A DNA stretch of 64,000 bases from Cannabis sativa (lineage: Eukaryota; Streptophyta; Magnoliopsida; Rosales; Cannabaceae): assembly GCF_029168945.1 (NCBI RefSeq), contig NC_083610.1, positions 51,787,429 through 51,851,428 on the forward strand, given 5' to 3'. The position numbers and the translations under genes are program-made. The notes under the pieces were generated by a model. That model was given only the letters and a program-made list of their open reading frames with translations, was not told where the DNA came from and made no database searches. Below, piece by piece: positions 1 to 64,000 of the stretch; position 1 is the first letter of the stretch, and the number at the start of each line of letters is the position of its first letter.

Positions 1-1760
1 CTCAGATCTCTAACCCTCGAATCCTTTCTGTAGCAGAGTATAATCAAGATCTGAGCCCGAATGTCCTTCTTCTTCAAGTTTGATCCTTCACAGTCTTCCA
101 ATCTATGATTGAGTTACTGCTTGCTGTGTGTGGGCACTTACTCTTTCAGTAGGGTTCGAAATTGATGAAGGGAAAAGAGAATAGGGATTTCGGCCAGGTA
201 TAGAAAGTGGGGAAGGCTTTATTTTTTTGAAGAGAGAAATTTCTGACAGAAAACTAATGAAAGCTTGTGTTGAAAACTTATAATTTGACTGAGCCATCAC
301 TTTCTATTTATAGGCAACTACTAGGTTTAGGTTAGGAATTATTTGGCATTAAAATAATGAAAATATTAATTTGAAAAACCTCATTAAGTGGCCGGCCAAG
401 GTGTAGTAGTGGGCCCCACTTGATTTTGCAGTTTTATCAAATTTTATTTCTATTTTCTCAAAAACGCCAATTTTTCAATTCTAACCTTTTAAATGCCAAA
501 ACTAATTATTTAATAACTATAATAGATTATTAAATAATATTGTCATTTAATTTAATTATTAATTAGACATATAAAGTCCATTAATAAAGAAATAAACCTA
601 GAAACTCTTTTCTTTACAATTTCACCCCTTCTTAGTGAAAATTCATAAAATTAGACATAGTCTAACTTTAGAATTATAATTGATCAATCACGAATCAATT
701 AAGGAGTCTTACAAGCAGAATGTTCTCAACTAGAATGGGGACCATGGATCTATATGCTGAGCTTCCAATAAGTGAACCAAATTTACCAAGTAAATTCCTA
801 CTTATTAATTCTTCGTTGAATCCACTCTTAGAACTTAGAATTGAACTCTCAGACTTATAAAGAGCATATTATATGTTCCACGATATCAATATGCTATCTC
901 ATTTAACCATTGTTATAATCTTATTGTGATTTAAAGATCCTCTATATAGATGATCTACATCGAGATGGGATTTCTTTACCGTTCTCACCCCTCAATGTCT
1001 TTTGCCCCTTAAAACACTTAGCTACCTGTAAATGGTGTTTAGTGATCTAATGATTAGTCAGTTAAACAAGAGCTCATCCATTTACTTCTATTTGCTAAGC
1101 TCGAAGGGAATCATCACTTGACTTCTATACACCAGTAGAAGCTATAGATTCCATATTTATGTTCAGCACTCCCACTCAATCATACTATCATGTTCCCAAA
1201 ATATACGTATCACCCTGACCTAAAAGTAGGCATAACTAATAAATCAAAGAACATGAATAGCACTCCTGAGTTGAGCCTAAGCATATCAGGATTTAGATTC
1301 TTTTAATCTTAAGATCAACTACTGATATTGACTTGGAAAGATATGTATAACGGTAAGTTTGTAATATCTTAACTTAGTTGCAATATCGGTCCAGTCCAAT
1401 GTATACTCCATACATTCGAAACTAGTATACTTTACTAATGTCCTGGAAAGAACATAACACTTACTCCAAGTGTAAGTACACATCATCGCTGATTATCACA
1501 TTAGTGTAAATCCAATAACACTGATGAAACAGGGACCAAGTCTTTTGATTCATATGATCACAATCACATTCCACTGTGTTGACGATACTGTAATTGTGAA
1601 TAAACATATGATCTGGATTTAACTGATTTTGTGTGTAAATGTAATAAACATATTAAACCATTAGCATGTAAAATTCATGCAAACATCAATCACTTCAAAT
1701 TTCTTATATTGATAACTAATCAGATTGTAAAGAGTTTTATTTAGGGCATAAAACCTAACA
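1..1760 (-). repeat. Reversed copia LTR (element Z), partial
   Basis: This is the reverse complement of the 1.89-kb LTR seen whole at 8053-9941 and 59020-60912. The right end at 1760 is the LTR start (reverse complement of TGTTAGGTTTTATGCCC). The left end runs off the window, so about 160 bp of the LTR 3' end are missing. A reverse-strand TATA box (CCTATAAATAG) lies near 305-315. It is either the 5' LTR of a minus-strand element lying to the left or a solo LTR. It abuts plus-strand LTR sequence at 1761 without a spacer, which fits insertion into the 5' LTR of element A. Confidence 0.85.
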
Positions 1761-2040
1761 GCCACACACAGCAAGTGGTACCTCAATCATAGATTGGAAG
1801 ACTGTGAAGGATCACACACAAAGAGAATGATACTCGGGCTCAGATCTTGATAATACTCTGCGACAGAAAGGATACAAGGGTTAGAAATCTGAGTGGAAGG
1901 AGACATTATTCTGCTGCTACCAATGTAAGGTTTTCTTAACTTTATATGTGTTTAATTATCGTTTTAGAAAGTTCATATTTAGGGTGTTAAACAACATACT
2001 TTTGAGTAGATCTAAGATCCTGGTAAAACAAATTCCAACA
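1761..2040 (+). repeat. Remnant of 5' LTR of element A
   Basis: The last 280 bp of the LTR, matching 60620-60912 and 9660-9941, ending in CCAACA at 2040. It contains the sequence CAATGTAAGG at 1921-1930, which looks like a 5' splice donor (GT at 1925). The promoter half is separated from it by the reversed LTR to the left. Confidence 0.85.
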
Positions 2041-2041
2041 A

Positions 2042-2060
2042 CTGGCCTCTGAGCCATGGT
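2042..2060 (+). other. Primer binding site of element A
   Basis: Directly after the LTR end comes CTGGCCTCTGAGCCATGG. It resembles the initiator-Met tRNA site of plant copia elements (TGGTATCAGAGCC) but has TGGCCTC in place of TGGTATC. Element C has the same variant, while element B has the canonical form. Confidence 0.7.
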
Positions 2061-2409
2061 AATTGATTTGCTTGCAAGAAATTTGCACTTAAAATGATTT
2101 GTTTGTGATTTGGATGGTTTCATGTTGTTTTGTGTGTTATATGATGATTGATTGATGTTTGTGAATTTTCGTGAAAAATAATTAAAATTCTGTTTCTGGA
2201 ATTATTTTTATTGGATATTTTGGAAAAAATTAAGTAATTTACTTTTTTACAAAACTCAATTTCGATTTTATTTGAATTAGTTATGAATTTTTGAAAATCG
2301 GAAAAATATCAGGGTGGTGCAACTACCTACGCGCGCGGATGAGGGGCATCCCTCGGACAACACGCACTCAGACAAGGTTTCTCGGTCAAGCATCTCCCCT
2401 AGCGCGCGC

Positions 2410-2445
2410 GGACAGTATGCATCAGTATGCATTTGCATACTGTCC
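2410..2445 (+). promoter_or_regulatory. 12-bp hairpin in GC island of leader A
   Basis: GGACAGTATGCA (2410-2421) and TGCATACTGTCC (2434-2445) are perfect inverted repeats with a 12-nt loop. Equivalent hairpins lie at 61369-61393 in C and 38648-38675 in B, at a similar distance from the primer binding site. The function is unknown; an RNA dimerisation or packaging element is an inference. Confidence 0.65.
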
Positions 2446-4911
2446 GTACAACTCGCAAATTTTTTCGTTTTCTTCGATTTTTCATGCTATTTCATGGAAT
2501 TAACTTCCGATTTTTTATGTAGTTTTGTATTTTGATTTTTACTTTTCAATTTTCAAATCTAATTATCAGAAATAAATTAATTTGAATTTTTTTAAAAATT
2601 AATTTTAGATATTAGTGTAATTTGAATCTGAAAATAGGTAAAAATCTATCTTTTTGCTTAATTTTTTATCTTAGTTTTAAATTTGATTATTTTATCTTAT
2701 TTTTTTTTTAAATTTAAGGTCAGATACTAAATTTTTTAAATTAAATATTTTTTTAATTTGACCTTATTTAAATTTAAAATAAGATTACTATAATCATGAT
2801 ATATTGAATAGAAATAAGATATTTTGCTAACATTTTAAATTTTGTTATTTTATTTATTTAAATTAAATTATAAAATCAGAAAAAGATATTAATTTATTTT
2901 TTTTTATTATTTTATTGAATATTTAATTTATAATATAACATGAAATTTTTAAAAGTGGTTAGCAAATTTTTTGAAATGATATTTAGGTTAACCTATTTTT
3001 TTAAAATTGTAGGTTTAATTTTAAATATTATTTTATTTTATATTAAATTCTGAAAATATATTTTTTTTTATTATTATTTATTATTTTTCGAAATTTAGTT
3101 ATTTAAAATTAAATAAATCCTACATCCAACTATCCAATTCATCTTGTTGCAGGCGTATGTGTTTTAGCTTATGTGTAAGTTTTATAAAACCTATTATTGC
3201 TTGATCTAAATTTCCATGGTTAACTTGTTGACAGATCCAATGATCTGATTTTAACCCATGGTTGATTTGTCAATAGGTTAAGTAAATAATTTGTAACAGG
3301 TAAATTTTACATTGTTCTTTCATCTGTGTATGACCTAGTAACATGATAGGGTCCATCCAAATCTGTGTGCATGTGTGAGCCTATATGTTTATTTTATTAT
3401 AGATGCATATAGGTTGTTGCTAAATAAAATGTCACACCTTGATAGATTTTATTTAGGTCAATTAATAACAGTTATTTATTTTAAGATTAAATTCCTCTCT
3501 TTTGGGCACTGTGTGAAAGTTGGGGGCCAATAGAAGTGGGTACGACATACTGAACCCAACTCCCCCTCACATGAACTATCCCAATTGTGAAGGCCCATTT
3601 GCCTGATTTGAATAATTGTGCTATGTTAATTAAATTACTTTATCCTAATAAAATTGATTAGCAACATAATTAACTTTTAAAATATATGAAATTTATTTTC
3701 ATTTTAATATTTTAAAGTTAATATTAAGAAAAACACTCTTAGTTTTAGATATTATTTCTAGATAAACTATTTGTATTTTTCTTGTATTTAATTAAATAAA
3801 GAATTTTATCTAACTAGATTCTTTCTGAAGCTTATTTATTAAATATTCCTATTTAAGTTATAAATTAGTTATTTTAACTCATTTTCCTCATCTTACATAA
3901 ATTTGAAAAGATACTTAGTTGAAATGAGATATTTTCTAGATAGTTATTTCTGGACTACTTATTATTTCTAATATTAAATAGGAAATTATTATACATTGTG
4001 AAATCAATTATTTAAATAATTAATTTTGCTGCAATCAAAGTTAAGAATATTTTTCCTAGTAATAAACTAGAGATTAATAATTAAGCCTTCTTTACACTTA
4101 ATTATTTATTTCTTGAATTTAATATATTTAATTAAATTGAAAAATAAAATATCTAAGTTGATTTTCATCATGATACTTAAATATTTTTTTTCATGACACT
4201 TAATTAAATAGAAAATTATTTTAAGTTGAAATTTATTTTTTCAACTTAAATTTAAATAATTTTCAAAATATATTTTATTTATTTTATTAATCAATTTCGA
4301 AATTGCATTTAATTATGCAAGATGATTCTGAATTTATCTTGAAAAATAGATTAAGTTGTAAATTAATTATTTATTTTAATTAATTTTTGGACCAACTTAA
4401 ATCAATGATTTTTTCATTTAGTAATTAAGTTACAATAAATAAATTAAAATATATTATTAGAAATTGAATTAATTAGTCAAAAAGAAAATCTAGATAGGTG
4501 ATATTTTTGCTTGAAGTATTTTTTCTAAGTAATTATTATTTAAGTATTTCGAAAATAGTATAGTATTATACTTTCTTTTTCAAAATACAATAAATATATT
4601 CTTATGAAAATTTAAATTTGAGTTGCAAATTAATTTAAATTAATACAACTTAAATTAAATAATTTTCTTAATATTTATTGAAAATTCATACTAAGATGGA
4701 AATAATTCAATTTATTTTCATAACCATCTAAGTTTAATTTTATAAATATTAAATTAAATTCTATTTAGAGTTTTTTTCTAAATTTCATATTTAATGAATA
4801 TATATATTATAAATAATAAAAGAAAATGCATTTTAAATAATGAGCTTTATTATCATTAAGATATTCGATCTCCATTGTTGGTTTTACATAACTTTTGTTT
4901 TAATGAGTAAT

Positions 4912-4926
4912 CCTCCCTAATGGAGG
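4912..4926 (+). promoter_or_regulatory. Conserved 5-bp stem-loop in leader A
   Basis: CCTCC-CTAAT-GGAGG forms a small perfect stem-loop. Element B has the same stem in the equivalent place (36878-36892 on the minus strand). It lies upstream of the duplicated 21-nt motif. Confidence 0.5.
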
Positions 4927-5077
4927 AACGTTCATTAGCAGGTTAGCACCGTTGAATCTCGAAAGATAAGTAGCTTTGTAAGTGTTTTATATGGTATTGA
5001 TCACCCTAATGGTAGCGACTGTATTTGACTTACAAAATATGAAACAATGGTAGAAGCTCATAAGATAGAATAGCCTT

Positions 5078-5211
5078 GACTCTCGCCTAAACGGGACAAC
5101 GCTAAATTCCAATCTTGATCGAATAAAAGGTTGCTAGAATAGTTATTATTTTAGATGAGCTAACAACTCTATTCAATGGATGGTAGCTTTGACTCTCGCC
5201 TAAACAGGACA
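5078..5211 (+). repeat. Duplicated 21-nt leader motif
   Basis: GACTCTCGCCTAAACGGGAC (+A) at 5078-5098 recurs at 5191-5211 with one change (AACAGGACA). Start-to-start spacing is 113 nt. Element B has both copies on the minus strand (36592-36612 and 36704-36724) with 112-nt spacing. Motif and spacing are kept while the surrounding leader has diverged, which suggests a function at RNA level. Confidence 0.6.
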
Positions 5212-5373
5212 CTGATATCAGTTTGTTGAAAACCATGGAAATTATTTAGGATTGTATTTTTTAGTATTTTCTCTTATCATTCCTACTTGCTATGTGCTTA
5301 TAATTTCTGAATTGGATTTTGTGTTAAACCATAATTGATTTCTATTTTTTATTTTGTAGTATCCTGTATAGCC

Positions 5374-6259
5374 ATGTCAAATCCCATGTTATCACTCTTG
5401 ACTAAAAATAAGCTAAGTGGATCTAACTTTCCAAAATGGAATGAGCACATTAATATTGCTCTCATAGGAGAAAGTGCCTTGTTTGTGTTAACTGAGCCGT
5501 CTCCTGAGCAGCCGGGTGACAATGCAACCAAAGCTGTTAAAGAGAAGTTCGAGCGTTGGCAGAATGATAACAATAAAGCTCGATACTTCATGCTTTCCAG
5601 CATGGTTGACACCCTTAAAACAAGGTTTGCAAAAACCGATACGGCTGCAAAAATTATGATGCAATTAACTGAGCTATTCGGTATGACATCTATTCAGTCT
5701 CGCTTTGACGCGACTAAGAAGTTCATCAATGCACGAATGAAACCCCATCAGAATGTGCGTGATCATGTTCTCCTAATGGCAAGTTATTTCCAGGAAGCCC
5801 AGAATTCATGGTGCTGAAATGGATCACACTACTCAAGTAAGCCTTATCTTGAATAGTCTGACTCCAGCTTTTCTGCCCTATACATCAAATTATGTCATGA
5901 ATAAAAAGGAAATAGACTTTCATGAGTTAGTCAATGACCTTCAGACATATGAAAATTTGATTGGAGGACCAAAGAAGAAAGGGAGTAAACCTCACAATTC
6001 TGGAAATGGTAATGGGACGGTTAAACCTGAGGCACATGTAGCCTCTACTTCAAGACCCAAATCAAAGAAGAAGTGAAAAAATACCAAGAAGCGAGCCAAA
6101 GCTGTAAAAACAGTTCAAAACAAAATGGCTGCTGCTACTTGTGATGCACTAAAAGGAAAGTGTTTCTACTGCAATGAGAAAGGCCATTGGAAACCCCAAT
6201 GTCCTAAACTTGTTGCAAAGAAACAAGGTATTTCTTTCTATAAACTTGAAGAGTTTTAG
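5374..6259 (+). pseudogene. gag: Copia Gag of element A, one frameshift and one stop
   Basis: Gag is the capsid and nucleocapsid protein of the retrotransposon particle. The ATG at 5374 opens with MSNPMLSLLTKNKLSGSNF, typical of the copia gag N terminus, followed by the SGSNFPKWNEHI capsid start. The frame shifts by one near 5793-5800 and continues from 5819 (MDHTTQVSLILNSLTPAF). A TGA at 6074-6076 interrupts the basic C-terminal part. After it comes the zinc knuckle CFYCNEKGHWKPQC (CX2CX4HX4C), and the frame ends at 6257-6259. No protease follows, so gag stands alone. A T-rich stretch ending in GTAG (5359), just before the ATG, looks like a 3' splice site. With these two lesions this copy would not give full-length Gag, but capsid and zinc knuckle are both recognisable. 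Confidence 0.8.
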
Positions 6260-8042
6260 TGAATTATTATCCAATTGGATTTTTTATTCTGGACTAACTT
6301 TGTTTATTTGTTTTTCTTCTTATTATAGCCCAAGCTGCTTGAACTCAGATGCTATCTTAGTGAGTTGGATCGGAAAGCTGGACAAAGGGGTGAAGATCGT
6401 CCAAGATAAAGATGAAGCTAATTCATTTATTTATTATTTTTTAATTAATTGTTTTAGTTTAAAAACAATTTGGATTTCTAATTTTTGTTTGGGATTTCAT
6501 TCCCTATTTTTCTCATAATGTTGCAATATTTTTTTTAATTATTAATAATATTTTATTTTCTATTACAAATAAATTGCAATTTATGAGATTGAGCTTCATT
6601 TACTTTATCTTAAACCCCAATTACCAAATTATATTTATATGTTTGTATGTGTAAGTGTTTTTATTATTGGTACAAATTCTATAATATTTACAACTCTTCA
6701 TAGAGTTATATTACATAAACACTAGAAGTTATTTCTATGTTTATAAATAATTTTTAATTCTAATACAATTATTAAGAATTTGTTTAATAAAAGGATCTTT
6801 TGATCTGATAGGGGTGGAGAAAAGTTAAGAAAACTATGCAGTTCAACGATCTTTTATATCTAATGAACTCTGAATTATATTCAACTCCACATAATCTCTA
6901 TAACACTTAGAGAATCATGATCTTTATAACCTTTAGGGGTGGATCATAATCTCTATATACTTAGGGGTCGATTTTAATCCACAGTACTCTATGTAACACA
7001 TATTTTCTTTAGACATAGAAGTAATATAATGAATTAGCTATTATCAGTATAAATCCTTGATCTTCATTATATGTTATAGTTTAGTTTTACTGTTGCAGTA
7101 AATAATGATACCAATAAAGTTCTTTGATAATGTATCACACTACCTTAATTGAGTAGGAGAATTTTAAAATTCCTTACCCATCTTCATTTGGTTGACACTT
7201 GTGATAGGAACTTAAGAACACTACTGAAAAGCAAATCTAACCATTCATGTGGATAGAAATAACTTATCAGAATTATGAGAATAAGATAGAAGAATTCTTG
7301 CATAGTCTATTCGAATGACTTGAGCCAAGATTCTTAATTCTCATAACATTTTATGGTATCTTAATTTGATTACTTAATCTCTAGAAAGTATTTTTCACTT
7401 CAAATAATAGTCTGCTATGTTCATGATTTAGTCTTAAAAGAAACTTATAGTTTCAGACTAATACAATAAGTCACAACTAGATATCCCTCCAAACAATAAG
7501 AGGTTAAAAGTATTATTTAACCAGACATCTACTATTGAGTGGGAGCTATCTGAGATGTAATCAAATAAGGAACGTTAGAAGATACTCAAGAAAGATTTAT
7601 GAAAGTGATCTATATGTTAGATATTAAGGAACTATATTAGTTATCCTTATATCTACCCCAACTCATTCAAGATTCTGAGATGGTGGTTACTCTGGGGGTG
7701 GAGGAGTTATTCTATAATAATTCAAGCTCTACCAGAGAAGATTCATAACTTTGTAAATTCGAAATTACCAAAAAGTTATTTTACTAAAGAAAATTCTACA
7801 TTGTATTATCTCAGTTCCATATTTTAAAATATGAGAGATATGTCTTCTGTTTATTCAGATATACTTTAAAACAGTAAGGATTTCAATATCCCTTGATGAG
7901 TAAAGCATATAGTAAAGGATGTTTCATAATGTATTTATGAACTTGTTTCTAGAAGTTTGGGTTGATTCAAATATACTACACTTGATCTGAAGATCAAGAC
8001 AACAGATTGATTAAAATACTCAGTTTGTTTTATGTTAGTGAA
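6260..8042 (+). other. Non-coding 3' internal region of element A
   Basis: 1.8 kb where an autonomous copia would carry pol. Frames are closed on both strands and no pol motif is visible. Part of it (6622-7035) is found again, reversed and decayed, at 42760-43182. It is therefore a fixed component of a non-autonomous family, not a private deletion product of this copy. Confidence 0.65.
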
Positions 8043-8052
8043 AGTGGGAGTT
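8043..8052 (+). other. Polypurine tract of element A
   Basis: AGTGGGAGTT directly precedes the 3' LTR start at 8053. This is the plus-strand priming site; element B has the same tract reversed at 32930-32940. Confidence 0.75.
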
Positions 8053-9941
8053 TGTTGGGTTTTGTGCCCTAAATAAAACCCTTTACAATTTGATTAGTTA
8101 TCAATATAAGAAATTTGAAGTGATTTATGTTTGCATGAATTTTTCATGCTTATGGTTTAATATGTTTATTATATTTATGCACAAAATTTGTTAAGTCCAG
8201 AACATATATTTATTCACAATTACAGTATTGTCAACACAGTGGAATGTGATTGTGATTATATGAATCAAAAGACTAAATCCCTGTTTCATCAGTGTTTCGG
8301 ATTTACACTAATGTGATAATCAGCGATGATGTGTACTTACACTTGGAGTAAGTGTTATGTTCTTTCCAGGACATTGGTAAAATATACTAGTTTCGAATGT
8401 ATGGAGTATACATTGGACTGGACCGATATTGCAACTTAGTTAAGATATTATAAACTTACCGTCATATCTTTCCAAGTCAATATCAGTAGTTGATCTTAGA
8501 TTAAAAGAATCTAAATCCTGATATGCTTACGCTCAACTCAAGAGTGTTATTCATGTTATTTGATTTATTAGTTAAGCCTACTTTTGGGTCAGGGTGATAC
8601 GTATATTTTGGGAACATGATAGTATGATTCAGTGGGAGCGCTGAACATAAATATGGAACCTATAGCTTCTACTGGTGTATAGAAGTCAAGTGATGATTCC
8701 CTTCGAGCTTAGCTAAATAGAACTGAATGGATGAGCTCTTGTTTCAGTGACTAATTCATAGATCACTAAAACATCATTTACAGGTAGCTATGTGTTTTAA
8801 GGGGCCAAATACGTCGAGGGGTGAAAACGGTAAAATTATCCCATCTCGATGTAAATCATCTATATAGAGGATCTTTGATCACATTAAGATTATAACAATG
8901 GTTAAATGAGATAGCATATCTATATCGTGAAACATATAGAATGCTCTATATAAGTCTGAGAGTGCAATTCTAAGTTCTAAGAGTGGATTCAACAAGGAAT
9001 TAATAAGTAGGGATTTACTTAGTAAATTCAGTTCACTTATTGGAAGCTCAACATATAGATCCATGGTCCCCATTCTAGTTGAGACCATACTGCTTGTAAG
9101 ACTCAATAATTTATTTGTAATTAATCAATTATCATTCTAAAGTTAGACTATGTCTAATTTATGAATTTTCACTAAGGAGGGGTGAAATTGTAAAGAAAAG
9201 AGATTCTAGGTTTATTTATTAATTAAGAGACTCTATATGTCTAATTAATAGTTATATTAAATGACAATATTATTTAATAATCTATTTTAGTTATTAAATA
9301 ATTAGTTTTGGCATTTAAATGGTTAGAATTGGAAAATTGGCGTTTTTGAGAAAATAGAAATAAAAATTGTGAAAACTGCAAAATCCAAGTAAGGCCCAAT
9401 AACACCTGTGGCCGGCCACTTGAGAAGCTTTTTTCAATTAATATTTTCATTATTTTAATGCCAAATAATTACTAACCTAAACCTAGTAGTTGCCTATAAA
9501 TAAAAAGTGATGGCTCAGTCAAATAACAAGTTTTGAACAAGTTTTCTTAAGATTGCCTTTTTTTCAGAAAAATTGAGCCTTCCTCTTTCTATCTCTATAG
9601 CCGACCCTACCTCTCTCTCTTTTCCTCTTCACAATTTTGACCCCCTAGTGATTGAGTAGTTGCCACACACAGCAAATGGTACCTCAATCATAGATTGGAC
9701 GACTGTGAAGGATCACACACAAAGAGAAGGACATTCGGGCTCAGATCTTGATAATACTCTGCGACAGAAAGGATACAAGGGTTAGAGATCTGAGTGGAAG
9801 GAGACATTATTCCGCTGCTACCAATGTAAGGTTTTCTTAACTTTATATGTGTTTAATTATCGTTTTAGAAAGTTCATGTTTAGGGTGTTAAACAGCATAC
9901 TTGTGAGTAGATCTAAGATCCTAGTGAAATAAATTCCAACA
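8053..9941 (+). repeat. 3' LTR of element A (1889 bp)
   Basis: Runs from TGTTGGGTTTTGTGCCC to CCAACA. The TATA box CCTATAAATA sits near 9493-9502. It is closely similar over its whole length to the LTR at 59020-60912 and to the reversed LTR at 1-1760. The splice-donor-like CAATGTAAGG recurs near 9821. The downstream base 9942 continues a LINE ORF, which sets the exact element boundary. Confidence 0.9.
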
Positions 9942-11342
9942 CTATTGGCGTTCAATCATGGAGATTTTATCTCAGTCATGTTGATGTTAAGAGGGCTAAA
10001 ACTCTTCTCTTCAACTTCGTGTTTAATGCCAAAGGAGCAGAAGACGGCGATCTATTGTTCAGGCATGTCAGATGCTGAAGTTGGAAGAATCCTGGAAGCC
10101 TCACAATTCAAAAGAAGCTCCCTACCATTCAGGTAACTCGGAATACCTATCTGCAAAAAGAAAATTTCTCATTCTGAATGTCAGATTTTGTTAGAGAAGA
10201 TGGTTAGTAAAATCAGAGGGTGGAGTTCTCAAAACTTGTCCTATATGGGAAGAGTAACTTTGATTAATGCTGTACTTATAGCTATACATACTTACTGGGC
10301 TCAGATTATGATATTACCAAAGAAGTTGCTCCAGGATATTGAGGCAATATGTAGATCATACTTATGGAAGGGAACTCAAATGATGATGGGTCCTGGTTTG
10401 GTGGCTTGGGAGCATGTTTGTATCCCCAAAAGTGTTGGTGGACTTGGCCTTAGAGATATTCAGAAATGGAACACAACAGCTATGACTAGGTATGTATGGG
10501 ACATAGCTAGTAAGAAAGATTGTTTGTTTGTCAAATGGATACATAATGGATACTTGAAAGATAGGTGCTGGTGGGATTATGAAGCCCCCACCGACTGCAG
10601 CTGGTTTTGGAAAAAATTGGTAGGAGTTAAAAATCAGGTGAAGGCTAAGATGGATCGGGCTACCTTTATTATGCAGAAATTCAACATATCAAATACCTAT
10701 CAATTGTTGTTTAGCAGGCCAGAGAAGAAGGATTGGTACAAACAAGTGTGCGATAGACTTGTCATTCCCAAACACAAGTTTATCTTATGGCTAGTCTTGT
10801 GGGATAGGTTGAAGACTAAGGACAGAATATGTAAATATGACACACAAGTGGACTTAACTTGTTTGCTTTGTGGGAAGGGTAATGAATCGGTTCAACACTT
10901 ATTTTTTCAGTGTGAATATAGTAGCAAGTGTCTTGCAGAATGGAAGAAGAGGCTGCAATGGGGTACGAAAGCAACATAGTTGTAGAAACTGCTGCAACTT
11001 ATCAGCAAGCTTAAAGGGATTTCAGCAACAAGGAGAAGCATGATGTTAGCTATGCTGGCTGCCTTGGTATACCAGATCTGGGGTGCACTTAATGATGTGT
11101 TGTGGAATAAAAAACAATGGCAAATCAGGAAAATTGTGAATCGAGTACAGCAGGAAAGTAAGAGAAGAATTGTAGGGGTATGGCCAAGCAAAACAAAGGA
11201 GGTGGACAAGAATTGGGTCATGAATTTGTAATTTGTAAAAATCTTAGATTTAAAGCAGTAAATAGCCGATTGTGTACAAAAACTTGAGATGTAATTGATA
11301 GTTTGAGCAATACAAGATTTCCTTATTCATCCAAAAAAAAAA
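9942..11342 (+). mobile_element. LINE fragment (3' end), interrupted by element A
   Basis: The 3' part of a plant non-LTR retrotransposon: the end of the reverse transcriptase domain, the zinc-binding tail, a short 3' UTR and a poly(A) of 10 (11333-11342). At its left end the reading frame is cut by the 3' LTR of A, so the 5' half should lie left of the window. Its poly(A) joins directly to copia H coding sequence at 11343, so the LINE had inserted into H. Confidence 0.85.
9945..11231 (+). pseudogene. LINE ORF2 C-terminus (RT thumb and zf-RVT)
   Basis: ORF2 encodes the endonuclease and reverse transcriptase used for target-primed reverse transcription. The readable part starts in the RT palm/thumb (IYCSGMSDAEVGRILEAS), passes the LPFR(Y)LGIPI motif, then RGWSSQNLSYMGRVTLINA, and ends with the zinc-binding RT domain containing CLLCGKGNESVQHLFFQC. 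Three in-frame stops break it: TAA at 10134-10136, replacing the expected Tyr of the FRYLGIP motif, and TAG at 10977-10979 and 10983-10985. The frame is otherwise continuous, so the copy decayed by point mutation and is relatively young compared with H around it. Confidence 0.85.
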
Positions 11343-11345
11343 GAG

Positions 11346-14079
11346 TTGAATTTTTCTCAACCTACTTCTCCCAATTTTCATTGCTCAACATGTTATTATG
11401 CTAAACAAAAGAAACTTCTATTAATTTCCAATCATAATATAGCTAAAACATGCTTTGAGCTTATTCATATAAATATATGGGGCCCATATCATAATATGAC
11501 ACATGATGGTTTCAAATATTTTCTCACTATAGTTGATGATTGTTCTAGATACACTTGGATTCATTTACTTAAGCACAAATCTGAAGCTAAATTTGTCATA
11601 CCTGCCTTTATTAAACTGGTGCAAACTCAGTACAATGCTACAATAAAAGGTTTTAGGTCTAACAATGCTAAGGAACTTCAATTTGTTGATTTGTTTAGAT
11701 CGTTGGGTATTGTTCATTATCATGCTTGTGTGCAAAGACCACAACAAAATTCTGTTGTGGAAAGAAAACATCAACACCTCCTAAATGTCTCTAGAGCCCT
11801 TTTATTTCAATCCTATATTCCCTTGATTTATTGGGGTGAGTGTGTTAGTACAACCACTTATCTCATTAATCGAATTGCAACACCAAATTTAGGCAACAAG
11901 TCCCCATTTGAAATTCTAAATCATAAACCACCAGCATATAACCATCTCAAACCTTTTGGGTGTCTTGCCTATGCCTCTACATTAAGCCAAAATCGATCTA
12001 AGTTTTCTCCTAGAGCTGTGTCATGTAGTTTTCTAGAATATCCCATGGGAATGAAAGCTTATCGATTGCTCAATCTTGAAACCAACACTATTTTTTGCTC
12101 TAGAGATGTTCAATTTCAAGAATACATTTTCCCTTTTGTCCCTAATGAAGGGCTGCCTGCTCATTATGAATAATTTTTTCATATTGTTCCCAGTATTTTT
12201 GATGCTCCTGGTCCATCTTAGGAACTTATTACTGATGTTCTCGAACCTGATCCACCTCCCAATCCACCTATTACAAAGGTTTGTGACCTTGTCCTCCACC
12301 AAAATTCAATTCCCTCCACTGCTGCACCAGATGATAATGTTGCACCAGATCCTGAAAATTATTCCCCATCGACTTATGCACCTGCCAATTCCTCCTCTCA
12401 ACCCATTAGACAGATTAGAAAGCCCTCTTATCCTCAAGATTACCATTGTTTCTTAACTAATCAGTCTTCTTATGTGAATTCATGACATGATTCTAACAGT
12501 ACTATTCATTGCTTATCTTAGGTTCTTGATTACTCCAAGTTGTCTCCCACCTTCAAGGCTTTTATTTGCTCCATCTCAAGTCATTATGAGCCTCAATATT
12601 ATCATGAAGCTGCTGGTATTCCTGAGTGGGACAGTGCCATGGACATTGAGATTGAAGCTCTTGAGAAGAATGGTACTTAGATTATTGTTAGTCTACCAGC
12701 TCATCAACATGCTATTGGGTGTAAGTGAGTTTACAAAATCAAATATAATGTTGATGGGTCTGTGGAAAGATTCAAGGCTAGGGTGGTTGCTAAGGGCTAC
12801 AACCAACAAGAAGGTATTGACTACTCTGAAACTTTTGCCTCTGTCATAAAGTTGGTCACGGTCAAGCTAATCTTGGCCTTAGCTGCTGTTTTTGGATGGC
12901 ATTTGCACCAACTTGATGTGAATAATGCTTTTCTCCATGGAGATTTGCATGAAGATGTGTATATGACTCTCCCTCAAGGGTATAGTCCTAAGGGAGAGCT
13001 ACCTACCAATGTTGTTTGCAAGCTTAAAAAGTCTCTCTATGGCTTAAAGCAAGCATCTAGGCAATGGTTTGAAAAATTCTCCAATGCTCTTGAAGAGGAG
13101 GGCTTTACACATTCTGTTACTGATCATTCCTTCTTCATCAAACATTCACAAATAGGTTTCATAGCCTTAATTGTGTATGTTGATGATGTGATCATAGCAA
13201 GTAACAACTTGAAAGAACTTGAAGCTCTCATCATCAGATTGGACAACAAGTTCACGCTAAAGGATATGGGAAAATTGAAATACTTTCTTAGTTAGAAGTG
13301 GCCAGATCTGAACAAGGAATTCTTGTTTCCCAAAGACCATATGCTCTACAAATTTGGAAGATCTAGGATACTTGGGGTGCAAACCAATGAATACTCCTAT
13401 GGAAGCCAATTTAAAGTTGTGTCAAGATTCTAAAGATGATGCTCTTGCTGATGCTACTTCATATAGGAAAATCATTGGTAAATTGCAATATCTTACCATA
13501 ACCCGACCTGACTTGAGTTTTTCTTTCAACAAATTGAGTCAATACTTGGGAACACCAAGAGCATCTCATCTTGTCGCTACTCAAAGAGTTCTCTAGTATT
13601 TGAAGGGCACACCAGGTCAAGGGATCTTCTTTTCAGCTCAATCCAAGATCAAATGGGAAGCATACACTGATTCGGATTGGGCTGCTTGCCCAGATACAAG
13701 AAGATCGACCACAAGTTTTTGTATTTTCCTTGGGAAATCTTTGATTTCTTGGAAAAGCAAAAAGCAACATACAATCTCTAGATCTTCAGCTGAAGCTGAA
13801 TATAGAGCTATGGCCAATGCTACTTCAGAAATCATATGGTTGCTGTCAATGCTTAAAGAGTTGAAAATTGAGCACGAAGGGCCGGTTTTGATGCATTGTG
13901 ATAACAAGGCAGCACAACACATTGCTGCAAATCTGATCTTTCACGAGATAACGAAACATATTGAAATTGATAGTCACCTTGTTAGAGAGAAAGTGCAACA
14001 AGGGATAATCAAAACAGCTCACATCTCAACCAAAGACCAAATCGCAAATCTACTAACTAAAGCTCTGTTTCCTGGATAG
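11346..14079 (+). pseudogene. pol: Copia pol of element H (IN-RT-RH), many lesions
   Basis: Order: the CX2C part of the integrase zinc motif (HCSTCYYAKQ), integrase core, RT, RNase H. The integrase is open to 12173, but two catalytic aspartates read as asparagine: HINIWGP where HxDxWGP is usual, and RSNNAKEL where RSDNAKEL is usual. The glutamate (VVERKHQ) is kept. After 12174 the linker is frameshifted. The RT begins near 12700; a TGA at 12727 stands where GCKWVYKIK expects Trp. The active site YVDD is intact (about 13177-13190). A stop or frameshift follows near 13295-13354 and a TAG interrupts at 13594-13596. RNase H (13600-14079) retains its acidic residues ([28 protein letters not shown]). 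The lesions are mostly G-to-A or C-to-T. Confidence 0.85.
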
Positions 14080-14128
14080 TTTAAGAACCTTAAAGACAAG
14101 ATGGGATTGATTGATGTCTACTCTCCAT

Positions 14129-14140
14129 CTTGAGGGGGAG
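14129..14140 (+). other. Polypurine tract of element H
   Basis: CTTGAGGGGGAG directly before TGTTGACAG, the LTR start. This is the classical arrangement in small plant copia elements. Confidence 0.75.
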
Positions 14141-14335
14141 TGTTGACAGTTGATTTATTGTAATTGGTTGAGTTTGTTAGTTACAAAGGTTGTTGACAGT
14201 TGCTGGTTTGTTGTTATTGTTTGTTACTGGTTTTTGTATTTTTTTGCTTCAGTCGCATATAAGCTCTGTGGAGCTATCTTGTATCAATTGAGATCATTCA
14301 ATAAATATTTTAATTCATTTTTCTCTCCTAAAACT
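14141..14335 (+). repeat. 3' LTR of element H (about 0.2 kb)
   Basis: Starts TGTTGACAGTTG after the purine tract. It contains a TATA-like GCATATAAGC near 14257 and AATAAATA near 14300 as a possible polyadenylation signal. The exact right end is uncertain (about 14327-14340) because no second copy is in the window. The motif GTTGACAGTTG occurs twice (14142 and about 14192). Confidence 0.6.
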
Positions 14336-14369
14336 AAAAGAAGTTAATGAAATGAAATAAAAAAAATAT

Positions 14370-14640
14370 ATTTTTTTTTATTTTATTCATTTGTTTAGTT
14401 TCATTTTAAAGTATTGGAATGTTATGCGAATGTAATGATTTTTCCATCATTTTCATGAGATGACTATTCTATTTTACAAAGAAATGAATGACCATTCCGA
14501 TAAAAGATAAGAAAATTTGAATAATGTTTTTTATTATTTTTTATGCATTTTAAATTTGATTACATTCCATTCTTATTCTTATTCCTATTCTTATTACAAT
14601 TCTTTTATTTTCATTCTTTCCAACCAAACATCGCCCTAAA
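14370..14640. repeat. AT-rich MITE-like sequence
   Basis: The right side reads, reversed, GGGCGATGTTTGGTTGGAAA, followed by GGAATAAGAATAAGAATGG, a pattern common at ends of plant MITEs. I could not find a convincing matching inverted end on the left, so this may be one end of a truncated element. Confidence 0.3.
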
Positions 14641-15879
14641 TATTTATAATTATAAAAATAAAAGTAATAGCAATATTTTGGTCAATGTATCTTTTATTCC
14701 ATTACATTCTGTAAAATTCTCTATTGGCATATTTGATAAAATAGATAAAAATAATGTTTACGGTATTTTCAAAAATAATTTTGTATTTGTATTTATGAAT
14801 TTCAAAAATATACTCTCTTTGCTTTGTATGAAAAGTCTCTCAAATCAATTTTTTTTTTTGAATAAACATAAGTTTTTCTTATTTAGATTAATTGATATTA
14901 TCTTTGTATTTTGAAGGAAAATCATCATTATATTTATTTGATTCTTATCTTATTTCTTAGCAAAAAAATCGTGTACATGTGTATGAATAAAGATTGTCAA
15001 AGTTTCCTTATTTTATATGGAAACTTTGCTGAAAAACTGTCGAGGTTCAATGTACCTATTCGAACAGACAAATTGTATGTTTAAATAGATTTTGACTTTC
15101 TTATTTGGGAAATCTTTTCATTTATTGACTTGATTTTTTCTTAGTTCTTTGACCACAACCTTGAGAGATTTTATGTGTATAAATACACACTTAGGTCGTT
15201 GGCTTCCTTTATCTCTCTTGGTATATCATTTGCTAAATTTACTTTCAAATTTAGAGAGAATTTCTTTATTGTGTGAAGAACGTTAGTCTAACAGGCACTT
15301 AAATTTTTATTATTGTGTTATTATGTATTGTTTCTTGTTAAAATTGTGCAGTTTGAACACCTTGGATATCGCTCATCAAGCTTCGGGAGAAGTCTTGTTC
15401 GTGAGACACTTTTAAGGAGGAAAAGTGCAAGTTAGACACTCTTTGGGAGGAAGATTGCCAGTGAGTCACTCTTTCAGAAGAAGTGTGCAAGTGCTACGAT
15501 TTGAAGGGAGTTCAAGATCTTGGCACTTCAGAAATTTGATTAGAAGAATAGATTACAATTGTTACGGAAAATTCAAAAAGAGAGTCTTTATTTATATAAG
15601 TCAATTTTATTTTGCAATCACTTTAGATTCATCTAATAAATTTTATTCTCTTGGAGTGGTCCCGTAGACTAGGAGCAACTCGAAAGGTTGTTGATACCAC
15701 GTATAAAATATTGTGTGTCATTTTATTTTCTATTGTTTAATTCTGTGCTGTCAGATTTTGTGTGTGATAGAACAAAGTTCATTTCTATTCAAATAATTTT
15801 ACTACAGTTTTGCATTATTTAAATTGTTTGATAATTTTACTTGGTAATTATAAAAAAGAATTTAAATTGGTATCTTTTT
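14641..15879 (+). other. AT-rich debris with an LTR-like segment
   Basis: No coding sequence is supported. From about 15000 to 15780 the sequence has LTR traits: a TATA box in GTGTATAAATACAC (about 15176-15189), then a GC-richer stretch (15360-15530) with imperfect repeats of GTGAGACACTCTTTGGGAGG type, then GTTGATACCACGTATAAAAT. This looks like an old copia LTR in plus orientation. No paired copy is in the window. The short ORFs here look random. Confidence 0.35.
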
Positions 15880-16832
15880 ACCGAGATTTTTAAAAACTGA
15901 ATATTTAGAGCTTAAGAAAGAAATAACATATTAAATAATAGACACAAAATTTTTACGTAGCTCAGGCGTTAACTATCCTTAGTCCAAAAGTCTATTTAAA
16001 TGCCACTTTGGCAGGCGAATAATAATACAAACCAATATACAATGGACTGAAACTCTTTATTCCTCTTGTTCCTTTTGAAGAAGAAGAAGATTAATAGGAA
16101 AAAAAATTTCGTAGAGTTTTTAAATAAGTAGTATATAGTGTTTATGTCTTCAAAGAGTTTCCCTATCATATGGAATGTAGGGGAATTTATAAGCCACCTT
16201 CCCTTCACATATTGGCTAGACTGATCATACTTAGAGAAAATCTGATCGTTCATTTGGTAGGTGGCTGATTCATCACATGGTATTCAAGGGTGTCAGCTTG
16301 TACAGTCCGGTCATCATATACGTGTTGCCCTAGGGTCTTCCCTTTTGAATTGCCCTTATCAATGGTCGTCAGATCACTCAGGCAGGATCGACTTGGCGCG
16401 CAGGCTTTGTACTACGACATAACATGGGGGACAAATCCTGACACCGAAGTTGAAAAAGCCTCAGCTACCATGTGTGCAGTCTGACATGTACAGGCAGAGC
16501 TTCCCCGTGATACAAAATAGGGTTACAATTCATCTAGACTTCTTCCACGACTTATATGGGCGCTTTGTGAGAAGACCTTGTCCTTTTCGGGAGAAATTGA
16601 CTTCAGTCCTGTGGGAGCATTTGGCTTCAATACTCGGAACTGGGAGAGATTTTAAATCACAGATGTTACCCGCAGTGCTGCCTTGCATGCGGTGTTTCCT
16701 TCATGGAGGCGCTTTCCGCAAGTTAGGGCTCCCACGTTCTAAGAATCATTGTCAAAGGTATTGATCGGCCAATTAGCATTGAGGCTTCCTAGATTAGAGT
16801 CCATGTGTCAAGCTTCAGATATCCATATAACA
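15880..16832 (-). repeat. 3' LTR of gypsy J, reversed (left end approximate)
   Basis: Reads in reverse as an LTR: it starts TGTTATATGG at 16832, has a TATA box GCTTATAAATTC near 16188-16199, and shows the TACGTAGCTCAGG-type region near 15955, as other gypsy LTRs here do (ACGTGG near 21226). The right end is fixed by the adjoining purine tract. The left end lies somewhere in 15825-15905. Confidence 0.55.
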
Positions 16833-17461
16833 TTTACCCCCAAGCTTCTGGGATGTCTTATAGTTCGAGAGCTTGAAGTGTTTCTTTACTTTCTCATGAT
16901 TGGCTTCCAACACATGGCATATCTTCAAGTTTTTCACCATGTCATGCGAGTGGTCGTCATCTGACGCGTCACTAGTAGAAGAAATTATCCTCGTTGTACA
17001 CTGATAGTACTTTAAGTGCCGACTCTTGTAATTCACGCGCGTACTAGGTGCCTGGCTGGGGAAACACCAAAATGAGAATGAATCCATTAAGTAGACCTTT
17101 CATTTAATAAGCACTTTTTACGATGCATGCTATGAAGGAGGTTAAACGTTTGGAATCGATGAACCTTCTCAACTCCCCATTTGTTAGGTTTTCAAGTGTC
17201 ACTTTAGTGAATGATCTAAATCATTTTCTTCTTGTGGAAGGCACCTCTTCTTGGGACTCAATAAATAGTCACAACGCCCATCATTTTTTGTTTCAAATTT
17301 TTCGTCCTTCACACCATAGTTATGGCACTTGATCTCCTCTTCTCGCTTGCTTTACAAGACTTGATCATTTGAACCATTTTCAAGCGTGAACATAACCTAT
17401 CACGGCGTAGTAGAACCATCCGTCATAATACTTTTGTTCATCAATCAGTAGGTGTCTTTTG
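16833..17461 (+). other. J: purine tract and antisense-ORF promoter region
   Basis: 16833-16850 reversed reads CAGAAGCTTGGGGGTAAA, a purine tract next to the LTR, very like that of I (30868-30884). On the plus strand a TATA-like CTCAATAAATAGTC lies at 17257-17270, where D, E and F carry the promoter of their antisense ORF. The expected ORF is missing because a copia LTR starts at 17462. No coding region is supported. Confidence 0.45.
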
Positions 17462-18805
17462 TGTTGGGTTTTGTGCCCTAAATAAAACTCATTCTGATAT
17501 AATAAGATTTACTAATTAATAAAAGATTAGAAGTCGATTTTATGTTGCATGGCTCACATGATTTATTTCATGATTATACTTAATGTATAAATTTTATTTA
17601 AGTCCAGAACACATATATAAATATGTATATATTTGTTCATGATTATAGTGTCGTCAATACAGTGGAATATAATCATGATTATATGTTCAAAAGTTTAATT
17701 CCCATGATTTGTCAGTTCACTAGATTTAGACTGACATGGTAATCGACGATAAGGTATACTTACACTTTCGTTAAGTGTTATGTCCTTTCTAGGGAATTGG
17801 CAAAGTTTACCAGTTTCAGATGTGTGGAGTATACATTGGAAGAGACTGATATTCATGTTAGACAAGATATCATAAACTTACTATTATATCTTTCTAAGTC
17901 AATATCAATAGTTGATCTTAGGTCTATGGATCTTAATCCTGATATGGTTAGGTTCAGCTTAGTTTTATTATTTATGTTCTTACAGGTGTTCGTGGATGCT
18001 AACTTATGGTTCTGACAGATATTTACATCTCGGGAACATGGTAGTTCAATTGAGTGGGAGCGCTGATCATAGATATGGAATCTATAGCTTTTATAAGTAT
18101 TTAGAAGGGAAATGGTGATTTCCTTCGAGCTTGGCTGAATAGAGATAAATGATTGAGATCTCATTTCAGTAATTATACTAGTTTACTGAAATATCATTTA
18201 TAGGTAGCTAAGTATTTTAAGGATAAAATACTTGAAGGGTAAAACGGTAAATTTGTCCCTATTAAGTGCAGATCATCTATAGAGGATCTTTGACTATTAA
18301 GATTGTAACAATGGATAATCATAAGGTATCTATATCGTGGTATATATAGAGCATTCTATATAATTGAGAGTACTATTAAATTCTAAATATATAGTGGCGC
18401 AAGGCGGAATTAATAAGTTAGGGAATTTACTTGGTGAATTCTAGATCTACTTATTAAAAACTCGGTTATATAAGCCCATGGTCCCGTCACTAATTGAGAT
18501 AATACTGTATGGAGACTCAGTTATTTGATTTTAATTAATCAATTATAATTCTAAAATTAGACTATGTCTTATTTACTAATTTTCAATAAGCAAAGGCTTA
18601 ATTGTGAAGAACAGAGGTTTTGGGGTCAATTTGTTAATTAAGAGACTTTAGATGGTTTAATTAATAAATTATATAAATGACAATTTTATATGATAATTAA
18701 TTAATTATTAAATAAATCATTTTTTTGGCATTTATAGTATTGAATTAGAAAATATGGTATTATTGAAAGAGGAATAAGTGGTGGAATAAAGTGGCAAAAT
18801 TGTAA
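17462..18805 (+). repeat. Truncated copia LTR fragment
   Basis: Starts TGTTGGGTTTTGTGCCC like the LTRs at 8053 and 59020 and follows them, with clear divergence, for about 1340 bp. It then stops near 18805, just after the CAAAATTG stretch, leaving out the last 550 bp or so including the TATA box. The right side joins the antisense ORF of element I. It is clearly older than the other copies. Confidence 0.75.
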
Positions 18806-18835
18806 CTAGAGTTTGGTCAGTAGCCCTCTTTTAGA

Positions 18836-21120
18836 GGACAACTTGTTCTCTCCCATGACTCTTCTTCAAGATGGCTACCTTCATAAGACATTCAGGGCCA
18901 ACAGGTGGCGTCACGGGAAAAGAGAATCCCAGTAAAGGAGCCTTAACTCTCATGATGGGCTGAGGCGGATTAGCATCGGTTGGCCTAGATTGAGGCTATG
19001 CTGGAAGTGGGGTAGGTTGAGAGGCCACTATTTGCAAATGGTGAGGAGACAAAGATTGTTGTTGGTGGGTCTGGGACGCTTGCACAGATGATGAGTGTGG
19101 CAAGAGTTGTTTTTGTTGTTGTGGTTGTCATTGTTGTTTTAGTTGTTGTTATTTTTGTTGCTATTGTTGTTGTGTCTGTTGTTGCTGTTGTTGTTGTTGT
19201 TGTTGTGGGTGTTGTTGAGGTTGTGGCAGTGACTAATCAGACGATGGTGCCTCAGTCGTCTTGAGTCCCTAGACAGTGGGTCTGGCCTTTTTCGTGATAG
19301 GGTCAGGAGAGGATACCCTTATTCCGTGCATTTTAATTTGGCTGGGATTCTCTTTGAAGGAAAGACAGAGCCATCCAAACTGTCGTCAGGACCCCCTATA
19401 TCTGGTACAATATCTGGGACTGATTCTCCTGCACGAGGAACTACTTGAGAGGGAGGTTCTCCTGAAGCAGTAGGAACTTCGCTAGGTCTCTGAGAATTTT
19501 AAGACCTCCTTCCCCCACTACCCGATGTTGAACGGTTGAGTGTGGTATGCCCAGTCTTAGGGTGAGGAGGAATTTCCTGGACATTTTATGACGAGGAAGT
19601 CGTTGGGGGAGGTGGTTTACGAGTTTGGGAAGCCCTGGTTTTGGTCTCCCTCTTCCCTTTTTCATGAGACTTCCTAGCCTCGTCCATCGCAGCCTCTATT
19701 CGGTTGTTCGACGATCTCAGCATCTCAGATTCTGGGGTATCTACATAACAAGGCAGCAATGTAAGCAAAGAACAAAAGCTGTCAAAAGTCATGCAATTAT
19801 AACAAACAATAGCAATAGTAAGAAAAGGAATCTAGTGTGGAAGCTTGTGCGTGGGTACGACCGTTTAGTGAGGTGCTATAAGGTTGTCCCCAGGAAACGG
19901 CTAAAATGCTCCTATGACTCATGAAGCTACCATGCCCTTCAAATTCAGGCAACAACATAACTGTCAAAGGGTTAACTCTGACGATGTCCGAAGGAGCCCT
20001 CATGCTACTAGTGCTCCTAACTATTAGGTCTACTTTGTCTATATACTCCTTTGAATTTACGGCAATTTATGGTTAGAAAATACTTGTCAAATCCTTCCCA
20101 GTTCCTCTGGGACATGGGACTCATGCTGGGGATACAGAAGATGAGGAAGGGCCTATTACCTCTTCCTAATGTGCTGCCCCCCTGAGCCCCCATGTCAGGG
20201 TAGGCGACGGAAAATCTCTCTAAGATCTCTTCTTCCTTGGCCAAAGGGTCAGGGTGATGTAACTCCCATTCACAGCGTAAGACATGCTAATTTTTGGCCG
20301 CATTGGAAAATATAACAGCTGAATCGGCAGAGATGGATTCCTTCACCACTTGAAGAGGTTGACACTACCCACGAAGGCTTATAGTGTCGATGCTTTGGGA
20401 CTTGGTGATCAAACCCGACTTGCAGAGCAGCTTAGTTGTCACTAAGCTTTCAACCTTCAGTTTCTCATCAGAGAAGGCCTTGTATTGGCCCTCTTTCCTG
20501 GCTATCTCTTCCATTCTGATGCTTTGAAGAGGAAGTCCTGCTGCGAATTGAAAAACGTTAATTCACACACAAAAATTGGCAGAATCCAAAAGTGAGTAAG
20601 ACTTGTAATGAATTGTTAAAATACCTGGAAGTTGGTAGCTCAATTCAAGGGATGGCACCCTACTAGTAGGGAACCTGGAGGAAAAGAACCAATATTCCTA
20701 GAGATCGTGGGTATGTTCCATCTGACAAACAGGGAAGTAAGAGCCCTGACATTTATCCAATCGAAAAAACTCCAGCTTTGACCTATTAGTCCTCATTGGA
20801 TTAGCCTTAACACAGTAAAAGTAAAGGATTTCCTCTGGTGAAGGAACCTCCCATTTATTAATTTTGCAGAGCACATACCACCCAGCCAAAAGCCTATAAA
20901 AAAAGGGATCAGCTGGAAGGGTGCAATCCCAATTTTTGCAATCAAACTCGCGAAGTAAGCCTTGAAAGGGAGATGAGCATCACGGGAAATATGGAACGAA
21001 CTTCACAAGCTAAAACCATCAACACTGGTGGAAGCAGATTTTCCGAAAATGGAGAGCCTATGCAACATCAAGTCAGGAATGGTTCAGAGGCCAGCGACTT
21101 CAGAGTAAGCTTGTATCATT
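18836..21120 (-). pseudogene. Antisense ORF of gypsy I, C-terminal part
   Basis: Minus-strand remnant of the extra ORF that Tat-type gypsy elements carry opposite to gag-pol. Reading right to left: a Transposase_28-like domain near 20950-20700 (GIAPFQLIPFFYRLLAGWY, then WEVPSPEEILYFYCVKAN), a middle part near 20244-20017 (GRGNRPFLIFCIP), and a low-complexity Gln-rich tail from the CAA repeat at 19100-19230. The last open stretch ends in a TAA near 18836. There are many frameshifts. The start of the same ORF lies at 29836-30111, beyond the inserted element D. This is the only protein-like content left of I, whose gag and pol are not in the window. The function of such proteins is unknown. Confidence 0.65.
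19100..19230 (-). repeat. CAA/CAG trinucleotide repeat coding poly-Gln
   Basis: On the plus strand (TTG/GTT)n with interruptions; on the minus strand it reads CAA repeats in frame with the antisense ORF of I, giving runs of Gln broken by a few stops. D, E and F show no such tract in their antisense ORFs. Confidence 0.75.
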
Positions 21121-22061
21121 TGTTAACGCAGATTTTTGTTAACTAAATTTGAGCCTCATTGTAGTGATTTCACACAGAAAATGTAAAAGCTGTAAAAATA
21201 AAAATATGAAGATAGGGTTTTTTACGTGGTTTTGCAGTTAAAATTCTGCATAGTCCACGAGTCAATCTTATTCAGATATCTGATTATTTTTTCGAGCCTC
21301 CCTTGTACGAGTTTTTTCATCTCCTTTTTGATCTTTTCTGCCACTATTTATAATTACATAGTGGGCAGTAAATTACAAAAGTTGATTGTAATCTTTACAA
21401 CAATTATTCCCTCAAATCATTGGATTTGATTACAAATCACGCTAAGTAAATGCGATTTTTATTTAGAATTCACACAGCTGTGAGTATCCCGCTTTTATTG
21501 GACCAAGATGAATGCATATTTAAGATATAAGGTAAACCTTATCTTATGGGGATACATCGCTGGCAATGGAATCGAGTTAACTTTGATGGCTAGCTGGTGT
21601 CTGTCATATAACTTCCCGAGGTTGATATTGTTTTAATTTTGATAACTATAGTTTCGGGTGTCGAGATGATCTTTCTCGTGTGTGTGCCATCTTACAGTGA
21701 GATAGATGCCTCGCTATCCATCACCTTGACCCCCAAACTATTTATACTTAGTTTGTATATCATGTCATATACGCTAAGTGTTTTTATCGTTACCGTATCT
21801 CTTCCACGTGACGAGGTTAATGCCTCGTCATGCACACTTGCACTCACATGGTTTCTTGTCGATACATAAATTAGTAGTTCGTACATTTCTATCTCGCATA
21901 ATACTGTTTAGCCAACCAAGTTATGAACATACTCTACAAATTGTGCTTCTAACGAGTTGTTCCATGCCAAGTGTACTTACGATTGCGTGTTTGAGTTTTT
22001 TGTTCTTCCCCGCTCGACACACGTCCTCTTCTGATGTGCTTACCGAATTTTGAGTATAATA
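21121..22061 (-). repeat. 3' LTR of element D (941 bp)
   Basis: Pairs with 28878-29792. A reverse TATA box (TATAAATAGTGG) lies near 21342-21353. The inner end reads TATAATA (22055-22061) where the partner has TATAACA. It has about 26 bp (near 21684-21710, around GTGAGATAGATGCCTCG) that the 5' LTR lacks. Visible substitutions between the two LTRs are many, so D is older than B or E. Confidence 0.85.
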
Positions 22062-22073
22062 ATTGCCCCCTAA
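22062..22073 (-). other. Polypurine tract of element D
   Basis: ATTGCCCCCTAA, reversed TTAGGGGGCAAT, touches the 3' LTR. Confidence 0.7.
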
Positions 22074-22280
22074 CAAGTTCTTTTTAAATAAAAGAGCTTT
22101 TTAATGATTACAAATGGTATTTTCATCATGCTCCACTTTTTGAAAAGACGCATGTCCTCTGATTTTGGCGGTTGTGCAGTTTCGAGTTACATCAGAATTA
22201 AATGACCATCTTTTCCACTACCACTTTAAATTATGTCCGTAGGATCAAGCCCTTCTGTGATCTAACAAAGCCACTATCAT

Positions 22281-22294
22281 GGGTATAAAGTAAG
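22281..22294 (+). promoter_or_regulatory. Candidate promoter of antisense ORF in D
   Basis: GGGTATAAAGTAAG is a TATA-like box on the plus strand. Without the LINE insertion it would lie about 480 bp before the antisense ATG, as in F (about 550 bp) and I (about 570 bp). Confidence 0.4.
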
Positions 22295-22535
22295 AAAAAA
22301 AGAACCACCTTTGCATTATTTCCTCCATTTTAGAAAGTTTGAAAAAAATCTTAAGCTTCTTCGTCAAGGATCACCGTTGAGTTTGTCCGACAACTTGCAT
22401 GCCTTCTCTGTCCTTGACCTTTTTTCTACGAGTTTCCTCCAATTTCACTCTCTCAAAGTGATCCTTGCTCTGTTCGAAGATTTTCAGACGGAGTAACCAG
22501 TCATTGCCCTAAGCCTTAACTTCAACCAGTAAGTT

Positions 22536-23477
22536 TTTTTTGATGAAACAGAAAGTTTGTATTGCTCACAACCAATTTTACAATCTAAAGGCACCAAACA
22601 AGGTCCTTAAACAGCTATAAACCAATGCAAATGAAAATGACATTCTAGCTCAATTACTATATATTCTATACCTCTTTGTACATGTCTTATCCTTTCCTTT
22701 TATTTACAATTGACTAAACCACATTTGGTCCATTTGTTGTACTTTCTTCGGCCAGTAGAGAGAGATTCTTTGCTTAACAGATGCTTTTGTTTGTTGCAGC
22801 AATTGATCGAGTTCCACCTATTTCCCTTCCCAGATTTTTGTGTTTTGTGCCCTCCAAATTGAGTACACTAACCCAGTAACAGAGGCAGCAAGGACTTGCT
22901 TCCTAAACTTGCTCATTTTAGCCCTCCCAATCCATCTGAACAATCGGGGCAGAGACACAGCAGTGGCATTCCACTGCAGCCAGTTTTTCACTGCTTGTAG
23001 GCAAGAAATTGCAACTCGACATTAAAAAAATAAGTGAGCACAGGTTTCAATATCTTGACAGCAAAGGATGCATCTGTCTTCCTCTGTAATTCCCATTTGA
23101 CAAAGCCTATCTCTTGTCTTCAACCTGTTTTGTACTGCAATCCAGGATATAAAACTATGTTTAGGTGTATTCAGGCGCTCCCAAACTTGTTGACTCCAAC
23201 TCACTTTGTCCCTTTGTGTTCGAAGAGCTTTGTACCCAGCAGCAACACTGTAGGGAGATAACTCATTGACATGTACCAGCTCTTTGAATTGGTCTTTAAG
23301 TGTAACCAATCTCCTCCAATACCAGCTTCCATGGCTAGGAGGCTGGTATTGCCACCAATTTTCATCTCGGATGTAAACACAATGAATCCATTTCAACCAA
23401 AGACTATCTTCTTTGTTTGAAATAGCCCATATGTACTTTCCAATGGCTGCCTTATTCCATTGATGAACCTTCTTAAA
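22536..23477 (-). mobile_element. 5'-truncated LINE inserted in D
   Basis: About 0.94 kb on the minus strand, with its poly(A) at the left end (T-run at 22536-22541). It is flanked by a 17-nt target duplication, ACTTCAACCAGTAAGTT (22519-22535) and ACTTCAAACAGTAAGTT (23478-23494), one mismatch. The coding part is the ORF2 tail: IGKYIWAISNKEDSLWLKWI, then the zinc-binding RT domain (CILCCQDIETCAHLFF) at 23470-23020, then a C-terminal stretch. A frameshift follows HLFF near 23022. The family is the same kind as the LINE at 9942 but a different copy. Confidence 0.85.
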
Positions 23478-23715
23478 ACTTCAAACAGTAAGTTGCTTTC
23501 TTCTTTTTCATGCTTGTTACATTGTGTGGATTTGTTACTTAGTTTGTTGGTATCGTTGTCATCTCATCTTATTTTGGTAGTTTTTTAGGGTTAAACTACA
23601 TCAAGGTCGATAGCAGGGTTCAGGAAACATGTAGGTTGTTTAAGATCTCCAACTCATTACCTTCGGGTTTGATAAAATTCTTTCTAAGGATTGTGACTAC
23701 TTTTTGCCTGCAGCA

Positions 23716-26311
23716 ATGTCCCACTCTGGTTCAAGAATTTATCATCCAGAAGTTTTAGAGTTTGAGTTTCCTACAGAATCAACCATCCCATATAAACCCA
23801 ACCCTTATAAATCCACCTCCAAATTATGGTTGAACGATACTAGGGTTAGGGAACACGTAGTGAGAACCCACCACGAAGATATTGCTAGTCGCTAGAGGCG
23901 TTTCTTGCAAGAAATCTCCGAAGGCAAATGCTGATTCTTGGGAGAAGCAGCCTGGCCAGAACTTTCTAGCGTGTGCTTTATTCATCTGGCAAGGCCTTTG
24001 TTTTTACCCAATGTCACGATTGTTTTGAAATTAGGCCCACCAAGCCATGTACATCAAAGACTCCCCAAGACCCCAATGTCACCTTTGAGGCTGAGTTAAT
24101 AGAATCGAAAGTGCGGTCTATCTCAGGCTACACGGGCGAGATGCTGAAGACCTGCGGGATCAAACTTGGACAATCATGCCAAGTTAGATCAGTATAGGAG
24201 AGTGAGTTCAGTTGTTACCCCGTGTGCATTTTTGAAGCAGTAACCTGGGGACCACTGGTGAGACTAGTACTAGTGGTTCGGCTGGTATGGGCGCCTCGAG
24301 CCTTGAGCATATCAGTGCAGGAGCCACGCTTCCTCTTAGAGATTACTTCAACGACTACATAAATTGCATTGGAGTTGCCCCATTCAAGTTGACTTTCATC
24401 TCCTACAGGATTCTCGGTAGTTTGAAAGTCTTATACAGAATTTTGAACTAGGGGTGTCCCACACCAGTAGAGATTGAGTATCTTTACTCAGTTAAGGCCG
24501 TTCCGTCAAGGAAGAACGTCGAAGGGGAATTTTTCTATCTCGGTACTCATTCTAGCAAGCCTAAAATTATGGTATACTTGCCAAATAAAGTATCCTTCAA
24601 GAACAAATTCTTCTGGACATATGATCTTTTCCCCATCGACACAACCACGTTTCACAAACTTCATTAGTGATTGTTCTCTTCTTTCTCATTTATATCAATG
24701 TTTGTTTTTCAAGTTTTTGACCAATGTTTTATTTTTACAGCTCTCTTGACGAGGCCTACTTCTACCCTTGAGATGGTCAGTAGGCACATGCGCTTTATAA
24801 CTTTTCCCTACGGTCTTCGGTCATGCGTTTTCCTGTTAAGCGAGGCCAACCTGCGATCGATGGGCCTTGTTACTGATAAGGAATATACTTGTGATTACAA
24901 GATTCCTAAGTATTCTTCTTTGCAGCAGATTACTGTTGCGACTGAGGACAAGGCCTTGGATCGCTTGGCTCAAGGATGATACCTTCAAAAAACTTCCCCT
25001 CAGGAATCCGATGAAGGAGCATCCCGAGGTAATCAATGTGGTTGGTCTCCCACTATACTTAGGGCTGAACGTAGTACATTAGTCACCTTCCAAGACTCAT
25101 TTCTTAATTTTTATATTTGGAATTCCCTTCTTGTGGACTACATTGCTCATAAGTTTGACAGCTGGTATCCTAGATTCCACGTCCAGGTTAACTGTAACGA
25201 GTCATATTATGGTATAGCTGAGCAATACGGTACTATGGATGATAGGACAGGTCACATATATGTGAGATGGGATTTAGAACCAATTGAGCCTTTTGATTTA
25301 TTCAAGATTATAGGCTGTAGGGATTTTAATGGATATTATATTCCTCCCTTTTTCATCAGCCTTCTTAATAATTGTAACATTTTGTCTTGTTTTGCAGACA
25401 TGGATTATGAAGATATCATGGACCAGAAGGGGAAGAAATGGGGAACCAACCCTGGGGTCCCTACAGTTGCTAAAGTGGTTCCTCCCAAGAGGCAAAGGAA
25501 AACCACTGCCCATAAGAAGAAATCACTTGCCAAGCCCATCGATCTTGAGGCCTCTGACAATGAGATCCAATAATAAGTTCCTCCTCCAATCGTTTCTGAT
25601 GCCAATGCTCCTCGTCCCGAGGCAACCCCTGCTACTGATTCTTCGAGCAAGGCCATTGAGACCTTGTCGCTGCAGCAGGAGAGGTCGGGTCTCAATTTGC
25701 CCAAGCATATGGAGTTGCCTGTTGGCTTAAACTTCAAACTCTTCTTCCCCCTGATTGGGATTTTCTCAATCTTAGGAGTCCAAAAGAGATGCTTTCAAAG
25801 AGCTTGGACTATAACTTCATGGTACGTTGGCTTTGTTATTATAATTATATTATTCTTTTTATACCTCTATCATATTCATCTATTTCCAATTCTCCAAGCT
25901 TTTTTTGCTTCCAATCGACTATTCTTTGAGCGGCTCGAATACTTGGAGGGCAAGGTCCAAAAATTACTATCCTAATGCAAGGTTGTGAGTAAGCATCAGA
26001 ATGACGCCCAACAAGAAAATAAACGTCTTATGCAAGAAGCCGAGAAAGCAAAGGAGGAAGCCGAGAAGGCAAAAGAGGAAGCCGAGAACACCGTCAAAGC
26101 CCAAGCCGATGAGTTTGAGAAGAAGCTTGCTGAAAAAGAAGTCGAGATCGTAGAACGATGCGACAAGGTTGGTTTTTGCACCGTGTATTGGGCCTGGATG
26201 GCGAACAATAATATGGACACTAGCTTCTTAGAGGAGAAGGAAGAGAAAACTTTAGCTCTTTACGAGAAGACCAGGATGGAGGAAGAAGATGGCGAGGTCG
26301 AGGAAGAATAA
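23716..26311 (+). pseudogene. Antisense ORF of gypsy D, spliced and decayed
   Basis: Plus-strand ORF opposite to gag. The start ATG at 23716 (MSHSGSRIYHPEVLEFEFP) follows a splice acceptor TTTTTGCCTGCAG ending at 23713. The Transposase_28-like domain lies at about 24310-24665 (FNDYINCIGVAPFKL, then PTPVEIEYLYSVKAVPSRKN). Further acceptors are visible: TTTTTACAG ending 24740 and TTGTTTTGCAG ending 25398. Next come a segment with WYPRFHVQVNCNESYYG, a basic stretch (PKRQRKTTAHKKKS, about 25490-25535), and a coiled coil rich in AEKAKEEAEKAKEEAE (25985-26170), ending in an acidic tail at 26311. Stops (23893, 24197, 24450, 24979) and shifted frames show that it no longer makes one protein. Domain order matches E. 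Role unknown. Confidence 0.65.
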
Positions 26312-27642
26312 GAAGAAGATCTGTCCAAGTCTCTCAGCATGTAGACTTGGTTATTTATTTATCTCCCTTTTCCCCTTTTTTTTTTAAAAAAATGGCCTTT
26401 TGGCCAAGAGAATGGTGTGCCCCTGGCGACACTTTTCGTAAAGACAGATTTGTAAAGTTGGATTGCCAACTTTGCTTTTCATACTTTTAAGTTTAAACTT
26501 TAATATGTTGATGATTGTTTGCGTTTCATTCACAATTTAAACAATCACATGCATAAAGTTTATTAGGGGTTTCCATTGCTTTGCATTTTCCTCTGATGTT
26601 AAGCAGTTAATTTCCTACTTTACGCACGAACAACTTATATGCCCGACCCTCAACCCATCATTGATTCCACGTCGCGATCATCAGAAATGATCTTATTTTA
26701 AGCAAACTCAAATATATTTTTAATGAACTTGTCATTTTGTATATATTTTCATTACTTACATGAGTAGTTAGATCTTCTACCCACGTGTTAGGTTTGAGTA
26801 TTTTTTCAAGACACCTTGACATCTCGTTAAATACTTTCCCTTAGTGCGAGCTGTTAGTATTCAGCTTTATGCGCTAAACATAACTTTTGATTTTCCTTTC
26901 TCGTCAGATAGGTTTTAAACCAAAAATTATATTTGTTTGATCCCTTTCTTGTGAGAAAGGTTTGATCAAGGCATTATAACGATTTGACCCCTCTTTCGTC
27001 AAAAAGGTTTGGTTAGGGAGTTATAACAGTTCGACCGCTCTTTCGTCAAAAAGGTTTGGTCGAAGACCTTTTAAAAAGTTTTAAAAAAAATTATCTTTTG
27101 AAATGATGGGTTTGCATTGTACTATGTATTTCCAGATTAATTTCGGTTAATTTTAAAGGGTTTACGCTTTATAATTACTTGTTTGAAACAAATGATTATT
27201 TTATTCACAACTGAAGTTCAAAATATTTCATTAGCAATGTGATTTACAATCATTAATCTCATAAGAACTTCTCCAGTTCAATCATTTATTTTATCAATCT
27301 TCCAGGAGCATCTGGTTTTGATAAAATATGTTTTGATGTTCAGGGTCAATCCCTAACATACTCCCACAATTGTTTCAATATCCAGAGTCAATCCCTAACA
27401 TATCTTGGGGTTCCAGGTGAAATAATCCTGGTTTTAGTTGTTTGTCTTTGACTGCTACTGGTTGACGACCAGCTTTCCACGTGGCAGTTTGATATGGCAA
27501 CCATAGTGGGCCGATATCTACTCACGTCACAATTCTTTTACAAAATTTCTTTACCGTATTAACTGCCCCTTGTATTCTTGTGACTCGCACCCTCTAGAGA
27601 TAACCGAGGTGTCCCTTCCTCCACAGAGGAGGGTTATAATCC
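26312..27642. other. D: non-coding stretch between antisense ORF and gag
   Basis: 1.3 kb with no readable pol. It holds a tandem repeat (26936-27070) and otherwise nothing I recognise. This is where an autonomous element would carry protease to integrase, so it marks the deletion. Confidence 0.6.
26936..27070. repeat. 47-bp tandem repeat, three units
   Basis: Units at 26936-26982, 26983-27029 and 27030-27070, each like TTTGACCCCTCTTTCGTCAA plus AAAGGTTTGGT and TTATAACA. A fourth, weak copy is near 26895-26920. The first unit holds a perfect stem CCTTTCT-TGTG-AGAAAGG; the others have imperfect versions. Confidence 0.7.
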
Positions 27643-28690
27643 CTAGTCGCTCGAGTTATTGGGTAGATTGAGCTGATCATGGACATCGTCCAACCCCTTT
27701 ACATATCTTTGAAAGTGTCCTTGTGATATGAGACCTTCTATCTCATCTTTCAGCTGACGACACTCTTTCGCGGTATGAACAATATCCCCATGATATTCAC
27801 ACCGTTTAGTTGGATCCCTTTTACGGCTCGCATGTTTCATTGGTTTTGGCTCACTAAAAATGACTTCTTGTGCATGTGCGAGGTAGATATTTTCCCGAGT
27901 TTCATTGAGCTCGGTATATTTAGCATAAAGAGGGATATATTTGTTGTGTTTCTTATCCTTGGGCAGCCTTTTGGAATCTTTTTTTTTTCTTTGATCCTGA
28001 AGCTTTCGATTCAAATTCTCCAACAGAATCATATCTCGATTGTCTTCTAGATTTCATGACTTGATGCTTTTTGAACTTATTTTCCAACTCGTCCATTCGT
28101 AAATGGAGGGAATCCTTTTGTTTTGGACCGAGTTGTTGACGAAGATATAACTTCTTCAAGTTTTGATGCTCTCTCAGGTCACTCCTGTCGTGACTGCGGT
28201 CGAACTTTGCTTTTCCCCTTAAGGTTTGATTCACTTTGCTCTCCCTATAATATTTTGTGCGAGTTTCTTTTTGACGAACTTGAAGAGAGGGTTGGTGATT
28301 TACGTTTGATGTTCCACATATCCCAGGCTGTGTCCCTAGATTTTCCTCAGTTTCCTCAGGTTTCATCTCCTGAGAGTTCTGAGTATATCTCTCGGTTGTC
28401 TCCTGCCCCATAGTTTTCGAGTTGTGAGGTTTGCCTCGTGAGTCTCTTCTCCCAAGGTCAGGTTGATTTTGGGTACTACTCTCCCGCGCTACCCTTACTG
28501 CGGCTATTTCAGACTCTAATTTGGCATTTTCTTGGTTTGCTTCCTCCAATCGATGCCTAAGATGGAAATTTTCTAATTCCACGATTGGTATGTACCTGGT
28601 TGTGTCGTAGGCGCCATCCTCATCAACCTGGTTAGGAAGTGACCAGTTGTTGTTTACCCAAGGTCCATCAAGCCAGGGACCCCAATACAT
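27643..28690 (-). pseudogene. gag: Partial Gag of gypsy D
   Basis: Starts near 28690 with MYWGPWLDGPWVNNNW, then a coiled-coil region (ELENFHLRHRLEEANQENAK), typical of the Tat-type Gag N terminus. After 28032 the frame shifts and continues with the nucleocapsid motif KRCEYHGDIVHTAKECRQL, followed by EIEGLISQGHFQRYV. The roughly 200-residue capsid core usually found between these two parts (present in E as YLEKFNTIIEV to FKRFNAEV) is absent. It could not build a normal particle alone. The frame ends at 27643 without entering protease. Confidence 0.75.
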
Positions 28691-28855
28691 GGTTTTCCCA
28701 GGGCTTGCAGTCTATTCATGTGATGACTCAATAGATCCCTGAGGACTCAATGGCTCTTATCCAGGGCGATGACTGATTCCTTCATGAGAAGTATTATCTT
28801 CAGCATCATCCATTATTTTTATGTCAGGAGGCTTTTTTTGAGCTTTTTCACAGAC

Positions 28856-28877
28856 GCTCTCAATGAAAGCACCAAAC
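28856..28877 (-). other. Primer binding site of element D
   Basis: Reversed GTTTGGTGCTTTCATTGAG, adjoining the 5' LTR. E has the related TTTGGTGCCGTCTGTGGGAA, the usual form in plant Tat elements; D differs after GGTGC. Confidence 0.6.
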
Positions 28878-29792
28878 TGTTAATGCAGATTTTCATTAAC
28901 TAATTTGAGCCTCACAGTGGTGATTTCACACAAAAAATATAAAAGCTATAAATATAAAAATATGAACACAGGGTTTTTTACGTGGTTTTTGCAGTAAAAA
29001 TTCTACATAGTCCACGAGTCAATCTTATTCAGATTTTTGATTATTTCTTAGGGCCTCCCTTGTATGAGTTTTTTCATCCCCTTTTTCATCTTATTTGCCA
29101 CTATTTATAATTACATAGTGGGCAGTAAATTACAAAAGTTGATTGTAATCTTTACAGCAATTATTCCTTCAAATCATGGGATTTGATTACAAATCACGCT
29201 AAGTAAATGCAGTTTTTATTTATAATTCACACAGCTGTGAGTATCTCGCTTTTATTAGACCGAGATGAATGCATATTTAAGATATAAGGTAAACGTTATC
29301 TTATGGGGATGCCTCGCTGAGAATGGAACCGAGTTAACTTTGATGGTGAGCTCGTGTTCGTCATATAACTTCTCGAGGTTGAAATTGTTCTAATTCTGAT
29401 AACTATAGTTTCTGGTGTGGAGATGATCTTTCTTGCATGCGTGCTATCCATCACCTTGACCTCCCAAACTATTTATACTTACTTTGTATATAATGTGATA
29501 TACGCTAAGAGTTTTTATCGTTATTGTATCTCTTGCACCTCACAAGGTTAATGCCTCGTCATGCACACTTGCACTCACTTGGTTTCTCGTCGATAAATAA
29601 ATTAGCAGTTCGTACATTTCTGTCTCGCATAAGACTTCTTAGCCAACCAAGTTATAAACATACTCTACAAATTGTGCTTCTAACGAGTTGTTCCATGCCA
29701 AGTGTACTTACGATTGCATGTTTGAGTTCTTTTTTCTTCCCCGCTCGACACGTATCCTCTTCTGATGTGCTTACCGAATTTAAGGTATAACA
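28878..29792 (-). repeat. 5' LTR of element D (915 bp)
   Basis: TGTTAATGCAG to GGTATAACA on the plus strand. Reverse TATA box TATAAATAGTGG near 29098-29110. Followed by the right TCATT target duplication. Confidence 0.85.
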
Positions 29793-30111
29793 TCATTCCA
29801 TAGGATCAAAAGCAAATGGCCTTTTTTTTGTCCATTTACCACACAGATTCAGGGCGGACCAGCGTGGGCGAGGGAAATCTCCCTCTCCTGCTACTCACAG
29901 ACTGGCTATCCTTAATAGTAGGCTCATCTTCGGTGATGGTTTCTAAAACCTCCACAAGCTGAGGCGTTACTACGAGGATTCTGGATTGATCTCTTCCCCA
30001 AAAAAAACTTTTTGCAACTTGAACAGATTCTCCTACGATGGACATGGTTATGTCTGCAAGGGGGTCTTGGTTAAAATCTATGGAAGAAAAGGAGGGATTT
30101 ATTACACACAA
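29793..30111 (-). pseudogene. Antisense ORF of gypsy I, N-terminal part
   Basis: An open minus-strand frame (MCVINPSFSSIDFNQDPLAD) that ends where D is inserted; the continuation is at 21120. The acidic, Ser-rich composition (ETITEDEPTIKDSQS) resembles the N terminus of the antisense ORF in E. Assignment rests on position and composition. Confidence 0.5.
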
Positions 30112-30884
30112 TCTCGTTGTACTATCTCAGTGTGGTGCTGGCCCTAAACTAAGCTAAAATCTTTCTTACCCTAAAAAGAAAATGCCAAGGAGAAGTAGAC
30201 GATTCGAAAAAGTTCCCTCGAAAACTCCGTAGCCAGTCAATGCAACAGTCGCAGGTAGCCTGAAACTTAAATGTTCACTCCAACGAAGAATTTTACTAGT
30301 TCATTAAAAGGGGAGAAGCGTTTGGAAAATGCTCCGTGCAGATGACGAGTAGACACGGAATCAGACCCTATATTTCTTTCTGCATGCAAAAGAGAATAAG
30401 AAGAGGGAAAAAGAAAAGAAGTTGAAGTTACAGAGAAAAAGTGAAGCTTTCAATAAAAAGGATAAAAAATAGTAATACCCCTACAGATAGTATTTATTTC
30501 AAAAAGAGAAAGGGCTCTGCAAGATCAACGACTTGGAGAGGTTACAAAGAATCTGATGTCTAGGGGAACGAGGGGTCCCATATGATGATCCTAGGATCCA
30601 CAAAAATATCAAGGTCATTTTCCTCATGTCAATCAGTAGTCAGAGGCACTCCTTCTTTCTTGGTAAGCACACTTTTCCATATATAAAGAGGTGCAGTGAA
30701 CACCTACAAGCATACTGCATGGTTTCCATGCAAAAGGAAGTAAATTCAAAGAATATCCTTCAAAGGATACAACTCATTTGGGAAGGTGTCCGTGATCGCG
30801 AAATTGAAGCACGTGTTCGCGATCAACATTTAAGACAATAGTAAACTTCCAGGACCCTAGGGATCTCGAAAGCTGGGGGGTAAA
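30112..30884. other. I: antisense promoter region and purine tract
   Basis: Non-coding. A reverse-strand TATA candidate (CTTTATATATGG) lies at 30677-30688, about 570 bp before the antisense ORF start. At 30868-30884 GAAAGCTGGGGGGTAAA is the purine tract before the 3' LTR, which places element I on the plus strand. Confidence 0.5.
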
Positions 30885-31063
30885 TGTTATCTAAATTTTC
30901 CTCTACCAGACACGTGGCACGATCAGGGTAGGGACACGATTTCCGCATAGGGCACCCGAGAGAATCAAAAGAAATGACTCCTAGACCCAGGATTCATTTT
31001 GAGGTAACAACTTACGGGAACATTCTCCTTTAGCGATACATGTTTCAAAAACCAGGGACACAC
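30885..31063 (+). repeat. 3' LTR of gypsy I, first part
   Basis: Starts TGTTATCTAAATTTTCC after the purine tract and is cut at 31063 by element B. The rest is taken to be 40895-41519 because the outer ends TGTTA and TAACA match. Confidence 0.55.
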
Positions 31064-32929
31064 TGTTGGAATTATTTTACCAGGATCTTAGATCTACTCA
31101 CAAGTATGTTGATTTAACAACCTAAATATGAACATCTAAAACGATGGAAAATTAAACACATAAAAGTAAGAGAAATCTTTCATTGGGTGCAGCGGAATAT
31201 ATGTCTCCTCCCACTCAGATATCTAACCCTTGATTCCTTTCTGTCGCAGAGTATAATCAAGATCTGAGCCCGAATGTCCTTCTTTGTTGAATCTGAATTC
31301 TACACAGCCTTCCTCACTATGATTAAGGTATTACTTGATGTGTGTGGGCACTACTATATCACTTAGAAAATTTCGAAAACAGAGAAGATAGAGAGTGAGA
31401 GAGTGGCGGCTTGAGCAAAGTTTTTGTGTGAGAGAAAATTCTGTCAAAGTGTTACAGAAACTGAAGCCTTTACCTTCTATTTATAGAAGACCACATAGGG
31501 CTATGGTTGAATTACTTGGCATTAAAAAATTGAAAAATCAATGGGTAAAGGGAAGCAAAGTGGCCGGCCTACGCATTGTGGAAACAAGGCTTTCCACTTT
31601 TCCAACTTTCCTTTTCCTACATTGCTAGTTTCCTATTTTGTCAAAAACTGTCAATTCCTTTATTCAACCACATAAATGTCAAATCTAATTATTTAATAAT
31701 TAAAATTAATTATCAAATAATATATTGTCATTTATTTATTAATAATAAAACTAATTAAAGTTTCCCAATTAATAAATATACCCTTCAAATTCTCTATTTA
31801 CTGTTTTGCCCTTAAAAAGTGATAAATTATCAAATAGACACAGTCTAACTTGAGAATTATAATTGATTAATTAAAATCAATTAGATGAGTCTTACAAGTA
31901 ATATTGTCTCAACTAGTGAGGGGACCATGGGTCTATATATCCGAGCTTCCAATAAGCAGATCAAGAATTTACTACTTAAATTCACTAACTTATTAATTCT
32001 TCGTTGAATCCACGCATAGAACTTAGAATTGCACTCTCAGTTATATAGATCGCTCTATATGTTCCAACATATAGACACGTCATTAGTTATCCATTGTTAT
32101 AATCCTAATTTGATCAATGATCCTTTATATGGATGATTTACATTGTAAAGGGATTTAATTACCGTAACACCCTACAATGTATTTTATCCTTAAAACACTT
32201 AACCCTGTATAAATGATATTTAAGCTAAGTGAAATGAGTACTCCACCATTTATCTTCGTTTGGTTAAGCTCGAAGGAAATCATCCTTTGCTTACTATTCG
32301 CGAGATAGAAGCTATAGATTCCATGTTTATGGTAGCGCTCCCACGCAATTGCACTACCGTGTTCCCAAAATGTACGTATCACCCTGACCCAAAAGTAGGC
32401 TTAACTAACAAATCAAAGAACACGAATAATACTTTTGAGATTGAACCTAACCATATCAGGATTTAGATCATTTGATCTAGGATCAACTTAGTGATATTGA
32501 ATTGAATAGATTTTACGATAAGTTTTATAAATCTATTTCAAAGTTCAATATCGGTCCATTCCAATGCATACTCCATGCATCCAACCCAAGCTTTACTTTA
32601 ACCAATGTTCTAGAAAGAACACAGCATTTCTCCAAATGTAAGTAAAACTCTGCTGTAGATTGTCATATTAGTAAAACCCAGTGTTCTGATTAATCTAGGA
32701 ATCCTTTATTCACATCGTCATGTTTACTTTCCACTCTGTTGACAACATAATAAACATGATCAAGTATGTGAAAAGGGTTTGAATGAATTTATAAATCAAA
32801 TAGACAAACAATTGATAAGGTGAACCAAAATATACACAAATGAATGAAAAATACTTCTGTTACTTTATTGATATTGAATAATCTGGATTACATTGAAATG
32901 GGGTTTTATTTAGGGCATAAAACCCAACA
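31064..32929 (-). repeat. 3' LTR of element B (1866 bp)
   Basis: TGTTGGAATTATTTTACC to AAACCCAACA on the plus strand. Reverse TATA box CTATAAATAGAAG near 31476-31488. In this copy the U5 splice-donor-like GTAAG reads GAAAG. Confidence 0.9.
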
Positions 32930-32940
32930 AACTCCCACTT
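32930..32940 (-). other. Polypurine tract of element B
   Basis: AACTCCCACTT, reversed AAGTGGGAGTT, next to the 3' LTR; the same tract as in A. Confidence 0.75.
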
Positions 32941-32943
32941 GCA

Positions 32944-35900
32944 CTAATATAAAACTAATCTGTACATTTCAATTAACCCTAAATTCTGAAGGTGCTTTTC
33001 GAATGCAGTCACTGCCAAGACTTCGGTGAATGGATTAGCTAAGTTGTCCTGTGTGTCAACTCTCTCCACCAGTACATCCCCTCTTGCCGCAGATTCTCTG
33101 ATAATATGATATTTTCTTTCTATATGTTTGCTTCTCTTATGGCTCCGAGGTTCCTTACTGTTGGCTATTGTTCCATTGTTATCACAAAGCAGGACTAGAG
33201 GCTTTTCCATTCCAGGTACTACACCAAGACTGATGAAGAACTTTCTAAGCCAGACAACCTCTTTAGCTGCTTCAGCCGCAGCTATGTATTCTGCCTCCAT
33301 GGTAGAATCCAAAATCGCGGTTTGTTTCGCACTTCTCCAAACCACTGCTCCACCCCCAAGAGTAAACACCATCCCAGATGTAGATTTCCTGTACTCAAGA
33401 CATGCCTGGAAATCTGAGTCAGTATAGCCTATGGGATTTAAAGCACCACCCTTGTAGACTAATACATAATTTCTTGTACTCTTTAAGTATTTCAAATAAC
33501 AGCATTCCAATGTTCCTGTCCTGGATTTGACTGATACCTGCTCACGATTCCAACTGCATAGTAGATGTCAGGTCTAGTGCATAACATTGCATACATTAGA
33601 CTTCCAACTGCAGAAGCATAAGGAACTTTTGCCATGTCTTCTATCTCTTGAGGATCAGTAGGACACTGTTCCTTAGATAGACGGATACCATATCTAGAAG
33701 GCATATTTGCCCCATTGGTATTAGTCATGGAAAATCTCTCTAGAACTTTGTCAATGTAAGTTGTTTGAGAGAGAGCAAGGGATCTGTTCTTCCGGTTTCT
33801 GATAATCTGAATACCGAGAACATAGGCGGCCTCATCCAAGTCTTTCATGTTGAATTGAGTGTCTAGCCATTCCTTGATGTGAGTCATTTTCTTGACATTG
33901 TTGCCAATGATCAAAATGTCATCAACATAAAAGACCAAAAATACTACTACTTGGTCTTCCTTGAGTTGGTAAACACAAGGTTCATCTTCATTCTGATGAA
34001 AGCCGTAGGTTTTAATGATCTCATCAAACCTTTTATTCCATGAGTGAGAAGCTTGCTTAAGTCCATAAATGGACCTATTTAATTTGCAAACTTTATTTTC
34101 CTGCCCAGGAAGAACATCACCTTATGGTTGCTCTATACAGATGGTTTTTTGAAGAAGCCCATTAAGGAAGGTTGTCTTGACATCCATTTGCCAAATTTCA
34201 TAATCGAAAGCGGTTGCGATGGAGAGAAGAATTCGGATGGATTTGAGCAAGGCGAGAGGACTAAAAGTTTCCTCATAGTCCACACCTTCTTTTTGGGTAT
34301 AATGCTTGGCGACCAGTCTAGCTTTAAAAGTTTCGACTTCGCCTCCAGCGCCTCTTTTCTTCTTGTAGACCCATTTGCATTTGATTGGACGATAATCATC
34401 GGGTGGATCTACATATTCCCTGACTTTGTTCTTTTTCATGGAATCCATTTCTGAATCCATGCCAGCTGACCATCGCTTCTGTTGTGGACTTGCCATTGCC
34501 TTTTTATAGGTTAATGGGTCATCATCAATACCGTCACCAACGACCATATTGATTTCACCATCCAAGCCATAACGAGATGGTTTTGTAGAAACCCTCCCAC
34601 TATGACGAGGAGCGGTGACCTTCTGAACAGGAGCTTTGGTAGTAGTTTTCTCAGTTGCTACAACTGAGGGAGTGGGATTATCCTCTTCTTGAGTAGAAGA
34701 GGATGGAACATTTGAAGGAACTATATCTGTTAGCATTTCTTCTAATACAACTTCACTTTTCGGTTTGTTGTCTTTCATATAGTTATTTTCATGAAAAGTA
34801 GCATTTGTAGAAACAAACACTTTGTTATCCTTGTGACTATAAAATAGTCCACCCCTAGTCTCTTTAGAATTTCCGACAAACATGCAAACTTTAGTTAGCG
34901 ATTCCAGTTTGCCTTCTTTCTTTCTCAAGACGTGAGCAAGGCACCCCAAAATCCTATAATGGCGTAAACTAGGTGTACGACCATTCCATAGTTCGATGGG
35001 TGTCTTAGGGACTGCTTTAGATGGTACAACATTTAAAATGTCGTTTTCCATTTGAATAACATATCCCCAGAAGGACGTAGAAAGAGTTGAATAACTCAGC
35101 ATGGACCTAACCATTTCCAAGAGAGTGCGATTTCTTCTTTCTGCAACTCTATTTTGCTGTGGAGTGCTTGGGGCAGTATATTGGGATTCAATTCCAAGTT
35201 CAGTTAAATGATCTTTGAACTGCATATCCATATATTCTCCACCCCTATCAATTCGCAAGATCTTTAATGTTTTACCTAATTGGTTTTGATCCAAAGCATA
35301 AAATTCTTGAAATTTTTCAAACGTTTCAGATTTCTTTTGCATTAGGTAAAGAAAACTGTATCTAGAGAAGTCGTCAATGAAGGTGACAAAATACTCATAA
35401 CCACCTCGGGCTTTTACATTCAGAGCTCCACAAACATCTGAATGCCCTAACCCTAGGGGTTGTTTAACACGCTCTCCCTTTGCAGAGAAAGAACGTTTGG
35501 TCATTTTTCCTTCTAGGCATGACTCGCATACTGGCAGTTCTCCTAAGACGACATTTTTCAATGGACCGTCTTTGGTTAGCCTATTGAGCCTATCAAAACC
35601 TATATGACCTAAACGTAAATGCCATAGATAAGTTTGATCATCATACTCAATCTCTTTTCTCTTAAGGCTTCTAGGTTCAGCTACATTGAAAAGTTCAGGA
35701 TTTAGTGAGATTTGAGTATCAGGTCTTAGAACATAAAGCCCTTGTTCCATGTTAGCAACACATATATGAAATCCATTACGAGAAATTGAACAATTTGAAC
35801 TCGAAAAATTCAATATATAAAATTGTGTTTGTAAACATGAAACACTAATCAAGTTTCTACTAAAGTTTGGAATATATAAAACATTCTGTAAAAGTAAAAA

Positions 35901-36440
35901 TTTCTTTGTATGAAACTTGATACGGGTTGTTCCTCTGGCTTTAACTGATACCAACTCGCCATTTCCAACTTTTAGCTTTAACTCATCTGGGTGAATATTC
36001 TCCCAAGTTTCAAGCAGCTGCAATGAAGAACATACATGGTTAGTAGATCCAGAATCAACAATCCAGGTGGATTTGTCATTCTCTAAAACACATGATTCAA
36101 AGACAAAAGCATCACCTTCGTTTGAATTGTCTAGAAGCCTGGGACATTGTTCTTCTTCGTGGGCCCTCAACTCAGTCTCGAGTTTTTCCATGTCCGAGGA
36201 GTGAGGATTGTTCAACAAGTAATATAGAACAAAACCATCATACTCCGGAGGAAGACTATTAAGGATGAGGCGTACCCATTGTTCCTTTGATAAATCAATT
36301 CCAAGTATATTTGCCTTTTGGAACTTCAGATTCATCAACAATAGGTACGAGTTAATGCAACTACCAGGATGCATTTTCACACTATTGAGTTCTTTTGCGA
36401 AGATACTAACAAGGAGTGGATCGGGGTGAGGGTTATTCAT
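32944..36440 (-). pseudogene. pol: Copia Gag-Pol of element B with internal gag deletion
   Basis: The start ATG at 36440 (MNNPHPDPLL) follows a TTGTAG acceptor-like site. After AKEL most of the capsid core is missing, and the frame resumes in the gag tail (WVRLILNSLPPEYDGF). No CCHC knuckle precedes protease (TWIVDSGSTNHV). Integrase has an intact zinc motif (WHLRLGH, CESC) and D-D-E residues (GHSDVCG, RIDRGGEY, NRVAERRNR). RT begins with KCKWVYKKKRG; a TAA at 34122-34124 replaces a residue after EQP. YVDDILIIGNN is intact. A deletion and frameshift near 33492-33510 precedes RNase H (GYTDSDFQ, STMEAEY, LCDNNG), which ends beside the 3' LTR at 32944. Only two obvious lesions lie in pol. B may be a source of pol activity for relatives, but its own Gag looks non-functional. 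Confidence 0.85.
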
Positions 36441-36448
36441 ATTGGCAC

Positions 36449-39008
36449 TACAACATATCAATAAACAGAAGTAAGGTTTTGGTTCTATAAATTCATACAC
36501 AAGTTCAGAAAATAACAAATAATCACATATGTTATAAAAATACTAAATCTAACATAGTTTATTTTCCAAGGTTTCCAACAAACTGATACAGTGTCCCGTT
36601 TAGGCGAGAGTCAAAGCATCATCCATTGAATAGAGTTGTCAATTCATCTAAAATGACAATCATTCTAGCAACCTTTTATTCAATCAAGATTGGAATTCAG
36701 CGTTGTCCCGTTTAGGCGAGAGTCAAGGCAATTCTATCTTATGAGCTTCCACCATTGTTTCATACTCTTGTAAGTCTTATACAGTCGCCACCATTAGGGT
36801 GGTCAAAAACAATATAAAAAACTTACAAGAATACTTATCTTTCGAGATTAAACGGCGCTAACTTTCTAATGAACGTTCCTCCATTAGGGAGGATTACTCA
36901 CTAAAACAATAGCTATGTAAAACCAACAATGGAGATCGAATTTCTCATGATTAAAGCTCATTATTTAAAATATGTATTTTATTTAATCATTTATATTCCA
37001 TATCTTAAATAATGACACATTACAAATTAAAGTTTTTTTTTTAAAAAAACTTTAATTAAATTTCAAAAATGGAATAAATTTGAAAAATATCTTATTTAAG
37101 TTGTTTAGAGAAATCTAAAATATCCAACTCAAATATTCTTCAATCAATGACTTAATTAAATATTAACAATTAAGTGATAACCACTTATTTTAGAAGATAT
37201 TCCATCTTAAGTTTTCCATATTTATTAAATATCAACTTAAAAAATATCCAAAGAATCTTAATAATCAATTCCTAAAATTCCTCAACTTAATTTATAATAG
37301 TAAATTCAAAAGATATTCAAATCTAAGTTCATTTGTTAGATATAACTAAATCTCAACTTAAATATGAATATTTAATGAAATTATTAAATTAAGATTCAGA
37401 AAGAATTTACATGGTTATAATTCTATATTTAATTAAACACAAGAAAAATACATATAGTTTTTCTAGAATATCATTCTTCAAACTATGTTTTTCTGAAATT
37501 AATTTCAAGGAAGAATGAAATTAATTATGTTGCTAATCAATTTTATTAGGTTAAACTAATATAATTAACCTAGCACAGTTATCCAAATCAGGCAAATGGG
37601 CCTTCACAATTGGGGTTGTTCATGTGAGGGGGAGCTGGGTTCAGTATGTTGTACCCACTTCTATGGCTCCCAACTCTCACACAAGGCCCAAAAGAGAGGA
37701 ATTTAACCTTAGCATGAACAACTGTTCTTAATTGAATAGGCCCACTACTAAATGAGCCTAAATAAAATCTATCAAGTTATGACATTTTATTTAGCAACAA
37801 CAACCTATACGTATCTATAACAAAAATTAAACATATAGGCTCACACAAGCACACAGATTTGGATGGATCCTATCATGCTACTAGGTCATACACAGATGAA
37901 AGAAGAATGTAAAAATTACCTGTTACAAATTATTTACTTGATCTATTGACAATTGAACCATGGGTTAAAATCAGATCATTGGATCTGTCAACAAGTTAAC
38001 CATGGCAATTTAGATCAAGAAATAATAGGTTTTCGAAAACTTACAAACAATCTAAAACACATACTCGTGCAACAAGTTAGATTTGGATAGTTGGTTGTAG
38101 GATTTATTTAATTTTAAATATATATTTAAAAAAAATCGATTTTAAAAAAAAATATAAAAATTAAACCTACAATTTTGAAAAATTAGGTTTTAGGTAACCT
38201 AAATATCATTTCAAAATAAATTTCTTAACTTACCTTTTAAATTTCATGTTATTTAATAAATTAAATATTCAATAAAATAGAAAATGGTAAAGTTAACAAA
38301 AATATCTTATTTCCTCTTTTAAAATATCATGATTATTTTGATCTTATTCTAAATAAGGTCAAGTTACCAAAAAAAAATTAATATCTGACCTTAAAAAAAA
38401 ATAAAATAATCAAAGTTTAAAGGAAATAAGAAAAGAGGTAAGAAAAACTTGATTTTAACCTATTTTCAAATTCAAATTATACTAATATCTAAAATTAATT
38501 TTGAAAAATCAAATTAATTTATTTCTGATAATTAGATTTGAAATTTGAAAAACAAAAATCAATATACAAAACTACACAAAAAATCGGAAGTTAATTCCAT
38601 GAAATAGCATGAAAAATTGAAAAAAATGAAAAAAATGATGAACAGTACGGATGGTATGCGTAGCATACCCATCCGCCCGTGCATCTCGGTTGCTGGTCGA
38701 GCTCTCACGGCGCAGGGAGGCTGCATGCAGCCATTCCGCCCGCGTGGGAAGGTGCTCATCATCCCGATTTTTCCAATTTTTGAAAATTCATAACTAATTC
38801 AAATTAAATCGAAATCGAGTTCTGTAAAAAAGTAAATTGCTTAGAATTTTCCAAACTATACAATAAAAATAATTATAGAAATAGAAAAGTAACTATTTTT
38901 TCCAAAATTCACAAACAACAATCAATCATCAATATGACACACAAAGCAACATGATACCATCCAAAACACAAACAAATCGTTTTAAGTCCAATAAGAAAAT
39001 CAATTTAC
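36449..39008 (-). other. Leader of element B
   Basis: 2.6 kb of AT-rich non-coding sequence, homologous to the leaders of A and C. Islands in element order: GC-rich hairpin block 38760-38640; the AAGTGGGTACAACATACT-like block near 37650; stem-loop 36892-36878; 21-nt motif twice (36724-36704 and 36612-36592). A T-rich stretch ends in TTGTAG at 36448, just before gag. Confidence 0.65.
38648..38732 (-). promoter_or_regulatory. GC-island hairpin and palindrome in leader B
   Basis: In element sense, CGGATGGGTATGC pairs with GCATACCATCCG across a 3-nt loop with one bulge (38648-38675). Beside it GGCTGCATGCAGCC (38719-38732) is a perfect palindrome. Compared with A and C, the hairpin differs in both arms at matching places. 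Confidence 0.6.
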
Positions 39009-39026
39009 TATGGCTCTGATACCAAT
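39009..39026 (-). other. Primer binding site of element B
   Basis: Reversed ATTGGTATCAGAGCCAT, the standard initiator-Met site of plant copia elements. Confidence 0.85.
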
Positions 39027-40894
39027 TGTTAGAATTATTTTACCAGGATCGTAGATCTACTCACAAGTATGTTGATTTATCAACCTAAATATGAACTTCT
39101 AAAACGATGGAAAATTAAACACATAAAAGTAAGAGAAATCTTACATTGGGTGCAGCGGAATATATGTCTCCTCCCACTCAGATCTCTAACCCTTGATTCC
39201 TTTCTGTCGCAGAGTATAATCAAGATCTGAGCCCGAATGTCCTTCTTTGTTGAATCTGAATTCTACACAACCTTCCTCACTATGATTGAGGTATTACTTG
39301 ATGTGTGTGGGCACTACTCTATCACTTAGAGAATTTCGAAAACAGAGAAGGTAGAGAGAGAGAGAGAGAGTGGCGGCTTGAGCAAAGTTTTTGTGTGAGA
39401 GAAAATTCTGTCAAAGTGTTACAAAAACTGAAGCCTTTACCTTCTATTTATAGAAGACCACATAGGGCTATGGTTGAATTACTTGGCATTAAAAAATTGA
39501 AAAATCAATGGGAAAAGGGAAGCAAAGTGGCCGGCCTAGGCATTGTGGAAATAAGGTTTTCCACTTTTCCAACTTTCCTTTTCCTACATTGCTAGTTTCC
39601 TATTTTGTCAAAAACTGTCAATTCCTTTATTCAACCACATAAATGTCAAATCTAATTATTTAATAATTAAAATTAATTATCAAATAATATATTGTCATTT
39701 ATTTATTAATAATAAAACTAATTAAAGTTTCCCAATTAATAAATATACCCTTCAAATTCTCTATTTACTGTTTTGCCCTTAAAAAGTGATAAATTATCAA
39801 ATAGACACAGTCTAACTTGAGAATTATAATTGATTAATTAAAATCAATTAGATGAGTCTTACAAGTAATATTGTCTCAACTAGTGAGGGGACCATGGGTC
39901 TATATATCCGAGCTTCCAATAAGCAGATCAAGAATTTACTACTTAAATTCACTAACTTATTAATTCTTCGTTGAATCCACGCATAGAACTTAGAATTGCA
40001 CTCTCAGTTATATAGATCGCTCTATATGTTCCACCATATAGACACGTCATTAGTTATCCATTGTTATAATCCTAATTTGATCAATGATCCTTTATATGGA
40101 TGATTTACATTGTAAAGGGATTTAATTACCGTAACACCCTACAATGTATTTTATCCTTAAAACACTTAACCCTGTATAACTGATATTTCAGCTAAGTGAA
40201 ATGAGTACTCCACCATTTATCTTCGTTTGGTTAAGCTCGAAGGAAATCATCCTTTGCTTACTATTCGCCAGATAGAAGCTATAGATTCCATGTTTATGTT
40301 AGCGCTCCCACTCAATTGCACTACCGTGTTCCCAAAATGTACGTATCACCCTGACCCAAAAGTAGGCTTAACTAACAAATCAAAGAACACGAATAATACT
40401 TTTGAGATTCAACCTAACCATATCAGGATTTAGATCATTTGATCTAGGATCAACTTAGTGATATTGAATTGAATAGATATTATGGTAAGTTTTATAAATC
40501 TATTTCAAAGTTCAATATCGGTCCATTCTAATGCATACTCCATGCATCCAACCCGAGCTTTACTTTAACCAATATTTTGGAAAGAACATAGCATTTCTCC
40601 AAATGCAAGTAAACTCTGTTGTAGATTGTCATATCAGTAAAACCAGTGTTCTGATAAATCTAGGAATCCTTTATTCACATAGTCATGTTTACTTTCCACT
40701 GTGTTGACAACACAATAAACATGATCAAGTATGTGAAAAGGGTTTGAATGAATTTATAAATCGAATAGACAAATAATTGATAAGGTGAACCAAAACATAC
40801 ACAAATGAATGAAAAATGCTTCTGTTACTTTATTGATATTGAATAATCTTGATTACATTGAAATGGGGTTTTATTTAGGGCATAAAACCCAACA
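39027..40894 (-). repeat. 5' LTR of element B (1868 bp)
   Basis: Pairs with 31064-32929. Splice-donor-like CCCAATGTAAGA in sense orientation (GT at 39144-39143) near its end. A GA-rich run (39351-39371) is longer than in the 3' LTR. Confidence 0.9.
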
Positions 40895-41519
40895 TCAACC
40901 CCTTACAAAATGGCGCTTTAAATATAGTTACACCTTTTTCTCACACAGGATCAGATTTTTTCCTCTCTGCCAGCCCATGGTAGTGCGCGTACGTACTCTT
41001 GGGCACGCTTTATGCCCAAAAACTTGTGTAGAGACTATTTTGTAAGGGAGTGACCTTTGTACAACACGTGCCCTAGGTCGTACAAGGGTCCTCATAAGTA
41101 ACTCTAGACCACACGATTAAGAAGGTTCCTAGCAGTGGATTGCAGATCATCCTTTCTGCAATACCAGCCTTAGCAACATGTAGAGGACGTAACCCTATGT
41201 AGGTAAAGGATATGCACTTTACCCAATGTGTGCCTATATATATCCTCGTTCTTACAAAGAGGAGGGGGACTCTTTTGATCGATTGTTACTTTACAAGAAT
41301 ACCTAGTTCTATTTCTTTCAATACAAAGTTGTTACATTGTAATACATTATAATCTTGTGATATCTGCCCTAAGAGGCTAATGATATTGACTCGTGGACTA
41401 AGGATCATTAACGACCAAACCACGTAAAAACCTACTGTTCATACTATTTATTGCTTATTATTTCCATTATTTTCTCAAAATACTGAGTTTCATTGACCTC
41501 AAAAAATGGTCAACTAACA
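40895..41519 (+). repeat. 3' LTR of gypsy I, second part
   Basis: Plus-strand LTR sequence with a TATA box (GCCTATATATATCC, about 41229-41242), the GACTCGTGGACTAAGG motif near 41388 (as in the D LTR, TTGACTCGTGGACTA) and CCACGTAAAAACC at 41424, ending CAACTAACA at 41519. The left side is cut by element B. Confidence 0.65.
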
Positions 41520-41817
41520 GTTGGGTCGCATAGATCTGATGTTTGCCACATGTTATCCAAACATAATAAAAAAGTAATAAACACAAAGATTTCTTATAAA
41601 GGTTTGGCACCCTTGTGATAGTGGGTTATGACCTACTCCTTTTTTAGTTGTACTAATACTGAGGGAAATACTATCCAGATCACTATAGATGGGATCTGCT
41701 ATAGCACCCTTAGGATTACAAAGTATGAATCAGTAGGCAGATCTCAAGTGTTGGCCAACCTTGTGTAGGTGTGTTAGGGAGATGAAGAGAAGAGAGGAAG
41801 AGCCCTAACGGGCGTGT

Positions 41818-41893
<76 letters not shown>

Positions 41894-42682
41894 AGAGTGA
41901 GACTTCGAGCTATTTTGAGGCTAAGCGACTTAGAGACAGCATAGAGAACTTAGGTTTCTAGGCTAGGGTTAAGGCCTTTATATAGGAAGCCTTAAACCCT
42001 AGGTTTACAACCTAAATCCCTTAAAAATATGATAGTTTGCAAGTTATTTACATAAGACAAAAATGTCCTTAGATTCTAGATACTTCTTAGCCTGTCTGTT
42101 GGGCTTTCATGGCCCAATTTGCAGCCCATGCCCTGGTCCATGTGTAGAGTTGTAAATGGAGTCTTGCCTTGTCCATCTTGGCCGCCTATAGGCATTCAAG
42201 GAAGTCTGACTAGCCATGCTCTTGCCAGGTCAATCCTAGCCGGCCATTGTCCTGCCAGGACCTTGCAGGATAAGGCCTACAGGGTCTGGCAGGTCACTAT
42301 AGGTCCACCAGGAGCAAGCTAACCTTTGAGTTTCGAGGCCATCCTTTTACAAGTTGAGGATAGCTTTGTATATTATTTCCTTGAAGAGGTCAAATTCCCT
42401 TGGTCGAACGGAGTCTCCCTATGTCCGGAAGTCACTTCTTGGCCGGCTAGCTTATTCAAAGATCTTTGTTATCCTATAGGCTCACCCTGACCGGCCTATA
42501 GGCTCCCCTTGGCTGGCCAAGGATGTTGGTACAACTCCTTGTGGGCTCGCTTAACTTCCTTTGGTCACTGCTTGATGATTTTGCTATATCTTTCATGGAG
42601 GCTCTATTCTGCTATTGACGGGGCTATACTCCACCTGTACACTATCTTTGGCTTACATGGACATGCCACGACAGGTAGACAT
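41520..42682 (-). repeat. Decayed LTR-like sequence, reversed
   Basis: Reverse reading shows LTR traits: TGTCTACCTGTCGTGGCATG at 42682, a TATA box GGCTTCCTATATAAAGGCC near 41970-41990, and a region near 41600 (GGTTTGGCACCC on the plus strand) like the U5 of gypsy LTRs. No partner LTR or purine tract is found, so a solo or orphan LTR is likely. No coding sequence is supported; the small ORFs here are not protein-like. Confidence 0.45.
41821..41890. repeat. (AG)35 microsatellite
   Basis: An uninterrupted AG dinucleotide run of 70 bp inside the LTR-like sequence. Its perfection suggests recent expansion. Confidence 0.95.
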
Positions 42683-42759
42683 AATTTGGGAGAAAAAGTA
42701 GATAGTAACTTGTTCATTAGAACACTTGTAGGATTGAAAATAAGTTCTACTAGCTTCCT

Positions 42760-43182
42760 ACGTTGTTTATTATATTGTATCCATGTCTAATCAAAATATG
42801 TGTGATATAGATATATACTGGTGTTATGAATATGATCTAGCGTTAAAAAAAAATTGTTTGAACTTCATATATCAATAACTTTTTCCAACCCTATGTGTTA
42901 TAGAGATTCTGTGGAGTTATGAATATAGTCTTGAGTTCAATATAAAAGGTCTTTTAACTGCATATATTAATAACTTCTTCCACCCCTATCATATCAAAAG
43001 ATCTTTTTATTAAACAAAATCGTAATAATTAAATAAGAATTGACAATTATTCTTAAACATTGAATTTAAAATCTATGTGTTTATGTGGTATTATCTCTTT
43101 ACAAAGATTAAAATACCATAGATTTGGTCTCAATAATATAAAACACATAAAGCATGATAAACATATAAATACAAAATTGTAT
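42760..43182 (-). mobile_element. Remnant of A-type copia internal region
   Basis: The reverse complement aligns over about 420 bp with 6622-7035 of element A. For example, TTTATATGTTT in both, GATCTTTTGAT(A/C)TGATAGG in both, and ATTAGACATGGATACAATAT against TTTAGACATAGAAGTAATAT. It ends at 43182, where the LTR of F begins. It is non-coding. Bases 42683-42759 show nothing recognisable. Confidence 0.65.
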
Positions 43183-43679
43183 TGTTGACCTCGCTTTTAG
43201 CCAACCACAATGAGTCTTAATAGTAAGCGATAAGTGATATAATTTAGATATAATATGAAAAGATAAATAAAGAACACAGAGTTCTTAAAGAGGTTCGGCC
43301 CCGAGCAATTCGGTAATAGCCTACTTCCCTTGATTTGTATTGACTTAAGAACAAAGAACACAATTATTTTTCTCTTAGAGCTCTTACAATCATATCTTTG
43401 AGTATCCTCTCTTAAATAATTTTCTCGACCCCCTGTCCAGTGAGAATGGATCACTATTTATAGGGCTATAAGCTTGAGAAAAGGTTTCCATTTTGCTTAC
43501 AATATCTATAATTGGTAAGAATACACATTACATATATGGAATACACTAATTGAGGACTTCGTCCATGTAGGTATATGTGGTGTTCTGCTCAGAATATCTC
43601 CTTCGAGCAAATATGGGGAGTTGACTCCACATGTCACCAGCGTGTGATGTCACGTCAGAGTGTAAAAATTGGGATAACA
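43183..43679 (-). repeat. 3' LTR of gypsy F (497 bp)
   Basis: TGTTGACCTCGC to GGGATAACA, followed by the purine tract GTTTCCCCCAAG (43680-43691). Reverse TATA box CCTATAAATAGTG at 43451-43463. Element F is on the minus strand; its 5' half would lie right of 57363, where copia LTR G cuts it. Confidence 0.7.
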
Positions 43680-44044
43680 GTTTCCCCCAAGTCTGTGCGG
43701 GACTTTTGAAGTTGCGTGTAGACTTCATCCGAAATGCTTTTACATTTGAATGGATGACACGTGTTGGGTGCGTCTGTTCGTGATTCGATGAGAGTCTGAC
43801 CAAGCGTCTCTTCAATTTTCAGCTAATTAATGCTCGAACTTAATTAATGCCTTGAAACATGGTTTTCTTCGCACGCTTTGACAGTTACACTTGATTGATT
43901 TTAATTTCCCAATACTTTCTTTTGGGGGAAAATCAGATGTTTGAGGGATTTCCAAATGATTACCTTTTTTTCACCAAATTACCTATAAATAAGGTTGGAA
44001 CTTCTTCATAATTTACCAACACTCCATTAAACAAACTCAGAGCA
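43680..44044 (+). promoter_or_regulatory. F: purine tract, antisense promoter, first leader part
   Basis: After the purine tract, the plus strand has a TATA box CCTATAAATAAGG (43982-43994), followed about 30 bp later by a CA-rich start region (AACACTCCATTAAACAAACT). Element E is inserted at 44045, about 50 bp past the TATA box, within the presumed 5' untranslated exon of the antisense ORF of F. That exon continues at 55744. Confidence 0.5.
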
Positions 44045-44893
44045 TGTTGTCGAGTGAATTTCGCAACACCAATTTTATATGATACTATTAATAACAGAAA
44101 GAAATCTATATGAAGAACAAGTGCGAGTATTCAACCTAGAGTGGCGAGTACTCAAACTGGGAACGAGAAATGATTAACAGAAAACTGGAAATAACAATGA
44201 CACAAAGGATTATAGTGGTTCAGTCAGATCACGGTCTGCTTAGTCCAGTGTAGCAAGAGTTTCGTAGGTGCCATTTCACGGAGGATCACCCCTTTATATA
44301 CAAAGCATGTGTCCGATCAGTTATACAAGGATTGCATTAATTGTCAATCCGTTTTTACACATTGAATTACAATAATTAAACTAAACAACGTTAACATTAA
44401 TAAATGAACGGCAGTTACTAAGTTCATCAACGTGTGCGTCTTCCGAATCTACGAGTTAACTGTTCATATTCTGATGTTAAACTCGCAGGTTTATCATTAT
44501 GTTTAGGATGTCTGCGTCCTTAGATAGTCGCCTTATGTGGACATCGCATGGCGAGCTGATAGAACCTAGACATGCGAGTCTATATTTGTTTATCAAGGCT
44601 ACAGGGTTCTTAGAACCAAATCTTGTTTATAGACAGTCGGTCTCCTGGTTTATACACGGACATGGGGAGGATGCTCGCACATAATTCGATATATGCGAGC
44701 TACTCTCTTGTCTCGAATGCGATCAGACTTTGGTCATGCTCGCTATCTCTCGCTGATTCTATCTTAAGCGAGGTTTGAAACTTCGAGGAGTCCCTCATGG
44801 ACATTTCAGCTTTCATTGGAAATCTGAGTATACGTGTCCTCTAAATAGGGGTCTGGTCTTGAGTTTCTAGGTGAGAGAAATCTCACTATAACA
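44045..44893 (-). repeat. 3' LTR of element E (849 bp)
   Basis: TGTTGTCGAGTG to CTATAACA. Reverse TATA box TATATAAAGGGG near 44288-44300. The terminal 33 bp plus the purine tract are repeated downstream (see 44861-45032). Confidence 0.9.
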
Positions 44894-45032
44894 CATGCCC
44901 CTAGTTTCGCGATGTGACAGGTGCAGTCACAAGGGAAACTAGTCTCGAGTTTCTAGGTGAGAGAAATCTCACTATAACACATGCCCCTAGTTTCGCGATG
45001 TGACAGGTGTAGTCACAAGGGAAACTATACTC
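44861..45032. repeat. 86-bp tandem duplication over LTR end and purine tract
   Basis: GAGTTTCTAGGTGAGAGAAA begins at 44861 and again at 44947, with the following sequence through the LTR terminus (CTATAACA at 44893 and 44979), the purine tract (reversed CTAGGGGCATG) and GGGAAACTA repeated with only a few changes. The element thus has two possible plus-strand priming sites and two LTR 5' termini. Confidence 0.85.
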
Positions 45033-45251
45033 GAGAGACAGGTGAAAGGTTGTCACGAGGAGGTGACCTTTGGTTGTCCCTTCGAGGGTTTCGAAAAATG
45101 ACGGCTATAATCATTACTTTTATTGCATTTATGGTGCCACGTCACAAAACTCTTCGATTTTTGTGTAGGCGTGGCCATCTTTGGCCGTTGGATTGGGCAA
45201 CTCTAGGCATTCCAATTGCCACGTGTCGTGATCCCAATTAATGAGGGATTT

Positions 45252-45264
45252 GGATATTTAAACC
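45252..45264 (+). promoter_or_regulatory. Candidate promoter of antisense ORF in E
   Basis: GGATATTTAAACC on the plus strand, with pyrimidine-rich CT-tracts downstream (45290-45340), just inside the 3' LTR. It is placed like the TATA boxes of D, F and J. Confidence 0.45.
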
Positions 45265-46320
45265 TTCTGATTCGAATCAAAAATCCCCATTTTCCCTCAT
45301 TTTCTTTAACTCCCTTAACTCCCTTGTTCCCTCTCTTTCAGAGAAACCATCAAAAACTTCCATAAATTGCCCAGATTTTCGCTTTTCTTGGTAGGTTTTT
45401 TCTCGATTCTCCAGTGCTGTCGAGGGCAATTCGTGGGAGCAGATTACCAGAAGTAAAGGTTAGTTTTCAAAAATTTGCTGCATTTCATTTTCTGTTTGAA
45501 AGGGAACACTGTTTTCTGGGTTTGAACATGCATGAGAGAGTTTTAGGAATAAATGTTTGTAGGAAATATGTATGAGGCTACGTTTTTTAGGTAAAAAACT
45601 GGGTAATTTCAGAAAAAATGACCTAAAATTGGCATAACCGCGTATTGTATAAAAAATGCTTGAATAGGCATTGCTTCATGTTTTGAATACATGCGGGTAT
45701 TCGGACGAACACTTCGAATACTCGCATGCTTGCGAGACTTAATTATTTCTGATTGTCGCTTAAATCTTTACGATTTTGTATTCTGTAAATCTGGTTGTGA
45801 GAACATTGGCTAAGTCTTTCAAATGGTGGATGTATCACAGTATTCTAATTGTCATATATGCGGTTATATGCTCCTTGCGATACTGAGATACACCCAGCCA
45901 TTTGCGACATGCGGCAATGTTTTAATAAGCGTACTCTTTGGCTGGTAGATATCCTCGAAACGGTGGGAGTACCTTAGTAACTTCAGGGTCATGCTTGAGA
46001 ACGCATGCCACTTGAGTCACTGAGTTTCTCCCAGCAATTTTTAGAGGTATATCGCTTAGCTCAAGATGCGTGACTTATCCGCAGGTTGCGACTTTAGTTG
46101 GACTCCTTGAAATGGTGGGTGTCTCCTCGTCACCTCAGGGTCATGCCGAAAGACGTATGTCGTTGTGGTCACTGGGACACTCCTAACCATTTTTTTGGGA
46201 CGTTTTTCTATTCGCACATTTAGTACTCGCTCAACGATTTTTTATAGTTTTTATGCGGGTGAGAACACTTATTTTGTTTTCCGCACATTCACCACGCTGA
46301 AAAGATCTTCTATCTTTCAT
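45265..46320 (+). promoter_or_regulatory. Leader of antisense ORF in E with three hairpin repeats
   Basis: About 1 kb of non-coding sequence before the antisense ATG. It holds a possible donor (AAAGGTTAGT near 45457) and three diverged repeats: 45821-45903, 45956-46045 and 46109-46195. Each opens with a GGTGG-containing arm (AAATGGTGGATGTATC in the first) and closes with its inverse (GATACACCCAGCCATTT), and each has a shorter inner hairpin. Function unknown. Confidence 0.55.
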
Positions 46321-48431
46321 ATGAGCGACCTGTCGAATAGTCAGCTGCTTGGCTCGGGAGGCAATGCATTTGACGGTGACGAGGACCAGAGGGAAGATAG
46401 GTTTATCCCGACTTCGATCTCAGAAGAGGAGATCGCACCTACTGTAGGTATAGAACTAGGTCTGATGTCTTCCGCAGACATCGAGAGAATGGTGCAGGAG
46501 CTCGCTGCACCAGGGGCCATTGAGATTCGAGACAACGAGTCTACGGTGTCAGCCCACGATTATCTTATCCACTCCAGGCATGCCCCTGACGTTGAGGTCA
46601 ATGAAATGGATGACGATTGGGCGGCCCCAGCTCGAGAGTCAGGCGAGGAAGAAGAAGAGGCAGAAGGGAGTGGGACTTATTCGGTGGACGACACTCAGCT
46701 GAACGAGCCCTTCTCGTGCGAGGACTTGGTTTCGAGGGTTACAAAATCGGACCTCACCACCTTTACAAGACTGAACTTGTTGCGACTTGCTTCTTTGCGA
46801 CCTAAACCGACTCAGAGGGCACATCTTTCTTTTACCAATCCAGCGATTATTCCCATAGAGGATGTGGTATTCTCAATACCCATTCTTCGATGTGGGGTAT
46901 CGGTCCCTTTCCATCCCTTTATTGCGGCCATCCTCAAATGTTACGATGTGTCTCCTTTCCAACTAACCCCCAATAGTTATCGCACAGCCCTTGCTTTTTA
47001 TGTAATGTATATGGAGCACGTACATAGGGCTCCCACGGTAGAAGAGTTTAGCTACTTCTACGATATAAAAAACGTAGGCCTTCACAATGGTTTCTACTGC
47101 TTCAGCAAGTGGGCCACTTCTGAGATTAACGGGGTAGAAGGCATGGTTTCCAATATGGGAGATTGGAAATCAAAGTGGTTTTACATATTCAAAGTCCCAA
47201 GGATTAAAACTGACTTTAACCATCGACCTAGTATGTCGCATGTTTCCTGACTTAGTCATTTTTTGAGTTACTTTGAGATCTTAAGCTAACTCGCTCTTTT
47301 TTGTTTTCATAGATAGACCAGCTCGCCCTGCACTCGACGCGACTCGCAGAGAGACAGCTGAAGTTCTTGGGAGCCTTCCTGTACAAGATCGCGACTGGCG
47401 ATTATTGTGTACGACTGCTAAACTGCGAGAATAAAAACTGATCCCTGAGAACGCAAGTCTCTGGAGAGAGCCGGTGTATAAGGAACCTTCTGAAAAAGCA
47501 ACAAGAGCGAATTGTTAAACGTCTTTCCAAGCAAACTTCTCGAACATCATCAGGTAGTTTATCGCATACATAAACTAGGGTGTTAGAATTTCATCCTTAT
47601 TAGTATTAACCCTTATTTTTCGCTGTAACTGCAGAAATGACTTTCTTGAAGTCCGCTCCCACTCTTAACCGCAAGCTGAAGCGTGGGACAGCAACAACCT
47701 CCCCTCTCGCTTCTCAGAAGAGGAAAAGGAACGTGGTGGTTACTCCTATCGCAGATTCTTCCAAGAGGCCTGCTAAGGGTATTCAAGAGAAAGGGAAGAA
47801 AGTCGTGATCAACCCAGCGGTTCGAGCTCGACATGTGTTGTACCTTCAGGAGAGATTTGTCAGCGATGAGTTCCAGTCGAAGATTGACAAGACTCCTACT
47901 GAGGAACTGCTACCTCGCTCCGCGGAGCTAGCTTCGCAGTTTATGGCCATGTTCTCGAAGGCTTTTGCTACTGGGTCCAAGGAGGTTGAACTCGCGAAGA
48001 AACATATTGGTCAGCTTCAAGAGGATAATAAGAAGCTGAAGCAAGATGCGTCTTCTAAGGACAAGGAGCTCGAGGAACTCCGCAAGGGCAAGGAGCAAGT
48101 CGAGCTCGAGGCCAAGAATGCTCAGACGAAGATCGAGGAGATGTCTCGCGACTTGGAAACTGAGAAGGAGAATGGAAAAAAGCAGTATGACCAGGCGATC
48201 TCGGACTACGTCTACACCACTCTCTCCAAGATTCCAGACTTCGACTTTGTAATCCTTGGAGCAGAAGCCGCTGAAATGGCCGAGGCATTTCGTGCGATGT
48301 CGCCCACGCCAACTCAAGGTGGTGGGGGGAATCTTCTCGAGGAGGTTGAGGTCGCGGAGGTTGAGGAAGTTGAGAACGAGGCGGTCAGCAAAGTCGCAGA
48401 TGGATTTGTTCCTGCTGCTCCCAATTCTTGA
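46321..48431 (+). CDS. Antisense ORF of gypsy E (Transposase_28-like, 3 exons)
   Basis: Plus-strand gene opposite to gag-pol. The ATG at 46321 (MSDLSNSQLLGSGGNAF) is chosen because upstream frame sequence lacks a better start. Exon 1 (46321-47230) has an acidic N terminus and, at residues 180-290, the 'putative gypsy type transposon' domain (VPFHPFIAAILKCYDVSPF). A GT-AG intron of 82 nt (47231-47312) keeps the frame. Exon 2 (47313-47553) is out of frame in the middle (TAA near 47433). A second GT-AG intron of 81 nt (47554-47634) joins it in frame with exon 3 (47635-48431), which has a basic part (SQKRKRN), a coiled coil (ELEELRKGKEQVELEAK) and an acidic end. The layout suggests a nuclear, self-associating protein; its role in the element is unknown. 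The exon 2 lesions make this copy probably inactive. Confidence 0.65.
47231..47312 (+). other. Intron 1 of antisense ORF in E
   Basis: Donor GTATGT, acceptor TTTTGTTTTCATAG, 82 nt. Splicing joins CATCGACCTA to ATAGACCAGC and keeps the reading frame, which otherwise stops at 47248. Confidence 0.6.
47554..47634 (+). other. Intron 2 of antisense ORF in E
   Basis: Donor CAG/GTAGTT, acceptor CTGTAACTGCAG, 81 nt. Splicing joins an open frame ending LSKQTSRTSS to the coiled-coil exon at EMTFLKS. Confidence 0.6.
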
Positions 48432-48842
48432 CTTTTCCTTTAATATTTGCTTGTGTTAAACTCTATTTCTTTTCTAGTTTTTTTTTTGTTTATGCGGTAC
48501 AGGGGTACTCGCACTTTGTACTTAGACAAATTTGCATTTTATTTTGAACAACTTTATATCCTCGCGGGGATATCTGTTTTTAATATTTTCGCAGTACACG
48601 GGTACTCGCGCTTTAATATCTATAATATTTCGACTTTAATTATAACCTGGTGTAATAAGTAGAAAATTTCATAAGACTTGAAAAAATTTTAAACTTGAGA
48701 GTTAAACTTGAAGAATTTCCAAGAATTGTCTTTATATAATCAATAATACATTAGTGTATATACCCCCTATACTTCGGATTTTCTTTTATAAAAAATGACT
48801 ATGTATAAGTACAAGGCGAATACAAATTAGACAATGCGAGTA
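48432..48842. other. E: spacer between convergent antisense ORF and pol
   Basis: 411 bp, AT-rich, no coding sequence. It carries GTACAGGGGTACTCGCACTTT-like repeats (about 48497 and 48594). Transcripts from both strands would end or overlap here. Confidence 0.6.
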
Positions 48843-49960
48843 CTATTGATAATAGAATTTTAGGCTTTTGCCATTCCAAGCTCGTGGAATCGCAGCACCA
48901 TCGAGTGCTGCGAGTCGGTATGTAGCGTCACCAATCTTTTTCGCGATGAGATATGGTCCTTCCCAATTATCCCCGAAGACCCCATGCGCTGGGTTCTTGG
49001 TATTTGGCATTACTCTTCGAAGGACCAAGTCTCCTGTTCGCAGGACTTTTTTCTTGACCTTGGAATTGAAGTATCTTGCGGTTCGCCGCTGGTAAGCCGC
49101 ATTTTTTAAGTACGCCTGATCGCGTTTTTCTTCCAGAAGATCAAGGTAGAGTGACTGTTTTTCTTCATTTTGCGAGATGTTGAAAACATCTCTTCGTAGA
49201 GAACCTGCCCCAATCTCGACTGCTACCATGGCCTCGCACCCATAGGAAAGCGAGAAGGGTGTTTCACTAGTCGTGGATCGAGGAGCTGTATTGTAAGACC
49301 AAAGAACTTGCGAGAGCTCGTCTGGCCAGGTCCCCTTACGTTCTTCGAGTTTCCCTTGAATGGTGTGCTTTATTATTTTGTTAACAGCTTCAGTCTGTCC
49401 GTTGCTTTGTGGGTAAGCAACTGCGGAGAATGCTTTCTTAATTCCCAGATTGTCACATAATTGTCGCATCTCTTTACAATCGAACTGCTTTCCATTGTCT
49501 GAGATGAGTTTGTAAGGGATACCAAATCGACAAATTATGGAGTTGTAGACAAACTCGCGCAACTTAGTTTCTGTAATGGTTGCGAGTGCTTTGGCTTCGA
49601 CCCATTTTGTGAAATAGTCTACTGCGACTACTGCATATTTGACTCCACCTTTTCCTTTGGGTAGCTCGCCTATTAAGTCGATCCCCCATACTGCGAAAGG
49701 CCATGGACTTGTGATAGAATGTAGGTTACTCGGAGGTTGGTGGGTATATGTTGCTATTCGCTGACACTTGTCGCATTTCTTCGCAAAAGCGAAAGCATCC
49801 TGTCGCAAGGTTGGCCAGTAATACCCTTGTCGCATGATTTTTAATGCAAGGGAGTTACCCCCTGTATGATTGCCACAAATTCCCCCATGTACCTCAAGTA
49901 GTATGTAGTCGCAATCTTCACCGTCGATGCATTTGAGTAGCGGTTGACTAAAACTTCTGT
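48843..49960 (-). pseudogene. pol: Integrase of gypsy E
   Basis: DNA-strand transfer enzyme. Zinc-binding HHCC: VHGGICGNHTGG (about 49880) and KKCDKCQR. Core: D in WGIDLIGELPKG, D in LISDNGKQF, E in NGQTEAVNK; all three catalytic residues are present. The C-terminal part has the GDLVLRRV and GNWEGPY-type motif (GDNWEGPYLIAKK) and ends at LKFYYQ without a chromodomain. The domain is open from 49835 to its TAA; upstream, a stop near 49970 separates it from RNase H in the same frame. Confidence 0.85.
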
Positions 49961-50219
49961 GATATCATTTTTTGTCGTACATGACATATCGGGCAGCTCG
50001 TTGTCGCAGCTTTCTTGCTTCTACCTTTTCATCAGGAAAAACGCCCTTTTCCAGGTATGTGACTATCGGAGTCATCTAGGTGACTTTTTGAGTGGTATCT
50101 ATTTCCATGATCACTTCTTGATTTATAGTTGGGTGAGGCAATACCTCTACTGGAATTACATCGAGCAATTCGGCTTCTCTAGTTGAGGCCAAACGGGCTA
50201 GTGGGTCTGCGTGTGAATT

Positions 50220-51319
50220 TCAAGCACGCGGTACTCGAGACACGATTACTTTCTTGAATTTCTGCATGAGCTCGCATACAATGGCTAAATACTTAACCAA
50301 TCTCCCACCTCTGGCCACATATTCCCCATTTACCTGGCATACCACGATTTGGGAATCGCTAAAAGCCTGTAGATACTCAATTTTCATCTCAAGAGCGAGC
50401 TTCAATCCTGCGATTAAAGCCTCATACTCGGCTTCATTGTTAGGTGCAGAAAATTCAAAACGTAAAGCAGCGTGTACCTTAAAATTGCTAGGATTGATTA
50501 ATAAGATCCCGCCACCAGAGCCTTCGCTATTTGAGGCTCCGTCGACATATAATGTCCACATCTCTCTATTGGTTATAGCAATGTCGATTTTGTCTTCTAT
50601 GAGTGCCACTTCGGTGCTGGGGAATTCAAGGATAAAATCTGCCAAGGCTTGCCCCTTGATCGCAGTTCTTGGTTTATACTTGATGTCTAATTGGCTTAAC
50701 TCCATCGCCCATTTCAACAACCTCCCTGATGTCTCTGGTTTAGCTAAGACTTGCCTCAAGAGGTAGTTTGTCAAGACCCCGATACTGTGAGCTTGGAAAT
50801 AAGGTCGCAATTTTCTCGACGATATTACCAAGGCGAACGCCAGTTTTTCCATTTGGGGATAGCGAGTCTCAGCATCCAGTAATCGTTTACTGACATAATA
50901 CATCGGGTATTGTCGTCCTTGATCTTCGCGTATTAGTACCGAACTAATCACGTATTCTGACACTGCTAAGTAGATGGATAGGACTTCGCCTATCATGGGC
51001 TTTGATAAGATTGGAGGTTGCCCCAAATGCGTTTTTAAGGCTTGAAAGGCCTCCTCGCATTTTTCGGTCCATTGGAACTTCTTATTGCCTTTTAAAATCT
51101 GAAAAAATTCTTTGCACTTATGAGAAGATCGCGATTTAAGGCAACGACTTTACCTGTGAGGCTTTGGACCTCTTTTGGCTTAGTTGGTGATGGCATTTCC
51201 ACCAACGCCCTGATCTTCGCGGAGTTGGCTTCTATTCCTCGCTGGTTTACCATGAATCCAAGGAATTTCCCAGAGCCAACTCAAAAGATGCACTTCAGAG
51301 GGTTTAGCCGCATCTTATA
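50220..51319 (-). pseudogene. pol: RNase H and second (archaeal-type) RNase H of gypsy E
   Basis: After a frameshift near 51100 the RT connection leads into the regular RNase H (YYVSKRLLDAETRYPQMEK). A second RNase H follows at about 50600-50240, with WTLYVDGASNSEGSGGG, NNEAEYEALIAGL and FSDSQIVVCQVNGEY: the D, E and D residues are visible. Two RNase H domains in tandem are known from the Tat lineage and support this classification. A stop at 50220 interrupts the link to integrase. Confidence 0.8.
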
Positions 51320-52972
51320 TTAACGCAATATATCGAACATTGCCTGTAAATGGGCAATATGATCCTTCGCATGTTGAGATTTTACGAGCATATCATCAAC
51401 ATATACTTCCATGGTCTTTCCAATAAGATCTGTGAACATCATGTTTACAAGTCTTTGATAAGTCGCACCTGCGTTTATCAAACCAAAAGGCATTACTTTG
51501 TAACAGTATAACCCTCGATCAGTAATGAACGAGATATGCTCCTGGTCGGGCTCATATATCAGGATTTGATTATATCCCGAGTATGCGCCCATAAAGCTCA
51601 GAAGTTCATGACCTGCAGTGGCATCAACAAGTTGGTCAATGCTAGGAAGGGGGAAGCTGTCTTTGGGACAGGCTTTATTTAAATCTGTAAAGTTAACGCA
51701 TGTGCGCCATGAGCCGTTAGGCTTGGGCACGAGTACGGGATTCGCTAACCAATTAGGGTAAAACGACTCCCGTATAAAGCCGCAGGCTAGGAGGCGGTCG
51801 ACTTCTTCTTTTAGCGCTTGGTACCTCGCGGGGTGCATTTTGCGGCGCTTTTGTCGGACACCTCGCACCTTGGGGTCAATGTTCAAGCGATGACACATGA
51901 CCTATGGAGATATTCCGACCATATCTGAATGTTTCCAAGCAAAAACATCAAGATTTTGTTTCAAAAAGGTCGTTAGTTGTTCTCGCTGCTGAAAATTCAA
52001 CTTAGAACCCATTTTTAAAACTTTGTTGTTATCTACAGGATCTATTGGTACCTCAATGGTGTCTTCCACGGCTTGGGCTGCGGCGGCATGATCAAGGATT
52101 CTTGGATCTAAATCTGGTTTGTCCACGTGCGGTACCTCTTCGATTCTGAGGACCTCCTGGCAAGGAGGTGGTGCCTCCAATAGGTAGATAACATTTACTG
52201 ACCTTTTCTCTGCGAGCTTGACTGCTACGTTGTAGCATTCTCGTGAGTCTGACTGGACTCCTCGCACAGAACCTACTCCAGCGGGAGTAGGGAACTTCAT
52301 TGGGAGATGATAGATCGAGGTTATGATCTTCATCTCCTTCAAAATTGGTCGACCAATCACGACATTATATGCCAAATACTGGTCGATTACTGCGAAGTCA
52401 GCCATTGATTTGGCTGTTACTGGGGCGGTTCCTAAGGTGATTGGGAGTTTGATCATTCCTTTTAATGCGATGACGTCGCAAGTAAAACCGTATATGCTCG
52501 ACGACACGGGTCGCAGGTCCTTCTCTTGCAACCCCATTTGATTGAAGGCTTGGAAGTTCAAAAGATTCACTGAACTTCCATTGTCCACGAGTATGCGGTG
52601 GACATTATCTCTGCCAATATTTGTGATGATAACTAGTGAGTCGGAATGCGGGTGATGGACCCATCTCGCATCACTCTCAATAAAGGTGATGTAGTCGCAT
52701 TCTTTCTTAAACAATTTCTCTGGCTGCTCACTAATATTGTTTACATTGGTAAGCGGCTTCTCCTTGGCTTCTTTGGCATATCGCTCTTGCGACTTGCGGG
52801 AGTCTCCTGCGATATGGGGCCCTCCAATGATAGTTAAGATATTGCGAGGCGTTCTCGCACCACTCGCGTTTTGATTTTCTTCCTTGTCATCCACTCGAGG
52901 ATGACCTTCCTCGTTCTTCTTATACTTAACGAATTTTCCTCTCCGAATCAGCTCCTCGATTTCGTCCTGCAA
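51320..52972 (-). pseudogene. pol: Protease and reverse transcriptase of gypsy E
   Basis: The protease has RILVDNGSSVNLL, and the flap-side motif VIGRPILKEM follows. RT starts after a TAG at 51902-51904 that breaks one frame (GISP stop VMCHRLNIDP). RT motifs: NPVLVPKPNGSWRTCVNF, PLPSIDQLVDATAGHELLSF, GLINAGATYQRLVNMMF and the active site EVYVDDMLVKS. The frame ends at a TAA (51320-51322) where the fingers-to-connection part continues shifted (GFMVNQRGIEANSAKIRAL). Only one stop and one shift separate it from an intact enzyme. Confidence 0.85.
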
Positions 52973-54831
52973 GACCCAACATTCTAAAGTGGTATGACCA
53001 ATATCTTTATGATACTTACAGAACTTTTTAGGGTCTCTTCTGTCGCGGTTTCCCCTGATGGGGGCGGCTTCTTGAAGACTCCATTCCTTTCTTCAATCGC
53101 ATAAATGTGATCTCGGGGCACCGCGAGTTCGGTATAATTAACAAAACGCGGTCCACCCTTCCTCTTCGGAGAGGACTCCTTCTTGGGAGGAGATTTGGCC
53201 AACTTTGGACTTCGTTGTCTCCGTGGGCTGCGTCTTCTTGGGCTTCGGCCTCTGGAATTCTTCCCTCGGGGACTGCGGGATCTTGATCGTGGTATTGGTG
53301 ATGTACGTTTATCCTTGCCCTTCTCCAACTCTACCAGAGAATTCTCAATTCTCTTACGAGGTTCATCCATAGCGAAGAATTCGACTAGCGACTCTGGCCT
53401 TCGAGCTTGTAACTCCTTCCAGAAATCAGTTCTCGGCAAAATACCTGTTATCAACATGCAAACAAGCGAAGACTCGGCAGCCTTCTCGACTTTTGTTACT
53501 TCCGCATTAAACCGTTTAAAATAGTCTTGTAAAGACTCACCGGGTTCTTGTTTGATGTTGGCCAAAGTTCTATAAGGAGGCTTGTAGGTCATCGTGGCCT
53601 GAAAGTGCGTGAGGAATAGGTCGACAAAGGTTTCCCATGTCGATATCGAGGCCTCAGGCAACTGGGTAAACCAATCGTGGGCGTTTTCCTCGAGTGTTGC
53701 CGCGAGAATGCGGCATTTTGCAAGCTGTGGTACCTGATCCACTTCGATTATAGTATTAAATTTTTCAAGATAATCTATAGCATTAGACGTACCTTTATAT
53801 TTTAGGGATTCGGATAGTCAGAATCCCTTTGGAAGTTGAGCTTGTCGCACTTCCGTAGTGAAAGGAGAGGTCCCATGCAGCTTGTATATGGACTTTCTTT
53901 GCTGCTCGAGCATTTTCAAAGCTTGCAAAAGCATGCTTTGATCAATTCCTCCAGCCATAGGAGTCGGGACTGCTGCGACTGCAGGAGTCACGACTACCGC
54001 GGTGAGGTTCGCTGGGATAGTGACCCCAGTACTCGCTATCGGTGCGCTAGGCGGGTTGTTGTGAGTATTTACACCTTGATCTCCCACAAGGGGATCACGG
54101 GGTGTTTCGTTGTTATGGGGGGCGCGAGAGCGCGCTCTGAAAACTGGGTTGAGGTGATCACGTAGATCACCTCGGTGTACCTGATAGTGTCCTCCCTGCT
54201 GTGTTTCTACAGAGCCGGACCTTGTGTACCTGCTTGGTGTACGACCATGCGAAGATGAAGAGGCAGATTCTGCGTCCTTGTCTCTCGATGGTCGACTGCG
54301 AGGATTGCGTCGCTCAGGATCTTCGTCAGCCTGCGTTCCTTGGTTAGGATATCTCACAGATTAGTCTCTCGAGGTTGGCTGATTCAGGTCAAGCCCCTCA
54401 GGGTTGGCTCTTGATTCCCTGCGAACACGGTTATTATGACATCTAGAATTCGTTACATGAGGGTTGTCCGTGGGAGTAGTAGGGGCTCGAGGGGGGCGTC
54501 AGGCCCGGTTTTTTCCATCCACTTCGGCCTGTAGTGCACGCAGTTGGTCCTGGATCGCAGTATATTGATCTGTGGTGAGCTGGATGATTCCCTCAGATAC
54601 CACCGCCGGAGTGACAGGGGAAAAGTGCATGGTTGCTGGTGGTGTGGACGTGTCCCCGACTTGAGGGTCAGCTGTTTCAGGAAACAGGTTGAGAGGTCTC
54701 ATGTTGCTCCTCCCTACTCCGCCATTAACAACGTCCACAGGTGGTGTTCTAGATCCAGATAACGGTACATTCATCATTCCGATGTTGATGGACCCGTTGT
54801 TAGCACCTCCATTTGTTTGATTTCCAGCCAT
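52900..54831 (-). pseudogene. gag: Gag of gypsy E with three stops and a frameshift
   Basis: The start ATG at 54831 gives MAGNQTNGGANNGSIN; the upstream open frame runs into the LTR and is not used. A single frame continues through TGA (54499-54501), TAA (near 54362) and TGA (53818-53820). The capsid domain (Retrotrans_gag type) is at 53790-53400: YLEKFNTIIEVDQVPQLAKC, then GESLQDYFKRFNAEVTKVE. An Arg/Ser-rich stretch (SPIPRSRSRSPRG) follows. A frameshift near 53060 moves the nucleocapsid motif (FCKYHKDIGHTTLECW) and EIEELIRRGKFVKY into the protease frame. TGA from CGA or TGG by C-to-T change explains most stops. Confidence 0.8.
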
Positions 54832-54874
54832 GATGGTATTCTTACTTGAGATGAATAATATTTTCATTCTTCGA

Positions 54875-54894
54875 TTCCCACAGACGGCACCAAA
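54875..54894 (-). other. Primer binding site of element E
   Basis: Reversed TTTGGTGCCGTCTGTGGGAA directly after the 5' LTR, the usual site of plant Tat-type elements. Confidence 0.8.
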
Positions 54895-55743
54895 TGTTGC
54901 CGAGTGAATTTCGCAATACAAATTTTATATGATATTATTAATAACAGAAAGAAATCTATATGAAGAACAAGTGCGAGTATTCAACCTAGAGTGGCGAGTA
55001 CTCAAACTGGGAACGAGAAATGATTAACAGAAAACTGGAAATAACAATGAGACAAAGGATTATAGTGGTTCAGTCAGATCACGATCTGCTTAGTCCACTG
55101 TAGCAAGAGTTTCGTAGGTGCCATTTCACGGTGGACCACCCCTTTATATACAAAGCAGGTGTCCGATCAGTTATACAAGGATTACATTCATTGTCTATCC
55201 GTTTTTACACATTGAATTACAATAATTAAACTAAACAACACTAACATTAATAAATGAACGGCAGTTACTAAGTTCATCAACGTGTGCGTCTTCTGAATCT
55301 GCGAGTTAACTGTTCATATTCCGATGTTAAACTCGCAGGTTTATCATTATGTTTAGGATGTCTGCGTCCTTAGATAGTCGCCTTTTGTGGACATCGCATG
55401 GCGAGATGATAGAACCTAGACATGCAAGTCTATATTGGTTTATCAAGGCTACAGGGTTCTTAGAACCAAATCGTGTTTATAGACAGTCGGTCTCCTGGTT
55501 TATACATGGACATGGGGAGGATGCTCGGACATAATTCGATATGTGCGAGCTACTCTCTTATCTCAAATGCGATCAGACTTTGGTCATGCTCGCTATCTCT
55601 CGCTTATTCTATCTTAAGCGAGGTTTGAAACTTCGAGGAGTCCCTCATGGACATTTCAGCTTTCATTGGAAATCTGAGTATACGTGTCCTCTAAATAGGG
55701 GTCTGGTCTCGAGTTTCTAGGTGAGAGAAATCTCACTATAACA
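54895..55743 (-). repeat. 5' LTR of element E (849 bp)
   Basis: Same length as 44045-44893 with few differences. Reverse TATA box TATATAAAGGGG near 55138-55150. Ends CTATAACA at 55743. Confidence 0.9.
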
Positions 55744-57363
55744 AAGCAAAAAGGAAATTTTCTTCAAGTCTGTCATGATATTTCTATCTGAGCCATTTGA
55801 GCAGCTTCGTTTGGACTACATTTAGGCTTCAAACAGTGAGCAAGTTTTCAATCTTCTCCTCTTTTAACTTTTCATTTTTAATTTATGAGTTTCCATTGTA
55901 GGAAATGCCCTTATTCTTGACTTGTTGTAGAAGATACATAGAAAATCTAGGCTCGAAACTTTATAGCTTTCTTTGCAATATTTTGTACAACTTCGTGGTT
56001 TACGACATTATGCCTTTAATCTAGCATTGCTCTATTTTCACCTTGCTCATCCGAAGCTTCGTGAAATTTAACTTTTAACCCAAAAAATTTTAAACTTATT
56101 GGTTTTGACTTAACTTTTTGTGCATTTTTTGTCCTTTTAATTTGTTGGGTGGTCCTGGTCGACGCTTTTTCCTGTTTATTGTTCGATTTCCTGGCCAAAC
56201 ACTCATCTCGTGTGTTGTCTTTTGTAGATGAACCTTGGTGTGTTTTGTGGAGGCGAACACTAAATTGACTAGGCTTTGCTTCAACTCTTGTACGAGGAGA
56301 GGATCAACCTCATCTTCGTGCCAGTCCATCCTCTTCGAGTGACGGACTTTCTAACTCGAGCTTTGAAGATTGGGAAGTGAGTAGTGATCATTCTCCTACT
56401 CCAGAACCCATACGCAACATCACTCTTACACCGAGCAGATCCCAGGAGAAGGGTACGGCCGCTTCATTTGGGAATGTAAGAAGGGTTGGAGGCATTATCT
56501 TCCGGCTAATTGGACATATATTGTCTGGCCAGGTGTTGCTGACATCCTTCCTGTTGGCCGTCAAAGTTTTGGTAACTTCGGCATCCCAGTAGTTGTCCCT
56601 ACTGTTAATGTTGCAAGACACACACATTAGTATCCATCCAGGAGAAGGAAGATGGCTCGCACAAAGCAAACTACGCGGAAAGTCAATGCATCTGACCCTC
56701 ACGTGGCTTAGCTCGCCACGTTACCAAGGGCTGAGCAAGATCTGCCAGCTATGGAGGAGGACGATCTTGAGGGGGACATTGAGGTCCAGGAGATAGAGGA
56801 ACAGGACGACGTCCGTCCTGATATCCCTTCCGAAGCTGAGGAGGAAGGAGTGGTCGAGGCTTTAAATTTTGGACGGTATAATGAGGCTGGGGAGTCAGTG
56901 TCTGCGTACGGTGATGCCTTGGTCGAGGGGGAGGACTATGTCACCGAGGAGCTTACTGAGGCAGTTCCCCACAGGAGGCAAAGTGCCTTAGGTGCCAGAT
57001 GGGTGAGCCCTCCGTCCAAAATAAGTGAGGCACGTATGAGGGCCTAAGGCTGCGTACTTGTGCGGATTGGAGTGTTACGTCCCTTCTTTGAATCACCAGG
57101 CAACAAACCCACAGAATGGTTTTTGTGCTTGGTCAAGTGCTCACACTAAGCAAGGGGCGATGGTGCCTTTGCACTCGTACTTCAAGAGGGTGGAATATTA
57201 TTTTCACCTTTGTCTGACCTAGTTCATTCCAAAGGGCATTAAGTATTTGTCGGCCATGTTTGTCCTCTACGCCATTGAAGGATGGGGTGTGTCGTGTCCA
57301 CACGAGGTCAATTGGTTTTTTGACTTGAAGTCTACCCCTAAGCAGAGCAGGTCAGGGTACTTC
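55744..57363 (+). pseudogene. Antisense ORF of gypsy F, cut by copia LTR G
   Basis: Continuation of the antisense unit of F after element E. The first exon ends at a donor AAACA/GTGAGC (55836), which aligns with CAAACA/GTAAGT in D. An intron of about 390 nt ends in TCTTTTGTAG at 56227, directly before an ATG. The coding part is broken: Ser/acidic stretch (SNSSFEDWEVSSDHSPTPEP, about 56340), acidic MEEDDLEGDIEVQEIEEQDD (56751), then the Transposase_28-like domain near 57060-57363 ([38 protein letters not shown]). The domain is interrupted at 57363 by an LTR. Several stops and shifts occur. Confidence 0.6.
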
Positions 57364-59019
57364 TATTGGGTTTTATGCCCTAAATAAAACTCATTTCAAT
57401 ATAATCAGATTTACTTATTAATAAAGATCAGAAATAACATTTTATGTTGCATGGTTCACATGATTTATTTCCTGATTATATGTACATAATGTATGAATTC
57501 TATTTAAGTCCAGAACATATGAATTTGTTAATGATTATAGTGTTGTCAGCACAGTGGAATATAATCTTAATTATATGTTCGAAAGTTTATTCCCTGATTT
57601 GTCAGTTCACTGGATTTAGACTGACATGATAATCAGCGATAGGTATTCTTACACCTTGGATAAGTCTTATGTCCTTTCCAGGGCATTGGCAAAGTTTACC
57701 AGCATCGGATGTATGGAGTATACATCGGAAGGGGCCGATATTGAACTTTGATTAGATATATTAAAATTTACCGTAATATCTATTCAATTCAATATCACAT
57801 GTTGATCCTAGATCAAATGATCTTAATTCTAATATGTTTAGGTTCGATCTCAAGAGTATTATACATGTTCTTTGATTTGTTAGTTAAGCCTACTTTTGGG
57901 TTAGGGTGATACGTACATTTTGGGAACATGATAGTGCAATTGAGTGGGAGCGCTAACATAAATATGGAATCTATAGCTTCTATCTAACAAATATAAAGTA
58001 AAGGATGATTTCCTTCGAGCTTGACCAAACGAAAATAAATGGTGGAGTACTCATTTCACTTAGCTGAAATATCATTTATACGGGGTTAAGTGTTTTAAGG
58101 ACAAAATACATTGTAGGGTGTTTCGGTAATCTAATCCATTTACAGTGTAGATCATCTATATAGAGGATCATTGATCAAATTAGGATTATAACAATGGATA
58201 ACTAATGACGTGTCTATATGGTGGAACATATAGAGCGTTCTATATACTGAGAGTGCAATTCTAAGTTCTATGCGTGGATTCAACGAAGAATTAATAAGTC
58301 AGTGAATTTAAGATATAAATTCTTGATTTGCTTATTGGAAGCTCGGATATATTGACCCATGGTCCCCATACTGGTTGAGACCATACTGCTTGTAAGACTC
58401 AGTTAATTGATTTTGATTAATCAATTATAATTCTAAAGTTAGACTATGTCTAGTTTATGAATTTTCACTTAGCAAGGGCGAAATTGTAAAGAAAAGAGAT
58501 TCTAGGTTTATTTATTAATTAAGAGACTTTATATGTCTAATTAATAAATATATTAAATGACAATATTATTTAATAATTAATTTTTAGTTATTAAATAATT
58601 AGAATTGGCATTTAAATTGTTGAATTTGAAAATTGGCGTTATTGAGAAAATGAGATGCAGAAATGATAAAACAGCAAAATTGCATAAGTAAGGCCCATTA
58701 TCCAAAGCCCAGGCCAGCCACTATTGTAGGCTTTTATCATTTATTTTTTCATTAATTTAATGCCAAATAATTCTAACTTAAACCTAGGTGGTTACCTATA
58801 AATAGATAGTGATGGCTCTCATTCACACTTAACTTTGTGAACTTTGTCAGATGAAAACTGAGCCTCTTTCTATTTACCTTGCCGCCACTTCTTCTTCTCT
58901 TTTCCCTCTTCAATTTTTCGAACCTTGAGTGAAGGAGTGAGTGCCCACACACATCAAGTGGTATCTCAGTCATAGTGTGTAAGACTGTAGGAGAATTCCA
59001 AACAACAAGAAGGAGATTC
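57364..59019 (+). repeat. Copia LTR G, interrupted by element C
   Basis: Starts TATTGGGTTTTATGCCC (TG changed to TA) and follows the 1.89-kb LTR for about 1656 bp, with the TATA box CCTATAAATAGATAG near 58796. Its 3' end is displaced by the insertion of C at 59020 and should lie right of the window. It sits inside the antisense ORF of F. Confidence 0.8.
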
Positions 59020-60912
59020 TGTTGGGTTTTGTGCCCTAAATAAAACCTTTTACAATCTGATTAGTTATCAATATAAGAAATTTGAAGTGATTTATGTTTG
59101 CATGAATTTTACATGCTAATGGTTTAATATGTTTATTACATTTACACACAAAATCAGTTAAGTCCAGATCATATGTTTATTCACAATTACAGGATCGTCA
59201 ACACAGTGGAATGTGATTGTGATTATATGAATCAAAAGACTAAGTCCATGTTTCATCAGTGTTTTGGATTTACACTAATGTGATAATCAGCGATGATGTG
59301 TACTTACACTTGGAGTAAGTGTTATGTTCTTTCCAGGACATTGGTAAAGTATACTAGTTTCGAATGTATGGAGTATACATTGGACTGGACCGATATTGCA
59401 ACTTAGTTAAGATATTATAAACTTACCGTCATATCTTTCCAAGTCAATATCAGTAGTTGATCTTAAGATTAAAAGAATCTAAATCCTGATATGCTTAGGC
59501 TCAACTCAGGAGTGCTATTCATGTTCTTTGATTTATTAGTTAAGCCTACTTTTGGGTCAGGGTGATACGCATATTTTGGGAACATGATAGTATGATTGAG
59601 TGGGAGTGCTGAACATAAATATGGAATCTATAGCTTCTACTGGTGTATAGAAGTCAAGTGAATTTCCTTTCGAGCTTAGCTAAATAGAAGTAAATGGATG
59701 AGCTCTTGTTTAAGTGACTAATTCTTAGATCACTAAACATCATTTACAGGTAGCTAAGTGTTTTAAGGGGCAAAATACGTTGAGGGGTGAGAACGGTAAA
59801 ATTATCCCATCTCGATGTAAATCATCTATATAGAGTATCTTTGATCACAATAAGATTATAACAATGGTTAAATGAGATAGCATATCTATATCGTTGAACA
59901 TATAATATGCTCTGTATAAGTCTGAGAGTGCAATTCTAAGTTCTAAGAGTGGATTCAACGAAAAATTAATAAGTAGGAATTTACTTAGTAAATTCGGTTC
60001 ACTTATTGGAAGCTCAGCATATAGATCCATGGTCCCCATTCTAGTTGAGACTATACTGCTTGTAAGACTTAATAATTGATTTGTGATTAATCAATTATAA
60101 TTCTAAAGTTAGACTATGTCTAATTTGTGAATTTTCACTAAGCAGGGGAGAAATTGTAAAGAAAAGAGATTCTAGGTTTATTTATTAATTAATAGACTTT
60201 ATATGTCTAATTAATAATTAAATTAAATGACAATATTATTTAATAATCTATTTTAGTTATTAAATAATTAGTTTTGGCATTTAAATGGTTAGAATTGGAA
60301 AATTGGCGTTTTTGAGAAAATAGAAATAAAAATTGTGAAAACTGCAAAAACCAAGTGAGGCCCATTACACACCTTGGCCGGCCACTTAAGCATGATTTTC
60401 CAATTAATATTTTCATTATTTTAATGCCAAATAATTACTAACCTAAACCTAGTAGTTGCCTATAAATAGAAAGTGATGGCTCAGTCAAACAACAAGTTTT
60501 AACAAGTTTTCAAACATTCTGTCAGAAAATTACTTTTTTAGAAAACTGAGCCTTCCCTCTCTCTCTATAGCCGAACCAACCTCTCTCTCTTTTCCTCTTC
60601 TAAATTTCGAAACCCTCAGTGATAGCGCAGTGCCCACACACAGCAAGTGGTACCTCAATCATAGATTGGAAGACTGTGAAGGATCACACACAAAGAGAAG
60701 GACATTCGGGCTCAGATCTTGATAATACTCTGCGACAGAAAGGATACAAGGGTTAGAGATCTGAGTGGAAGGAGACATTATTCCGCTGCAACCAATGTAA
60801 GGTTTTCTTAACTTTATATGTGTTTATTTATCGTTTTAGAAAGTTCATATTTAGGGTGTTAAACAACATACTTGTGAGTAGATCTAAGATCCTGGTAAAA
60901 TAAATTCTAACA
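59020..60912 (+). repeat. 5' LTR of element C (1893 bp)
   Basis: TGTTGGGTTTTGTGCCC to TTCTAACA. TATA box CCTATAAATAGAAAG near 60460. Donor-like CCAATGTAAGG with GT at 60797. Confidence 0.9.
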
Positions 60913-60913
60913 A

Positions 60914-60932
60914 CTGGCCTCAGAGCCATGGT
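60914..60932 (+). other. Primer binding site of element C
   Basis: CTGGCCTCAGAGCCATGG, the same variant Met-type site as in A (one base different). Confidence 0.7.
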
Positions 60933-63900
60933 AATTGATTTGCTTGCAAGAAATTTGGACTTTAAAATGATTGTTTGTGATTTGGATGGTTTCGTGTTGT
61001 GTTGTGTGTTATATGATGATTGATTGATGTTTGTGAATTTTTGTGAAAGATAATTGAAATTCTGCTTCTGGAATTATTTTTGTTGGATAGTATGGAAAAA
61101 ATTAAGCAATTTACGTTTTTACAGAACTCAATTTCGATTTAATTTGAATTAGTTATGATTTTTTGAAGTTTCGAAAAAAATATCGGGATGAAGCACTCAC
61201 CCACGCGCGCGCGGAACTGAGTGATCCTCGGTCATACGCGTGTTCGGACAAGATCTTGTCCGAGCAACACGCCCAGGGGTGTCTGAAACCCCCTCTCTGC
61301 ATGCGGATATGCTGCAGCTTCATCCCTGCGCTGAGGTTTCTCGGCAGTGGACCTCCCTGCGCGCGCGGGGACAGTATGCTGTGCATACTGTCCGTACAAC
61401 TTGCATTTTTTTCGTTTTTCTTCGATTTTTCATGCTATTTCATGGATTTAATTTCCGATTTTTTGTGTAGTTTTGTATTTAGACATTTACTATTCCTATT
61501 TAAATTCTAAATATCATAATTAAATTAATTAATTTTTTAAAAATTAATTCTTGGTATTAGTGTAATTTGAATTTGAAAACAAGTAAATATCTATCTTTTT
61601 GATTGATTTTTTATCTTATTTTTAAATTTGATTATATCTTATCTTATTTTAAATTTATGGTCAGATATTATTTTTTTTTAAAAAAATTAAATATTTTTTT
61701 TTAATTTGACCTTATTTAAATTTAAAATAAGATAACTATAATCATGATATTTTGAATAGAAATAAGATATTTTGCTAATTTTTAATTTTTGTTATTTTAT
61801 TTATTTATATTGAATCATAAAATTTGAAAAAGATATTTATTTATTTATTTTTAACTTATATTGAATATTTAAATTTATAAAATAACATTAATTTTTTTTT
61901 AAAAGTAGTTAGCAAATTTTTGATATGATATTTAGGTTAGTTGAAACCTAATTTTTCAAAATTGTAGGTTTAATTTTAAATATTATTTTATTAATTTCGA
62001 AAATATATATTTTTTATTATTTTTAATTCGAAAATAAATATTTTTTTTATTATTTAATTATTTTTCAAAATTTAATTATTTAAAATTAAATAAATCCTAC
62101 ATCCAACTATTCAACTAACCTTGTTGCAGGAGTATGTGTTTTAGCTTGTTTGTAAGTTTTATAAAACCTATTATTGCTTGATTGCAAATAGCCATGGTTA
62201 ACTTGTTGACAGATCCAATGATCTGATTTTAACCCATGGTTCAATTGGTCAAGTAAATAATTTGTAACAGGTAAATTTTACAATCTTCTTTCATCTGTGT
62301 ATGACCTAGCAACATGATAGGATCCATCCAAATGTGTGCCTGTGTGAGCGTATATGTTTATTTTATTATGTAGATGCATATAGGTTGTTGCTAAATAAAA
62401 TGTCACACCATGATAGATTTTATTTAGGTCCATTTAGTTTCTGGACCTATTCAATTAATAACAGTTATTTATTTTAAGGTTAAATTCCTCTCTTTTGGGC
62501 CTTGTGCGAGAGTTGGGGGCCAATAGAAGTGGGTACGACATACTGAACCCAGCTCCCCCTCATATGAACTACCCCAATTGTGAAGGCCCATTTGCCTGAT
62601 TTGAATAACCGTGCTAGGTTAATTAAATTAGTTTAACCTAATAAAATTGATTAGCAACATAATTAACTTTTAAAATATATGAAATTTATTTTCATTTTAA
62701 TATTTTAAAGTTAATTTTAAGAAAAACACTCTTAGTTTTAGATATTATTTCTTGACAAACTATTTGTATTTTTCTTGTATTTAATTAAATAAAGAATTTT
62801 AACTAACTAGATTCTTTCTGAAGCTTGTTTAATTAAATATTCCTATTTAAGTTATAAATTAGTTATTTTAACTGATTTTTCTTATCTAACTTAAATTTGA
62901 ATATTTTATTTAAATTTAAAATTAAGTTGAGGAATTCTAGGCATTAGTTATTAAAGATTCTTAAGATATTTTTTAAGTTAGTTTTAAACTTAAAATGGAA
63001 TATTTTTCAAATTAAGTGGTTACAACTTAATTTTTGATATTTAATTAAATTTAAATTTGAAAATATTTAAGTTCTAGATTTTTTCTAATACAACTTAAAT
63101 TAGATATTTTTCAAATTTTGTGGAAAAGATACTTAGTCAAATAAGATATTTTCTAGATAGTTATTTCTAGACTACTTATTATTTCTAATATTAAAATAGG
63201 AAAATATTATATATTGTGAAATTAATTATTTAAATAATTAATTTTGGTACAATTTATTTTAAGTATATTGTTTCCTAGTATTAAACTGGAAATTAATAAT
63301 TAAGCCTTCTCTACACTTAATTATTTATTTCTTGAATTTAATACATTTAATTAAATTGAAAATTAAATATCTAAGTTGATTTTCATCATGATACTTAAAT
63401 ATTTCTTTTTCATGACACTTAATTAAATAGAAAATTATTTTTAGTTGAAATTTATTTTTTCAACTTAAATTTAAATAATTTTCAAAATATATTTTTCTTT
63501 ATTTTATTAATCAATTTCGAATTGCATTTAATTATGCTAGATATTTTTGAATTTATCTTGAAAAATAGATAAAGTTGTAAATTAATTATTTATTTTAATT
63601 AATTCTTAGACCAACTTAAATCAATGATTTTTTCATTTCTTAATCAATTTAAAATAAATGAATAAAAGTATATTATTAGAAATTGAATTAATTACTCAAA
63701 GGAAAATCTAGATAGGTGATATTTTCACTTGGAGTATTTTTTCTAAGTATTTATTATTTAAGTATTTCGAAAGTAAGTTTTTATACTTTCTTTTTCAAAA
63801 TACAATAAATATATTCTCATGAAAATTTATTTTAAGTTGCAAATTAATTTAAATTAATTCAACTTAAATAATTTTCTTAATATTTATATATTAAAATTAC

Positions 63901-64000
63901 TACTAAGATGGAAATAATTCAATTTATTTCAATCACCATCTAAGTATAATTTTATAAATATTAAATTAAATTCTAGTTTAGAATTTTAATTCTAAATTCG
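60933..64000 (+). other. Leader of element C
   Basis: AT-rich, no coding sequence. Carries the GC-rich island (61200-61400) and the conserved AGAAGTGGGTACGACATACT block near 62524. It retains about 230 bp (62890-63120) deleted in A. The stem-loop and 21-nt motifs of A would lie beyond the window. Confidence 0.7.
61245..61393 (+). promoter_or_regulatory. Palindrome and hairpin in GC island of leader C
   Basis: CGGACAAGATCTTGTCCG (61245-61262) is a perfect 18-nt palindrome. GGACAGTATGC (61369-61379) pairs with GCATACTGTCC (61383-61393) over a 3-nt loop, corresponding to the hairpins of A and B. Runs of CGCGCG flank both, in contrast to the AT-rich surroundings. Confidence 0.65.

What the first reader, a model, noticed from the sequence alone, without database searches (positions are those of the whole stretch)
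2325..2452. Covarying hairpin in a GC-rich island shared by three copia leaders
About 330-460 nt after the primer site, A (2410-2445), B (38675-38648, minus) and C (61369-61393) each have an 11-13-bp hairpin in an otherwise very AT-rich leader. Both arms differ in step: GGACAGTATGC with GCATACTGTCC in A and C, GGATGGGTATGC with GCATACCATCC in B. At least two base pairs have changed on both sides. B and C also carry perfect palindromes next to it (38719-38732, 61245-61262). Seen: sequence and pairing. Inferred: a selected RNA structure, perhaps for dimerisation or packaging, as palindromic leader loops serve in retroviruses.
Basis: partly seen in the sequence, partly recalled or inferred. Interest (0 to 1): 0.75.

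Follow-up and report, generated by a model that had tools for sequence, protein, structure and literature searches.

The report
Modular hairpin domain in retrotransposon leader
Copies of one plant retrotransposon carry, near the start of their RNA, a chain of small RNA hairpins whose base pairing is kept while the sequence changes; it may be the handle by which the element's own particle protein picks up its RNA, although one very abundant branch of the family has lost this hairpin.

Summary
The hairpin is real in all three window copies; in B it has a bulged base. The host genome is held (770.7 Mb); a 29-base leader stretch just downstream of the hairpin has 11,014 matches there. The leader pieces I fetched (L001-L148) show that the hairpin ('H5') is the last of a chain of hairpins (H1-H5) in a GC-rich island, and that modules differ between subfamilies. 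Pairing is kept: 1,153 of 1,188 H5 cells pair. On internal tree branches 23 of 31 single stem changes keep the pair and 6 further changes are compensatory; 0 of 400 random sets of flank columns reach either value. So 'selected RNA structure' is supported (about 0.8). Dimerisation through a palindromic loop is not: 107 of 111 H5 loops are 3 nt and vary freely. Nor is the hairpin essential: a subfamily with 2,297 matches lacks H1-H4 and the left arm of H5. Best reading: a modular, replaceable leader RNA domain, most likely for Gag recognition and packaging (about 0.45). No RNA or protein data were available.

The parts
2410..2445 (+). Hairpin H5 of element A (the finding), loop enlarged by a tandem duplication
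38648..38675 (-). Hairpin H5 of element B, one bulged base in the left arm
61369..61393 (+). Hairpin H5 of element C
2330..2446 (+). GC-rich island of A; by comparison a deletion derivative that lacks most of H2, H3 and part of H4
2341..2354 (+). Hairpin H1 of A (GAGGG / CCCTC)
2369..2387 (+). Remnants in A of H2 (left arm) joined to H4 (right part)
   Evidence: reading of the alignment
38648..38744 (-). GC-rich island of B
38719..38732 (-). Hairpin H3 of B (perfect 14-nt palindrome, GGCTG CATG CAGCC)
61204..61393 (+). GC-rich island of C, with its own set of hairpins before H5
61244..61263 (+). 20-nt palindrome / hairpin in C, at the place of H2
2043..2055 (+). Primer-site-like TGGCCTCTGAGCC in A (B: 39024-39012; C: 60915-60927); complementarity to initiator tRNA-Met is recalled
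   Evidence: reading
2481..2509 (+). Conserved leader stretch used as anchor (B: 38613-38585, exact; C: 61429-61457, not exact)
   Evidence: 11,014 places with at most 3 mismatches, reversed control 0

Best explanation
The hairpin is the 3'-most member (H5) of a modular array of RNA hairpins in the untranslated leader of a very high-copy plant copia family, between primer site and gag. Pairing of the stems, not the identity of the loops, is maintained while copies replicate through RNA. Most likely the array is a recognition domain of the genomic RNA that Gag binds to select full-length RNA for particles. Whole modules are lost, gained or replaced between subfamilies, probably by jumps of the reverse transcriptase at hairpins. 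Shown: hairpins, modularity, pairing kept beyond mutation-matched controls, variable loops. Inferred: that the function is at RNA level, Gag binding, packaging, and the jumps. My odds are about 0.8 for a selected structure and 0.45 for the whole statement.
For: Single folds of all three window copies. H5 pairing 1,153 of 1,188 cells, sliding the partner gives 21-51%; re-throwing each column's changes on a tree made from flanks only never reaches it (0 of 1500 under two weightings). Internal branches: 23 of 31 single stem changes keep the pair, null from the flank spectrum 0.35; 13 of 14 bootstrap trees give p below 0.05; 0 of 400 sets of random flank column pairs reach the keep fraction 0.74 or the 6 compensatory changes; H5 alone 1 of 300 and 0 of 300, H1-H4 together 2 of 300 and 2 of 300. 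Compensated pairs in single copies: L092, L119, L098. Loops of H5 change about 5 times as often per site as its stem on internal branches (4.33 against 0.86). The stem GGACAGTATGC / GCATACTGTCC stays the same in C- and F-type leaders with other upstream hairpins, but those loci were fetched by that very stem. Place: between primer site and gag, where packaging signals of retroviruses lie (passage).
Against: Subfamily D, 2,297 matches, has no H1-H4 and no left arm of H5, so H5 is not needed by all members. H5 stem sites change as often as flank sites (0.86 against 0.82). The number of H5 pairs with a double change is not unusual (222 and 442 of 1500 simulations reach it). The four H5 double changes are the two CpG-like pairs counted in the B and in the E clade; a different tree could make them two. 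H2 alone and H4 alone are not convincing for the keep fraction (129 of 288 and 15 of 292). A C.C mismatch in the H5 stem is shared by L088, L099, L100 and L115. Copies with ruined stems were dropped, which favours pairing. RNAalifold on the gapped A-type alignment found none of the hairpins as such. No binding, packaging or probing data.
Confidence: 0.45

Rival explanations
1. The structured leader serves nuclear export or translation (recruiting export factors, or letting ribosomes pass the long AT-rich leader), not packaging.
For: The highly structured leader of cauliflower mosaic virus recruits TREX for export (PMC12786077, passage). The leader here is over 3 kb long in A (primer site 2043, gag ATG 5374) and AT-rich.
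Against: Nothing here speaks for export or shunting in particular. D keeps only a short island.
Confidence: 0.2
2. By-product without RNA function: inverted repeats are made and homogenised by snap-back copying during reverse transcription, and the CpG-like step decays by deamination in ways that happen to stay complementary.
For: Duplications at the hairpin: CAGTATGCAT twice in A, longer loops in L006, L011, L038. A strand-biased mutation spectrum on internal branches exists.
Against: Snap-back copying would give double changes, but 23 internal changes are single changes that keep a pair, all of them transitions, against 8 that break one. With changes that create or destroy CpG removed the internal/tip contrast stays (25:8 against 47:66, p 0.0007; median p 0.07 over 25 bootstrap trees). 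Flank columns of the same base types do not show it.
Confidence: 0.2
3. Dimerisation signal: two genomic RNAs pair through palindromic hairpin loops, as in retroviruses.
For: Perfect palindromes in B and C; the H3 loop is CATG in 79 of 102 parsed copies, itself a palindrome; D has GCGATCGC inside its short island.
Against: H5 loops are 3 nt in 107 of 111 rows with 10 different 3-nt sequences. H3 centres change to forms that are not self-complementary. The 41-nt D stretch folds no better than shuffles (z 0.77; in its 81-nt setting z -2.58).
Confidence: 0.1
4. The hairpins are sources or triggers of small RNAs in silencing.
For: Hairpin-like structures in maize transposable elements correlate with small RNAs (PMC10760457, start of abstract in a listing).
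Against: H5 stems are 11-13 bp and H1-H4 stems about 5-8 bp, shorter than usual Dicer substrates (recalled). Silencing would not favour keeping the pairs in the element.
Confidence: 0.05

Closest known systems
Retroviral packaging signal psi (stem-loops SL1-SL4, with the dimer initiation loop in SL1)
   Same: A group of stem-loops in the leader downstream of the primer site (psi as described in PMC3902901, passage)
   Different: H5 has a 3-nt variable loop and no palindromic kissing loop; modules differ between subfamilies and one abundant subfamily lacks them; no function shown
BARE1/BARE2 of barley (copia), with conserved dimerisation and packaging signals in the leader
   Same: Copia element with a long leader; BARE2 is said to keep dimerisation and packaging signals (PMC3735527, passages)
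   Different: The passages seen give no sequence or structure, so the signals could not be compared; the original description (Tanskanen and colleagues 2007) is recalled, not read
Structured leader of cauliflower mosaic virus (export, ribosome shunt)
   Same: Plant reverse-transcribing element with a structured leader (PMC12786077, passage)
   Different: There a leader region of about 482-608 nt; here an array of short hairpins of about 120-200 nt in a leader over 3 kb

Membership tests
LTR retrotransposon, copia superfamily | gag, then integrase before reverse transcriptase, between LTRs | tested here: met
   B: Retrotran_gag_2, rve, RVT_2 in this order in one open frame between LTRs that are 97.3% identical
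LTR retrotransposon, copia superfamily | Primer site next to the 5' LTR | tested here: met
   TGGTATCAGAGCC in B and variants in A and C directly after the LTR, by reading; that it fits initiator tRNA-Met is recalled
Angela/BARE lineage of copia | Reverse-transcriptase phylogeny places it there | not tested
   Only a homologue list was made: a barley polyprotein is among the hits at 42% identity, the best hit is 62%
Retroviral-type packaging signal | Stem-loops with pairing conserved in evolution between primer site and gag | tested here: met
   with the limits given there
Retroviral-type packaging signal | Present in all replicating members | tested here: not met
   Subfamily D lacks H1-H4 and the left arm of H5; whether its own short hairpin takes over is unknown
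Retroviral-type packaging signal | Binds Gag and enriches RNA in particles | not testable with these tools
   needs RNA and protein experiments
Retroviral-type dimer initiation site | Hairpin with a conserved self-complementary loop | tested here: not met
   H5 loops 3 nt in 107 of 111 rows and variable; H3 centres partly not self-complementary
Rfam family | Match at the gathering score | tested here: not met
   0 matches in the whole window

The most novel reading that the evidence does not exclude
The leader carries a swappable recognition domain: subfamilies of one copia family have diverged in their hairpin modules (A with H1-H5; B, C, E and F with other sets; D with one short hairpin around GCGATCGC) because packaging specificity co-evolves with Gag and with escape from parasitic relatives, so that the succession of subfamilies in a plant genome can be read as turnover of packaging signals.
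Probability: 0.12. Interest if true: 0.75.

Novelty: new variant of a known kind. Interest (0 to 1): 0.5.

Why it matters
How plant LTR retrotransposons choose the RNA that goes into particles is poorly known. A leader hairpin array with thousands of natural variants in one genome, including an abundant subfamily that has lost it, makes packaging signals testable by comparing variants. It is also a data set in which selection during the RNA phase can be told apart from later decay of inserted copies.

Tried and rejected
Relatives of the B polyprotein fragment in viral contigs: none confirmed. Leader anchor in genome contigs and viral contigs: 0 and 0. Rfam on the window: 0. RNAalifold on the gapped A-type alignment: -1.9 kcal/mol, none of the hairpins H2-H5. 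A plain internal-against-tip test (29:8 against 69:73, Fisher p 0.0014; median p 0.05 over 25 bootstrap trees) turned out to be confounded by a plus-strand excess of C>T and A>G on internal branches that the flanks show too; it was replaced by spectrum-matched and flank-matched controls. An outer helix P1 around the island forms in 9 of 10 single folds (not in L023), and a helix P2 at its base looked subfamily-specific, but left and right sides do not fit their own subfamily better overall (530 of 5040 permutations as good for P2, 1362 of 5040 for P1; P2 own partner best in its row in B, A_CACT and A_AGCT, 3 of 7). P1 and P2 are therefore not claimed. Literature: the answered searches listed no paper that describes this structure; most subscription journals are not held, and only listings and passages were seen.

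Rows and sampling: 127 copies were parsed for H5; the script found both arms in 120 and no right arm in 7 (L003, L020, L025, L087, L091, L103, L104; L104 has a shortened one). 9 of the 120 were set aside as damaged or misparsed, leaving 111, of which 108 are in the tree. About 80 loci were picked by similarity to the A island or the B leader; 50 by an exact anchor that D- and F-type leaders do not match exactly (47 distinct from the others, 43 of these 47 with a right arm by the script); 8 by an exact A stem; 8 by the exact D junction. Frequencies among them are not genome frequencies. The genome counts are whole, but (3,284) a near-perfect hairpin can be counted on both strands, so distinct places lie between 1,653 and 3,284.

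Full report
What was checked. One correction: in B the left arm has an extra, bulged base. In A the long loop comes from a 10-base tandem duplication. The pairs that differ on both sides between A/C and B are two neighbouring pairs.

Where it lies. The window holds several copies of one copia family: B is bounded by two LTRs on the minus strand (97.3% identical), A has lost most of its 5' LTR where another copy, D, is nested, and C runs off the window. Protein domains are those of copia. A 29-base leader anchor just downstream of the hairpin has 11,014 places with at most 3 mismatches, and 0 for the reversed control. Perfect A-type stems: 777 places. With up to 3 mismatches the A kind gives 3,284 strand matches (between 1,653 and 3,284 places, since a near-perfect hairpin can count on both strands) and the B kind 1,615.

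What it is. The fetched leaders show that the GC island is a chain of hairpins. In many A-type copies these are H1 (GAGGG/CCCTC), H2 (CAGACAC/GTGTCTG), H3 (GGCTG/CAGCC), H4 (CCGAG/CTCGG) and H5, the hairpin of the finding, with GCGCGCGGA-like stretches before H1, H3 and H5. Paired cells among parsed rows: H1 236 of 240, H2 331 of 357, H3 493 of 510, H4 271 of 294, H5 1,153 of 1,188. Modules come and go: A lacks most of H2-H4; L013, L014, L018 and L022 lack H3 and H4; C- and F-type leaders carry other hairpins upstream while H5 is the same (the F-type loci were fetched by their perfect stem).

Is the pairing selected? Compensated pairs at other places exist in single copies: L092 (A-T to G-C), L119 (T-A to C-G), L098 (G-C to A-T, with L117 as the G-U step). 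In H2 one pair is C-G in 22 rows and A-T in 14, but mismatched in 14 others and T-G in 1. A tree was built from the flanks only. Re-throwing each column's changes over it never reached the observed H5 pairing (0 of 1500 under two weightings), while the number of doubly changed pairs was ordinary (222 and 442 of 1500). A plain comparison of internal and terminal branches (29:8 against 69:73) proved confounded: internal branches show a plus-strand excess of C>T and A>G in the flanks as well. With the flank spectrum as null, 0.35 of single internal changes should keep a pair; 23 of 31 do, and 13 of 14 bootstrap trees give p below 0.05. Terminal branches also exceed their null, less strongly (64 of 133 against 0.325). 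Random pairs of flank columns of the same base types on the same tree keep 0.36; none of 400 sets reaches 0.74, nor the 6 double changes. H5 alone: 1 of 300 and 0 of 300; H1-H4 together: 2 of 300 and 2 of 300; H2 alone and H4 alone are weak for the keep fraction (129 of 288, 15 of 292). The four H5 double changes are the two CpG-like pairs, counted once in the B and once in the E clade. On internal branches H5 loops change about five times as often per site as the stem, but the stem changes as often as the flanks. I take selection on pairing as likely, about 0.8, with the caution that rows with ruined stems were dropped.

Loops do not look like dimerisation loops: 107 of 111 H5 loops are 3 nt, of 10 sequences, and H3 centres also take forms that are not self-complementary. 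And one subfamily does without: copy D beside A has a short island with only the right end of H5, and its 30-base junction has 2,297 places at up to 3 mismatches, the first 100 listed all exact. The eight fetched by that exact junction have the same short island. So H5 cannot be a signal that all members need. D may have its own hairpin around GCGATCGC: the 41-nt stretch folds no better than chance (z 0.77), the 81-nt setting does (z -2.58).

How it most likely works. A recognition domain of the genomic RNA, read by Gag, fits the place, the modular build, conservation at the level of pairing, and loss or replacement between subfamilies. Export or translation roles remain possible. The leader has a donor-like AATGTAAGG in U5 (1922-1930) and an acceptor-like TTCTATTTTTTATTTTGTAG (5340-5359) shortly before the gag ATG at 5374 in A (reading). 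If used, spliced RNA would lack primer site and array, so that only full-length RNA would carry them. This is inference.

Known things. Retroviral psi and the BARE copia leader are the nearest. PMC3735527 (passages) says that BARE2 keeps dimerisation and packaging signals, without sequences in the passages seen; the original description (Tanskanen and colleagues 2007) is recalled, not read. PMC12786077 and PMC3902901 were seen as passages; those passages describe no structured packaging signal of a plant copia leader.

Noticed in passing
window 1-1762; L071: A minus-strand copy (D) of the same family begins at 1761 and is nested in the 5' LTR of A; its leader lies left of the window and has a short island without the left arm of H5.
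   Followed up: yes
window 57363-59019; L072: C sits next to a related, about 77% identical LTR, probably a nested insertion. A related element in L072, on the far side of C, has a leader that breaks off inside its H3 palindrome.
   Followed up: partly
window 1922-1930 and 5340-5374: Donor-like site in U5 and acceptor-like site just before the gag ATG of A: the AT-rich leader of over 3 kb may be an intron.
   Followed up: partly
L127, L128: In both, another LTR end (CCCAACA) abuts the hairpin island, as if an element had inserted into it; a listed abstract says LTR retrotransposons often target palindromes (PMC6911290, title and start of abstract).
   Followed up: no
flanks of the sampled leaders: On internal branches C>T and A>G exceed G>A and T>C per base by about 1.7 and 2 times, while terminal branches are nearly symmetric (counts): a strand-biased mutation process during replication.
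   Followed up: partly
window 44044-44893 and 54894-55743: An 850-base direct repeat, 96.5% identical, probably the LTRs of another element.
   Followed up: no
L122, L132: In both, LTR or U5 sequence is joined directly to the part of the island just before H4 or H5, so the primer site and upstream leader are missing.
   Followed up: no
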